45,955 nt of DNA from Lentisphaerota bacterium. GTDB lineage: Bacteria; Verrucomicrobiota; Kiritimatiellia; RFP12; JAAYNR01. Each line of letters opens with the position of its first letter. Position 1 is the stretch's first letter. Of the stretch, positions 1 to 45,955 are shown in pieces. Both the position numbers and the translations under genes were made by a program. The stretch lies in contig VGWG01000012.1 of NCBI GenBank assembly GCA_016873675.1, positions 1 through 45,955 of the forward strand, in the 5' to 3' direction. The notes under the pieces were generated by a model that worked only from the letters and a program-made list of their open reading frames with translations, was not told where the DNA came from and did no database searches.

Positions 1-900
1 GACCCGGAGCGTCTGGCCGTGGCGGCGAAGGATTTCCCCGGGATCGAGACCTACCGGACGGTCGAGGAGATGCTGCGCAAGTCGTCCGTGAATCTCGTGA
101 CCTTGATCACACCGCACAACACGCATGCGCCGCTGGCGATGAAGTGTTTGAAGGCCGGCCGGCATGTGGTGGCCGAAAAGCCGATGGCTGTGACCACGGC
201 GGAGTGCGACGCGATGATCGCGGCGGCCAAGCGCGCGAAGGTTGTGCTCTCCACCTACCACAACCGGCACTGGGACGGCATCATTCTCGGCGCTATGGAG
301 CAAATTCGCGCGGGCGCGATTGGCGACGTGGTGCGCATTGAGATGGAGATGGGGCGTTTGGCCAAGCCGCGCGACTGGTGGCGCTCCAGCAAGTCCATCT
401 CCGGCGGCATCCTGTACGACTGGGGCGTGCACCTCTGCGAATACATTTTGCAGATGGTGGATTCCGATATCGCCGAGGTCAGCGGCTTCACCTGGTCCGG
501 CGTCTGGGCCAGCCAGACCCGCTGGAAAAAAGACACCATTGAGGACGATGGACAGATTGTGATCCGGTTCACCAGCGGAGCCTGGGCGACCATCCAGATC
601 ACATCGCTGGACGCCCGCCCCCACGAGCCGTGGTTCAAGGTGGTCGGCACCCAAGGGACTCTGGCACCGAACTGGCAGACCTCCGAGATCACGACGCTGG
701 ATGGCGACAAGCGGATCACGACGCAGTTTCCCAGCCCGCCGTCGCAAGGATACCAGTTCTATCAGAACATCGCGGATCATCTGGTCAAGGGTTCCAAGCT
801 GGTGATTACGCCGGAGTGGTCGCGGCGGCCGATTCATATCATTGATCTGGCCTGCCGGAGCGCCAAGGCCGGCAAGGCCATGAAACCGAAGTACCGGTAA
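1..900 (+). CDS. Gfo/Idh/MocA family oxidoreductase (5' end outside window)
   Basis: This is a predicted NAD(P)-dependent sugar or cyclitol dehydrogenase of the Gfo/Idh/MocA family. The reading frame is open from base 1 (D-P-E-R-L...), so the start and the N-terminal GxGxxG nucleotide-binding strand lie upstream of the window. The family Glu-Lys-Pro motif appears as AEKPMAVT in the Rossmann half. The C-terminal beta-sheet domain carries the DWGVHLCEY segment, which matches the family's D-x3-H active-site motif. It ends 11 bases before another member of the same family and belongs to the sugar-catabolic operon that runs to about 6208. The exact substrate cannot be read from sequence. Confidence 0.9.
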   Translation, partial: DPERLAVAAKDFPGIETYRTVEEMLRKSSVNLVTLITPHNTHAPLAMKCLKAGRHVVAEKPMAVTTAECDAMIAAAKRAKVVLSTYHNRHWDGIILGAMEQIRAGAIGDVVRIEMEMGRLAKPRDWWRSSKSISGGILYDWGVHLCEYILQMVDSDIAEVSGFTWSGVWASQTRWKKDTIEDDGQIVIRFTSGAWATIQITSLDARPHEPWFKVVGTQGTLAPNWQTSEITTLDGDKRITTQFPSPPSQGYQFYQNIADHLVKGSKLVITPEWSRRPIHIIDLACRSAKAGKAMKPKYR

Positions 901-911
901 GCGAGGGTGGT

Positions 912-2081
912 ATGACCAAGCGCAAGATACGGATGGGGATGGTTGGCGGCGGACGGGGCGCGTTTATCGGCGCGGTGCATCGCATGGCCGCGCAGTTGGA
1001 TGGGCAGATCGAGCTGGTCTGCGGTGCCTTCAGCGCCGATCCGGCCAAGTCCCGGGCGTCGGGCGCGGATCTCTTCCTGCCGGGCGACCGCGTCTATGAT
1101 TCCTATGCGGAGATGTTTGCACGCGAGCAGGCGATCCCAGCCGACGAGCGGATGGCGTGCGTCGCGATCGTCACGCCGAATCACATGCACGTTCCCGTGG
1201 CGAAGCTGGCGCTGGAGCACGGCTTTCATGTGATCTGCGACAAGCCACTCGCGTTCACGCTCCAGGAGGCCCGCGCTCTGGCGGCCCTAGTCCGCAAGAG
1301 CGGCTTGATTTTCGCTCTGACGCACAACTACACTGGCTACCCGATGGTCAGGGAGGCCCGCGAGATCGTGCGCTCGGGACAATTGGGAAAAATCCGCAAG
1401 ATCGTGGCCGAATACCCGCAGGGGTGGCTGGCGTCACTGTTGGAGTCCACCGGCCAGAAGCAGGCCGACTGGCGGACCGATCCCAAACGCGCCGGGGCCA
1501 GTTGCTGCATCGGCGACATCGGCACGCACGCGGAGAACCTGGCGGAGTACATCACGGGGCTGCGGATCGAGTCGGTCTGCGCCGATCTGACGACCTTCGT
1601 CAAGGGGCGGAAGTTGGATGACGATGGCAGCGTGCTGCTCCGGTTCACGGGCGGCGCCCGCGGCATTCTCAGCGCCAGCCAGATTTCGATCAACGACGAG
1701 AACGCGCTGGCCATCCGCGTCTACGGCGAGAAAGGCGGCATCGAATGGCATCAGGAGGAGCCCAACACGCTGCTCCTCAAGTGGCCGGACCGGCCGCGGC
1801 AAATCCTGCGCACGGGCGGCGGCTATGGCTACCTCTCGGCCGCCGCGCTCAAGGCCACACGCCTGCCAGCCGGGCATCCAGAAGGCTACATCGAGGCCTT
1901 TGCCAACCTCTATCGCAGCTTCGCTTCGGCCGTCGCGCTGGCGCAGGCCGGAAAGCGGGTGCCGGCTGCGGCGCTGGATTTCCCAACCGTCGAGGATGGC
2001 GTCCGCGGCATGGCCTTCATCGAGACGGTCGTGAAGAGTGCGATAAGCAAACAGAAATGGACAAAAATGCCGGCGCTGTAA
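912..2081 (+). CDS. Gfo/Idh/MocA family oxidoreductase
   Basis: A full-length (389 aa) predicted sugar dehydrogenase. The N-terminus [20 protein letters not shown] contains the nucleotide-binding glycine-rich loop. CDKPLAFT replaces the usual EKP, and [10 protein letters not shown] supplies the catalytic Asp/His pair expected in the C-terminal domain. A GAGGGTGG purine stretch precedes the ATG. It lies 11 bases after the preceding family member and about 28 bases before an isomerase-like gene, which fits a shared transcript. It probably oxidises a sugar or sugar derivative within this catabolic cluster, with its paralogues acting on different positions or substrates (inference). Confidence 0.92.
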
Positions 2082-2109
2082 GCCCGGCTACAAACAGGAG
2101 GATGCGGCC

Positions 2110-3105
2110 ATGGCCAGACCGGTTACTTTATTCACGGGACAGTGGGCGGATGTGACGTTACAGCAGCTCTGCGAGAAGGCCGCATCTTTCGGCTACGATG
2201 GCCTCGAGCTGGCCTGCTGGGGCGACCATTTCGAGGTCGAAAAAGCGGATGCCGCGTATTGCCGAAAGAAGCGCGCGCTCTTGGAACAGTACGGACTCAA
2301 GCTGTTCTCGATCAGCACGCACCTCGTGAGCCAAGCGGTCTGCGATCGGATTGACGAGCGGCACAAGACCATTCTCCCGCCGCACATCTGGGGCGATGGC
2401 GATGCCGAAGGTGTGCGTCGGCGCGCGGCAAAAGAGGTGATCAAGACCGCCAAAGTCGCGAAACTCCTGGGCGTAAGCGTGGTCAACGGTTTTACCGGCA
2501 GTTCGATCTGGCCGCTGCTCTACGCCTTCCCGCCAGTCTCCCCGGCGATGATTGATGCGGGCTACAAGGACTTTGGCAAGCGATGGAAGCCGATCCTGGA
2601 CGAGTACCAGAAGCTCGGGATCCGGTTTGCGCTGGAGGTCCATCCCACGGAGATCGCCTTTGACATTGTTTCCGCGGAGCGGGCCATCGAGGCGGTGGAT
2701 GGGCATCCAGCCTTCGGGTTCAACTACGACCCGAGCCACCTCGGCTATCAAGGCGTGGACTACGTGGCGTTCATCGAGCGGTTCCGAGACCGCATCTTCC
2801 ACGTGCACATGAAAGACGTGGCGTGGCGCCAGACGCCGGGGTTGTCCGGCGTGTTCGGCGGGCATCTGACCTTCGGCGATTCCCGGCGATTTTGGGATTT
2901 CAGGTCGTTGGGCCGCGGCAACGTGGATTTTGAGCGGATCATCCGCGCGCTGAATGCCATCGGTTACACCGGTCCGCTCTCTGTGGAATGGGAGGATAGC
3001 GGCATGAATCGTGAGCACGGGGCGCGCGAAGCCTGCCAGTTTGTCAAGCGTCTGGATTTTGCGCCATCCTGCGTGGCCTTTGATGCCGCCTTCGAAAAGA
3101 AATAA
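2110..3105 (+). CDS. Sugar phosphate isomerase/epimerase family protein (xylose isomerase-like TIM barrel)
   Basis: A 331-aa protein of the AP-endonuclease-2/xylose-isomerase-like TIM-barrel superfamily. Putative metal-ligand segments occur in the family order: ALEVHPTE mid-protein, [15 protein letters not shown], and SVEWEDSG near the C-terminus. A perfect AGGAGG at 2096-2101 sits eight bases before the ATG and fixes the start. In these clusters such barrels usually act on the keto-sugars made by Gfo/Idh/MocA dehydrogenases, as epimerase, isomerase or lyase. It lies between two such dehydrogenases. The precise reaction is unknown. Confidence 0.9.
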
Positions 3106-3117
3106 GGACCGCAACCT

Positions 3118-4155
3118 ATGCACAGTCCCTTTCGCGTTGTTTTGGTCGGTTGCGGCGGCATCAGCGCCGCGTGGCTCACGCCGATGGCGTCCATGCCCGA
3201 CCTTCAGATCGTGGGCCTGGTTGACCGGATTGAGGAGAGCGCCCGCAAGCGGGCGGCACAATTCCATCTGGAATCGGCTGTGGTCGGGACGGATCTGCGG
3301 CAGGTGCTGAAGAAGACCAAGCCGGACATCGTGTTCGATTGCACGGTCCCCGAGGCGCATGCCGACGTGGCCGTCGAAGCCTTCAGGCAGGGCTGCCATG
3401 TGCTGGGCGAGAAGCCGCTGGCGGACTCGATGGTGAATGCGCGGCGCATGGTCCGCGCGGCGGCAAAGGCGGGGCGGACGCATGCGGTCATGCAAAACCG
3501 CCGCTACCTCCCGGAGATCCGGATTGCGCGGACGTTGATCGCCTCGGAGCGGCTGGGCGCGCTGACCACGCTGAACTGCGACTTTTACATCGGCGCGCAT
3601 TTCGGCGGCTTCCGGGATGAGATGCGGCATGTGCTCCTGCTCGACATGGCCATTCACACGTTCGATGCGGCGCGACTGCTGTGCGGTGCGGACCCTGTGT
3701 CGGTGTACTGCAAGGAGTGGAATCCGGCCGGGTCCTGGTACAATCACGACGCATCCGCCGTGGCGGTGTTCACGATGAGCAATGGTCTGGTCTACACCTA
3801 CCGCGGAAGTTGGTGCTCGGAAGGCATGAACACCTCGTGGGAATGCATCTGGCACGGCGTCGGCACACAGGGCAGTTTCCGTTGGGACGGCTATCGGGAC
3901 CTCCGGGCACAGAAGGTGCGGGATGCGAGTATCAAAACGGGTCTCGGCATTGCGCTGGAGGATGTGGAGGCGGAGCCTTTTGCAGACGCCTCCGGTCCTA
4001 TCGGACACGGCGGTGTGATCGCTGACTTCGTGAAGTGTTTGCGCGAGGGCCGTACACCCGAAACAGCTTCCAGCGACAACATCAAGAGTCTGGCCATGGT
4101 CTTCGGCGCGATCGAAAGCGCGGAGAAGGGCCGCGAGGTCACGGTTAAGTGGTGA
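3118..4155 (+). CDS. Gfo/Idh/MocA family oxidoreductase
   Basis: The third dehydrogenase of this family in the cluster (345 aa). It has an N-terminal VVLVGCGGISAAW nucleotide-binding loop, GEKPLADS as the EKP motif, and LLDMAIHTFDAARLL providing the Asp-x3-His element. An AAGGA purine run precedes the ATG, which lies 12 bases after the isomerase-like gene, so translation of the two is probably linked. The C-terminal domain has the expected length. It is likely an NAD(P)-dependent oxidoreductase for a sugar or sugar acid. Its divergence from the two upstream paralogues suggests a different step rather than redundancy. Confidence 0.92.
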   Translation: MHSPFRVVLVGCGGISAAWLTPMASMPDLQIVGLVDRIEESARKRAAQFHLESAVVGTDLRQVLKKTKPDIVFDCTVPEAHADVAVEAFRQGCHVLGEKPLADSMVNARRMVRAAAKAGRTHAVMQNRRYLPEIRIARTLIASERLGALTTLNCDFYIGAHFGGFRDEMRHVLLLDMAIHTFDAARLLCGADPVSVYCKEWNPAGSWYNHDASAVAVFTMSNGLVYTYRGSWCSEGMNTSWECIWHGVGTQGSFRWDGYRDLRAQKVRDASIKTGLGIALEDVEAEPFADASGPIGHGGVIADFVKCLREGRTPETASSDNIKSLAMVFGAIESAEKGREVTVKW

Positions 4156-4182
4156 ACCCGGGTTGGAAAGGAAGAGACGCAC

Positions 4183-5090
4183 ATGACCCACTACACGAAT
4201 CACAAGGACATCCGCATTGGAACGCTCGTCAAGGGGGGGCGAATGCCGGGGAGTATATCCGCCAGATCCTGCCGCACGGCTTTGAGAGCCTCTCGCTGAC
4301 CTTCTGGCAGACGCTCGGCGACACCGACTTGAAGCGGCTCGCTCGGGACGTGAAGGAGGTCATCGGCGACCGGGACGTGGTGATCAGTTCGCTGGCCATG
4401 TTCGGCAATCCGCTGGAAAACGACGAGAAGGACAAAGAGACCCGCAAGGGATGGACGGCGCTGATCAACCACGCGCATCTGTTCGGCACGGACGTTGTGG
4501 CCGGATTTACGGGCCGGATTCGCGGCCGCTCGATCCCGGATTCCATTCCGCGCTTCAAGCAGGTTTTTGGGGAATTGGCCCGGCGCGCGGCGGATAAGGG
4601 CGTCCGGTTGGCCTTTGAAAACTGCAGCATGGGCGGCACGTGGGCGAGCGGCGACTGGAACATCGCACACAATCCGGACGCCTGGAGCATGATGTTCGAC
4701 GCCGTACCGGCAACCAACCTGGGGCTGGAGTGGGAGCCTTGCCATCAGATGGTCTGCCTGATTGACCCGATGCCGCAACTGCGCGAGTGGGCAGGTCGGA
4801 TCTTCCACGTGCACGGCAAGGACGCCACCATTCACTGGGACGTGGTACGGGCAAACGGCGTGTTTGGCAACAAACAGTTCGCCTTCCATCGCACACCGGG
4901 CTTCGGCGACAGCAACTGGACCGACATCATTTCCGACTTGCGCCGTAGCGGGTTCAAGGGGTCGATAGACATCGAAGGCTGGCATGATCCGGTGTATCGG
5001 AGTGATCTGGAAATGACCGGACAGGTGCATGCGCTGAACCACCTCAAGCAGTGCCGGGGTGGAAACTTCGTACCGACCCCGAAAAGCTGA
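4183..5090 (+). CDS. Sugar phosphate isomerase/epimerase family protein with apparent -1 frameshift
   Basis: The N-terminus starts at ATG 4183 (MTHYTNHKDIRIGTLVKGG), preceded by AAGGAAG. It is in frame 1, while the rest (ANAGEYIRQILPHGFE...) is in frame 3. The switch falls in a run of seven Gs at 4233-4239; eight Gs would join the frames as LVKGG-ANAGEY, which matches how I remember relatives beginning. The barrel otherwise looks intact at about 302 aa, with LAFENCS, LGLEWEPCHQ, FHVHGKD and DIEGWHDP supplying typical ligand segments. It overlaps none of its neighbours and sits inside the catabolic operon. A homopolymer sequencing error is the simplest explanation; a real mutation or ribosomal slippage remains possible. 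Confidence 0.82.
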
Positions 5091-5119
5091 AGGCGCATAA
5101 CGAAGGAAGCAGAACAACC

Positions 5120-6208
5120 ATGACGATGACACACAAAGAACGGACACTGAACACGTTGCATCGCAAACCGGTGGATGCCTTGGCCTATGGCGACGGGTTG
5201 TGGGGCGAGACACACAAGAAATACATTGCCCAGGGCAAAATGAAACCGGATGAGGACAGCGTCGATCACTTCGACATGAGTTGGCGTGGCGGCGGATGGC
5301 TGAACAGTACGGCCGACCTGGATTTCCACGATCAGATACTGGAGGAGACGGAAGACACCAAGCTGGTCATCAACGGCAATGGCGCGACGCTGCGGTGGTT
5401 TAAGGCGAAATCCGGCACGCCGGAACATGTGGACTTCACGGTCAAGGAACGCCCGGCCTGGGAAGACGTGATCAAGCCGAACCTGCTCCAGGTGGACCGG
5501 CGGCGCATTCCGTTCGAGAGGTACCGCGATCAGAAGAAGCGGGCCGCCGCGGAAGGGCGGGCGTTCTGCTGGTCCGGCCTGGCGCCCTTCGAACAGATGC
5601 ATCCTGTCTGCGGTCATGAATACATGCTGATGGGCATGGCGCTCGATCCGGAGTGGGTCCTGGACATGGTGATGACTTTTGCCCGCATGACGATCATGCA
5701 TCAGGAGGTGCTGTTTGCCGAGGAAGGCACGCCGGATTTCATGTGGTACTACGAGGACATGGGTTTTAAGGACAAGCCGTTCATGTCTCCCGCCATGTAT
5801 CAGGAGTTGGTCGAGCCCGGTCATAAACTGCTTTTTGATCACGCGCATGCCCGGGGCATGAAGGTGCTCGTGCATTCCTGCGGCTTTGTGGAGCCCTTGG
5901 TGCCGGGTCTGATCAGGGCCGGCATGGACTGCCTGCAGGCGATGGAAGTCAAAGCCGGCATGGATGTGCCGCGACTGGCCGCCACGTTCGGCGACCAGAT
6001 TAGCTTCTGCGGCGGCATCGATATCTGCGTCATCGCCAGCAATGATCGGGCTCGGATCGAGGACGAGCTCAACCGCACAATCATCCCGGTCCTGAAAGCC
6101 GGCAGCGGGTACATCGTCCATTCCGACCATTCGATCCCGCCGGAAGTCGAGCACGACACGCTCGCCTGGTTCTTCCAGCGAGCCAGCTCCATTGTCAGCC
6201 GCCGCTAG
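5120..6208 (+). CDS. Uroporphyrinogen decarboxylase-like (MtaA/CmuA-type) protein
   Basis: A 362-aa URO-D-fold TIM barrel. The start at ATG 5120 follows a GAAGGAAG purine stretch. VHSCGFV and FCGGID in the C-terminal half provide the His-x-Cys...Cys pattern that binds zinc in corrinoid-linked methyltransferases (MtaA, CmuA) and is not needed by true HemE. Because it is last in a sugar dehydrogenase/isomerase operon, it is more likely a methyl or one-carbon transferase, or a degradative enzyme, than a haem-biosynthesis enzyme. Removal of a methyl group from an O-methylated sugar is one possibility (inference). No corrinoid protein is visible nearby. Confidence 0.85.
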   Translation: MTMTHKERTLNTLHRKPVDALAYGDGLWGETHKKYIAQGKMKPDEDSVDHFDMSWRGGGWLNSTADLDFHDQILEETEDTKLVINGNGATLRWFKAKSGTPEHVDFTVKERPAWEDVIKPNLLQVDRRRIPFERYRDQKKRAAAEGRAFCWSGLAPFEQMHPVCGHEYMLMGMALDPEWVLDMVMTFARMTIMHQEVLFAEEGTPDFMWYYEDMGFKDKPFMSPAMYQELVEPGHKLLFDHAHARGMKVLVHSCGFVEPLVPGLIRAGMDCLQAMEVKAGMDVPRLAATFGDQISFCGGIDICVIASNDRARIEDELNRTIIPVLKAGSGYIVHSDHSIPPEVEHDTLAWFFQRASSIVSRR

Positions 6209-6228
6209 ATGGCATCCCTGCCGATCCC

Positions 6229-6257
6229 TTGACACTTCGCCGAGCGAGGCGTAGAAT
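6229..6257 (+). promoter_or_regulatory. Sigma-70-type promoter of hydF
   Basis: TTGACA at 6229-6234 and TAGAAT at 6252-6257 are separated by exactly 17 bases. The predicted transcription start is at about 6264, one base before the hydF ATG at 6265, so the mRNA would be leaderless. No Shine-Dalgarno sequence lies before this ATG. Confidence 0.75.
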
Positions 6258-6264
6258 TTCCCCC

Positions 6265-7548
6265 ATGTCTGTCCTCGTGGAGCGGGATCATATCGGGATT
6301 TTCGGCAAGATGAACTCGGGCAAGAGCTCGGTGATGAACTTGCTGACCCAGCAGGAAACCTCGATCGTTGATGCGACACCCGGCACCACCGCCGACACCC
6401 AGATCGCCCTGCAGGAGATCCACGGCATTGGGCCGGTAAAACTCTTTGATACTGCGGGATTGGACGAAGCGGGGCGACTCGGCGAGAAGAAGCGCCACAA
6501 GACCTTGAACGACTTGAAGGCATGCGACCTGGTCCTGCTGGTCATTGACCCGGCGACCCGGGATATCCGCACCGAACGGGACGTCATTGAGAAGGCGCGC
6601 GATTTGGACAAGCAGATTCTGATTGTCTACAATCACTTTGGGCAGACCTCTGCGGCGCCGATCGAGGAAGCGCTGGACCTGCTCCGGTTCTACAAAAAAA
6701 TTCACATCGAAGCAAACAATGTCAAATACCGCGCCGGGCTCCTTGATTTTATTCTCACGAATTATGTCCCCAAGCAAGACACCACCGAACTGCTCCCTTT
6801 TGTACGGAAAGACGAATACTACGTGCTGATCATCCCGATGGATGTCGAGACGCCGCCGGGCCGTTACTTGCGGCCCCAGGCCATGGTCGAGGAGTCGATC
6901 ACCCGCCACTGGGCCTATCCGGTCTCGTTTCGTCTGGATTTAGGCAAAGCCCGCAGCACGCGCGAACAGGCGGAAGAAGAGAAATCGCGGTTTCAGCGCT
7001 TTCTGAATAACTTCCAGAAGCGCCCGAAAGCGATGATTACCGACTCGCAAGCCATGGATATCATGAAAGACTGGTGTCCGCCGGACATCGGATTAACCAC
7101 TTTTTCGATTGTGATGATCAATTATTTCAGCCGTGGCAGGCTCCACACGTTTGCCGCCGGGGTGAAAGCGCTGGAGACCCTGAAACCCGGGGACAAAGTC
7201 CTCATCGTGGAGGCGTGCAATCATTCACGGATTGGCGAAGATATCGGCACGGTGCAAATCCCGAACCAGTTTGCGAAACGCTACCCGGGCGTCATGATCG
7301 AACACAACTTTGGCCGCGCGTTTCAGAACAACACACAGTTGGCGCAGTACACATTGATCATCCACTGCGGGGGCTGCATGATCAGCGCCCAGAAGCTCCA
7401 GGCCCGTCTGCGCGACCTGGAAACCGTGGGCGTGCCCATCACCAACTATGGCGTCCTGCTCGCGTATCTCCAGGGGCCAGAGACGTTGGAACGCGTGCTC
7501 AAGCCATTTACCGCAGACGACAACACCCGTGCGTATGGACGCCATTGA
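6265..7548 (+). CDS. hydF: [FeFe] hydrogenase H-cluster maturation GTPase HydF
   Basis: HydF is the scaffold/GTPase that carries the 2Fe subcluster to the [FeFe] hydrogenase. The GTPase domain shows the P-loop GKMNSGKS (residues 14-21), TPGTTAD and DTAGLDE. The C-terminal half holds the cluster ligands EACNHS (Cys-x-His) and HCGGC (His-Cys-x2-Cys) in the order known for HydF. The G4 position reads VYNHFGQ rather than NKxD, which is unusual. An in-frame TTG at 6229 lies inside the -35 box, so ATG 6265 is preferred. HydE, HydG and the hydrogenase are not in this window. The last 14 bases overlap the next gene. Confidence 0.93.
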   Translation: MSVLVERDHIGIFGKMNSGKSSVMNLLTQQETSIVDATPGTTADTQIALQEIHGIGPVKLFDTAGLDEAGRLGEKKRHKTLNDLKACDLVLLVIDPATRDIRTERDVIEKARDLDKQILIVYNHFGQTSAAPIEEALDLLRFYKKIHIEANNVKYRAGLLDFILTNYVPKQDTTELLPFVRKDEYYVLIIPMDVETPPGRYLRPQAMVEESITRHWAYPVSFRLDLGKARSTREQAEEEKSRFQRFLNNFQKRPKAMITDSQAMDIMKDWCPPDIGLTTFSIVMINYFSRGRLHTFAAGVKALETLKPGDKVLIVEACNHSRIGEDIGTVQIPNQFAKRYPGVMIEHNFGRAFQNNTQLAQYTLIIHCGGCMISAQKLQARLRDLETVGVPITNYGVLLAYLQGPETLERVLKPFTADDNTRAYGRH

Positions 7549-7912
7549 AACAGAGGGGTGTCGGCAATGCGGCAACTGCTGCCGGGCACCGGGGTACGTC
7601 CGACTGCGGCCGGGCGAACCCGAGGCCATCGCCGCAGCCCTGACCATAACGGTGGAGCATTTTCACGCACGCTACACGCGCCTGACAGCCGACCGCCGCG
7701 GACTGTCTCTGATCGAGCAGGCTGATGGCGCCTGCGTGTTTCTACAAGACGACAACCGATGCCACATCCAAGCGGTCAAACCGGGACAGTGTCAAAACTA
7801 CCCGTCGCACTGGCGCACGCCGCTCCTGGACTCGAACTGCCCGAGATTCGCCGCTTCTCGTGGCACGACAGACGACGCTCCAGTGTTCAGCGCATTAGCG
7901 TCGCATAACTAA
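7535..7912 (+). CDS. YkgJ-family cysteine-cluster protein
   Basis: A 125-aa protein with the clustered cysteines typical of the YkgJ (CxxCxxCC) family: [12 protein letters not shown] at residues 9-20, followed by [15 protein letters not shown] and a late NCPRF. Such proteins bind iron-sulphur or zinc and are poorly characterised. The ATG at 7535 lies within the last codons of hydF (14-base overlap), so the two are probably co-translated. The stop overlaps the convergent mnmG stop by four bases. A role linked to Fe-S chemistry fits the neighbour but is inference. Confidence 0.82.
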
Positions 7913-9852
7913 TCTCTATATCCTTTCTTTATTACCACACTCAGAACTGCCAAATCGGCTGGCGTCACACCGGGAACGCGTCCGGCTTGCCCAAGATTCT
8001 CGGGTCGCACCCGGCTCAGCTTCTCCCGGCACTCATACCCGAGCGCGTGGATACGCCAATAGTCAACCCACGGAGGGATTACATCCGCTTCCATGCGCAA
8101 CGCCCGGTCTGCCTGCCGCCGTTCTTGCTCGATATACCCGCGATACTTGATTTCTAGCTCCACCTGATCGACGACAACCGGCGGATATGCGCCGTTTGCA
8201 CACGGAAGATCCGAATACCGCTGTCCGGGGCGAGCCAAATGCCGGGAAGCGGCGGCCCCATCGGAGAAATGAATCGTATCGAGCCGCACGCATTCCGCCG
8301 CGATCAGCCGAGCATACTGCTCCGTCTCCTCACGGAAAACCGGATCAGCCAGTCCCAGTCGCTGGGCATGGGCGAGCATCCGAAAACGCGCGTTGTCCTG
8401 CCGCAACAGCAACCGCCGCTCCGCGCGCGACGTGAACATACGATACGGCTCGTTCGTTCCCTTTGTCACCAGATCGTCTATCATCACGCCGATGTACGAC
8501 TCCTGGCGGCTGAGCAGCAGCGGATTCTCCTCCCGGACACGCAGCGCCGCATTGACCCCGGCAACAAAACCCTGCGCGGCTGCTTCCTCATAACCGGTCG
8601 TGCCGTTGATTTGCCCCGCAAAGAACAAGCCCGCATGCCTTTTGGACTCCAGCGCGTGCGACAGATCGCGCGCGTCGATGGCGTCATACTCGATCGCGTA
8701 GGCATAAGCGAGAAACCGGGCCCGCTCCAGACCGGGTATCATCCGAACAAACCGCTCCTGGACCTCGCGCGGAAGGCTGTTGGATATCCCGTTCGGGTAA
8801 ATCCATGCTGTCTTCCCACGTCCCTCTGGCTCCAGAAACACATGATGGCTCTCTTTATCGCCAAATTTGACAATCTTGTCTTCCAGCGAGGGGCAATACC
8901 GAACGCCTGTCCCACGAATGCCCCCTCCATACAGCGCGCTGAGCGCGAGATTATCCTGAATGACCTGATGACAGGAGGCTGTGGTGTGGGTCAGCCAGCA
9001 GGAAACCTGCCCGGAACCCGTCAAAACGCTGTCCCGTGGCAGGATCGCGCGAGACGAATGGACACTCGATATCGGCGGCTCTGGCGCCCTGTTCCACGTG
9101 GAACATTCGGTGTGTGCTGCCAGCATTCGCGCACCCTGCCATGAAAAGAGGGGTGGCGGCGCATCGCCTGCTTGTTCCTGCGTCTTCCAAAAATCAATAG
9201 ATGCCGGATCCAGGCGCGGGGGTGTACCGGTTTTCAGGCGAATCCGTTCATATCCGGCATCGCGCAGGCTTTGAGAGAGGGCATGGGCGGCGTCGCGCCC
9301 ATCTCCTCCGCCCAGCGTCACCTCGCGTCCGATATGGATTGTACCTCCAAGCGCTGTTCCCGTGGTTAACACGACGCACGTTCCCGTGATGCGCCCGTTC
9401 GCCGCTGTCTCGACACCAGTCAGCCGACCTGCCGATTCCCTGTCAGAGAAAACGAGCGCGGTGACCTCATCCTCGATCACCTGGAGATTGGGCGTGGATT
9501 CGATGACCGCCCGCATGCGCGCCGCGTAGGCGGCTTTGTCGCATTGAACCCGCGTGGCCCGCACGGCTGGACCGCGGCTCGCATTGAGGACACGGAACTG
9601 GATGCCGGTGCAGTCCGCAGTGAACCCCATCTCGCCTCCCAGCGCATCCAACTCATAGATCAGATGGGATTTGGCGAGACCGCCGATAGCGGGGTTGCAG
9701 GGCATCCGACCCATCGCATCACGGTGGGCGGTGATCAGCAGGGTCCGGCAGCTCATCCGAGCCGCGGCGAGCGCCGCCTCGGATCCGGCATGTCCGCCGC
9801 CGATGACAATCACATCCCACCTGTCTCCGCTAATCACCCCGATGCTTTTCAT
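7909..9852 (-). CDS. mnmG: tRNA uridine-5-carboxymethylaminomethyl modification enzyme MnmG (GidA)
   Basis: The FAD-binding partner of MnmE, making cmnm5/nm5 at the wobble uridine of tRNAs. The N-terminal dinucleotide fold [12 protein letters not shown] follows the start. [26 protein letters not shown] and [16 protein letters not shown] are typical MnmG blocks, and the C-terminus carries [17 protein letters not shown]. The chosen start (9852) gives 647 aa, near family length. An upstream ATG at 9924 would add 24 residues that look unlike the family. A good -10 element lies eight bases before the ATG and no Shine-Dalgarno is visible. The gene partner mnmE follows on the same strand order upstream. 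Confidence 0.95.
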
Positions 9853-10136
9853 GGCCGGATATGGTAGCGCGTCGTCGGCCGTTCGTCCAGCCCGTATAAT
9901 TCTGATTTTTGGAGAGTTATGCACAACTCGATCACACGGTCCGCCGGTCTGATTCGCTCCTTATAGAGCGATAGCACGGCGATCAACTATTGTCATAAGT
10001 TATTGCTTTATAGTATATTACGAATACATGTGATGATCTGCCTTGCTGCATTCAGGCCTGTTGACGGGATTGATGTCTACTGGTTACTGACTGCTTATCA
10101 ACAGCCCATCATTGGATTCTAAGTGCTGATTCTCAA
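9853..10136. other. AT-rich mnmG-mnmE intergenic region with DnaA-box-like motifs
   Basis: There is no gene in this 284-base gap. It contains a consensus DnaA box, TTATGCACA at 9917-9925, and a variant TTATCAACA at 10095-10103, flanking an AT-rich tract around 9990-10030. The gidA neighbourhood hosts oriC in many bacteria, so this is a secondary origin candidate. It also holds the mnmG promoter. Only two boxes are seen, so an origin here is weakly supported. Confidence 0.35.
9861..9889 (-). promoter_or_regulatory. Candidate promoter of mnmG (leaderless)
   Basis: Read on the minus strand, TGGACG (9889-9884) and TACCAT (9866-9861) are 17 bases apart. The predicted start is at about 9854, two bases before the mnmG ATG at 9852. 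The short gap and the lack of a ribosome binding site mirror hydF. Confidence 0.5.
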
Positions 10137-11519
10137 TCACTTACCGACACAGAAACGCGCGAACACCGTATCCAACAGATCGTCGCTGAAGATTCTTCCG
10201 GTAATCCGCCCCAGCGCTTCCGCCGCTTCGCGCAAGGGAGTCGCGGCGAGGACCAATCCTTCCGGGTGATTGAGGAGGCTGATCGCGCGCCGGATGGCGG
10301 CATTTGCGGTCGTCAACTCCACGGCGTGCCGCTGGCTGATCGCGACCGCCTCGTGTGTTCCCGCGCTGGCCTCCAGCTTGGCTTGCAGCACCTCGACAAC
10401 CGATCTCGCCCCGTCGGGGGTGAGTGCCGAACAGCGGGGCATGGCGACGGCAGCGGGCAGGTTGAGGGCGGCGGCCAGCGCCGCATTGTCGGCACAGTCG
10501 GGACGGTCGGCCTTGTTGACCGCAACAATCATCCGCTCAACCGGTAGGGCGGCGATCGCTTCCCGATCGGTCTCATTGGGAGGCGTCGTCCCGTCCACGA
10601 CATAGATGACCCAGTCGGCCGCCTCGGTCAACTGCCGGGCCCGGGCGATTCCTTCGCGTTCCACAGCGCACGCGGCGTCGCGTATGCCGGCGGTGTCGGC
10701 CAGCCGCAGCGGAATACCCTTGAGGTTATACCCCTCCTCGATCGTGTCGCGCGTCGTTCCGGGGGATTCGGAAACAATCGCGCGCGCCCGACCCAGCAGC
10801 GCATTCAGCAGCGACGACTTGCCGGCATTGACCCGGCCCGCGATCACCGTCAGCGCCCCGTCGCGCAGCACATGTCCTTCGCCCCACGTCGCGAGCAGCC
10901 CCTGAGCCTCGGTGACGACCGCGCCGAGTTCGGTTCGCGCGGCATCCAAAAACCGGGGGGGCATCGCCCCTTCCTCGAAGTCAAGCAGCGTCTCGATGTC
11001 GGCGCACACGGCGGTCAGACGCGCGTAAAGCGCCTCGACGCGACGCCGCAACCCGCCCGCAGCTTGTTCCCTTGCGGCCCGCGCCGCCCGCCCGGTCTGG
11101 GCCTGGATCACATCGAGCACCGCCTCGGCCTGCGTCAGGTCGAGGCGGCCATTGAGAAAAGCCCGCCGGGTGAACTCGCCGGGGCCCGCCGGGTGTGCGC
11201 CTGCGTGAAACACGGCTTGCAGGACCTGGCGCGCGACCACCGGGCCGCCATGCCCCTGCAGCTCGACGGTGTCCTCGCCGGTATAGCTGCGGGGCGCCCG
11301 GAAGATCAGCACGAGCCCGTCGTCCAGTGCCTCCCCCGCCGCGCCAGTGGCAAATGTGGCGTGAAAGAACGTCCCGGCCGGCCGCTGCGACGGCGGATGT
11401 CCCGCGCACCGTGCGACCCGGTCGGCCACGGTGAACGCCTCAGGCCCGGAAATCCGAATGACAGCCACACCCGCCGGTCCCGCTGCCGTCGCCAAAGCCG
11501 CAATGGTTTGTGCGGGCAT
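10137..11519 (-). CDS. mnmE: tRNA modification GTPase MnmE (TrmE)
   Basis: MnmE acts with MnmG in wobble-uridine modification of tRNA. The 460-aa protein has the N-terminal folate-binding domain (MPAQTIAALATAAGPAGVAV, SYTGEDTVELQGHGG, RAFLNGRLDLTQAEAV). An inserted G domain shows GRVNAGKSS, SPGTTRDTIEE, ADTAGIRD and VNKADRPD. The diagnostic C-terminal Cys-x-Gly-Lys (CVGK) ends the protein. An AAAGGGGG stretch precedes the ATG. It starts 10 bases after the end of the upstream large gene and is separated from mnmG by a 284-base AT-rich gap. Confidence 0.97.
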   Translation of the reverse strand: MPAQTIAALATAAGPAGVAVIRISGPEAFTVADRVARCAGHPPSQRPAGTFFHATFATGAAGEALDDGLVLIFRAPRSYTGEDTVELQGHGGPVVARQVLQAVFHAGAHPAGPGEFTRRAFLNGRLDLTQAEAVLDVIQAQTGRAARAAREQAAGGLRRRVEALYARLTAVCADIETLLDFEEGAMPPRFLDAARTELGAVVTEAQGLLATWGEGHVLRDGALTVIAGRVNAGKSSLLNALLGRARAIVSESPGTTRDTIEEGYNLKGIPLRLADTAGIRDAACAVEREGIARARQLTEAADWVIYVVDGTTPPNETDREAIAALPVERMIVAVNKADRPDCADNAALAAALNLPAAVAMPRCSALTPDGARSVVEVLQAKLEASAGTHEAVAISQRHAVELTTANAAIRRAISLLNHPEGLVLAATPLREAAEALGRITGRIFSDDLLDTVFARFCVGK

Positions 11520-11529
11520 GCCGCCCCCT

Positions 11530-13551
11530 TTATTCGAAGTAAATCGGCAGGTCGGTCAGCCGCAGCCGCGGCGCGGGAAGGAGCGGCGCCGTGCGGCCCA
11601 GCAGATCGCAGGCGCGCACGGCGACGACCGCAGCGGTCACGATCTGCGGACCGCCCTCGTTCCATCCCAGCCACACCGGCCTCCCGGCGGAATCTTCGAA
11701 CCGCAAAAGCCAGACCAATCCGCCGCCCGCAATCGGCTCCCGCCGCACAAATTGGCCGCCGGCACCCACGCGGAGCATGAACACCCGCCAAGCCTCCTGT
11801 TGTGCCGCCTGTTGGGGCAGATCGCCGGAATCAGCCGGCTGCATCAGGACGACCTGCTCGATCAGCCCCGAACAGACGGCCAGTATCGTCCGTCTCATGT
11901 ATCGCGCGAGCCGAAGTTCGCACGCTTCGGCATCGCCTGTTCGATCCTCCCCGCCGTCGGCGGCCGGCTCCACGATCAGAATCGGCCGTGTCTGCGCGTT
12001 CGCCCCGCCCCGGGCCGCGCGACAGAACCGGGCCAGCTGCTTCAGCCACGCCGCATCGCTGACCGCCGCCGATTCCAGCCACGCCGCGCGCGTCCGGCAG
12101 ACACAGGACTCCCATCCGCCGACACGGGCCAGCGCATGGGTCGTGTGTGACAGAAACCGAGCATTGCCCACCGCACACGCCGGCCCGGAGAAAACAACTC
12201 CAGGAAAAACGTCACGCACCTTCTGCAGCGGCTCCAGAAAACGCCGGTACTCCGCTGCCGACCGAAACCCCCACGCCGTCTCATCCGGGGCAAACCCGTA
12301 CACCGCCCGCCGCACCTGCCAGCCGACCGGCTCCAAGGCACGCATGACAAAGGTCACCCACCGCTCCGGATCCTGGACCGCCCGTCGATCTTGCACCAGC
12401 AGAACCGATACGCAATAGCCCTCTTTCAACCATTTCTGGACCGAGGCCAGCGCAGCCGCCCGCTGTTCGTCCGCGTCGTGGCAACACAGACGAACCCAAA
12501 CATCGCGAATGCCCGGCTCGCCCAAGGCCGCCAACCCCTGCGGCTCGGAAATCGCAGGCACCCCAACCGCCAGCCGATGCGGCAGCGTCACCGGCTCGGC
12601 AAACACCGCGTCGTCGCCCCCCCACGATACTCGGAGCCGCACGGGCATCCAGCCGATCGGCGGCGTCACGGAAGACGCGTCCTGGCGTTCGAGGTCCACC
12701 GCCTCCTCGCGCGCCGCATCCCAGAGAAATGCCGCAGCGGTGTCCACCGGCGGCGGCGACGGCACCCCGCACAGACGCCGCACCGCGCCGATGGCGCGCC
12801 GTTGCGCCCGCAGGCCGCGCATCCCCCACGGCGACGGCGCTTTTCCCGGAACCGCCGCCCGCGCCTCCGCCATCAGCCGGGGCGGCAGATCGAGTGCGGC
12901 CCAGTCGCGCAGGCGTGCCCAAGGCCCCGGCGCCGATCCGATCACACACCGCTCCAGCCCGCTAAAGCAAACGCCTTCGCGGGGCGCACGCCGGGTGTCC
13001 ACCCACACGCTCCACCGGTCGAGATTACCGTGAAACACGCCCGCCTCGTGCAGATCGTGGATCGCCGCGCCAACCGCGCGCACCCACTCGCGGACGCAGC
13101 CAAAATCGTTCTGCTCCGCCAGCAGATGCGCGAGCCACTCCTGCAACGGACAGAGGCCGGCGTGCATCTGGAACACCGCCAGCCCCTCCCAGCGCCGCAC
13201 TCCATCGGGACGAACCAGACACGCAATCGGCCGGGGCGACTGAACGGCGCGCCCCAGCAGCCGCCGGGCCGACTCCACCGCGCGCACAGCCTGGGCGCCC
13301 CCACCGCGCGCCGGTGAAACAGACGGAACAAAACCGCCGGTGGCCGGAAACCCCTGAATCAGAAAGTGGTGTCCGCGCGCGCCCGGCTTTCCCGCCGCCT
13401 GGAACGTGAACAGACGTCCACGGCGCACCCAATCCGCATCCCGGCCCGCCGCCAGCTCGGCCAACGATCGCCGCATCTCCTCCGTGCGGAAGGGCGCCTC
13501 CAAGCATGCGCGATAGGCGCCCACCGGCTCCCATCCCTCTGTGAAATCCAT
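11530..13551 (-). CDS. Large two-domain protein: LPS-kinase-like pseudokinase plus glycosidase-like barrel
   Basis: About 673 aa with no signal peptide. Residues 120-225 resemble the Kdo/WaaP-type kinase lobe: IHDLHEAGVFHGNLDRWSVWV at 165-184 corresponds to the catalytic loop, and LRDWAALDLP at about 214-223 to the RDLAAL-like block. The usual HxD is HGN (Asn176 for Asp) and the DFG position reads FSGLE, so catalysis is doubtful. Residues 350-460 show strand/helix alternation (VWVRL, VSVLLVQD, AVYGFAPDETAWGF, FSGPA) like a glycoside-hydrolase-type TIM barrel. The GC-rich gene lies 10 bases upstream of mnmE. AGGA five bases before ATG 13551 favours that start over 13569. The domain calls are inference by eye; the function is unknown. 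Confidence 0.75.
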   Translation of the reverse strand: MDFTEGWEPVGAYRACLEAPFRTEEMRRSLAELAAGRDADWVRRGRLFTFQAAGKPGARGHHFLIQGFPATGGFVPSVSPARGGGAQAVRAVESARRLLGRAVQSPRPIACLVRPDGVRRWEGLAVFQMHAGLCPLQEWLAHLLAEQNDFGCVREWVRAVGAAIHDLHEAGVFHGNLDRWSVWVDTRRAPREGVCFSGLERCVIGSAPGPWARLRDWAALDLPPRLMAEARAAVPGKAPSPWGMRGLRAQRRAIGAVRRLCGVPSPPPVDTAAAFLWDAAREEAVDLERQDASSVTPPIGWMPVRLRVSWGGDDAVFAEPVTLPHRLAVGVPAISEPQGLAALGEPGIRDVWVRLCCHDADEQRAAALASVQKWLKEGYCVSVLLVQDRRAVQDPERWVTFVMRALEPVGWQVRRAVYGFAPDETAWGFRSAAEYRRFLEPLQKVRDVFPGVVFSGPACAVGNARFLSHTTHALARVGGWESCVCRTRAAWLESAAVSDAAWLKQLARFCRAARGGANAQTRPILIVEPAADGGEDRTGDAEACELRLARYMRRTILAVCSGLIEQVVLMQPADSGDLPQQAAQQEAWRVFMLRVGAGGQFVRREPIAGGGLVWLLRFEDSAGRPVWLGWNEGGPQIVTAAVVAVRACDLLGRTAPLLPAPRLRLTDLPIYFE

Positions 13552-13640
13552 TTGTGTCCTGCGATTCATAAGTTTGCCGTCGCACCTACGCGGGTATCCA
13601 GAAGACAGCTTTTCTGCATTCTGAGCAGTTACGGTTTGTC

Positions 13641-13646
13641 ATTATA
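13641..13646 (-). promoter_or_regulatory. -10 element for the pseudokinase-mnmE transcript
   Basis: A perfect TATAAT on the minus strand lies about 90 bases before the start at 13551. The -35 region around 13664-13669 is weak. It would drive the large gene and mnmE together. Confidence 0.4.
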
Positions 13647-13747
13647 GCGCATTCCGCCGCCGCCGCATCAGAAAATGATCCGGTGCCGTAGTGCCGTAAG
13701 GGGTCCATTATTTGAACTTGTTTTCCGACGATCCGTTTGATACAGTC

Positions 13748-13764
13748 CGGTTCAATTCGGTTCA
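13748..13764 (+). promoter_or_regulatory. Direct repeat CGGTTCA, candidate operator of the toxin-antitoxin operon
   Basis: CGGTTCA occurs at 13748-13754 and again at 13758-13764, exactly 10 bases (one helical turn) apart, upstream of the antitoxin gene. Ribbon-helix-helix antitoxins commonly autoregulate by binding such repeats in tandem. Confidence 0.4.
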
Positions 13765-13797
13765 TCATGCACCAAGTCATTCCTGGAGGGTGATGGC

Positions 13798-14046
13798 ATG
13801 TATTCAATTACGATTCATAATCTTGACCCTGATGTCCGTCGTCTGATCCAGAAACAAGCTGCGGAAGAAGGTTTGAGCCTCAATCAGTTGGTGAAGCGCC
13901 TGTTGCGGAAGGCTCTTGGACTATCGGGTTTGACCTCCGCTCAACCGCACGGTTTTGCTGAGTTCTCGGGGCTTTGGACGCGGGAAGAGGCCGCTGAATT
14001 CAATGCCTCCACCGAACGCCAGGTTGATCCGGAGGGTTGGTCATGA
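13798..14046 (+). CDS. vapB: Ribbon-helix-helix antitoxin (VapB/FitA-like)
   Basis: An 82-aa antitoxin. The N-terminus MYSITIHNLDPDVRRLIQKQ followed by AAEEGLSLNQLVKRLLRKAL is a typical ribbon-helix-helix DNA-binding fold: one beta strand, then two helices. The remainder (SGLWTREEAAEFNASTERQ) is the likely toxin-wrapping tail. A GGAGGGTG ribosome binding site lies just upstream. The stop codon overlaps the toxin start as ATGA, so the toxin is translationally coupled. Expected role: neutralises the PIN toxin and represses its own promoter. Exact subfamily (VapB versus FitA) is uncertain. Confidence 0.88.
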   Translation: MYSITIHNLDPDVRRLIQKQAAEEGLSLNQLVKRLLRKALGLSGLTSAQPHGFAEFSGLWTREEAAEFNASTERQVDPEGWS

Positions 14047-14453
14047 AGCGGGTAATGCTCGATACCAATGCTTATTCGGCTTTATTATCGGGCGACCCTG
14101 CCGTGCGTGCCGCGCTTGAATCCGCCACGGAAATCCTGTTGCCGCTTTTTGTTGTGGGTGAACTGGAGGCGGGGTTCTGTGGCGGCTTGCGCTATGCCGA
14201 GAATGTCGCCATACTTCAGCGCTTTCTGGACAAGCCTGGTGTTCGTGAAGTTCCGGCCGGTCATGAAACCGCACACCTCTACGGAAAATTGAAGGACGGA
14301 CTGAAAAGAAAAGGAACACCCATTCCGGAGAACGACATCTGGATCGCCGCATCCGTGATCGAGCATGCCGCCGAGCTGATCACGTATGACCGCCACTTCA
14401 CCACCCTTCATAACATTCGCATCTGGGATCACCTCGGCCGCAACACGGCGTGA
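14043..14453 (+). CDS. vapC: PIN-domain toxin ribonuclease (VapC family)
   Basis: A 136-aa PIN-domain endoribonuclease. All four expected acidic residues are visible: Asp7 in MLDTNAY, Glu40 in VVGELEAG, Asp98 in ENDIWIAA and Asp116 in TYDRHF. VapC toxins cleave tRNA or rRNA using Mg2+ held by these residues. ATG 14043 overlaps the antitoxin stop (ATGA), giving a compact operon. An in-frame TTG two codons earlier is less likely. The toxin looks intact and potentially active. Confidence 0.92.
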   Translation: MKRVMLDTNAYSALLSGDPAVRAALESATEILLPLFVVGELEAGFCGGLRYAENVAILQRFLDKPGVREVPAGHETAHLYGKLKDGLKRKGTPIPENDIWIAASVIEHAAELITYDRHFTTLHNIRIWDHLGRNTA

Positions 14454-14471
14454 TCGCCATCCGGGTTTGGG

Positions 14472-14500
14472 TGGACACATCCCCTCAAACGTTCTATAGT
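14472..14500 (+). promoter_or_regulatory. Candidate promoter of glycyl-tRNA synthetase
   Basis: TGGACA at 14472-14477 and TATAGT at 14495-14500 are 17 bases apart. The predicted start at about 14507 gives a 57-base leader before ATG 14564. Confidence 0.6.
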
Positions 14501-14563
14501 CATGCCACTCGTTTCTGGCGCGGCTTGTCGCCCTGTGGAAAACGTCACCGACTGGGACTGATT

Positions 14564-16330
14564 ATGCAGAACACCGAACCGAATAAACTGGAAACCATCG
14601 CCTCCCTGTGCAAACGCCGGGGATTCATCTTCCAAAGTTCCGAAATTTACGAAGGCATCAGCGGCTTCTGGGACTACGGTCCGCTCGGATGCGAACTGAA
14701 GCGCAACATCAAGGAGTCGTGGTGGCGCCAGACCGTCCGCCTGCGCGAGGACGTGGTCGGGCTCGAGGCGACCATCATCATGCACCCGGCGATCTGGAAG
14801 GCCTCGGGTCATCTCGACACCTTCTCTGATCCGATGAGCATGTGTCACGACTGCAAGAAACTCCTCCGCTCAGACCAGGCCTGGGACATCTTCACCGACG
14901 GCGCCACCGGCGCCGCCATGGCCGAACTCTGCGCCGGCGGCGCGCCCGACGTCGGCCGCGTCGTGGCCTGGATCAAAGGCCGCGGCAAGGGTGTGGCCCC
15001 CAATCTCGCCGCCGTCAAGGCCCCCGACGCCTGCATCCCGCGCCTCACCGCCGGCCTCGCCTCGGTCGCCTCGCCCCGCGCGCTCTACACCCTGCTGGCC
15101 ACGCCCGCCGACGCCGACGCGCCGACGCGCGCCTGCCCCCATTGCGGCGGCTCCCTGACCGAGCCGCGCCCGTTCAACCTGATGTTCAAGACCATCGTCG
15201 GCCCCGTCGAGGATCCGGCTAACGTCGCCTACCTCCGCCCCGAAACCGCCCAGGCGATCTTCGCCCAGTTTCCCAACGTCTACGCCACGGCCCGGCAGAC
15301 GGTTCCCTTCGGCATCGCCCAGATGGGGAAGGCGTTCCGCAACGAGGTGACCCCGCGCAATTACACCTTCCGCTCCCGCGAGTTCGAGCAGATGGAACTG
15401 GAATTTTTCATCAAGCCCGACGAGGCCGTCGAGCTGCTCTGCGGCCGGGTCATCACCCTCGCCGACACCCCCGACCTCTCCACGATCTCCGAGGCGTGGG
15501 GCTGGGAGGTCTGGCACAAATATTGGGTCGAGCAGCGCAAGGCGTGGATCATCGCGGCGGGGCTCCCCGCCGACTCGTTCGTCGAATATTGGCAGAAGCC
15601 CGACGAGCTGGCCCACTACGCCCGGGCCTGCGTCGATATCGAATACGCCTTCCCGTTCGGCACGCAGGAGTTGGAGGGGATAGCGGCCCGCTCCGACTTC
15701 GACCTCACGCAGCACCAGAAGCACAGCGGCAAGTCGATGGAGGTCTTCGACGAAGCCCTCAAGCTCGCGGCGAACAAACTCGACGCCGCCGCCAAGTCCG
15801 CCTTCACCGAAAAGGTCGTCGCCGACTGGACGGCCCGCGGCAAGAGCGCCGACGACGCCCGCGCCTTCGTCGCCCGGCTCTTCGAGGGCAAATATATCCC
15901 CCACGTGATCGAGCCTTCGTCGGGCGTCGACCGCATGGCCCTCGCCCTGCTGTGCAACGCCTACGCCGAAGAAACGGTGACGGATGAAAAGGGTAAGTCC
16001 GAGGTGCGCATCGTCCTGCGCTTCGCGCCGAACATCGCCCCGATCAAAGTCGCCGTCTTCCCGCTGGTGAAGAACAAGCCCGAGCTTTATGGCAAGGCTC
16101 GGGAGATCTTCGGCGGGCTCCAGCGGCGCTGGAATTGCTTCTGGGACGAATCGGGGGCGATCGGCCGCCGCTACCGCCGCATGGACGAGGCCGGGACGCC
16201 CTTCTGCGTCACCGTCGACTTCCAAACTCTGGAAGACGGCACCGTCACCCTCCGCGACCGCGACACGATGAAGCAGGAACGACTCACCGTCGCCGCGCTC
16301 AGGGAACGGCTGGACGCGATTTTGGACTGA
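14564..16330 (+). CDS. glyQS: Glycyl-tRNA synthetase (dimeric, single-chain type)
   Basis: Class II glycyl-tRNA synthetase of the alpha2 (eukaryal/archaeal and part-bacterial) type, 588 aa. It charges tRNA-Gly. Motif 1 region GFWDYGPLGCELKRNIKESWW, zinc-type pairs CHDC and CPHC flanking an Ala/Pro-rich segment, motif 2 FRNEVTPRNYTFRSREFEQME and motif 3 EPSSGVDRMALALL are all present, followed by the anticodon-binding domain (IAPIKVAVFPLVKNKPEL). The ATG at 14564 has no strong Shine-Dalgarno sequence. Strongly GC-biased codon use contrasts with the methyltransferase 10 bases downstream. Confidence 0.95.
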   Translation: MQNTEPNKLETIASLCKRRGFIFQSSEIYEGISGFWDYGPLGCELKRNIKESWWRQTVRLREDVVGLEATIIMHPAIWKASGHLDTFSDPMSMCHDCKKLLRSDQAWDIFTDGATGAAMAELCAGGAPDVGRVVAWIKGRGKGVAPNLAAVKAPDACIPRLTAGLASVASPRALYTLLATPADADAPTRACPHCGGSLTEPRPFNLMFKTIVGPVEDPANVAYLRPETAQAIFAQFPNVYATARQTVPFGIAQMGKAFRNEVTPRNYTFRSREFEQMELEFFIKPDEAVELLCGRVITLADTPDLSTISEAWGWEVWHKYWVEQRKAWIIAAGLPADSFVEYWQKPDELAHYARACVDIEYAFPFGTQELEGIAARSDFDLTQHQKHSGKSMEVFDEALKLAANKLDAAAKSAFTEKVVADWTARGKSADDARAFVARLFEGKYIPHVIEPSSGVDRMALALLCNAYAEETVTDEKGKSEVRIVLRFAPNIAPIKVAVFPLVKNKPELYGKAREIFGGLQRRWNCFWDESGAIGRRYRRMDEAGTPFCVTVDFQTLEDGTVTLRDRDTMKQERLTVAALRERLDAILD

Positions 16331-16339
16331 AACACACGC

Positions 16340-17176
16340 ATGCCGATTAACTCAGACAAACCTCATCGGACGAAATCAAAAAATAAAGCGGACGGCTTGC
16401 AAGAAGATAAAAGTGCTTACACGGTTGGAATGAGAGCGCCGCGCGAAGAAGAGCGCTTGATCGCCCAGGAGCATGCGGATTCCCTGAAAAGCGCCGAGGA
16501 CCGTAACAAACAGGGTCAGTACTCGACGCCCTACCCGCTTGCATTGCAAATGGTCGCACAAGCGTTAAGCTATCTGCCAGGCCATTCACCGCTGACCTTT
16601 CTTGAACCGTCCGTCGGCACGGGCGTGTTTTTCAGCGCCCTGATCCGGATCGCGGATAGAAGCCGTATTTTATCCGCTGTCGGTTGCGAGATCGACGACG
16701 CTTACGGCCATTTTGCGAACACGCTATGGGCGGTTGATGGCCTGAACTATGTCAACGATGACTTTATTGCCTTTGCTGAGGATGAACGTAATCATGGAAG
16801 GTTCAATTTTTTGTGCACGAATCCACCATACGTTCGCCACCACCATCTTCGTCCCGATTACAAGATCAGGCTTCAGTCTTTGATTGCTTCGCGCCTTCAT
16901 GTGCAGCCGAGCGGGCTTTCGGGATTATACGTGTATTTTGTGCTTATGGCTGACGCGCTTCTGGCTGAAGGCGCCGTGGCGTCATGGCTGTTGCCTGCTG
17001 AATTTCTTTACGTCAATTACGGAAAAGTGCTCAGGGACTACTTGACGACCCGGGTCACGCTCCTGTCTATTCACCACTTCAATCCGGACGAGGTTCAATT
17101 TGACGACGCGCTTGTATCATCCTGCATTGTGACCTATCGCAAACCCCCCCATCTGGCGACGCCACGTGCGAAATGA
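16340..17176 (+). CDS. N6-adenine DNA methyltransferase, N-terminal catalytic part (frameshifted)
   Basis: The catalytic half of an Eco57I/TaqI-like N6-adenine methyltransferase. GQYSTPYPLALQMV and FLEPSVGTGVFFSAL form the SAM-binding motifs (X and I) and CTNPPYVRHHH is the NPPY catalytic motif. No Shine-Dalgarno precedes ATG 16340, and ATG 16430 is an alternative start. The frame ends at 17176 after a run of seven Cs (17144-17150); eight Cs would continue YRKPP-PSGDATCE into the downstream frame, giving one protein of about 548 aa. Base composition is visibly more AT-rich than glyQS upstream, suggesting acquisition. No restriction enzyme gene is adjacent. Confidence 0.85.
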   Translation: MPINSDKPHRTKSKNKADGLQEDKSAYTVGMRAPREEERLIAQEHADSLKSAEDRNKQGQYSTPYPLALQMVAQALSYLPGHSPLTFLEPSVGTGVFFSALIRIADRSRILSAVGCEIDDAYGHFANTLWAVDGLNYVNDDFIAFAEDERNHGRFNFLCTNPPYVRHHHLRPDYKIRLQSLIASRLHVQPSGLSGLYVYFVLMADALLAEGAVASWLLPAEFLYVNYGKVLRDYLTTRVTLLSIHHFNPDEVQFDDALVSSCIVTYRKPPHLATPRAK

Positions 17177-17985
17177 CATACGGCGGCAGTTATCGGAACG
17201 CCCGAGAGAAGAAATCCCTGATGTTTGACCACCTGCAAAGCCTCAACAAGTGGACCATGCCCCATTTTGCTCCCATCGTATCCCGTTCACCTGACATTCG
17301 GATCAAAGACATGCTGTCTGTTCGCAGAGGCATCGCAACAGGGGCAAACGATTATTTTCTGATCGATCAGGCGACGATTGACAGGTATGAGATACCGGTC
17401 CTGTATCTCAAACCCATCCTGCCGAGTCCGCGCTTCGTGCACGATGTGGTGATCGAGGCCAATTCCGATGGAACTCCAGTTATACGCGATCTCAAATACC
17501 TGCTGGACTGTACCGCGTCGCCCGACGAAGTTCGCCGCAATCACCCAGGCCTCTGGGCCTATCTGGAGGAAGGCGTGGCCAAGGGAATTGCCGGACGCGC
17601 ACTCTGCGCATCGCGCGAAATCTGGTATTTTCAGGAGAAACGCTCTCCGGCCTTGTTTATCGCCTCGTATATGGGCCGGTCCAGCGAGAGCCGTGCGTGC
17701 CCGATCAGGTTTTTTGTCAATTTCTCAACCGCGCTTGTTACAAACGTGTTTCTCAATCTGTATCCGACACCGGAATTGAATCGTGCATTGGGAGGAGACC
17801 GGGAACGCGTGTTGGATTTTCTGAACATGCTGACATCCATCCCCGGCCCTTGCGTCATGCAGGCCGGGCGGGCCTACGGTGGCGGGTTGCACAAGATTGA
17901 GCCCAAGGAGATGCTGGAAATACAGATGCCTTCGGTTCCGGCCTGGATGGAAGGGGTGTTCACGCGACAGTTGACGCTGCTCTGA
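17173..17985 (+). CDS. N6-adenine DNA methyltransferase, C-terminal specificity part (frameshifted)
   Basis: The continuation of the methyltransferase, in a different frame. TYGGSYRNAREKKSLMF, VRRGIATGANDYFLI and YLKPILPSPRFV resemble the TaqI-like target-recognition domain that follows the NPPY half in Eco57I-type enzymes, and the C-terminal FVNFSTALVTNVFLNLYP and GGGLHKIEPKEML also fit. Its first ATG overlaps the upstream stop as ATGA, but there is no ribosome binding site and the meaningful frame extends back to the C7 run. It is therefore best read as the second half of one gene. If truly split, it would be a separate specificity subunit. Confidence 0.8.
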   Translation: MTYGGSYRNAREKKSLMFDHLQSLNKWTMPHFAPIVSRSPDIRIKDMLSVRRGIATGANDYFLIDQATIDRYEIPVLYLKPILPSPRFVHDVVIEANSDGTPVIRDLKYLLDCTASPDEVRRNHPGLWAYLEEGVAKGIAGRALCASREIWYFQEKRSPALFIASYMGRSSESRACPIRFFVNFSTALVTNVFLNLYPTPELNRALGGDRERVLDFLNMLTSIPGPCVMQAGRAYGGGLHKIEPKEMLEIQMPSVPAWMEGVFTRQLTLL

Positions 17986-17992
17986 AAATCGC

Positions 17993-18022
17993 TTGCCTTG
18001 GGCAGCAGAATCGCGTTATGAT
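17993..18022 (+). promoter_or_regulatory. Candidate promoter of the universal stress protein gene
   Basis: TTGCCT at 17993-17998 and TATGAT at 18017-18022 are 18 bases apart. The start would be near 18029, giving a roughly 48-base leader that includes AGGAGG. Confidence 0.55.
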
Positions 18023-18076
18023 CCACGGTAAGGGCGGGAGGCAAGTCGCCGCCGCAACTCAAACAGGAGGCGTGGA

Positions 18077-18532
18077 ATGAACACAATCACATGCAAACAG
18101 ATTCTGTGTCCGGTGGATTTCTCGGACTGCTCAGACTATGCCATGCGCTACGCGGCCCTGCTGACGCAGAAACTTGAGGCGCACCTGACGCTGCTGCACG
18201 TGGTGGCGCCCATTCTGGTGCCCCTGCCGGGCGACGCGCTGATGCCGCCGATGCGGCAGGCCGACCTGGCTGATATTGCCGATGCCTGCCGCGAGCGCCT
18301 GACCCGGACGGCCGGGGATCTGGCCGAGAAAGGGGTCACTCGGGTCTCCTGCCTGGTCACAAACGGCGTGCCGTACCTCGAAATCATCCGCGCGGCCGAG
18401 GAACTGCACGCGGACATGATCGTCATGGGCACCCACGGCCGCAGCGGACTGGTCCACCTGATGATCGGGAGCGTCGCCGAACGGGTGGTGCGCAAGGCGC
18501 CCTGCGCGGTTCTGACGGTCAAGCACCAGTAG
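18077..18532 (+). CDS. Universal stress protein (UspA family)
   Basis: A 151-aa single-domain Usp fold. The N-terminal QILCPVDFSDCSDYAMRYA and C-terminal DMIVMGTHGRSGLVHLMIGSVAERVVRKAPCAVLTV contain the GTHGRSG-x9-GSVAE ATP-binding signature (G-x2-G-x9-G-S/T type), so it is likely the ATP-binding class. A perfect AGGAGG precedes the ATG at about seven bases. It is preceded by its own promoter and converges on the next gene with a 24-base gap. Likely involved in stress or energy-limitation survival; the specific role is unknown. Confidence 0.93.
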   Translation: MNTITCKQILCPVDFSDCSDYAMRYAALLTQKLEAHLTLLHVVAPILVPLPGDALMPPMRQADLADIADACRERLTRTAGDLAEKGVTRVSCLVTNGVPYLEIIRAAEELHADMIVMGTHGRSGLVHLMIGSVAERVVRKAPCAVLTVKHQ

Positions 18533-18556
18533 CCTTCCGCTTTGAAACGCGGGCGC

Positions 18557-19180
18557 CTACTCCTCCCAGCCTTCCGGACGCTGCGGCGGGGTCGGCGCAC
18601 CTTTCGAAATACCTCCGGGGCCTGCGCCGCGCGTGCCCGCCGCGCGGCGTGCGTTGGCGATCCGTTCACGGATCCTCTCGGGATACTTCTGCAGGATCTC
18701 ATTGGCCCCACGGATCTGTTCGACGCTCAGCGTGTCGCGAATCGCCAGCATTTTCTCCGTCTGGATCTTAGCCTGTTCGGTGCGCAAGCTGCCGATTTTT
18801 TCCACCAGATCCATCAACGCATTCGTCGGCGCCTGTTTGTCGGCCATGACTTTTGCCGCCAGCGCCATCTGCTCCACGGCGGCGCCCCAGAGCGCTTTGT
18901 CAACCACGGACTGCCGCTCCCTCAGCGCGCTCATTCTTATTTTCAGCCCCTCTTTCTGCTCGTCCGTCACGTTGAGCTCCCGCGCGGTTTCGGGATGGGA
19001 GAGCACCTGCAGCACGCGCAACGTGCGGTCCACCTCCTCCCCGGTCCGCGAAGGCCGCGCCACGCCCGCCGCAGCCGAAACATCCGGACGGCCATCGGGA
19101 AGCGCCCGATCCTGCGCACACGAGACACACGCGGCAACTGCCGCCACGCAAAAAAGCCACGCCCGCCCGCAGTTCTTCAT
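18557..19180 (-). CDS. Exported helical protein with LTXXQ/Spy-like motif
   Basis: A 207-aa predicted secreted protein. The N-terminus MKNCGRAWLFCVAAVAACVSCAQ is a signal peptide; the CVSC end is a poor lipobox. ELNVTDEQKEGLKIRM resembles the LTxxQ motif of the CpxP/Spy periplasmic chaperones, and the rest is predicted mostly helical (MALAAKVMADKQ, LRTEQAKIQTEKMLAIRD). GGAGG lies seven bases before ATG 19180, which decides the start over ATG 19186. The tail is Gly/Pro-rich. It may be a periplasmic stress-related protein of Spy type. Confident as a gene, less so as to function. Confidence 0.75.
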   Translation of the reverse strand: MKNCGRAWLFCVAAVAACVSCAQDRALPDGRPDVSAAAGVARPSRTGEEVDRTLRVLQVLSHPETARELNVTDEQKEGLKIRMSALRERQSVVDKALWGAAVEQMALAAKVMADKQAPTNALMDLVEKIGSLRTEQAKIQTEKMLAIRDTLSVEQIRGANEILQKYPERIRERIANARRAAGTRGAGPGGISKGAPTPPQRPEGWEE

Positions 19181-19564
19181 CGTCATACCTCCCCCTTGTG
19201 ATCGTTCGTGTTCCATCACGGCCGCAGCCGCGTCAGGCCCGATGAGTCGTTACCACCCTTAACGCACAGACCGCAAGCATTATTGTCCGATCCGCCCGCA
19301 ATCCTCCGTGAGAAACCGATTGTACTCATCCAAAATTAACATCCGCTGTTCATATCTTTTTAATCCTTTTACAATACCTCCTCTTCTGCCCCTTATTTAT
19401 ACGCTCAATTCGTTTAAATATAGAGACTTATGACATTATAACCGCTTGTTCATATCGTGTTGGCAACCTGTTGATGCTTTGAACACTTTTTCTTCTTGCC
19501 CGGATGCGGGGATTGGTGTCTCATGGTGCCTTCATGCGGCATCTTTTTTTCAAGGCTTACTCTT
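19181..19564. other. AT-rich dnaA upstream region, candidate origin
   Basis: No gene in this 384-base region. It holds AT-rich stretches (notably 19394-19440) and two identical 10-base motifs TGTTCATATC at 19347-19356 and 19447-19456, exactly 100 bases apart. A related TGTTGATGC occurs at 19469. On the other strand these read as (N)TATGAACA or GCATCAACA, resembling a DnaA box with A in place of the second C. Together with the dnaA-dnaN gap it is the leading oriC candidate. Confidence 0.45.
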
Positions 19565-20953
19565 ATGAACGCGACAACGATTTGGACCAAAGCATGCGAT
19601 CAGATCATGCAAATCATCAATAAAAGCCAGTATGAGGCCTGGTTTGCCACGTTGCGGCCGCTCGGGCTGGAGCGGGACACGCTCCTGCTGGGCGTCGACA
19701 ATGATTTCAAACAGACATGGATCGAGGAGAATTACCGCGACGTGATCGCGTCGGCGTTGCAGGTCGCGTCGGGCGGCGACTCCGTGCCGTTCCGCTTCGT
19801 GGTGAGCATGGAGGATGCGGGCGGTGTTGACGCCGCAGAACTGCTGCCCACATCGGCGCCGCTGAAGTCCCCTGCGACGGCGAAGCGACGGCCGCGCATG
19901 CAGCCGACGTTGGCGGCCAATCTCAATCCCCATTTCACCTTCGAGGAATATGTAATCGGGCCGTCGAACAGTTTCGCCCACGCCGCCGCGACGGCCGTCG
20001 CGCAGGCTCCGGGGCGCACCTACAACCCCCTGTTCATCTATGGTCAGACCGGGCTTGGCAAGACCCATCTGATCATGGCGATTGGTCATCGCGCGGTGCA
20101 AAACGATCCCGAGACGCGCGTGGCCTACGTCACATCGGAGGCGTTGTTGAATGAGTACATAGACGCGATCCAGAAAAACGCGGTCACCGAATTTCGCAAC
20201 CGCTACCGCAAAGTCGACATTCTGCTGGTCGACGACATCCAGTTCCTCGTCGGCAAGCAGCGTCTCCAGGAGGAGTTTTTCCACTGTTTCAACGACCTCC
20301 ACATGAAAGGCAAGCAGATCGTGATGACCAGCGACCGACCGGCGCGGGAAATCGACGGCCTGGAGCAGCGGCTGGTCTCCCGGTTCGAATCGGGGCTCGT
20401 CACCGAGTTGGAATGTCCCGACTTCGAAACCCGCATGGCCATCCTGCGCTACAAGCAAAGCGCCTCCAAGGTGGTTCTTTCCGACGCCTGCATGACGTTC
20501 ATCGCCCAGCACGTCACATCGAATGTGCGCACCCTCGAAGGGGCGCTGTTGCGCGCGATCACCTTCACCACGCTCAATCCCCACCCGCTGACTCCAGACA
20601 ACCTGCAAAACCTTCTGAAGGACGTTTTGACTCAGGAGACTCAGGAAGATATCTCGTTTGATGAAATCCAGCGCATCGTCGCCGAACACTTCGATCTGCG
20701 CCTGACCGACATGTCCAGCAAGCGCCGCCCACGCTCCGTCGCGATGCCCCGGCAGGTGGCCATGGTGCTGTGCCGAAAACTGACCCGCTCCTCGCTTCCT
20801 GAAATTGCGAAGGCGTTTGGCAAAACGCATGCCACGGTCATTCACGCCTGTAAATTGATCAAGGTCATCATCGAGACCGATCCTGACCTGGCCAAACAGA
20901 TTTATGCGGTGGTCCGCAAGCTCGGCCGCGACCCCAAGGATATCGATTTTTGA
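19565..20953 (+). CDS. dnaA: Chromosomal replication initiator protein DnaA
   Basis: A 462-aa AAA+ initiator. The N-terminal DnaB-contact domain (MNATTIWTKACDQIMQIINK) is followed by a linker, the ATPase domain with Walker A GQTGLGKTHL and Walker B ILLVDDIQFL, and a C-terminal helix-turn-helix domain (KRRPRSVAMPRQVAMVL...). Start ATG 19565 begins at the conserved N-terminus. Upstream in-frame codons from 19496 do not look like DnaA. The recognition loop reads FGKTHATV (residues 418-425), one residue shorter than the classical FGGRDHTTV and lacking its Asp. Followed by a 311-base gap and then dnaN. Confidence 0.97.
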   Translation: MNATTIWTKACDQIMQIINKSQYEAWFATLRPLGLERDTLLLGVDNDFKQTWIEENYRDVIASALQVASGGDSVPFRFVVSMEDAGGVDAAELLPTSAPLKSPATAKRRPRMQPTLAANLNPHFTFEEYVIGPSNSFAHAAATAVAQAPGRTYNPLFIYGQTGLGKTHLIMAIGHRAVQNDPETRVAYVTSEALLNEYIDAIQKNAVTEFRNRYRKVDILLVDDIQFLVGKQRLQEEFFHCFNDLHMKGKQIVMTSDRPAREIDGLEQRLVSRFESGLVTELECPDFETRMAILRYKQSASKVVLSDACMTFIAQHVTSNVRTLEGALLRAITFTTLNPHPLTPDNLQNLLKDVLTQETQEDISFDEIQRIVAEHFDLRLTDMSSKRRPRSVAMPRQVAMVLCRKLTRSSLPEIAKAFGKTHATVIHACKLIKVIIETDPDLAKQIYAVVRKLGRDPKDIDF

Positions 20954-21180
20954 ACCGTTTTATCGCTGTTTGCAACCCGTTGACAACATGAGTAAAAACC
21001 GTCAGTTCCCTGTCAACAGATCCGGATCTATGAACACTTACCCACGCGTTTCAACTTCCATGAACACCCGTTTTCAGCTTATAAACAGATCATTAGGTGT
21101 TTGTTTTTTATTGCAACCTTTTATAAATAAACCATTTACGATCTTATCAACCGCTTTATTCAGGCTTATTAGTAAGGATG

Positions 21181-21208
21181 TTGCATTTAAGTAATGACTT
21201 GTTATACT
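21181..21208 (+). promoter_or_regulatory. Candidate promoter of dnaN
   Basis: TTGCAT at 21181-21186 and TATACT at 21203-21208 are 16 bases apart. The start would fall near 21215, immediately before the triple CAACCGCG repeat. Confidence 0.6.
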
Positions 21209-21215
21209 ATTCTCT

Positions 21216-21239
21216 CAACCGCGCAACCGCGCAACCGCG
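21216..21239 (+). repeat. Triple tandem repeat CAACCGCG in the dnaN leader
   Basis: Three perfect copies of CAACCGCG (21216-21223, 21224-21231, 21232-21239) lie at the predicted 5' end of the dnaN mRNA, 25 bases before the ATG. Copy number could vary by slippage. Confidence 0.85.
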
Positions 21240-21264
21240 CATGGAGTACGCAGGAGGATCACGG

Positions 21265-22359
21265 ATGAAGTTCTCAATCGCCCGCTCGAAGTTTTTGGAA
21301 AGTCTGCAAACCGTTCAGAACGTGGTTTCGGGTAAAAACACGTTGCAGATTCTTGCCAATGCGCTGATCAAGGCCGAGGACGGAAAACTGTGGATCACGA
21401 CCACCGACTTGGATATGTCGGTCCGCAGTTTGATTGAGGCCGAGGTAACAGTCGATGGATGCACGACGTTGCCGATTCGCCGGTTGGCAAGTATTGTGCG
21501 TGAGTTGTCCGAAGGGCGCATTTCGTTCGACGTGGATGACAAGGACGTGGCGGCCATTGAGTGCGGCGCGTCGTCCTTTCGCATCAACGGTTTGCCGATG
21601 AGCGACTTTCCACCCATTCCCGGGTCGGACGGACGGATGTGTTACCGCATCGATCAGGGGGCGTTTCGTGAAATGCTCCGGAAAACGTCGTATGCCGCCT
21701 CGCTCGATGAAACCCGCCGCGTGCTCAACGGGGTGTTGCTGGCCTTCAAGGATGGAAAACTGACGATGGTCGCCACGGATGGCCGCCGCTTGGCGTTGGT
21801 CGAGCACGAAGTTGAATTTCCACCCGAAAACGATGTGGAACTGATCCTGCCGACCAAGGCCGTGACGGAATTGGTCCACATTTTGGGCAACGACGGAGAC
21901 CTCCGCATTTTTGTCCAAAAAAATCAGGTGATTTTTGAGTTTGGCAACACGATGATGAGCAGCAAGCTCGTGGACGGCGTTTATCCGAATTACCGTCAGG
22001 TCATTCCGTCGGGTTGCGACGAGCGTGTGGCGCTGGAGCGAGAGGCGCTGTTGACCGCCTTGCGGCGAGTCTCGATCATCGCATCCGACAAATCCAATGC
22101 CACCAAGCTGACGTTCGCCGCGAATCAGCTGGAAATTCTGAGCACCAGCCCAGACATCGGCGAAGCGCGCGAACTGCTGCCAATCAAATTTTCAGGCAAG
22201 CCTATCAGCGTCATCTTCAACCCGGAGTATATCATGGATCCGCTGAAGAGCCTCGATTGCGACGAGGTTTTCATCGAGATGAACGACGGCAACAGCCCGG
22301 CCATTCTGAAGTGTGACATCCCGTTCTTGTACGTGCTGATGCCGCTGCGGATCAGTTAA
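21265..22359 (+). CDS. dnaN: DNA polymerase III subunit beta (sliding clamp)
   Basis: A 364-aa beta clamp, close to the usual 365-370 aa. MKFSIARSKFLESLQTVQNVVSGKNTLQILAN opens domain 1, FREMLRKTSYAASLDETRRVLNGVLLAF is the domain 2 signature, and the C-terminus reads YVLMPLRIS, the canonical V-M-P-x-R/K tail. CAGGAGG lies eight bases before ATG 21265. An in-frame ATG at 21178 precedes the promoter and is rejected. It is the processivity factor for the replicative polymerase. Neither recF nor gyrB follows; instead rpmE and prfA do. Confidence 0.97.
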   Translation: MKFSIARSKFLESLQTVQNVVSGKNTLQILANALIKAEDGKLWITTTDLDMSVRSLIEAEVTVDGCTTLPIRRLASIVRELSEGRISFDVDDKDVAAIECGASSFRINGLPMSDFPPIPGSDGRMCYRIDQGAFREMLRKTSYAASLDETRRVLNGVLLAFKDGKLTMVATDGRRLALVEHEVEFPPENDVELILPTKAVTELVHILGNDGDLRIFVQKNQVIFEFGNTMMSSKLVDGVYPNYRQVIPSGCDERVALEREALLTALRRVSIIASDKSNATKLTFAANQLEILSTSPDIGEARELLPIKFSGKPISVIFNPEYIMDPLKSLDCDEVFIEMNDGNSPAILKCDIPFLYVLMPLRIS

Positions 22360-22372
22360 GTGTGATTTAGGC

Positions 22373-22402
22373 TTGCCAGTGGCGCACGGTCTGGTGTAAG
22401 AT
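22373..22402 (+). promoter_or_regulatory. Candidate promoter of rpmE
   Basis: TTGCCA at 22373-22378 and TAAGAT at 22397-22402 are 18 bases apart. The start would be near 22409, leaving a 26-base leader with AAAAAGGG before the ATG. Confidence 0.6.
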
Positions 22403-22434
22403 ACCCGTCCGTTTGATGAGAAAAAGGGTTGTTT

Positions 22435-22638
22435 ATGAAGAAGGAAATCCATCCGAATTACGCTGAAGCGACGATCACCTGCGCCTGCGGCCACGTGACC
22501 AAAACGCGCTCGACCGTCACGGAGATGAGCGTCAACACCTGCTCGGCCTGCCATCCGTTCTTCACCGGCCAGCATACGATGATCGACACGGAAGGCCGTG
22601 TCGATCAGTTCCGCAAGCGTTACGCGGCCAAGAAGTAG
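22435..22638 (+). CDS. rpmE: 50S ribosomal protein bL31 (zinc-binding type)
   Basis: A 67-aa large-subunit protein. MKKEIHPNYAEATITCACGHV is typical bL31. The cysteines CAC (16, 18) and CSAC (36, 39) make it the zinc-containing C+ form. It terminates in RFRKRYAAKK-like basic residues (VDQFRKRYAAKK). It has its own promoter and precedes prfA by 154 bases, a common arrangement. It likely does not encode the zinc-independent replacement form. Confidence 0.96.
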   Translation: MKKEIHPNYAEATITCACGHVTKTRSTVTEMSVNTCSACHPFFTGQHTMIDTEGRVDQFRKRYAAKK

Positions 22639-22792
22639 CCGGGAAGCGCCAGGTGCCGGGTCGGATAGGCCGCTGGGCGGCCGGGTCCGGCCCGTGTCGT
22701 TTGCGGGTCCCGGTGTCCGTGTTCAGAAATAGGGGCTGCTTCCGCCTGTGTGTTTTCCCGTTGCACCCGCGCGCTCCCCACGAGGTCGAGCC

Positions 22793-23893
22793 ATGATCGA
22801 ACGCGTGCATGTGGCGAAGCGGCTGGAACGCCTCGCCTTTGTTGAACAGTCCCTCTCCGATCCCGACGTGTTGAAAAACCGCAAGCTGCTCCGGGAGCGT
22901 GTGCGCGAGCACGCAACATTGAAGCGGCTGGAGGCGGCTTTCCGGGCCTACGAGGCCTGCCGGCGCGAATGCGCCAGCAACCGCGAGATTGAGGCTGACG
23001 CGACGACCGACACCGAGATGCGCGCGCTGGCCCGCGCCGAGCGGGAGCATCTGGAGCCCCAGCTCCCGGATCTCGAGCGCCAGATGATGCTGGCCATGCT
23101 GCCGCCCGACCCGACGGACATCCGCAACGCGCTGTTCGAAGTCCGCGCCGGAACGGGCGGCCAAGAGGCGGCGATCTTCGCGGGAGACCTGTTCCGCATG
23201 TACAGCCGCTACGCCGAGAGCCGGGGCTGGAACGTGGTGGTCATGGACGCCAGTCCGAGCGAAATGGGCGGGTACAAAGACATCCTGTTCATGGTCACCG
23301 GAGAGGGCGCCTATGGCATTTTCCGGCACGAGAGCGGCGGGCACCGCGTCCAGCGGGTGCCGGTGACCGAGGCTCAGGGCCGGATTCACACCTCGGCCGC
23401 CACGGTGGCGGTCTTTCCCGAGGTCGACGAGGAGGATGACATCGAGATACCGGCGGACGAGCTGCGCATCGACATCTTCTGCGCCGGCGGGCATGGCGGC
23501 CAGGGGGTCAACACCACCTACTCCGCGATCCGGATCACGCACCTGCCCACCGGCCTGGTCGCGCAGTGCCAGGACGAGCGTTCGCAACACCGGAACAAAG
23601 ACAAGGCCATGCAGGTGCTGAAGTCCCGCCTGCTGGACCAGCGCCGCCAGGCTGAGGAAGCCAAACAGGGGCAGACCCGGCGCGACATGATCGGCTCCGG
23701 TGATCGTAGCCAGCGGATCCGCACCTACAACTTTCCCCAAAACCGCATGACCGACCATCGGGTGGGGCTCACGCTCTACAGCCTCGACCGGCTGATGGAG
23801 GGCGGGCTTGGGGAACTCCTCGACACGCTGCACAAACACGCCCAAAGTCTCCGTCTGGAAGCGGAGCTGCAGCCGTCCGTATCCACCCTCTAA
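22793..23893 (+). CDS. prfA: Peptide chain release factor 1
   Basis: Class I release factor of 366 aa reading UAA/UAG. The stop-codon-recognition tripeptide is PVT in HRVQRVPVTEAQGRIHTS, which marks RF1 rather than RF2 (SPF). The peptidyl-hydrolysis GGQ motif is in AGGHGGQGVNTTYSA. ATG 22793 begins the conserved N-terminal coiled coil (VAKRLERLAFVEQSLSD). No prmC methylase is adjacent; an ABC-F gene follows instead. In-frame codons from 22748 are not family-like. Confidence 0.96.
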   Translation: MIERVHVAKRLERLAFVEQSLSDPDVLKNRKLLRERVREHATLKRLEAAFRAYEACRRECASNREIEADATTDTEMRALARAEREHLEPQLPDLERQMMLAMLPPDPTDIRNALFEVRAGTGGQEAAIFAGDLFRMYSRYAESRGWNVVVMDASPSEMGGYKDILFMVTGEGAYGIFRHESGGHRVQRVPVTEAQGRIHTSAATVAVFPEVDEEDDIEIPADELRIDIFCAGGHGGQGVNTTYSAIRITHLPTGLVAQCQDERSQHRNKDKAMQVLKSRLLDQRRQAEEAKQGQTRRDMIGSGDRSQRIRTYNFPQNRMTDHRVGLTLYSLDRLMEGGLGELLDTLHKHAQSLRLEAELQPSVSTL

Positions 23894-23915
23894 TCCGATT
23901 GACGGGAATGATCGC

Positions 23916-25478
23916 GTGATAGCCACTTCAAATTTGACCAAACGATTCGGCGCCGACATCTTGTTCGAGGCTGTCAGCGTTAAATTCACCCCGGGCAACT
24001 GTTATGGCTTGATCGGCGCGAATGGATCGGGCAAATCGACGTTCATCAAGATATTGGCTGGCCTGATGCCCTCCAGCCAGGGCGAGGTGACCATCGGGAA
24101 GGGCTGCACGCTGGGGTACCTGCGTCAGGATCATGCCGAATTTGACGAGGTGGCGATTCTCGATACGGTTCTCATGGGCAATGCCAGGCTCTGGGCGCTT
24201 CATCGCGAACGGGAGATGCTCTATTCCAAGGACGATCTCACCGAGGCCGAGCAAATTCGGAGTGGTCATGTCGAGGATGAGTTTGGCCAGGCGGGCGGGT
24301 ACACGATGGAAGCCGATGCCGCCAAGCTACTGGACGGCCTCGGCTTCACCGAAGATGTCTTTGCGCGGGAGATGAAAACCCTGCAGGGCGGTTTCAAGCT
24401 CCGGGTGTTGCTGGCTCAGGTGCTCTTCGCCCATCCCGACGTCCTGCTGCTGGATGAGCCGACCAACCATCTGGATCTGGAGTCCATCGAGTGGCTGGTG
24501 GAGCTGTTGAAACGGTACGAGGGGACGGTCATCGTCATCTCCCATGACCGCTTCTTCCTGAATCAGGTGTGCACCCATATCGCCGATCTGGACTATCACG
24601 AAATCCGCATGTTCACTGGAAATTACGATGATTTCACCATCGCGAGCCTGGAAGCGCGCGAACTGCGGGAGAAATCCAACAAGAAGCTGGAGAAACAGAT
24701 TCACGATCTCAAGACCTTCATCAGCCGGTTCAGCGCCAATGCCTCCAAGGCGAGACAGGCGACCTCCCGCCAGAAATTGCTGGGCAAGATTGAACTGGAG
24801 TCCGTGAAGCCCAGCTCGCGGGTGTCCCCCTATATTCGCTTCAATCCCCGGCAACGGCTGGGCGACAAGGTGATCCGTGTGGATCGCATTTCCAAGGGCT
24901 ATGATCGCACGCTGTTCAAGGACTTCTCCTGCGAGATTCTGCCCAAGGAAAAGATCGCGATTATTGGGAAGAATGGCGTGGGCAAGACCACGCTTCTGAA
25001 AATCCTGTGCGGACTCCTCCCGCCCGATTCCGGCTCCGTGGTTCTGGGCAACACCATTCAATTCAGTGTCTTCCCGCAAGACCCCGGCGAGGTGCTCGAT
25101 CCCGACATGCAGGCTTTGGACTGGCTCAAGCAATATGCGGATGAAACAACCAGTTCCGAGAGCGAGCTCCGGTCTTTCATGGGGCGCATGCTCTTCAGCC
25201 GGGACGATGTCTTCAAGCGCATCGGGGTACTCAGCGGCGGCGAGAAGGCGCGGCTCATTCTGGCTCGGAACATGTTGGAAGGCGGCAACGTGATGATTCT
25301 GGATGAGCCGACCAATCATCTGGATCTGGAGTCCATCGAGGCGCTGAATTTTGCGTTGTCCGAAACCGGATGCACGATCCTCTTTGTGTCCCATGATCAC
25401 CGCCTGATCGGGTCGCTCGCGACGCGGATATTCGAGATCAAAGAGGAGCAGGTGTTGATTCGATCAGGCGAATACTAG
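23916..25478 (+). CDS. ABC-F family ATPase (YbiT-like)
   Basis: A 520-aa protein with two ABC cassettes and no membrane domain, the ABC-F layout that acts on the ribosome rather than in transport. Cassette 1 has GANGSGKST, LQGGFKLRVLLAQ and VLLLDEPTNHLDLES. Cassette 2 has GKNGVGKTT, LSGGEKARLILARN and VMILDEPTNHLDLES. The first linker region (KKLEKQIHDLKTFISRFSANASKARQ) is the P-site tRNA-interacting motif. The start is GTG 23916 (VIATSNLTKRFG), matching family N-termini; codons further upstream extend into prfA. Likely modulates translation, possibly in energy stress; YbiT relationship is by resemblance. Confidence 0.9.
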   Translation: MIATSNLTKRFGADILFEAVSVKFTPGNCYGLIGANGSGKSTFIKILAGLMPSSQGEVTIGKGCTLGYLRQDHAEFDEVAILDTVLMGNARLWALHREREMLYSKDDLTEAEQIRSGHVEDEFGQAGGYTMEADAAKLLDGLGFTEDVFAREMKTLQGGFKLRVLLAQVLFAHPDVLLLDEPTNHLDLESIEWLVELLKRYEGTVIVISHDRFFLNQVCTHIADLDYHEIRMFTGNYDDFTIASLEARELREKSNKKLEKQIHDLKTFISRFSANASKARQATSRQKLLGKIELESVKPSSRVSPYIRFNPRQRLGDKVIRVDRISKGYDRTLFKDFSCEILPKEKIAIIGKNGVGKTTLLKILCGLLPPDSGSVVLGNTIQFSVFPQDPGEVLDPDMQALDWLKQYADETTSSESELRSFMGRMLFSRDDVFKRIGVLSGGEKARLILARNMLEGGNVMILDEPTNHLDLESIEALNFALSETGCTILFVSHDHRLIGSLATRIFEIKEEQVLIRSGEY

Positions 25479-25513
25479 GGCCTGTTTTCGGGGCGGGCGG
25501 AGAAGGAGACGTC

Positions 25514-26911
25514 ATGAACGTGATCGAGATGGTCCGGGGCGTGCTGGTCAATCTGCTGTTTCTGCTGGGCTTCGTGACGCTCTGCGCCCTGCTGCGCGAG
25601 GGGTTCGAACGCCGCCGGCACGCCGTCTCCGCGTGGGGGAGCGGGTTGCTCTTCGGCACCATGGCGGTGGTGACGATGCTCGTGCCGTCCATCACGACCC
25701 CGGATCTGATCTTCGATACGCGGGCCGCCGTCATCGGCACCGCCGGCCTGATCGGCGGTCCGGTGACGGCGCTGATCAGCCTCCCCCTGCCCATCCTCTA
25801 CCGGATCGGCATCGGCGGGTTCGGCGTGATCCCGGGCATCTGTGAGCTGGTGCTGCCGGGGCTTTTCGGCGCCGCCTGGCACATCGCCTTCGCACGGCGC
25901 CGCGCGGAGCTCACCCTGCCGCGCATCCTGGTCGCCAGCGCCGGGGTCGGCGCAATCCCCCATTTTCTGATCGTCGCGACCATCCTCACGTTTGCGCCGG
26001 AATACGCCGCGAACGTCGAGACCGGCAATCTGCTCATCATCATCGTCGGGACGGTCGTGGCGATGGCGCTGCTGAGCACGTTGATCGTGCTGGAGAGAAA
26101 TCACGCGCACGCCATGTCTAACCTCGCCGATTCGGAGCGGCGCATGCTGCACTCCCAGAAGATGGCCGCCATCGGGCAGTTTGCCCGCCGGGTGGCGCAC
26201 GATGTCATGAACACGCTGACCGTGGTGAACGGGAATGCGGAATTTGCGAAACGGATGGCTCCGGAACACGCCACCGTGCAGGCGCTCATGGACGAGATTA
26301 TCGCGGAGACCGGACGCCTGTCGCACCGAAGCGGCGACCTGCTGGCCTTTGCCCAACCGGAGTCGGGCCGCGCCTTGCATCTGGACATCGGTCGGCTGGT
26401 CGATGGCCTCCGGCCGATGCTCGGGAACGCGCTCGGACCCGAGGTGGAGATCGTGGTCGAGGTCGAGCCCGACGCGGGGCGGGTGAAGGTCGATCCGGCC
26501 CGGATCGAGCAGGCGCTCATACATCTGGCGGTCAACGGGGCGGAGGCCATGGCGATGCGCGGACGGCTCACCCTCCGCGCGGCGCACGCCGATCTGACCG
26601 CGCAGGCGCGCCAGCGGTTGGAGGCGGGCACCCTCCCGCGGGATCGCCACACGGGCGATTTTGCCCTGATCACCGTGACCGATACCGGCAGAGGCATGAC
26701 GCCCGACCAGATATCGCACATCTTCGAACCGTTTTACACGACCAAGCAAGACCGGGCCAACGCCGGCCTCGGCCTCTCGTCGGTGTACAACATCATCGCG
26801 CTGCACAACGGCTACATCGACATCCAGTCTCAATCCGGCCACGGGACGACGGTTTTGATCTATCTGCCCGTCTATGATACGATCAACCCCGCTGAAACCG
26901 ACGCTGCGTGA
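25514..26911 (+). CDS. Membrane sensor histidine kinase with LytS-type 5TM domain
   Basis: 465 aa. The N-terminal ~195 residues have about six hydrophobic segments including FDTRAAVIGTAGLIGGPVTAL and ILYRIGIGGFGVIPGI, which match the 5TM-LYT sensor domain. The H-box is ARRVAHDVMNTLTVV with His229. The ATPase domain follows with NGAEAM, DTGRGM, HIFEPFYTTK and GLGLSSVY. It is a hybrid-free kinase with no response regulator in the window. The start ATG 25514 is 35 bases after the ABC-F gene with GGAGAAGGAGA upstream. The C-terminus carries one copy of a 20-base repeat shared with the convergent gene. Confidence 0.9.
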   Translation: MNVIEMVRGVLVNLLFLLGFVTLCALLREGFERRRHAVSAWGSGLLFGTMAVVTMLVPSITTPDLIFDTRAAVIGTAGLIGGPVTALISLPLPILYRIGIGGFGVIPGICELVLPGLFGAAWHIAFARRRAELTLPRILVASAGVGAIPHFLIVATILTFAPEYAANVETGNLLIIIVGTVVAMALLSTLIVLERNHAHAMSNLADSERRMLHSQKMAAIGQFARRVAHDVMNTLTVVNGNAEFAKRMAPEHATVQALMDEIIAETGRLSHRSGDLLAFAQPESGRALHLDIGRLVDGLRPMLGNALGPEVEIVVEVEPDAGRVKVDPARIEQALIHLAVNGAEAMAMRGRLTLRAAHADLTAQARQRLEAGTLPRDRHTGDFALITVTDTGRGMTPDQISHIFEPFYTTKQDRANAGLGLSSVYNIIALHNGYIDIQSQSGHGTTVLIYLPVYDTINPAETDAA

Positions 26912-26943
26912 CCGGCTAGGTTAAAACCGACGCTGCGTGACCG
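26895..26943. repeat. 29-base tandem duplication spanning two convergent gene ends
   Basis: A perfect 20-base repeat occurs at 26895-26914 and 26924-26943 (period 29). The first copy encodes the histidine kinase C-terminus (ETDAA-stop). The second, read on the other strand, encodes the C-terminus of the acyltransferase (VTQRRF). Confidence 0.85.
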
Positions 26944-27826
26944 CTGGCGGTTGCCGCCAGCGGCGGTGGAACCAGAGGTATTGCTCGGGATAGGCCCGGA
27001 TGTAGGCGGCGAAGTGGCCGTTGATGGTGTCCAAGATGGTCGCGGTGTCGCGCTCGCGGTCTCCCGTCAGCTCGAACGTCAGCGGTTCGGAGAGGACCCC
27101 ATGGTAGCGGAGCGGTCCCGTGCGAACGAAGGCCCCGACGACCATCGGATGGCGGGTGGCCAGGTACAGGCGCGCCGGCGATGTGTGGATGCTCGCGGGG
27201 CGCCCCAGAAAGTCGCGCCAGATGCCATGGCGGCCCGCGTGCTGATCTGCGAGCAAGGCCAGAATCCGGCCCTCCTTCCACCGTTTGACCAGCGTCGATG
27301 AGAACCCTCTTTTGTTGGAATGAATCTCGACATTCGTGCGCATATGGCTCTCGATGAAGCGTTGCGCCAAGGGGTTTCGCATGGGGCTGGCCAACGCCAT
27401 CGTTGGTTTGAAAGCGGTGAGGAGGTGTACGCCGACTTCCCAGCAGCCCAGATGGGGCGTGAGCACCAGGACGGGTTGCCCCGGCTGTTCGATCAGGGCG
27501 CGCGTGGCTTCCGGAAAATCGGTGGTCACATGCCCCTTCAGGTGTTCGGGCGTGAGAAACTCGGACACCTTGAGGCTCTCCAGAAGATGCCCCACAAAAT
27601 GCGCCAGTGAGGCCCGCGCAATGCGCTCGGCGCCCGCAGAATCCCCGGCGATGCCCGCCTTCAGGACGTTTTCTATCGCGATCCGCCGGCGGGTACGAGC
27701 CCAGGGGAATGCGAAATGGCCCACTGCCGCACCCAGCGGATAGGCGCGCCTCGCCGGCAGCAGTCGGAAAAGGGCCCAGAATAGGCGGATGCCGAGATAA
27801 AGCGGGTAATCAACAATCGAACTCAT
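26921..27826 (-). CDS. Lysophospholipid/lipid A acyltransferase (LpxL/HtrB family)
   Basis: A 301-aa membrane-associated acyltransferase that adds a secondary fatty acid to lipid A or a related lipid. The family catalytic pair is in TPHLGCWEVG, His125 and Glu130 (H-x4-E), and an N-terminal hydrophobic segment (LGIRLFWALFRLLP) anchors it. LLADQHAG and EQYLWFHRRWRQ are further LpxL-family blocks. The ATG overlaps the upstream gene's stop (ATGA), so it is translated as the last gene of the envelope operon. Its presence supports an LPS-bearing outer membrane. The exact acceptor is unknown. Confidence 0.9.
   Translation of the reverse strand: MSSIVDYPLYLGIRLFWALFRLLPARRAYPLGAAVGHFAFPWARTRRRIAIENVLKAGIAGDSAGAERIARASLAHFVGHLLESLKVSEFLTPEHLKGHVTTDFPEATRALIEQPGQPVLVLTPHLGCWEVGVHLLTAFKPTMALASPMRNPLAQRFIESHMRTNVEIHSNKRGFSSTLVKRWKEGRILALLADQHAGRHGIWRDFLGRPASIHTSPARLYLATRHPMVVGAFVRTGPLRYHGVLSEPLTFELTGDRERDTATILDTINGHFAAYIRAYPEQYLWFHRRWRQPPAVTQRRF
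26941..26963. other. Perfect 10-base-pair hairpin at the convergent junction
   Basis: CCGCTGGCGG, a TTG loop, then CCGCCAGCGG, inside the 3' end of the acyltransferase gene. There is no T-run on either side, so an intrinsic terminator is not proven. It may still help stop or protect the histidine kinase transcript arriving from the left. Confidence 0.5.
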
Positions 27827-28965
27827 GGCGGGGTGTCCGGCTCGCGATTCTTTTGCTGCGGTGCCAGAAAGTCGTCAAAAGGGAAGTCTGGCTGCACGAG
27901 CGTGTCCAGCGGTGGAAGCGTGGAGCCTTTGGCGGCGATCATCAATAAGCGTTCGTAGAACTGGTCGCGCTGCGCGGTGTCGCCCGCGTCGGCGGCCTTG
28001 CGCAAGGCGTGGAGCAGGTGAAATCCGTAGAGACGGCGGGTGGTGGACGAAGGAAAATCCACATATTGTTGCTCCAGTAAATGCAGGAGGGCGGGCAAGA
28101 CGGCGGGGTTTGGCGCGGCGAGGCCCGAGAGGGTTGGGTCCCGGCCGTACAGCGCCATCAGGGCGTGGCAGGCGAGGCGGCGGCATTTGAACCGCTCCGT
28201 CGGATCGACGGCATGGGTCATGCCGGACCACGCCCAGTAGAGGGCATGACTCTCGGGCGTGCGCCAGTCCAGCGGTCCCGTTTGCGCCTCGATCACGGCG
28301 ACGCGGGAGGCGTCCAGCTTAAAGACGGCGGATGCCGCGTCGCGCGCAGATCCGGCGGATGGAAAAGCGCCCGCCGGCCCGAACACCGGCGCGGTCTCGG
28401 TCGCGAGGAATTGGCGGTAGGCAGGCGCCGCCTCGTCCAGGGTGCCGCCAATCTTGTGCAGGTAGAGCCAGGCCAGCTCGCGGCAGAGCTGAGCGTCGCC
28501 GGGATTCCACGCGAGTGCGTCGTCCCGTAGCAGCCGGAGCCCGTGCCAGACCCAGCGCACGCGATCCTCCGGGCGCAGCATCATGGCGCTGATATTGTAG
28601 GAGAGGTTCCATGCGTTGTACACCCAGGCGTCCGCCGCGTAGGGGTCGAGGCTGGTGATCCAGCTCGACAGTTGGACCAGTTCGAAATAGCGCCCTTCCC
28701 ATTGGAGACGGTCGGCGCGGAGCCAGAGCGCCTCTGCGGCAAGACCGCGGAAGGCGCCCAGGCCGACGACGACGAAGGCGAGCGCGGGCGGCGGATCGGA
28801 TGGACGGGGGGCAATGCCCGCGCCGCCCGTCCGGCGCCGATCGGCCAGCGCGCGGTTCTGGACCGAGGCGAACGCGAGTAGCGCCGCGAGGCTCACAACC
28901 GCCGACGCGGAGCCGGCGAGCCGGCGAACGGAACGGATGATGTCGGACGTCTCCATCGGCGTCAT
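27823..28965 (-). CDS. Membrane-anchored helical (TPR-like) protein of the ABC operon
   Basis: A 380-aa protein with a single N-terminal membrane segment (AVVSLAALLAFASVQNRAL) followed by a second hydrophobic stretch (ALAFVVVGLGAFRGLAA) and a mostly helical body. ALWLRADRLQWEGRYFELVQLSSWI and AWNPGDAQLCRELAWLYLHKIGG resemble helical-repeat (TPR-like) segments. No catalytic motif is seen. It overlaps the upstream permease stop and the downstream acyltransferase start as ATGA, which means tight coupling. I recognise it only as a type of conserved PVC hypothetical protein associated with ABC exporters; it may scaffold the complex. Confidence 0.75.
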   Translation of the reverse strand: MTPMETSDIIRSVRRLAGSASAVVSLAALLAFASVQNRALADRRRTGGAGIAPRPSDPPPALAFVVVGLGAFRGLAAEALWLRADRLQWEGRYFELVQLSSWITSLDPYAADAWVYNAWNLSYNISAMMLRPEDRVRWVWHGLRLLRDDALAWNPGDAQLCRELAWLYLHKIGGTLDEAAPAYRQFLATETAPVFGPAGAFPSAGSARDAASAVFKLDASRVAVIEAQTGPLDWRTPESHALYWAWSGMTHAVDPTERFKCRRLACHALMALYGRDPTLSGLAAPNPAVLPALLHLLEQQYVDFPSSTTRRLYGFHLLHALRKAADAGDTAQRDQFYERLLMIAAKGSTLPPLDTLVQPDFPFDDFLAPQQKNREPDTPP

Positions 28966-30278
28966 GCTCCGTTCTCGCGGCGTTTAAGGACACGGGCGGA
29001 ACCCCACGCCAGCAGAGCGGGGAGGGCGAGAAAGCCGATCCACAACGGCTGCCCAAGACTGCGCAGCGGGATCGCCTCGCGCCGGGTGAGTTGCGTGATT
29101 GGCGCGGCGGACACCAACGGCCGCGTGACCGAACCGGCGCAGCGGACGATCTGAAGCCCGAAGCGCTCGCCCAGCCCCCTCGCCTCGGCGAGGTCCGTCG
29201 CGTCGGCCGTGGCGCGGGAGCCAAGAAGCGCGAGCAGAATCAGCACGACGGCGGCGAAGGAGGCCACGGGGAAAGAGAAGCAGCAGCCGAGGGCAAGGCC
29301 GCAGGCGGTCAGCGCCGACAGCACGGCCAGCAGGATGAGGGCGGCATACACGAGATTCCGCCCGAATGATCCGTCCGGCAGCAGCAGGGCCAGATTGCGT
29401 CCCGGATGCAGGAGCAGTGGCGTGCGGGCGCCCGGATCCAATTGGAAGGCGACTTCGATCAGCCCGCCAGAGGCGGATGTGAACGGAGGCAACGCCCGCA
29501 CCAGGGGTTCACCCGCCATGAGCGTCTCATGAATCGTAAAGGCGGCTTCCGAGTGAGAGGGCTGAACGGCTTGCGCGCACAGCGTCATGGCGGATTCCTC
29601 ACGCAGGCCATACTGCGTTTCGAACACCGCGCGCACCGTCGGCGCGATCCCGTCGGCGCAGGGGGGCAGGCGGAAGCGCCACGTCTGCGTCTCGCCGGGC
29701 TGGATCAGGGTGTAGCGGTTGCGGACCTCCTGGATGAGCTCGGCGCGCAGCGTGGTCACAGGACGATTCGCGGGCAGCCGCCCTTCCGCGCGGAGGGTTC
29801 GCAACGCCTGATCGGCCTCCTGGGCCGGGTCGGGCAGGATGCACGGCACCACACGGTCGCACCGCTGCCAGTCGCCGGGCAGCTCGGGCGCGCGGAGGAG
29901 GATCTGAAGCAGCAACCCCACCACGACGGCGCCGAGCAGCACGACGTTGAGCGCCATAATCCCGAGCCATTTGCCAAACCAGAGTTCGAAGGGCCTGACG
30001 GGCTTGACCACGGTCAGGGTAGCTGTGCCGGCGCTGCGTTCGGCGGCGACCGCTGCGCAACCGGCCCAGAGCGACGTCGCCGCGAGCAGGAAGAGGCAGA
30101 CGCCCAGCGTGTGCCCGACCAGCAGCGTGAACAGGCCCTGGGCAGTGCCGTCGCCGCGCATCCAGCCCGGCAGCCCCGCAAGCGCCAGCAGCAGGAGGGC
30201 GGCGAGGGTCAGCACCATGCGCGAGCGGATCGCCGCGCGGACAGCCAGCAGGGCGATGGCGGAAACGCGCGGGATCAT
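28962..30278 (-). CDS. ABC-2 type transporter permease with a large extracytoplasmic domain
   Basis: A 438-aa permease. Two or three N-terminal membrane segments (LTLAALLLLALAGLPGW, LLVGHTLGVCLFLLAATSLWAG, GIMALNVVLLGAVVVGLLL) are followed by a hydrophilic region of about 170 residues that contains beta-rich stretches. Two C-terminal segments (VYAALILLAVLSALTACGLALG, FAAVVLILLALLG) and a final one near the end complete the protein. It starts at ATG 30278, overlapping the ATPase stop (ATGA). With the other permease and the ATPase it probably forms an exporter. Its substrate is unknown, and the large periplasmic loop could contact the lipoproteins encoded upstream. Confidence 0.85.
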   Translation of the reverse strand: MIPRVSAIALLAVRAAIRSRMVLTLAALLLLALAGLPGWMRGDGTAQGLFTLLVGHTLGVCLFLLAATSLWAGCAAVAAERSAGTATLTVVKPVRPFELWFGKWLGIMALNVVLLGAVVVGLLLQILLRAPELPGDWQRCDRVVPCILPDPAQEADQALRTLRAEGRLPANRPVTTLRAELIQEVRNRYTLIQPGETQTWRFRLPPCADGIAPTVRAVFETQYGLREESAMTLCAQAVQPSHSEAAFTIHETLMAGEPLVRALPPFTSASGGLIEVAFQLDPGARTPLLLHPGRNLALLLPDGSFGRNLVYAALILLAVLSALTACGLALGCCFSFPVASFAAVVLILLALLGSRATADATDLAEARGLGERFGLQIVRCAGSVTRPLVSAAPITQLTRREAIPLRSLGQPLWIGFLALPALLAWGSARVLKRRENGA

Positions 30279-31219
30279 GCAGACTCCCGTTTGGCCGATT
30301 CCGTCGCAGCTCCGCCGATGCCGGTTTTATGCAGGAACGGGGCCGGTCTAAAATGGGTCAGCGCGGAGGCTTTCCCAGAAGCCCGCGCAACCACGTCGAG
30401 AAAATAGGTTTCGAGCGAAACCGTGGGGTGGTCGGTGGCGACAACACGGTTCAGGCGCGCCGCAAGCTCGGCGCGCAGGGGTTCGGCCTCAGCGTCTGAG
30501 AGGTTGGCGATCAGAAAGCGGGTGGTGTCGGCGCGGACGAGGAGGTCGTCCACGGCCCCCTCAGCCTGGACAAGCCCCCGGTGCATGATGGCCACGCGGT
30601 CACAGACATGCTCGACGTCGGCGAGCAGATGCGAGGTCATCAACACGGTCATGCCGTCGTTGGCGAGCGCGCGGACCAGATCTTTCACTTCGCGGCAGGC
30701 AACGGGATCGAGCCCGGAGGTGGGCTCATCGAGAATCAGCAAGTCCGGCGCGTTGATCAACGCCTGGGCAATGCCGACGCGACGCGCCATTCCCTTGGAA
30801 AACCCGTCGATCGGGCGGTCGGCGACCTCGGTGAGATCGGCCATTTCCAGAAGCGCCTCGCCCCGCTCGCGGCACGTGCGGCGATCAAGGCCAAAAAGGG
30901 CGCCATAGTAGTGGAGGGTTTCCCGCGGGGTCAGGAAGCGGTGAAGATGGGTGTTCTCGGGAAGATACCCGATGCGATGCTTGATGACAATGTCGGCGGG
31001 TGGACGGCCGAGGACGCTGACCGTTCCCGCCGTCGGGTGGAGGAGTCCCAGCAGCATCTTGATGGTCGTGCTTTTGCCCGATCCGTTCGGCCCCAGCAGA
31101 CCGAACACCTCGCCGGGCTGGATCGTCAGGTTTAGCGAGTCAACCGCGCAAACGGTGGGCCGCCGCCAGAAGTCGCGGAAAATTTTGCGCAAGCCGGTTG
31201 TTTCGATCACAGGGGTCAT
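30275..31219 (-). CDS. ABC transporter ATP-binding protein
   Basis: A 314-aa ATPase with Walker A LLGPNGSGKST (residues 41-51), signature FSKGMARRVGIAQAL, Walker B LLILDEPTSGLDP and the H-loop in TSHLLADVEHV. GGAGG lies just before ATG 31219, which excludes a longer GC-rich extension in the same frame. The C-terminal tail includes a typical exporter extension (ETYFLDVV). It pairs with the two ABC-2 permeases on either side to make a multidrug/lipid/polymer-export type transporter. It overlaps the following permease by the ATGA arrangement. Confidence 0.92.
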   Translation of the reverse strand: MTPVIETTGLRKIFRDFWRRPTVCAVDSLNLTIQPGEVFGLLGPNGSGKSTTIKMLLGLLHPTAGTVSVLGRPPADIVIKHRIGYLPENTHLHRFLTPRETLHYYGALFGLDRRTCRERGEALLEMADLTEVADRPIDGFSKGMARRVGIAQALINAPDLLILDEPTSGLDPVACREVKDLVRALANDGMTVLMTSHLLADVEHVCDRVAIMHRGLVQAEGAVDDLLVRADTTRFLIANLSDAEAEPLRAELAARLNRVVATDHPTVSLETYFLDVVARASGKASALTHFRPAPFLHKTGIGGAATESAKRESA

Positions 31220-31239
31220 GGAACCTCCAGGCACACGTG

Positions 31240-32226
31240 TCAGCCAATGTCGCGGGCGCGGAACAGGCCGACGCCCACACGGAGCGCCAGGGCGGAGCCG
31301 GCTGCGGCGAGCCCCGCGGCGCGGATGAGGTAAGACCCGGGCGCGGTGCCGCCGCGCGCGAGGGCGTCGGCCAGCCAGTAGTGTTGGATATTGGGGAAGA
31401 GGCCGGCCAGCACGCCGCGCAGGGAGGCGGCGGGCGCGCCCGCCGACCACGTGTCGGCGGCCAGCCCGGCGCCGAGGATCGCCGCGCCGACCAGCAGCAC
31501 GGTGCCGGTCGGAAGCCGGACCGCCAGCGCGGCGCTCCAGGCCGCGAGCACCGCCAGCGCAAAGAACAGCGGCAGGGCAACGGGAATGATGCGGAGGTTC
31601 AAACGGAGCGCGTAGGGACCCCAGGCGCCAGCGTGGCTCCAGAAGCCCGAGGCCAGCAGCGTGAGCAGCAGGGCAGCCGGGATGAGCAGGAAGGCCGCAA
31701 CCCCGAAACGGGCGCGGCGGCGGTTCTGGAGCAGCCCCGCAACCGCCAGCGCCGCCAGCGGCGCCAGGACGGCCCACTGCCGCAGGCGGACATCGGGCAG
31801 CCGATCCCAGGACTCGCCGACCACAACCGTGCGATCAGCGGCCGCCTCGGCGGCAAGCGTGGCGGCCGTTACCGCGACCCAGAACACTCCGCAAACCAGG
31901 AGAATGCCGACATACTTGGCCGTTAGAAACAGGCCGCGCCCCACCGGCTTGGACAGCGCGGCGGCGGCCGTCCCCGATGCGCATTCGCGGTGGACGGCCG
32001 CGCCGGCGGCGGCGCAGCCGAGCGCCAGCCCGAAAACCAGCAACGAGGCCAACCCGCCGTCCCGGGCCAGCCGCCCCTCCTCGCCGAAGGCGTGGAAATG
32101 GAAGAGGGGCGCGGCCGATGTCACGAGGACGGCGGCCAGCAGCACCAGCAGGGCCGCAGGCTCCTGAAGCGCCTCGATGAACGTGGTCCGGACAATCGCC
32201 CGGAATGAACGGAAGCGGTCAGACAT
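31240..32226 (-). CDS. ABC-2 type transporter permease
   Basis: About 328 aa with six or seven hydrophobic segments (LLVLLAAVLVTSAAPLF, LLVFGLALGCAAAGAA, VGILLVCGVFWVAVTAATL, VLAPLAALAVAGLL, FLLIPAALLLTLLASGFW, LFFALAVLAAWSAALAV). The N-terminal RSFRAIVRTTFIEALQEP and internal RECASGTAAAALSKPVGR are typical of ABC-2 permeases that move polysaccharides, lipids or drugs. Three in-frame starts occur at 32232-32226; AGGG before the third favours 32226. It begins just after the lpoB-like stop (within 10 bases), which ties the transporter to the lipoprotein genes. Confidence 0.85.
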   Translation of the reverse strand: MSDRFRSFRAIVRTTFIEALQEPAALLVLLAAVLVTSAAPLFHFHAFGEEGRLARDGGLASLLVFGLALGCAAAGAAVHRECASGTAAAALSKPVGRGLFLTAKYVGILLVCGVFWVAVTAATLAAEAAADRTVVVGESWDRLPDVRLRQWAVLAPLAALAVAGLLQNRRRARFGVAAFLLIPAALLLTLLASGFWSHAGAWGPYALRLNLRIIPVALPLFFALAVLAAWSAALAVRLPTGTVLLVGAAILGAGLAADTWSAGAPAASLRGVLAGLFPNIQHYWLADALARGGTAPGSYLIRAAGLAAAGSALALRVGVGLFRARDIG

Positions 32227-32233
32227 CATCACC

Positions 32234-32839
32234 CTACATTCCGAAAACCGGGCGGGTGCTCGCTTTTCGGATTTCCTTCTCGTCAGCCCAGACGATCTCG
32301 CCCGTCTTGAGGTCTTTCAGGATCATCGAGAACTTGTAGTACTGGTCGAGTGTCCGGCCCGAAACGTTCTTGATCTCAGAAAGCGTTCCGGTGAGGTACA
32401 TGTCGAGCGCCGTCTGCTGGCCGGCCTTGACCGCCTTCGAGGCGTCCACCAGCCCGAGCGTGTTTTCCTGGTCAATCCGCGCGATGTCGGTGCCGACCGT
32501 GCCGGCCGAGGACCGGTCAACAAAGCGGAACAGTCCCGAACGCAGCAATTGCATGCGCACCGAATCGGTGATGCTGATCATGTCGATGTGCTGGGTCGAG
32601 CGATTCTTCATCGGCTCGATGTCCAGCACCGGCCGGCGGTCGCTGACAAACTCCTTGACACCGGGGGCGACGAGGAGCGACTCGACCATTTTTTCAACGG
32701 TGCGGCGCACATCCTGAGGTTCCAGTTTGGTCGTTGCCGCAGCGCGGTCGAGCGGAACTTCGCGGACGTTGGACGTGGTGCATCCGGTCATCAGGGTGAC
32801 CAGCGCGAGGAACACGAGGCAGGAGGTGGATGTTTTCAT
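32234..32839 (-). CDS. lpoB: LpoB-type penicillin-binding-protein activator lipoprotein
   Basis: A 201-aa outer-membrane lipoprotein. The N-terminus MKTSTSCLVFLALVTLMTGC ends in the lipobox at Cys20. RRPVLDIEPMKNRSTQHIDM and LLRSGLFRFVDRSS match the LpoB fold, which in E. coli reaches through the peptidoglycan to stimulate PBP1B. DQENTLGLVDASKAVKAGQQTALDMYLTGTL is another family block. It follows a YcfL-like gene as in E. coli (ycfL next to lpoB). No penicillin-binding protein is in the window. The gene symbol is by family, not proven function. Confidence 0.88.
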   Translation of the reverse strand: MKTSTSCLVFLALVTLMTGCTTSNVREVPLDRAAATTKLEPQDVRRTVEKMVESLLVAPGVKEFVSDRRPVLDIEPMKNRSTQHIDMISITDSVRMQLLRSGLFRFVDRSSAGTVGTDIARIDQENTLGLVDASKAVKAGQQTALDMYLTGTLSEIKNVSGRTLDQYYKFSMILKDLKTGEIVWADEKEIRKASTRPVFGM

Positions 32840-32876
32840 GGCAGGGTTTCCTTATTCTGGGTTGTGGTGAGAGCGG

Positions 32877-33299
32877 TTATTCGGATTGGCTGGTTTCGCG
32901 GATGCGCAATTTGGACGACACGGCGGCCGCCGAATTGGCGACGCCGGTGACGGTGACGGCATCGCGGCCTTCGAGAATCAGCGAGCGATACGGCTTCGTG
33001 TCGCCGTCGATCTCCATGCCGTTGGCGTCGAACCAGCAGATGCGGTAGTCAACCCGCACACGACCGTGACGCGTCGAGGCCAGCGAAATGTGGACGCGCT
33101 GCAGCCCGTTCACGGTGTCGTAAGTGACGCCGGTGACGTCGATGCGGCGCGCCAGACGGGTGTTGTCCTCGTGGATCAGCGTGGCACTCGTGAGGTGGTC
33201 GGTCTTGACCACGGTTCCTGCGGTGTCTGCACAGCCCGTCAGGCCGATGAGCCCCGCAGCGAACGCCGCAGAGAGGGCGATGTGTTTTACGGTTTTCAT
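32877..33299 (-). CDS. YcfL-like (DUF1425) lipoprotein
   Basis: A 140-aa lipoprotein with signal MKTVKHIALSAAFAAGLIGLTGC; the lipobox LTGC places Cys23 as the first mature residue. The body, VHISLASTRHGRVRVDYRICWFDANGMEID, matches the YcfL/DUF1425 fold found beside lpoB. AAAGGA lies eight bases before ATG 33299, which decides the start over the upstream ATG 33308. The function is unknown in any organism as far as I recall; genomic linkage to LpoB suggests peptidoglycan-synthesis regulation. Confidence 0.85.
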   Translation of the reverse strand: MKTVKHIALSAAFAAGLIGLTGCADTAGTVVKTDHLTSATLIHEDNTRLARRIDVTGVTYDTVNGLQRVHISLASTRHGRVRVDYRICWFDANGMEIDGDTKPYRSLILEGRDAVTVTGVANSAAAVSSKLRIRETSQSE

Positions 33300-33326
33300 G
33301 GTGTGCATCCTTTCGTGTGTGGGGTG

Positions 33327-34790
33327 TTAGGGTTGAGAGAGAAGCCGTTGATAGACTGGCGGCTCGCCCGATCCGGCCAGCGGCGCGGTGGCGACGCAGC
33401 GGAAGCCCCCCGGATCAGCCAGCCAGATCAGGCGCGTTTCGCCGGCGGTCACCGTCACAGGCGCCTCCAGGACGGCGCCGGTCGCGGTGTTGCGGAAGCG
33501 AAGGGTGTGTGGCCCGGGTTCCACCGGTCCGCGGTACAGGTGGGTGACCATGGGGATCAGGTACCACGCGCGTGTGTCCGAGGTGGTCGCCAGCGACGAG
33601 GCCGCATTGGCGAGCATCACGCTGTATTTCATGTAGTCGTTCCCCGAATGATTGGCTAGCTGTTGCGCCGCGACACGGGTAGCCGCGCGCGTGACGTTAC
33701 GGATGACCACGCCCGGGATCTTGTCCCGCAAATCCCGGTACGCCAGCGATTGCAGGTAGACTGCGGGCGCGGTCGTACCCACCGCCGCGCCATCGGCGGT
33801 GATCTCCAGTGGCGCAGGCATGTAGACGGGATCGTCGTAGTAGGGGAAGTCGACCGCAACCAGCGTCAGTCCGATCGGAATCGGAATCTTCACCGTCAGC
33901 CGTCGCGAAATCAACCCCTCCTCATAGAGCACCACGATTTCGGTCTGCGAACGGGCGAGTGTGGCCGCATCAATGTGGTGTTGCGCCGCCAGCGCCTCAA
34001 ACGTCTGCGTGTCCTGCGTTTTGATCAGCCGGAAGAAATCGCGCATGACCGTCGGGTTCTGGGGTACGAGCTCCCAGGCCTTGCGGTAACTCAGCGCGGC
34101 ATTCGCCGCATCCCCCTGCGCCTCGAACATCAGTCCGCAGAAATACCACGCCAGCCCATTCTCATACGAACTGCGCGTCCGCGCGAGCACCGGCGCCATG
34201 GACGCAAATTTGTTCGTGACAGCTCCCATGGCTTTCTCGTGCGACGCATCGGCCTCCTGCTGCGCCTTTTCCACCTCTTTCGCGTAGCGCTCGGCGATCT
34301 GATCCTGGGCGAAGACGGTGCGGCGGGCCTCGACGCCGGCCCCTTCGCGGTCCCCGGCAAAGAGGTAGTTGAGTGTCTGATAGTGGAGGGTCTGGATCAG
34401 CTCGTAGGGCGCCGGCTCATAGGTGCGGACCGTGTCGTCGGCAACGGTGGATGCGACCACCGCCGCGCCCATTGCGCCGACCTTGACCACCGGGCCGGAC
34501 TCGGTCTCGGTGATCATCCGGTCCAGCACGGTGGCAAATTCGGCGCGGCTGCCGGCGAAATCGCCGGTGAGCATCTTGACCCGGCCGCACTCGATGCGGC
34601 CCAGTTGCTGGTCGCTGCGCGACTGCTTGAGTGCGTCGGACCACGCCAGCGCGACGGAGGAATCGCCGGCTTGAAGCGCGGTGATGGCGGTGAGCGCTTT
34701 CGAGCTGTGGGTCGTGCAGCCGGTCAGGCCCCACACGGCAACCCACGCGACCCATGCCAGCGACGACAGGCGTTTGAATCGGCTTGACAT
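33327..34790 (-). CDS. COG3014-like lipoprotein with TPR-like region
   Basis: About 487 aa. Signal peptide and lipobox end at WGLTGC (Cys25). YQTLNYLFAGDREGAGVEARR and CGLMFEAQGDAANAALSYRKAWEL are TPR-like helical repeats. The C-terminal half is beta-rich and contains VPVPIG-like strands (TVKIPIPIGLTLVAVDFP), LEITADGAAVG and SVMLANAASSLATTSDTRAWYLIP. It resembles the COG3014 family, which I recall as often co-occurring with LpoB and YcfL genes. Starts ATG 34796 and 34790 are close; the latter gives the shorter signal peptide. Confidence 0.8.
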   Translation of the reverse strand: MSSRFKRLSSLAWVAWVAVWGLTGCTTHSSKALTAITALQAGDSSVALAWSDALKQSRSDQQLGRIECGRVKMLTGDFAGSRAEFATVLDRMITETESGPVVKVGAMGAAVVASTVADDTVRTYEPAPYELIQTLHYQTLNYLFAGDREGAGVEARRTVFAQDQIAERYAKEVEKAQQEADASHEKAMGAVTNKFASMAPVLARTRSSYENGLAWYFCGLMFEAQGDAANAALSYRKAWELVPQNPTVMRDFFRLIKTQDTQTFEALAAQHHIDAATLARSQTEIVVLYEEGLISRRLTVKIPIPIGLTLVAVDFPYYDDPVYMPAPLEITADGAAVGTTAPAVYLQSLAYRDLRDKIPGVVIRNVTRAATRVAAQQLANHSGNDYMKYSVMLANAASSLATTSDTRAWYLIPMVTHLYRGPVEPGPHTLRFRNTATGAVLEAPVTVTAGETRLIWLADPGGFRCVATAPLAGSGEPPVYQRLLSQP

Positions 34791-34805
34791 ATGCATGTCT
34801 TCGCG

Positions 34806-36026
34806 TTAATCGGGAACGATCGTGGTGACGGTGGTCCCGGCCTTGCTACCGATGGAGACATCGCGCCAGGCCGCCGTGTCAAAATTGACCTTCACGCCCT
34901 TCTGTGCGAGGGCCTCGGCGTAGGTCACGGCCGCCAGCGCGCGGAAACGCTCCAGCGACTGATACCGCTGCAGGCCGGCATCCGAAAGTTCCAGCGCCAC
35001 GCGGAAGGCCGAGCCCTCCTGGATGTTCACCGTCTGCTGCCAGTCTTTCATCCACGGGCGGGAGATGCGGAGCTGATGCAGACCCGGCGCGCAGGAGAAG
35101 GTTCCCGGTGACGACCCCACCGCCGCGCCGTCCAACTCGACCGTGACGCCGCCGACCAGACGGCGCATCTCGCCCAGCAGCTCGTTGGGCGCGCGGACCC
35201 CCGACTCCAGCCCCTGGATCAACTCATCCACGGTCGTGGTGACCGTGAACGTCACCAAACCAACGGCCGCCGCAGCGGGCCTCCACGTGGTGGCCTTGGC
35301 GGCGATTGAGGCCCCGGCCTCCTGGGCCCAGACATCCAGCAGATCATTGTAATACGCGGTGGCATTCGCGCCCTCGGCGCTCTCCGCAGGCACTGGCGCG
35401 CGGCGTGTCCAGTTTTCGCCGTAAACCGAGGCACCCGTCGCGGCGTCGCTCACCTTGACCGACATCCGCAGGGTGAAGGTGACCACCGGTTGATCGCCCA
35501 CCTTTCGCGTTGCACGGTCCGCGCCAATCACCGAGGCCGTCATGAGATAATCGACCCCCAGCATTTGCGCCACGCGCACGGCCGAACCGCCCGTGAAGAC
35601 GCCGCTGACCAAGCCCGCTCGCTCATCCTCGGAGGTCACCTTGAACCGGTTGAAGCCTTCGGCGATCTCGGCCTTGTCAAGCACGATCAGCCCCGCGCCG
35701 GCCAGCTCGGCGCCCAGGCGGTCCCGCACGCCATCCACCAGATCGTCCAGCCCGGCTGTCTGGGTCTGGTTTTTCACAAAGATGGCGATCTTGGAATGAG
35801 CCGCCGGTTGGGGTCTGGCCGCCAGCGTCGCGGACCGCTGCGCATCAATCGACACAATGTCCATCCCGGGATTGGCCGCCTGAATCCGCTCCTTGAACGC
35901 TTTTAATTCAGCCGATTCTTCGGGTTTAACGGCCTCGCTGACCGTCACGCCCTGCGCGGCCGCGCGCACGCCGATAAGCCCCGCTGCCGCCAGCACCAGA
36001 AGACTGCACAGATGTGTGTTTCTCAT
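34806..36026 (-). CDS. LpoB/CsgG-like protein with C-terminal PEGA domain
   Basis: About 406 aa with a signal peptide (MRNTHLCSLLVLAAAGLIGVRAAAQ) and no lipobox. SKIAIFVKNQTQTAGLDDLVDGVRDRLGAELAGAGLIVLDKAE resembles the CsgG/LpoB N-terminal fold. VTVELDGAAVGSSPGTFSCAPGLHQLRISRPWM is a PEGA domain, which usually sits on the periplasmic surface. It is the second gene of the envelope operon and shares a fold type with LpoB, so the operon encodes two LpoB-like proteins. An outer-membrane secretion-channel role is not supported, since no channel segment is obvious. Confidence 0.75.
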   Translation of the reverse strand: MRNTHLCSLLVLAAAGLIGVRAAAQGVTVSEAVKPEESAELKAFKERIQAANPGMDIVSIDAQRSATLAARPQPAAHSKIAIFVKNQTQTAGLDDLVDGVRDRLGAELAGAGLIVLDKAEIAEGFNRFKVTSEDERAGLVSGVFTGGSAVRVAQMLGVDYLMTASVIGADRATRKVGDQPVVTFTLRMSVKVSDAATGASVYGENWTRRAPVPAESAEGANATAYYNDLLDVWAQEAGASIAAKATTWRPAAAAVGLVTFTVTTTVDELIQGLESGVRAPNELLGEMRRLVGGVTVELDGAAVGSSPGTFSCAPGLHQLRISRPWMKDWQQTVNIQEGSAFRVALELSDAGLQRYQSLERFRALAAVTYAEALAQKGVKVNFDTAAWRDVSIGSKAGTTVTTIVPD

Positions 36027-36035
36027 CACGTCACC

Positions 36036-36590
36036 TCAGAAGTAAAAGTTGATCACCGGAACAAACGGAATGTCGTTGTCCTGAATCACATTGATCACGC
36101 CGATCTGAACGCCGATCAGGGTGCGCGTCACATTGATGACGCCGATTTGCAACCCGTCCACATGATCGGCGCCGTTGAAGCCGCCAATCTGGAGCACGCT
36201 GGCCCGCTCGGCGTAGTTGACCGCGCCGATCTGAAGCCCGTTGAGCGTGCTCCCGGCGGTGTTCACCAGTCCGGCCTGGAACCCCATGGCGGGGCCGTCG
36301 CTGATGTTGGCGATGCCGCCCACTTGCAAGGCTTTCGTCGTGCCCTTCACGTGATTGACCAGCCCCACATCAAGACCGTAAAGATCGCGGCACACCCCGT
36401 AAATCAGATTGATTCGAAGGCCGTAAACATCCCAATCAGGTGAAGGAACCTGAGCGGGAGCGATGAGGCTGAACATGAGGGGCGAAACCCCGGCCGATTC
36501 AGGCGTCGGCGACCCATCCAGCGCCAGCGCCCGCATGCCGGCGCAAGCCAGCATCGCAACACACACCCGTATGGCCTGTTTGATTCTCAT
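36036..36590 (-). CDS. LA_2272-type surface-repeat protein
   Basis: A 184-aa exported protein with signal MRIKQAIRVCVAMLACAGMRALA. The mature part is made of short repeats of the form G-L/V-Q-x-G-x-x-N (for example LQVGGIAN, FQAGLVN, LQIGAVN, LQIGGFN, LQIGVIN, VQIGVIN), which probably stack as beta-strands. This is the pattern I recall for the LA_2272/LA_2273 family described in Leptospira surface proteins. GGAGG five bases before the ATG 36590 fixes the start. It is the first gene of the envelope operon. Binding or structural role is plausible; nothing catalytic is visible. Confidence 0.78.
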   Translation of the reverse strand: MRIKQAIRVCVAMLACAGMRALALDGSPTPESAGVSPLMFSLIAPAQVPSPDWDVYGLRINLIYGVCRDLYGLDVGLVNHVKGTTKALQVGGIANISDGPAMGFQAGLVNTAGSTLNGLQIGAVNYAERASVLQIGGFNGADHVDGLQIGVINVTRTLIGVQIGVINVIQDNDIPFVPVINFYF

Positions 36591-36749
36591 CGAGACCTCC
36601 TGTTTTGTAGGACCCCTCACTTCGCTACGGACGCGTCGCCCTGGACGCCCCGCGTATCCGGAGCAGCGGCACACGCCGCACCCACATACGACGCCAGAAG
36701 TATGCCACGTTTCCGCGCGGGTGTCCACCCCACACACACGCGAGAAGGA

Positions 36750-36779
36750 TTGACGTTCAGACCGCGTCTGTCGCATACT
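36750..36779 (+). promoter_or_regulatory. Candidate promoter of the beta-mannosidase gene
   Basis: TTGACG at 36750-36755 and CATACT at 36774-36779 are 18 bases apart. The start would be near 36786, leaving a 24-base leader that contains AAGGA. Confidence 0.55.
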
Positions 36780-36809
36780 CTGCGGCTCACTCCAAGCAAG
36801 GAAACGACT

Positions 36810-39299
36810 ATGCAAACAATCGCGCTGAATGACGTCTGGCAACTTCTGGAAAAACCGTTGATCGCAAGCGGTGACGAGCCTGTGCCGGCCGCCGCAGAGT
36901 GGGCTGCGGCGATTCCGGCCGTCGTCCCCGGCGAGGTGCACCTGGACCTGCTGCGCCAGGGGCGGATCACCGAGCCGCTCTATGATCGAAATGCCCCGAA
37001 TTGCGCCTGGGTCGAGGACCGGTCCTGGTGGTACCGTCGCTCTTTTCAATTCGCCGGCGCGCCCGGTCGGCGCGTCGAGCTGGTCTGCGAGGGGCTGGAT
37101 TACCAGGCGAGGCTCTGGCTCAATGGCGTTCCGATCGGCCGCGCCGCCAACGCCCTGATCGCGCATCGCTTTGACGTAACACACGCCCTGTGCCCCGGTG
37201 AAAACACGCTGCTGATTCGCTTGGACGCCGGTGTGGCGGAGGCGCAAAACAAGCCGCGGGCGAAATACGGACAGGGCGCTCACGAGAGCATCTGGACGCG
37301 CAAGGCGGCCTATACCTTCGGATGGGACTGGGCGCCGCGGCTGGTCAACTGCGGTATCTGGCGGCCGGTGCGGCTGGAGATCCTCGACCCCGTGGCGTTG
37401 CGCGATGTCTGGGTCCGTACCCGGCTCGTCGGCAAGGGCCGCGCGATTGTGACGGTCGCCGCCGAGATCGAGAACGTGACGGACGCCCCGGCGGACGCCA
37501 CGCTGACGCTGACTATTCCCGGCGTCGGCGAGCGGACGCTGCCGGTCGCTGCCGTGGCGCCGGGCCGGCGCTGCATCGAGACCGCGTTCGAAGTGGCGCG
37601 CCCGCGCCTCTGGTGGCCACGCCCGCTGGGCAAGCCAAACCTGTACACGCTCGAGACGCGGCTGCTTCACGGGGGCGCGACCTGCGCGACACGCACCACG
37701 CGCTTTGGCATCCGCGAGATCACCCTCGCGCAGGAGCCGAACCCCGCCGTCCCCGGAGGCCAGACGTTTACGTTCGTGGTTAATGGCGAGAAATGCTTCA
37801 TCAATGGGGCGAATTGGGCGCCGTCCGACGGTATCCCCGCACGGATCACGCCGGAGCGGCGCACGCATCTGCTGACGCTGGTCCGCGATGCCCACATCAA
37901 TATGTTGCGGGTCTGGGGCGGCGGTATCTTTGAAGAAGACGATTTCTATGACTATTGCGATGCGAACGGCATTCTGCTGTGGCATGACTTCATGATGGCC
38001 TGCTTTATCTATCCCGGCGACGACGCAGGCTTTCGCCAGCAGATGGCCGACGAGCTCGCAGTGGCCGTTCCGCGCCTCCGTAACCACCCCTCCATCGCCG
38101 TGTGGTGCGGCAGCAATGAATCGGACTGGGCGTTCGATAACAATTGGTATCCCGGCTGCGAGGCCAACACAAGCCTGGTTCTGGAGCATGAGCTGATTCC
38201 CGGTCTGATGAAAAGCCTCGATCCGGACCGGCCCTACCGGCCGACGAGCCCCTTCGGCGGCAAGGATGTCAACGACGAGGACCAGGGCGATCAGCACTGG
38301 TGGTCGGTGAGCATCGCCACGGGCGGCAATGACCCGATTGACTACCGCAACTACCGGCGGGCGCACTGCACGTTCAACTCGGAGTATGGATATTTCGGTA
38401 TGCCCGCGCTGGAATCTATCCATGATTACCTGCCCGAGGACCAGCGGACCGTGGACTCCGAGGGCTTCCGCCTGCATACGAACCGCCACGGCTTTATGGA
38501 GAAGGGGCAGAAGGGTCAGATCAAGGTCTTTGCCGCGATTGATTTGCTGGCGGGGAACTCGGCGTCCATGACCCTGGAACAGCTCGTCGAGGCCTCTCAA
38601 TTGCTGCAGGCCGAGGCGCTGAAAACCGCCACCGAACAGGCGCGCCGGCGGAAGTTTGATTGCGGCGGCAGCATGTTCTGGATGTTTCCGGACTCCTGGG
38701 GCGAGATCGGGTGGTCCGTCGTGGATTACTATCTGCGCAAGAAGGCGTCCTATGATTATGTCCGCCGGGCCAGCGCGCCGGTGCTTGTGTCCATCAAGGA
38801 GGAGGAATGCGGCGTCTCCACGTGGGTAGTCAACGACACCCGCGCCCGTGTCACGGGCACGCTGGAGTGTACGCTGATGTCGTTCGACGGGCAGGTCCGG
38901 TCGCGGACGTCGCAGGCCGTCGTCATACGCAAGAATGCGTCGGTGCGTTGCGGTTTGGATCGGATGTCGCTGATGCGAAGCGGCGATTTTTACCACGCCC
39001 GGTTGAGCGGACCCGCAGGCGTGATCGCAGAGAACGTGTTCTTCTTCATGAACATCAAGTCCCTCAAGATGCCACCCGCAACGGTGCGCTCCGAGATCCT
39101 CTCGCGCGATTCGGGGTGCGCCGTGATGCGGCTCTTCACGGACGTGTTCGCTCACTTCGTTCGGGTTGACCCCCCTGCGGGGCTCGACACCGAGGACCGC
39201 TGTTTCGACATCCTGCCGGGCGGCTCGCGCGACATCGTCCTGCGCGGCGACCTGTCTTGCCTTGACGCCGTGCGCCTCCGTTGGCGCAATCGGGAATAA
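36810..39299 (+). CDS. Beta-mannosidase (glycoside hydrolase family 2)
   Basis: An 829-aa GH2 enzyme that releases mannose from the non-reducing ends of beta-mannosides. The jelly-roll N-domain (DRSWWYRRSFQFAG, GLDYQARLWLNGV) precedes the Ig-like domain and the TIM barrel. The acid/base glutamate is in WCGSNESDW (Glu437) and the nucleophile is in FNSEYGYFG (Glu525). FGWDWAPRLVNCGIW is typical of beta-mannosidases rather than beta-galactosidases. There is no signal peptide, so it acts on imported oligosaccharides. AAGGA precedes ATG 36810 and a promoter lies upstream. The gene pairs with the rhamnosidase 18 bases downstream. Confidence 0.92.
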   Translation: MQTIALNDVWQLLEKPLIASGDEPVPAAAEWAAAIPAVVPGEVHLDLLRQGRITEPLYDRNAPNCAWVEDRSWWYRRSFQFAGAPGRRVELVCEGLDYQARLWLNGVPIGRAANALIAHRFDVTHALCPGENTLLIRLDAGVAEAQNKPRAKYGQGAHESIWTRKAAYTFGWDWAPRLVNCGIWRPVRLEILDPVALRDVWVRTRLVGKGRAIVTVAAEIENVTDAPADATLTLTIPGVGERTLPVAAVAPGRRCIETAFEVARPRLWWPRPLGKPNLYTLETRLLHGGATCATRTTRFGIREITLAQEPNPAVPGGQTFTFVVNGEKCFINGANWAPSDGIPARITPERRTHLLTLVRDAHINMLRVWGGGIFEEDDFYDYCDANGILLWHDFMMACFIYPGDDAGFRQQMADELAVAVPRLRNHPSIAVWCGSNESDWAFDNNWYPGCEANTSLVLEHELIPGLMKSLDPDRPYRPTSPFGGKDVNDEDQGDQHWWSVSIATGGNDPIDYRNYRRAHCTFNSEYGYFGMPALESIHDYLPEDQRTVDSEGFRLHTNRHGFMEKGQKGQIKVFAAIDLLAGNSASMTLEQLVEASQLLQAEALKTATEQARRRKFDCGGSMFWMFPDSWGEIGWSVVDYYLRKKASYDYVRRASAPVLVSIKEEECGVSTWVVNDTRARVTGTLECTLMSFDGQVRSRTSQAVVIRKNASVRCGLDRMSLMRSGDFYHARLSGPAGVIAENVFFFMNIKSLKMPPATVRSEILSRDSGCAVMRLFTDVFAHFVRVDPPAGLDTEDRCFDILPGGSRDIVLRGDLSCLDAVRLRWRNRE

Positions 39300-39317
39300 C
39301 CCCTTGGGAGAAAGAAA

Positions 39318-41612
39318 ATGACCCATCACGAGAACCTGAAGACCCCGGTGAGGCGTTACCGCCGGAAACCGGAGCCCGAGGCCCCCGGGCGCCCCAAACC
39401 CCGCGCGTGGTCCGCGAAGTGGATTGGGCGGCACCACATGATGTTCCGATATGCCGATCAGTTGCAGCCCGCGCCGCTCTACCGGCGGGAGTTCACGCTG
39501 GAGGGTCCGGTTCGGCAGGCGACGTTGCACATCTGCGGCTTGGGCTTTTACGTCGCGCGGATCAATGGGCAGCGGGTGGGTGACCAGGTGCTGGAGCCCG
39601 GGCCCTCGCAGTACGATCAACGGGTCCGCTACAGCACCCACGATGTCACGAGCCTGGTGCGCGCTGGCGCGAATGCCCTGGGCGTGATGCTCGGCACCGG
39701 CTGGTACAACGGACATACAGTCGCGTTTTGGAATCTGGACCGGGCGGTATGGCGGGATTACCCCAAGCTGATTCTTGAGTTGGAGGTGCAACTCGAGTCC
39801 GGCGCCACCGTTTGCCTGCACTCCGATGGCTCGTGGCGGGTTGTGGAAGGGCCGGTGCGTTTTGACGCTCTGCGCAATGGCGAACACTACGACGCCCGCG
39901 CCGAGCGTCCGGGGTGGGACACGCCGGGGTACAACGACAGCGCATGGGAGCAGGCCGTGATCGTGCCGGGCCCCGGCGGATTGCTGGAGCCGCAGGTGGC
40001 GCCGCCGTGCCGCGTCATGCAGACACTCACGCCGGTGGCGGTGCGCAGGCTGGCTTCAGGCGCGGCGGTCTACGACATGGGGCAGAACATGGCCGGCTGG
40101 GCGCAACTTCGGGTCAGCGGACCCGCCGGCACGGAGGTTGTCCTTCGCTACGCCGAGTCTTGCAACGCGGACGGCGATATTGACGTCCGCAAAATGAATC
40201 GCTTCGTCGTGAGCGGCGAATTCCAGACGGATCGCTACATTCTCAAGGGGCAGGGCGAGGAGATTTGGGAGCCTGGCTTCACCTACCACGGGTTTCAATA
40301 CGTCCGCGTGGAGGGGTTGCCGGGCGAGCCGACCCTCGACACCCTTCGCGGACGCGTCGTGCATACGTCGTTCGACGCCATCGGCGGCGTGGAGACGTCC
40401 AGTGAAACGCTCAATCGGTTGCAAACGTGCACGCGATGGGCGTATATCGGCAACTTCGTGGGATTCCCCACCGATTGTCCGCACCGCGAGAAGAATGGCT
40501 GGACCGGGGATGCCCATCTCGCGGCCGAGACCGGGCTCTGGAATTTCGGGGCCGCCTCCGCCTATGGCGAGTGGCTCGACAGCATCGCGGATTGCCAGCG
40601 CCCGAGCGGGCAAATTCCCGCTATCGTGCCCTGCTCAGGCTGGGGGTACAATTGGGGCTCCGGACCGGCGTGGGACAGCGCGCTCATCCTGATTCCCTGG
40701 TACATCTATCTCTACACGGGCGACCGCTCGCACATCGACCGCCTGTATCCCGCCATGGCGCGCTACGTCGGGTATTTGGGGACGCTGGCCACAGACCACA
40801 TCGTCCACTTCGGCCTGGGCGACTGGTGTTCGGTGGATCCGCGCACGGTTCCCTCGGGCATCACCTCCACGGCCTATTATTACGCCGACACCCGGCTGCT
40901 GGCGCGTTTCGCGCGGATGACGGGCAGCAAAAAGGATGCTGCGGCGTTCGAGGCGCTGGCCGTGCGCATTCGCCGCGCATTCAACGCCGCGTTCTATCGC
41001 GGCAACGGCGTGTATGCCGATGGCCAGATGACGGCGATGGCCTGCGCGGTCTATCAGGGACTGGTCGAGGACGACCAGCGGGCGGCCGTCGTGGCGCGGC
41101 TGGCGGAAGCGGTCGAGCGCAACAGCTACAAGGTGGAGTTCGGCATCCTCGGTGCCAAGTACGTGCCGCGCGTGCTGGCGGAGAACGGACGCGCCGATGT
41201 CGCGTTCAAGGTATTCACGCAACCGGAGCTTCCCGGCTGGGCCAACTGGCTGCGGCAGGGCGCGACCACCCTGCGCGAGAATTGGGACGGTAGCGACTCG
41301 CAGAACCACATCATGTTCGGCGACATCAGCGCATGCCTGTACCAGTATTTCGCCGGGATTATGCCGGACCCGGAACACCCGGGCTTCAGCGAGGTGACGG
41401 TGCGGCCGCAACCGGTCGAGGGGCTGGACGCGATGAGCGCCTGGCATCGGGCGCCGGCCGGCATCATCCGCTCCGCTTGGACGCGGGAGGCCGGCGGGAT
41501 AACGTGTGACGTGACGCTGCCGGAGGGCGTCACCGGCATGTTGCATCTGCCCGACGGAACTCGCGTCGCCTTGGTTCCTGGCCACCAGCGCGCCTCGTGT
41601 CCGTCACGGTGA
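39318..41612 (+). CDS. Alpha-L-rhamnosidase (glycoside hydrolase family 78)
   Basis: A 764-aa GH78 enzyme removing terminal alpha-L-rhamnose. WSAKWIGR and YRREFTLEG begin the N-terminal beta-domain, DMGQNMAGWAQLRVSG is a family block, and the alpha/alpha-barrel holds FPTDCPHREKNGWTGDAH with the catalytic Glu/Asp region. NWDGSDSQNHIMFGDISACLYQYFAGI is the C-terminal GH78 signature. There is no signal peptide. A GGGAGAAAG stretch precedes the ATG, and the 18-base gap suggests cotranscription with the beta-mannosidase. Together they indicate use of a rhamnose- and mannose-containing plant or algal glycan or glycoside. Confidence 0.92.
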   Translation: MTHHENLKTPVRRYRRKPEPEAPGRPKPRAWSAKWIGRHHMMFRYADQLQPAPLYRREFTLEGPVRQATLHICGLGFYVARINGQRVGDQVLEPGPSQYDQRVRYSTHDVTSLVRAGANALGVMLGTGWYNGHTVAFWNLDRAVWRDYPKLILELEVQLESGATVCLHSDGSWRVVEGPVRFDALRNGEHYDARAERPGWDTPGYNDSAWEQAVIVPGPGGLLEPQVAPPCRVMQTLTPVAVRRLASGAAVYDMGQNMAGWAQLRVSGPAGTEVVLRYAESCNADGDIDVRKMNRFVVSGEFQTDRYILKGQGEEIWEPGFTYHGFQYVRVEGLPGEPTLDTLRGRVVHTSFDAIGGVETSSETLNRLQTCTRWAYIGNFVGFPTDCPHREKNGWTGDAHLAAETGLWNFGAASAYGEWLDSIADCQRPSGQIPAIVPCSGWGYNWGSGPAWDSALILIPWYIYLYTGDRSHIDRLYPAMARYVGYLGTLATDHIVHFGLGDWCSVDPRTVPSGITSTAYYYADTRLLARFARMTGSKKDAAAFEALAVRIRRAFNAAFYRGNGVYADGQMTAMACAVYQGLVEDDQRAAVVARLAEAVERNSYKVEFGILGAKYVPRVLAENGRADVAFKVFTQPELPGWANWLRQGATTLRENWDGSDSQNHIMFGDISACLYQYFAGIMPDPEHPGFSEVTVRPQPVEGLDAMSAWHRAPAGIIRSAWTREAGGITCDVTLPEGVTGMLHLPDGTRVALVPGHQRASCPSR

Positions 41613-41632
41613 CTGCAACGTCCCGATGAGGA

Positions 41633-43558
41633 TTAGACGCTCGCTGGCGGGGTCTTGCCGTCCGGGCGCACGGGGCGCGTGGCGCGCGGAAAGATGGCCG
41701 ACCGGAGGCCGACCACCACCAGATAGAGCGTCAGACCGCACAGAACCAGGCTGGCGCCGAAGAGGGTCGCGTTGCCAACAGGCGCTCCCGCCGCAGATGG
41801 GCCCGGGAGGAATTTGCGCAGGAGCAGGACGAGGCTGGCGCCCGTGGTGACGAGCATGAAGAGCGCGGGCCCGACAATATACCAGATCCGGCGGCCGCAT
41901 CGGAGGAGCCAGAGGGCACCGAGCCCCAGGACAAACGCGGCCAGCAACTGGTTCGCGGTCGCAAACAAGCCCCACAAGGTCATGATGCCGCTGGAAAAGG
42001 AGAACCAGAGCATCAGCGCCACCGCGATGCCGGAGTTGACCCAGTAATGGCTGAGCACCCAAGCCAGGAGTGACGGGGGCTTCGGCGAGGACGATCCGGC
42101 GGGCGCCGCGGCCGTCTCCGGTCCCGGCAATAGCCCGTCGGCTCCGGCAGGCTCCAGTTCCCGATCCATCTGCGCGTCCTCAATGGCCGCCAGGCCAAAC
42201 AGGGCACGCCAGACCTCCTCCAGCAGGTACCGCATCAACCGCACTGCGGTGTCCAGCGTCGTAACCAGAAAACCCTCGAGCAGGATCATGCCGCCGATTG
42301 CGCCGACCGCGATTGGAAGGCCAAAGGCGGCGCGGGAGGCGGAACCCACCGCCATGGCGAACCCGAGGATCGGGTTTCCGCCCGTCTTCAGTCCCGCCAA
42401 AGCCGGATGGACATCGGTCAGATAATCGGCGCGGCCCAGCCCCAGCAAGAGGACGCAGATGACGGTGATCGCCAGGATGCTCTCCAGCACCATGCCCCAG
42501 TACCCGATTCTTCTGGCTGCGGGTTCAGACACGAGCTGCTTGCAGGTGGTGCCACCGGCGCACAGGCTGTGAAATCCGCTCACCGCGCCACAGGCGACGG
42601 TAATGAACAGTCCCGGCCAGACAAACCCCAGCGCCCGTGATCCAGACGCCAGATCCAGCGCTGGCAGGGCCTCTTCCACCGGGATAGCGGTGCCGCGAAA
42701 AGCGGCCACAATCACGGTTGTCACGAGCAGGGTCAAGCCGATGTAGAGAATGTGGACGTTGATGAAATCCCGGCTTTGCAAAAACAGCCACACGGGCAGG
42801 CCAGCAGCCAGTAGCACGTAAACGGCTAGGACGATCTTCCACGTGTCGGCGGCAACCGAAACGGGAAAACACAAGCCGAAAACGATGCTGACGGCGCAGA
42901 TGACAAGCGCCAGAACCGAGCACTTCCACACCGCCACGCGCCGCTTGATGTACAACCAGCCCACGAACGGGGCCAGCGCCGTGATCACGATGACGCTGGT
43001 GGAGGCAATGCCGCCGATGACCACCTGATCATGGATGGTGCGAAAGAGCGTCTGGCCGCCGCTAAGATCCAGCCGGCTGATCGGCACCAGGCTCACCAGC
43101 GCGGCGGCCGAGAGATTCAGGAAGGTCGCGCACACCAGCGCCAGCAGCAGCACCAGAAAGAGCACGAGCGCGACGAAGGGTCCGGTGCCCAGCAGGCGCC
43201 GGACCACCGTCGCCATCGATTGTCCGCTCATGCGGGTGGACATGAACGTGGCGAGGTAGTCATGCACGGCGCCGATGAGCATGCCTCCGAAGACAACCCA
43301 CAAGACCGCCGGCAGCCATCCGTAGCAGACCGCGATCACCGGGCCGATGATCGGACCCGCGCCGGCAATGGAGGCGAAGTGATGGGCAAAGACAACCGGC
43401 GTCGGGGTCGGCACATAGTCATGGCCGTCGTTCAAGCGAACGGCCGGGGTGATCCGGTCCGGCTGTTCGCCCCAACTGCGCGCCAGAAAGGTCGAGTAGA
43501 GGTGACCACCCAGCACCAGAATCGTGATCGAGATCAGCAGAATCAGCAGGACCGTCAC
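41633..43558 (-). CDS. cstA: CstA-family carbon starvation/peptide transporter
   Basis: A 641-aa polytopic membrane protein with many hydrophobic segments. FAHHFASIAGAGPIIGPVIA and FGGMLIGAVHDYLATFMSTRMSG are the CstA-family signatures, and CAGGTTCKQL lies later. Family members import pyruvate or peptides under carbon starvation. The start is GTG 43558, preceded by AGGAGG seven bases away; frame extension to 43729 is through the gap and tRNA and is not coding. The carboxy-terminal region is loop-rich (PAGADGLLPGPETAAAP). It converges with the rhamnosidase gene and no terminator with a T-run is visible between them. Confidence 0.9.
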   Translation of the reverse strand: MTVLLILLISITILVLGGHLYSTFLARSWGEQPDRITPAVRLNDGHDYVPTPTPVVFAHHFASIAGAGPIIGPVIAVCYGWLPAVLWVVFGGMLIGAVHDYLATFMSTRMSGQSMATVVRRLLGTGPFVALVLFLVLLLALVCATFLNLSAAALVSLVPISRLDLSGGQTLFRTIHDQVVIGGIASTSVIVITALAPFVGWLYIKRRVAVWKCSVLALVICAVSIVFGLCFPVSVAADTWKIVLAVYVLLAAGLPVWLFLQSRDFINVHILYIGLTLLVTTVIVAAFRGTAIPVEEALPALDLASGSRALGFVWPGLFITVACGAVSGFHSLCAGGTTCKQLVSEPAARRIGYWGMVLESILAITVICVLLLGLGRADYLTDVHPALAGLKTGGNPILGFAMAVGSASRAAFGLPIAVGAIGGMILLEGFLVTTLDTAVRLMRYLLEEVWRALFGLAAIEDAQMDRELEPAGADGLLPGPETAAAPAGSSSPKPPSLLAWVLSHYWVNSGIAVALMLWFSFSSGIMTLWGLFATANQLLAAFVLGLGALWLLRCGRRIWYIVGPALFMLVTTGASLVLLLRKFLPGPSAAGAPVGNATLFGASLVLCGLTLYLVVVGLRSAIFPRATRPVRPDGKTPPASV

Positions 43559-43635
43559 GTGCAGGCCTCCTCTCGAGCGTTTCCAGTCACCCCGGTCATC
43601 GCCCCTTTGTGAAGAAAGAAACAGGGCGGGGGCGT

Positions 43636-43660
43636 AAAAAAAGCGGCGCAATCGCGCCGC
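43636..43660 (-). terminator. Intrinsic terminator of tRNA-Gln
   Basis: On the minus strand GCGGCGC, a GATT loop and GCGCCGC form a perfect 7-base-pair stem, followed directly by seven Ts. It lies about 60 bases beyond the tRNA 3' end and before cstA. Confidence 0.88.
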
Positions 43661-43717
43661 ATCCGAACCCGCCGGATCGGGAGCCTGCGGCGATTCAGCC
43701 GTTTCGGCTCCGCAAAC

Positions 43718-43791
43718 TGGTTGCCTCACTAGGATTTGAACCTAGACAAGCAGATCCAGAGTCTGCTGTGCTACCGTTACACCATGAGGCA
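43718..43791 (-). tRNA. tRNA-Gln (anticodon CUG)
   Basis: The minus-strand sequence folds as a cloverleaf. The acceptor TGCCTCA (43791-43785) pairs with TGAGGCA (43728-43722). The anticodon loop is CTCTGGA with anticodon CTG, closed by GCAGA/TCTGC, and the T-loop is GTTCAAATC within CTAGGTTCAAATCCTAG. CCA is encoded at 43720-43718. It has its own promoter (43825-43853) and terminator, so it is transcribed alone. Confidence 0.95.
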
Positions 43792-43824
43792 AGGAAGGCT
43801 TCCCCGGATGCGAAACCGGCTGAC

Positions 43825-43853
43825 AAGATAACGAACACGGCTCGAAAAGGCAA
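43825..43853 (-). promoter_or_regulatory. Promoter of tRNA-Gln
   Basis: On the minus strand TTGCCT (43853-43848) and TATCTT (43830-43825) are 17 bases apart. The start would be near 43818, leaving a 27-base 5' leader for RNase P removal. Confidence 0.65.
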
Positions 43854-43865
43854 GGGTTTTCGGTA

Positions 43866-43894
43866 AAGACAAAAACCGCCGAATCTGTCATACT
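43866..43894 (+). promoter_or_regulatory. Weak candidate promoter of the sulfhydrylase gene
   Basis: AAGACA at 43866-43871 and CATACT at 43889-43894 are 17 bases apart. The start would be near 43901, a 38-base leader, too short for a SAM riboswitch. Confidence 0.35.
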
Positions 43895-43938
43895 GGTAAC
43901 CGCCTTTGAAGGAGCACCGAACCGGAAGGAGTCGAACC

Positions 43939-45243
43939 ATGGCGGAACAGGGATTGCACACGCTGGCGCTGCATGCGGGACAACAGGCTGATCCGACGAC
44001 GGGATCGCGCGCGGTTCCGATTTATCAGACCACCTCGTATGTGTTCAAGAGTTCGGATCATGCGGCCAATCTTTTCGCGCTGAAGGAACCCGGCAACATC
44101 TACACGCGGCTGATGAACCCGACCAACGATGTCTTCGAGCGGCGGGTCGCCGCCATCGAGGGCGGGACGGGCGCGCTGGCCGTCGCCTCGGGCCAGTCGG
44201 CCATCACCTACGCGCTCCTGGCGGTCACGCGGCCGGGGGATGAGATCATCGCGGGCAACAACCTCTACGGCGGAACCTATCAGCTCTTCAACCACACCTT
44301 CCCGCGGGTCCTGTGCCGGACGGTGCGCTTTGTCGATTCGCGCGAGCCTGAGGCATTCCGACGCGCAGTCACGCCCAAAACGCGCGCGATCTACATCGAG
44401 ACCATCGGCAATCCCAAGCTCGATGTCCCCGATTTCGAGGCGATCGCCGCCATCGCCCGCGAGGCCGGGGTGCCTCTGATTGTGGACAACACCGTCGGCA
44501 TCGGACTCGTCCGTCCCCTCGCGCATGGCGCCGACATCGTGGTGTGCTCCGCCACCAAGTACATCGGCGGACACGGCACCTCGCTCGGCGGCGTGATTGT
44601 GGACGGCGGCACGTTCCGCTGGAACAACAGCAAATTCCCCGAATTTACCGAACCCGACCCGAGTTATCACGGACTGGTCTACTGGGATGCCCTGGGGAAC
44701 GTCCCGGGGGCGGGCAACATCGCCTTCATCACCAAGATCCGCGTCACGTTGCTGCGCGACATGGGCGCCGCGCTGAGCCCGTTCAACGCACACGAGTTTT
44801 TGCTGGGCATCGAGACGCTCCCCCTGCGTCAGCAGCGGCACTCGGCCAACGCCCTCGCCGTCGCCCGCTGGCTTCAGCGGCACCCGCGCGTGAGCTGGGT
44901 GACCTATCCCGGCCTGCCGGATGCGGCCGGCCACGCCGTCGCCGCAAAATACCTGAAGCGCGGCTTCGGCGGCCTGGTGGGCTTCGGCATCACGGGCGGC
45001 CTCGCGGCGGGCCGGGTGTTCATCGACTCGGTAAAACTCCTCTCGCACGTCGCCAACATCGGCGACGCCAAGACGCTGGTGATCCACCCCGCCTCGACCA
45101 CCCACCAGCAGCTTACGCCGGAACAGCAGCAGGCCACGGGTGTCACCGCCGACTACATCCGCCTCTCCATCGGGTTGGAAGACGTCGAGGACATCATCGC
45201 CGACATCGCCCAGGCGCTGGAGAAGACGGTCGGCAAATCGTAG
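43939..45243 (+). CDS. metY: O-acetylhomoserine aminocarboxypropyltransferase (sulfhydrylase)
   Basis: A 434-aa PLP enzyme making homocysteine from O-acetylhomoserine and sulfide. [32 protein letters not shown] is the MetY-type N-terminus (not MetB/MetC), the PLP lysine lies in [12 protein letters not shown], and [24 protein letters not shown] and [18 protein letters not shown] are family blocks. An AAGGAG stretch precedes ATG 43939. Reaction and role in methionine biosynthesis follow from the family. It is followed within 25 bases by trmL, which may share its transcript. Confidence 0.94.
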
Positions 45244-45267
45244 CCGCAGGCCGTGCGCCGTGCCACC

Positions 45268-45741
45268 ATGGACCTCAGCCTGAATCTCGTTCTGATCTGT
45301 CCAGAGATCCCCCACAATACAGGGGCGATCGGAAGGCTCTGCGTCGGCTTGGACTGCGCCCTTCACCTGATTCGTCCGTTGGGGTTTCGGCTCACCGAAG
45401 CGGCTATCCGCCGTGCGGGGCTTGATTACTGGCCGCACCTGCGCCTGACCGTCCATGATTCGTGGGAGGCCTACCTCGCGTCGACCCGGCCGACTCGCCT
45501 CTTCTTCGCCAGCACGCGCGGCAGCCGCTCGCTCTACGACTGCGTGTTCCGGTCCGGCGATCATCTGGCCTTTGGCAACGAGAGCAGCGGGCTGCCCGAA
45601 CCGTTCTACGCCCGCTACGCCGACAGCCTCATGCAAATCCCCATGCCCGGTCCGCACGCGCGGAGCCTCAACCTCGCCAACGCCGCCGCCATCGTCGCCT
45701 ATGAGGCCTTTCGCCAAATCGCCCATCCACCCCCAGGTTAA
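45268..45741 (+). CDS. trmL: tRNA (cytidine(34)-2'-O)-methyltransferase TrmL
   Basis: A 157-aa SPOUT methyltransferase that 2'-O-methylates the wobble nucleotide of tRNA-Leu. LVLICPEIPHNTGAIGRLC, LHLIRPLGFRL, RRAGLDYW, FGNESSGLPE and IPMPGPHARSLNLANAAAIVAYE are the TrmL blocks, including the trefoil-knot SAM site. ATG 45268 fits the family N-terminus better than GTG 45253. No strong Shine-Dalgarno is visible; the gene lies 24 bases after metY. The organism thus encodes several wobble-modification enzymes in this window (with MnmG/MnmE). Confidence 0.92.
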   Translation: MDLSLNLVLICPEIPHNTGAIGRLCVGLDCALHLIRPLGFRLTEAAIRRAGLDYWPHLRLTVHDSWEAYLASTRPTRLFFASTRGSRSLYDCVFRSGDHLAFGNESSGLPEPFYARYADSLMQIPMPGPHARSLNLANAAAIVAYEAFRQIAHPPPG

Positions 45742-45955
45742 GAAAAGCAGAAAGCAGAAAGCAGAAAACGGAAAGCTGAAAGGGATGCGCGAAGCGGGTA
45801 GGGCGCGGCGTCTCCGCCGCGCCGCTGATCACGGAAAATGCCCAAAAAATGCCCATTCCTGCCTCCTTCTCTCCAGTTTACCCCCCATTTTTCAGCCTCA
45901 CCCACAGGGCGGTGAAAAAATAATGAAAAAATAATGATACTAAACGATTGACATA
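45742..45955. other. Intergenic tail with tandem repeats, hairpin and -35-like element
   Basis: No gene is recognised in the final 214 bases. It begins with near-tandem GCAGAAA heptamers (about 45749-45783), then a perfect 9-base-pair hairpin (45802-45823), then a direct repeat TGAAAAAATAA twice (45913-45934). TTGACA near the window end could be the -35 of a gene outside. Confidence 0.6.
45802..45823. repeat. Perfect GC hairpin (GGCGCGGCG-TCTC-CGCCGCGCC)
   Basis: A 9-base-pair stem with a TCTC loop follows heptamer repeats. It lacks a T-run, so it is not a typical intrinsic terminator. It resembles interspersed REP-type elements, but only one copy is in the window. Confidence 0.55.

Follow-up and report, generated by a model that had tools for sequence, protein, structure and literature searches.

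What does an initiator read once it has lost part of the loop with which initiators read DNA? Few protein-DNA pairs in bacteria are as conserved as DnaA and its box, and in Escherichia coli Asp433 and Thr435, two residues of the recognition-helix tip, are reported box contacts. The dnaA gene on the 45,955-nucleotide stretch of Lentisphaerota DNA analysed here (the window) encodes a protein in which both are replaced. The answer we consider probable is that loss of Asp433 has shifted DnaA specificity from C to A at position 6 of the nine-base box (C6 to A6), with the origin boxes co-evolving.

The protein is a bona fide DnaA. Its gene (19565-20953, + strand) is an uninterrupted frame of 462 codons plus stop, and the ATG at 19565 is the start common to relatives of the same genus and family. 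The 462-aa replication initiator matches the TIGR00362 DnaA profile at full length (residues 7-453; 505.9 bits, cut-off 343.9). Pfam finds DnaA_N, Bac_DnaA and Bac_DnaA_C in order, that is, domains I, III (AAA+) and IV (helix-turn-helix); the single Bac_DnaA_C match across the genome is this gene. The AlphaFold2 model is intact (mean pLDDT 87.5), with an ordinary helix-turn-helix (helices 411-417 and 422-438), and its closest fold matches are DnaA structures. Against NF009087, which we take to be the chlamydial DnaA model, the protein reaches 233 bits, below the cut-off of 657. Downstream lies dnaN, for the DNA polymerase III beta subunit (21265-22359, +; domain and profile matches). A short ORF just 3' of dnaN (22435-22638) resembles, by eye, ribosomal protein L31 (MKKEIHPNYAEATITCACGH...).

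The changes fall in domain IV (Bac_DnaA_C, residues 365-431; 20657-20857, +), from Pfam and the model the predicted box-binding domain. Residues 418-425 (20816-20839, +), the recognition loop and the start of the recognition helix, read FGKTHATV. In the alignment with E. coli domain IV (PDB 1J1V) this becomes FG-KTHATV against FGGRDHTTV, a one-residue gap with Lys for Arg432, Thr for Asp433 and Ala for Thr435. T421, H422 and A423 correspond to D433, H434 and T435, and the D433-H434-T435 triad of the canonical code is absent from the window DnaA. Equivalents of H434, T436, V437, H439 and P423 are kept. In the basic loop KRRPRSVAMPRQ (20720-20755, +), R388 corresponds to E. coli R399, and K386-R387-R388-P-R390...P395-R396-Q397 to the R399/R407 segment. 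The first-pass annotation had described this short loop, the Asp-to-Thr and Thr435-to-Ala replacements beside a conserved His and Thr-Val, the retained KRRPR...PRQ segment and an in-frame change in an otherwise intact protein; translation, alignment and profile score bear it out in each respect. Base-contacting residues have been reported as R399, P423, D433, H434, T435 and H439 (PMC7561715) or, in an alternative set, as 399, 423, 432-435 and 438-439 (PMC5043019).

Relatives from the genus and the family, whose proteins are 95% and 73% identical to this one, have identical or closely similar loops, and so do members across the window's order; the loop is therefore not a sequencing error. In the window's class the short loop is found in every member sampled, and residue 433 is T, N or S in nearly every case; on the DnaA tree Pontiella (Kiritimatiellia) falls among these members. 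Judged by such relatives the phylum is probably the GTDB Verrucomicrobiota, other classes of which have short loops in families f42, f54 and f60 and full-length loops in f41, f44, f46, f48 and f50. The suggestion that PVC relatives might share the loop thus holds in part. Short loops that retain Asp were seen in a Tissierellia and a cyanobacterial MAG (L135, L136).

The origin probably lies at the dnaA locus, because the cumulative GC skew of the window, taken base by base, reaches its minimum at 21236, inside the dnaA-dnaN spacer (20954-21264, 41% GC), and because both dnaA-flanking spacers are G+C-poor (41-46%, versus 54%-70% across most of the window). Together with the upstream intergenic region (19202-19564, 46% GC), the spacer would make up a putative oriC, whose placement rests on GC skew and gene context. 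Word searches find putative DnaA boxes in both parts: ATATGAACA twice upstream (19347-19355 and 19447-19455, both -), and, in the spacer, CTATGAACA (21028-21036, +) and TTATAAACA (21079-21087, +), with a weaker putative box CCATGAACA (21058-21066, +) and a near-match, TTATCAACC (21144-21152, +), as a weak candidate. The CTATGAACA box overlaps the nine-base run TATGAACAC, a joint-longest invariant run of the spacer when three genomes from the family are aligned. The window's putative boxes have G, A or C at position 5 and A at position 6.

The 675 bp of dnaA flanks contain four TATnAACA words (by individual word, three copies of TATGAACA and one each of TATAAACA and TGTCAACA) and no TATnCACA, while the rest of the 46-kb window has one TATnAACA. 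Pattern searches of the organism's own genome (3.17 Mb) return 72 exact TATnAACA, and nowhere else do they lie as densely as the four that share 1.75 kb at dnaA; TTATnCACA occurs 21 times, never at dnaA, so that no canonical TTWTNCACA origin cluster was found there. The prediction made from the letters, that the box would differ from TTATCCACA, is thus in keeping with the putative boxes that accompany the loop change, and the word it had suggested, TTATNAACA, matches those found de novo in the order, with TTATCAACA ranking first. Two further sites were noted. The dnaA start region (19563-19571) has TTATGAACG, which differs from an A6 box at a single base and may be an autoregulatory site or chance; elsewhere in the genome, away from dnaA, two TATCAACA words 100 bp apart (G000:C49:698-805) may mark an extra DnaA-binding locus.

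The de novo search counted over-represented 8-mers beside dnaA, no motif being assumed. In the window's order (50 genomes), the top 8-mers are TATCAACA (55 seen, 1.2 expected) and TTATCAAC, with TATGAACA also high (25 against 1.2). The counting is validated by its recovery of TATCCACA in Bacillota (191 against 1.5) and of TATTCACA in Verrucomicrobiota with D433 and Gly at 435 (41 against 0.6). Written as boxes, these are TTATCAACA for the window's order, TTATCCACA for Bacillota and TTATTCACA for the D433/G435 Verrucomicrobiota. Full-length loops outside the class give A6 words as well: TATCAACA in the N433 family f48 (15 against 0.23; box word TTATCAACA) and TGTCAACA with S433 (16 against 0.13; box word TTGTCAACA). 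The short-looped N433 family f42 yields TATTAACA (40 against 0.95).

A sceptic might suppose that the A6 words belong to another regulator, or simply come with AT-rich intergenic DNA, and that DnaA still reads canonical boxes elsewhere. The words are, after all, putative boxes, at an origin located by skew and gene context. However, they stand about 18-fold above shuffles while keeping the DnaA-box frame TTAT...ACA, rank top de novo in tens of genomes, and cluster solely at dnaA, where they replace the canonical words; we regard this explanation as unlikely.

Position 6 was scored at 295 DnaA loci in strand-unambiguous TATn[6]ACA words beside dnaA. Words of the form TGTNNACA, counted at first, were dropped because each is another such word on the opposite strand; the final counts are restricted to TATNNACA. 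Full-length D433 loops have C 372 : A 120. With T433 the counts are A 111 : C 9 for short loops and A 8 : C 1 for full-length ones, and with S433 A 13 : C 0 (132 A : 10 C for Thr and Ser together). N433 gives A 31 : C 3 in full-length loops and A 114, C 42, G 30 in short ones. Against first-order shuffles, on a smaller set, C6 at D433 has an observed/expected ratio of 36 in Bacillota, 21 in other phyla and 19 in Verrucomicrobiota, with A6 at 2-6; for T/S433 in the window's order the ratios are 18.5 for A and 1.8 for C. AT-rich D433 genomes carry A6 as a secondary letter (A at 5.6 in Bacillota). With families divided by residue as the units, the median C/(A+C) falls from 0.675 for D through 0.2 for N to 0 for T/S; Mann-Whitney tests on these phylogenetically non-independent units give p=1.6e-7 for D against non-D and p=0.013 for N against T/S. 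The replaced residue, the words beside dnaA and the way the two covary from genome to genome are all directly observed.

The window's DnaA departs from that of E. coli in both residue 433 and loop length, and the first-pass annotation had pointed to the missing residue. Could the one-residue deletion, rather than residue 433, determine the new box? The whole class of the window is short-looped, and A6 is commoner with short than with full loops. Yet A6 is also what accompanies N, S and T433 in the full-length loops of this phylum; Mycobacterium tuberculosis, with an equally short FG-RDHTTV, retains C6 in its box TTGTCCACA (PMC4285127); and the short D433 loops of the Tissierellia and the cyanobacterial MAG retain C words, though alongside A. 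Taken with the de novo words of the full-length loops, the counts indicate that 433, not loop length, tracks the base. Loop length was rejected as the determinant on these grounds, and the deletion is in our judgement a very unlikely cause. The short loop is ordinary, since those of M. tuberculosis and Thermotoga maritima are equally long; it is a separate change that by itself has no effect on the box.

A different objection is that constraint was relaxed: the loop drifted, DnaA became broadly specific and the box words drifted neutrally. N433 lineages of the window's class do take A, C and G at position 6 with no strong preference. The T/S433 preference, by contrast, is directed, and the remainder of the box is conserved, so that drift is a highly improbable account.

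On a DnaA tree built without domain IV, loss of D433 is rare; the D/non-D boundary offers only 2-3 independent contrasts, for which reason a sign test is powerless, and among so few, the pairs that differ in box usage leaned opposite to expectation. Asp apparently returned twice inside the non-D clade, in L161 and L179, but with very few words to count C6 is not clearly regained there. Families with N433 disagree (C is the favoured letter in f15 and f10, A in f42 and f48); therefore other residues contribute.

Several loci fall outside the pattern or raise questions of their own. In family f54 (L271, L273-L277), the loops FEKTHPTV and FDKSHPTV resemble FNRSHPVV of T. maritima, with Pro at 435; neither canonical nor A6 boxes were found beside dnaA. 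Acidobacteriota MAGs L119 and L144 have His at 433 (FGGKHHTTV or FGGKHHSTV) and no TRTNNACA words beside dnaA; they may use another box, or have the origin elsewhere. Box words are likewise scarce or absent beside dnaA in family f44 (L186-L188, L057, L043), where the origin may lie elsewhere. Two reduced genomes of the same phylum, G128 and G147 (0.9 Mb, one contig, 99% complete), give no Bac_DnaA_C match and are possibly DnaA-less symbionts. One genome of the window's order has a second DnaA (L006, G090:C173) with loop FGNRDHTTV, distant from its kin in the tree and probably from a foreign contig; a Nanoarchaeota-labelled contig with a bacterial dnaA (L077, FGGRDHGTV) probably reflects a mixed bin.

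How, then, might the shift of specificity through loss of Asp433 work? We infer that the window DnaA binds the A6 words and that residue 433 contacts position 6. This full-length DnaA carries Thr421 in its DNA-reading loop in place of the near-universal Asp433, and Ala423 in place of Thr435; the loss of Asp433 would abolish the preference for C at position 6. Thr or Ser in its place would then prefer A, and origin boxes would now be TTAT(C/G/T)AACA; Asn would go with A, or with mixed A, C and G. The retained equivalents of Arg399, Pro423, His434 and His439 would go on reading the remaining box, TTAT....ACA. The more general form of this idea makes 433 a one-residue switch for position 6 (Asp for C, Asn for A, C or G, Thr or Ser for A), with much of the phylum now using TTATnAACA and N433 a permissive intermediate; we lean towards it, though only slightly.

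Known systems put the proposal in relief. Position 6 is C in every 9-mer box tabulated in PMC4285127 (Table 1). The canonical pair of E. coli and Bacillus subtilis (TTATCCACA; consensus TTWTNCACA) shares with the window the domain order, the helix-turn-helix, the R399, P423, H434 and H439 equivalents, the frame TTAT....ACA and the dnaA-dnaN origin context; it differs in D433 (here T), T435 (here A), one more loop residue and C rather than A at position 6 of the putative box. Epsilonproteobacterial DnaA reads T5 boxes, core TTCAC, with changes at 435 and 438-439 (PMC5043019). This is again a class-wide shift at one box position, accompanied by substitutions where helix 5 begins, but there position 5 becomes T and D433-H434 stay, whereas here position 6 changes and D433 is lost; the T5 plus C6 pattern was not found among the window's putative boxes. 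In T. maritima too the loop lacks one residue and has Ser in place of D433 (FN-RSHPVV), but its box, AAACCTACCACC / ACCTACCAC (PMC10316083), deviates at most positions, whereas the window's differs from the canonical only at 6, plus freedom at 5; the words that de novo counting finds in that order are of the TATnAACA type for the window, and no ACCTACCAC type was found among them. The M. tuberculosis loop (PDB 3PVP/3PVV), as long as the window's, keeps D433-H434-T435. A predicted TTATCAACA box has been reported on one cyanobacterial linear chromosome (PMC4674748); the part of the literature covered yielded no report of a clade-wide A6 box.

The changed residue and the changed words together suggest that a protein-DNA code which is normally all but fixed has, in a large bacterial group, been rewritten from TTATCCACA to TTATnAACA. 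Origin searches commonly presuppose boxes that resemble TTATCCACA and have C6; those that do would overlook or misplace the origins of this clade. The natural variants (D, N, T and S at 433; long and short loops) offer a ready test set for how an essential initiator and its many sites can change specificity jointly, and the residue-base covariation hints at a design for orthogonal DnaA-oriC pairs. Position 433 may have company: in Verrucomicrobiota with FGGRDHGTV (L035-L059, L192-L204), D433/G435 goes with TTATTCACA, which has T at position 5 as in epsilonproteobacteria, and residue 435 with position 5 is a possible second residue-base pair.
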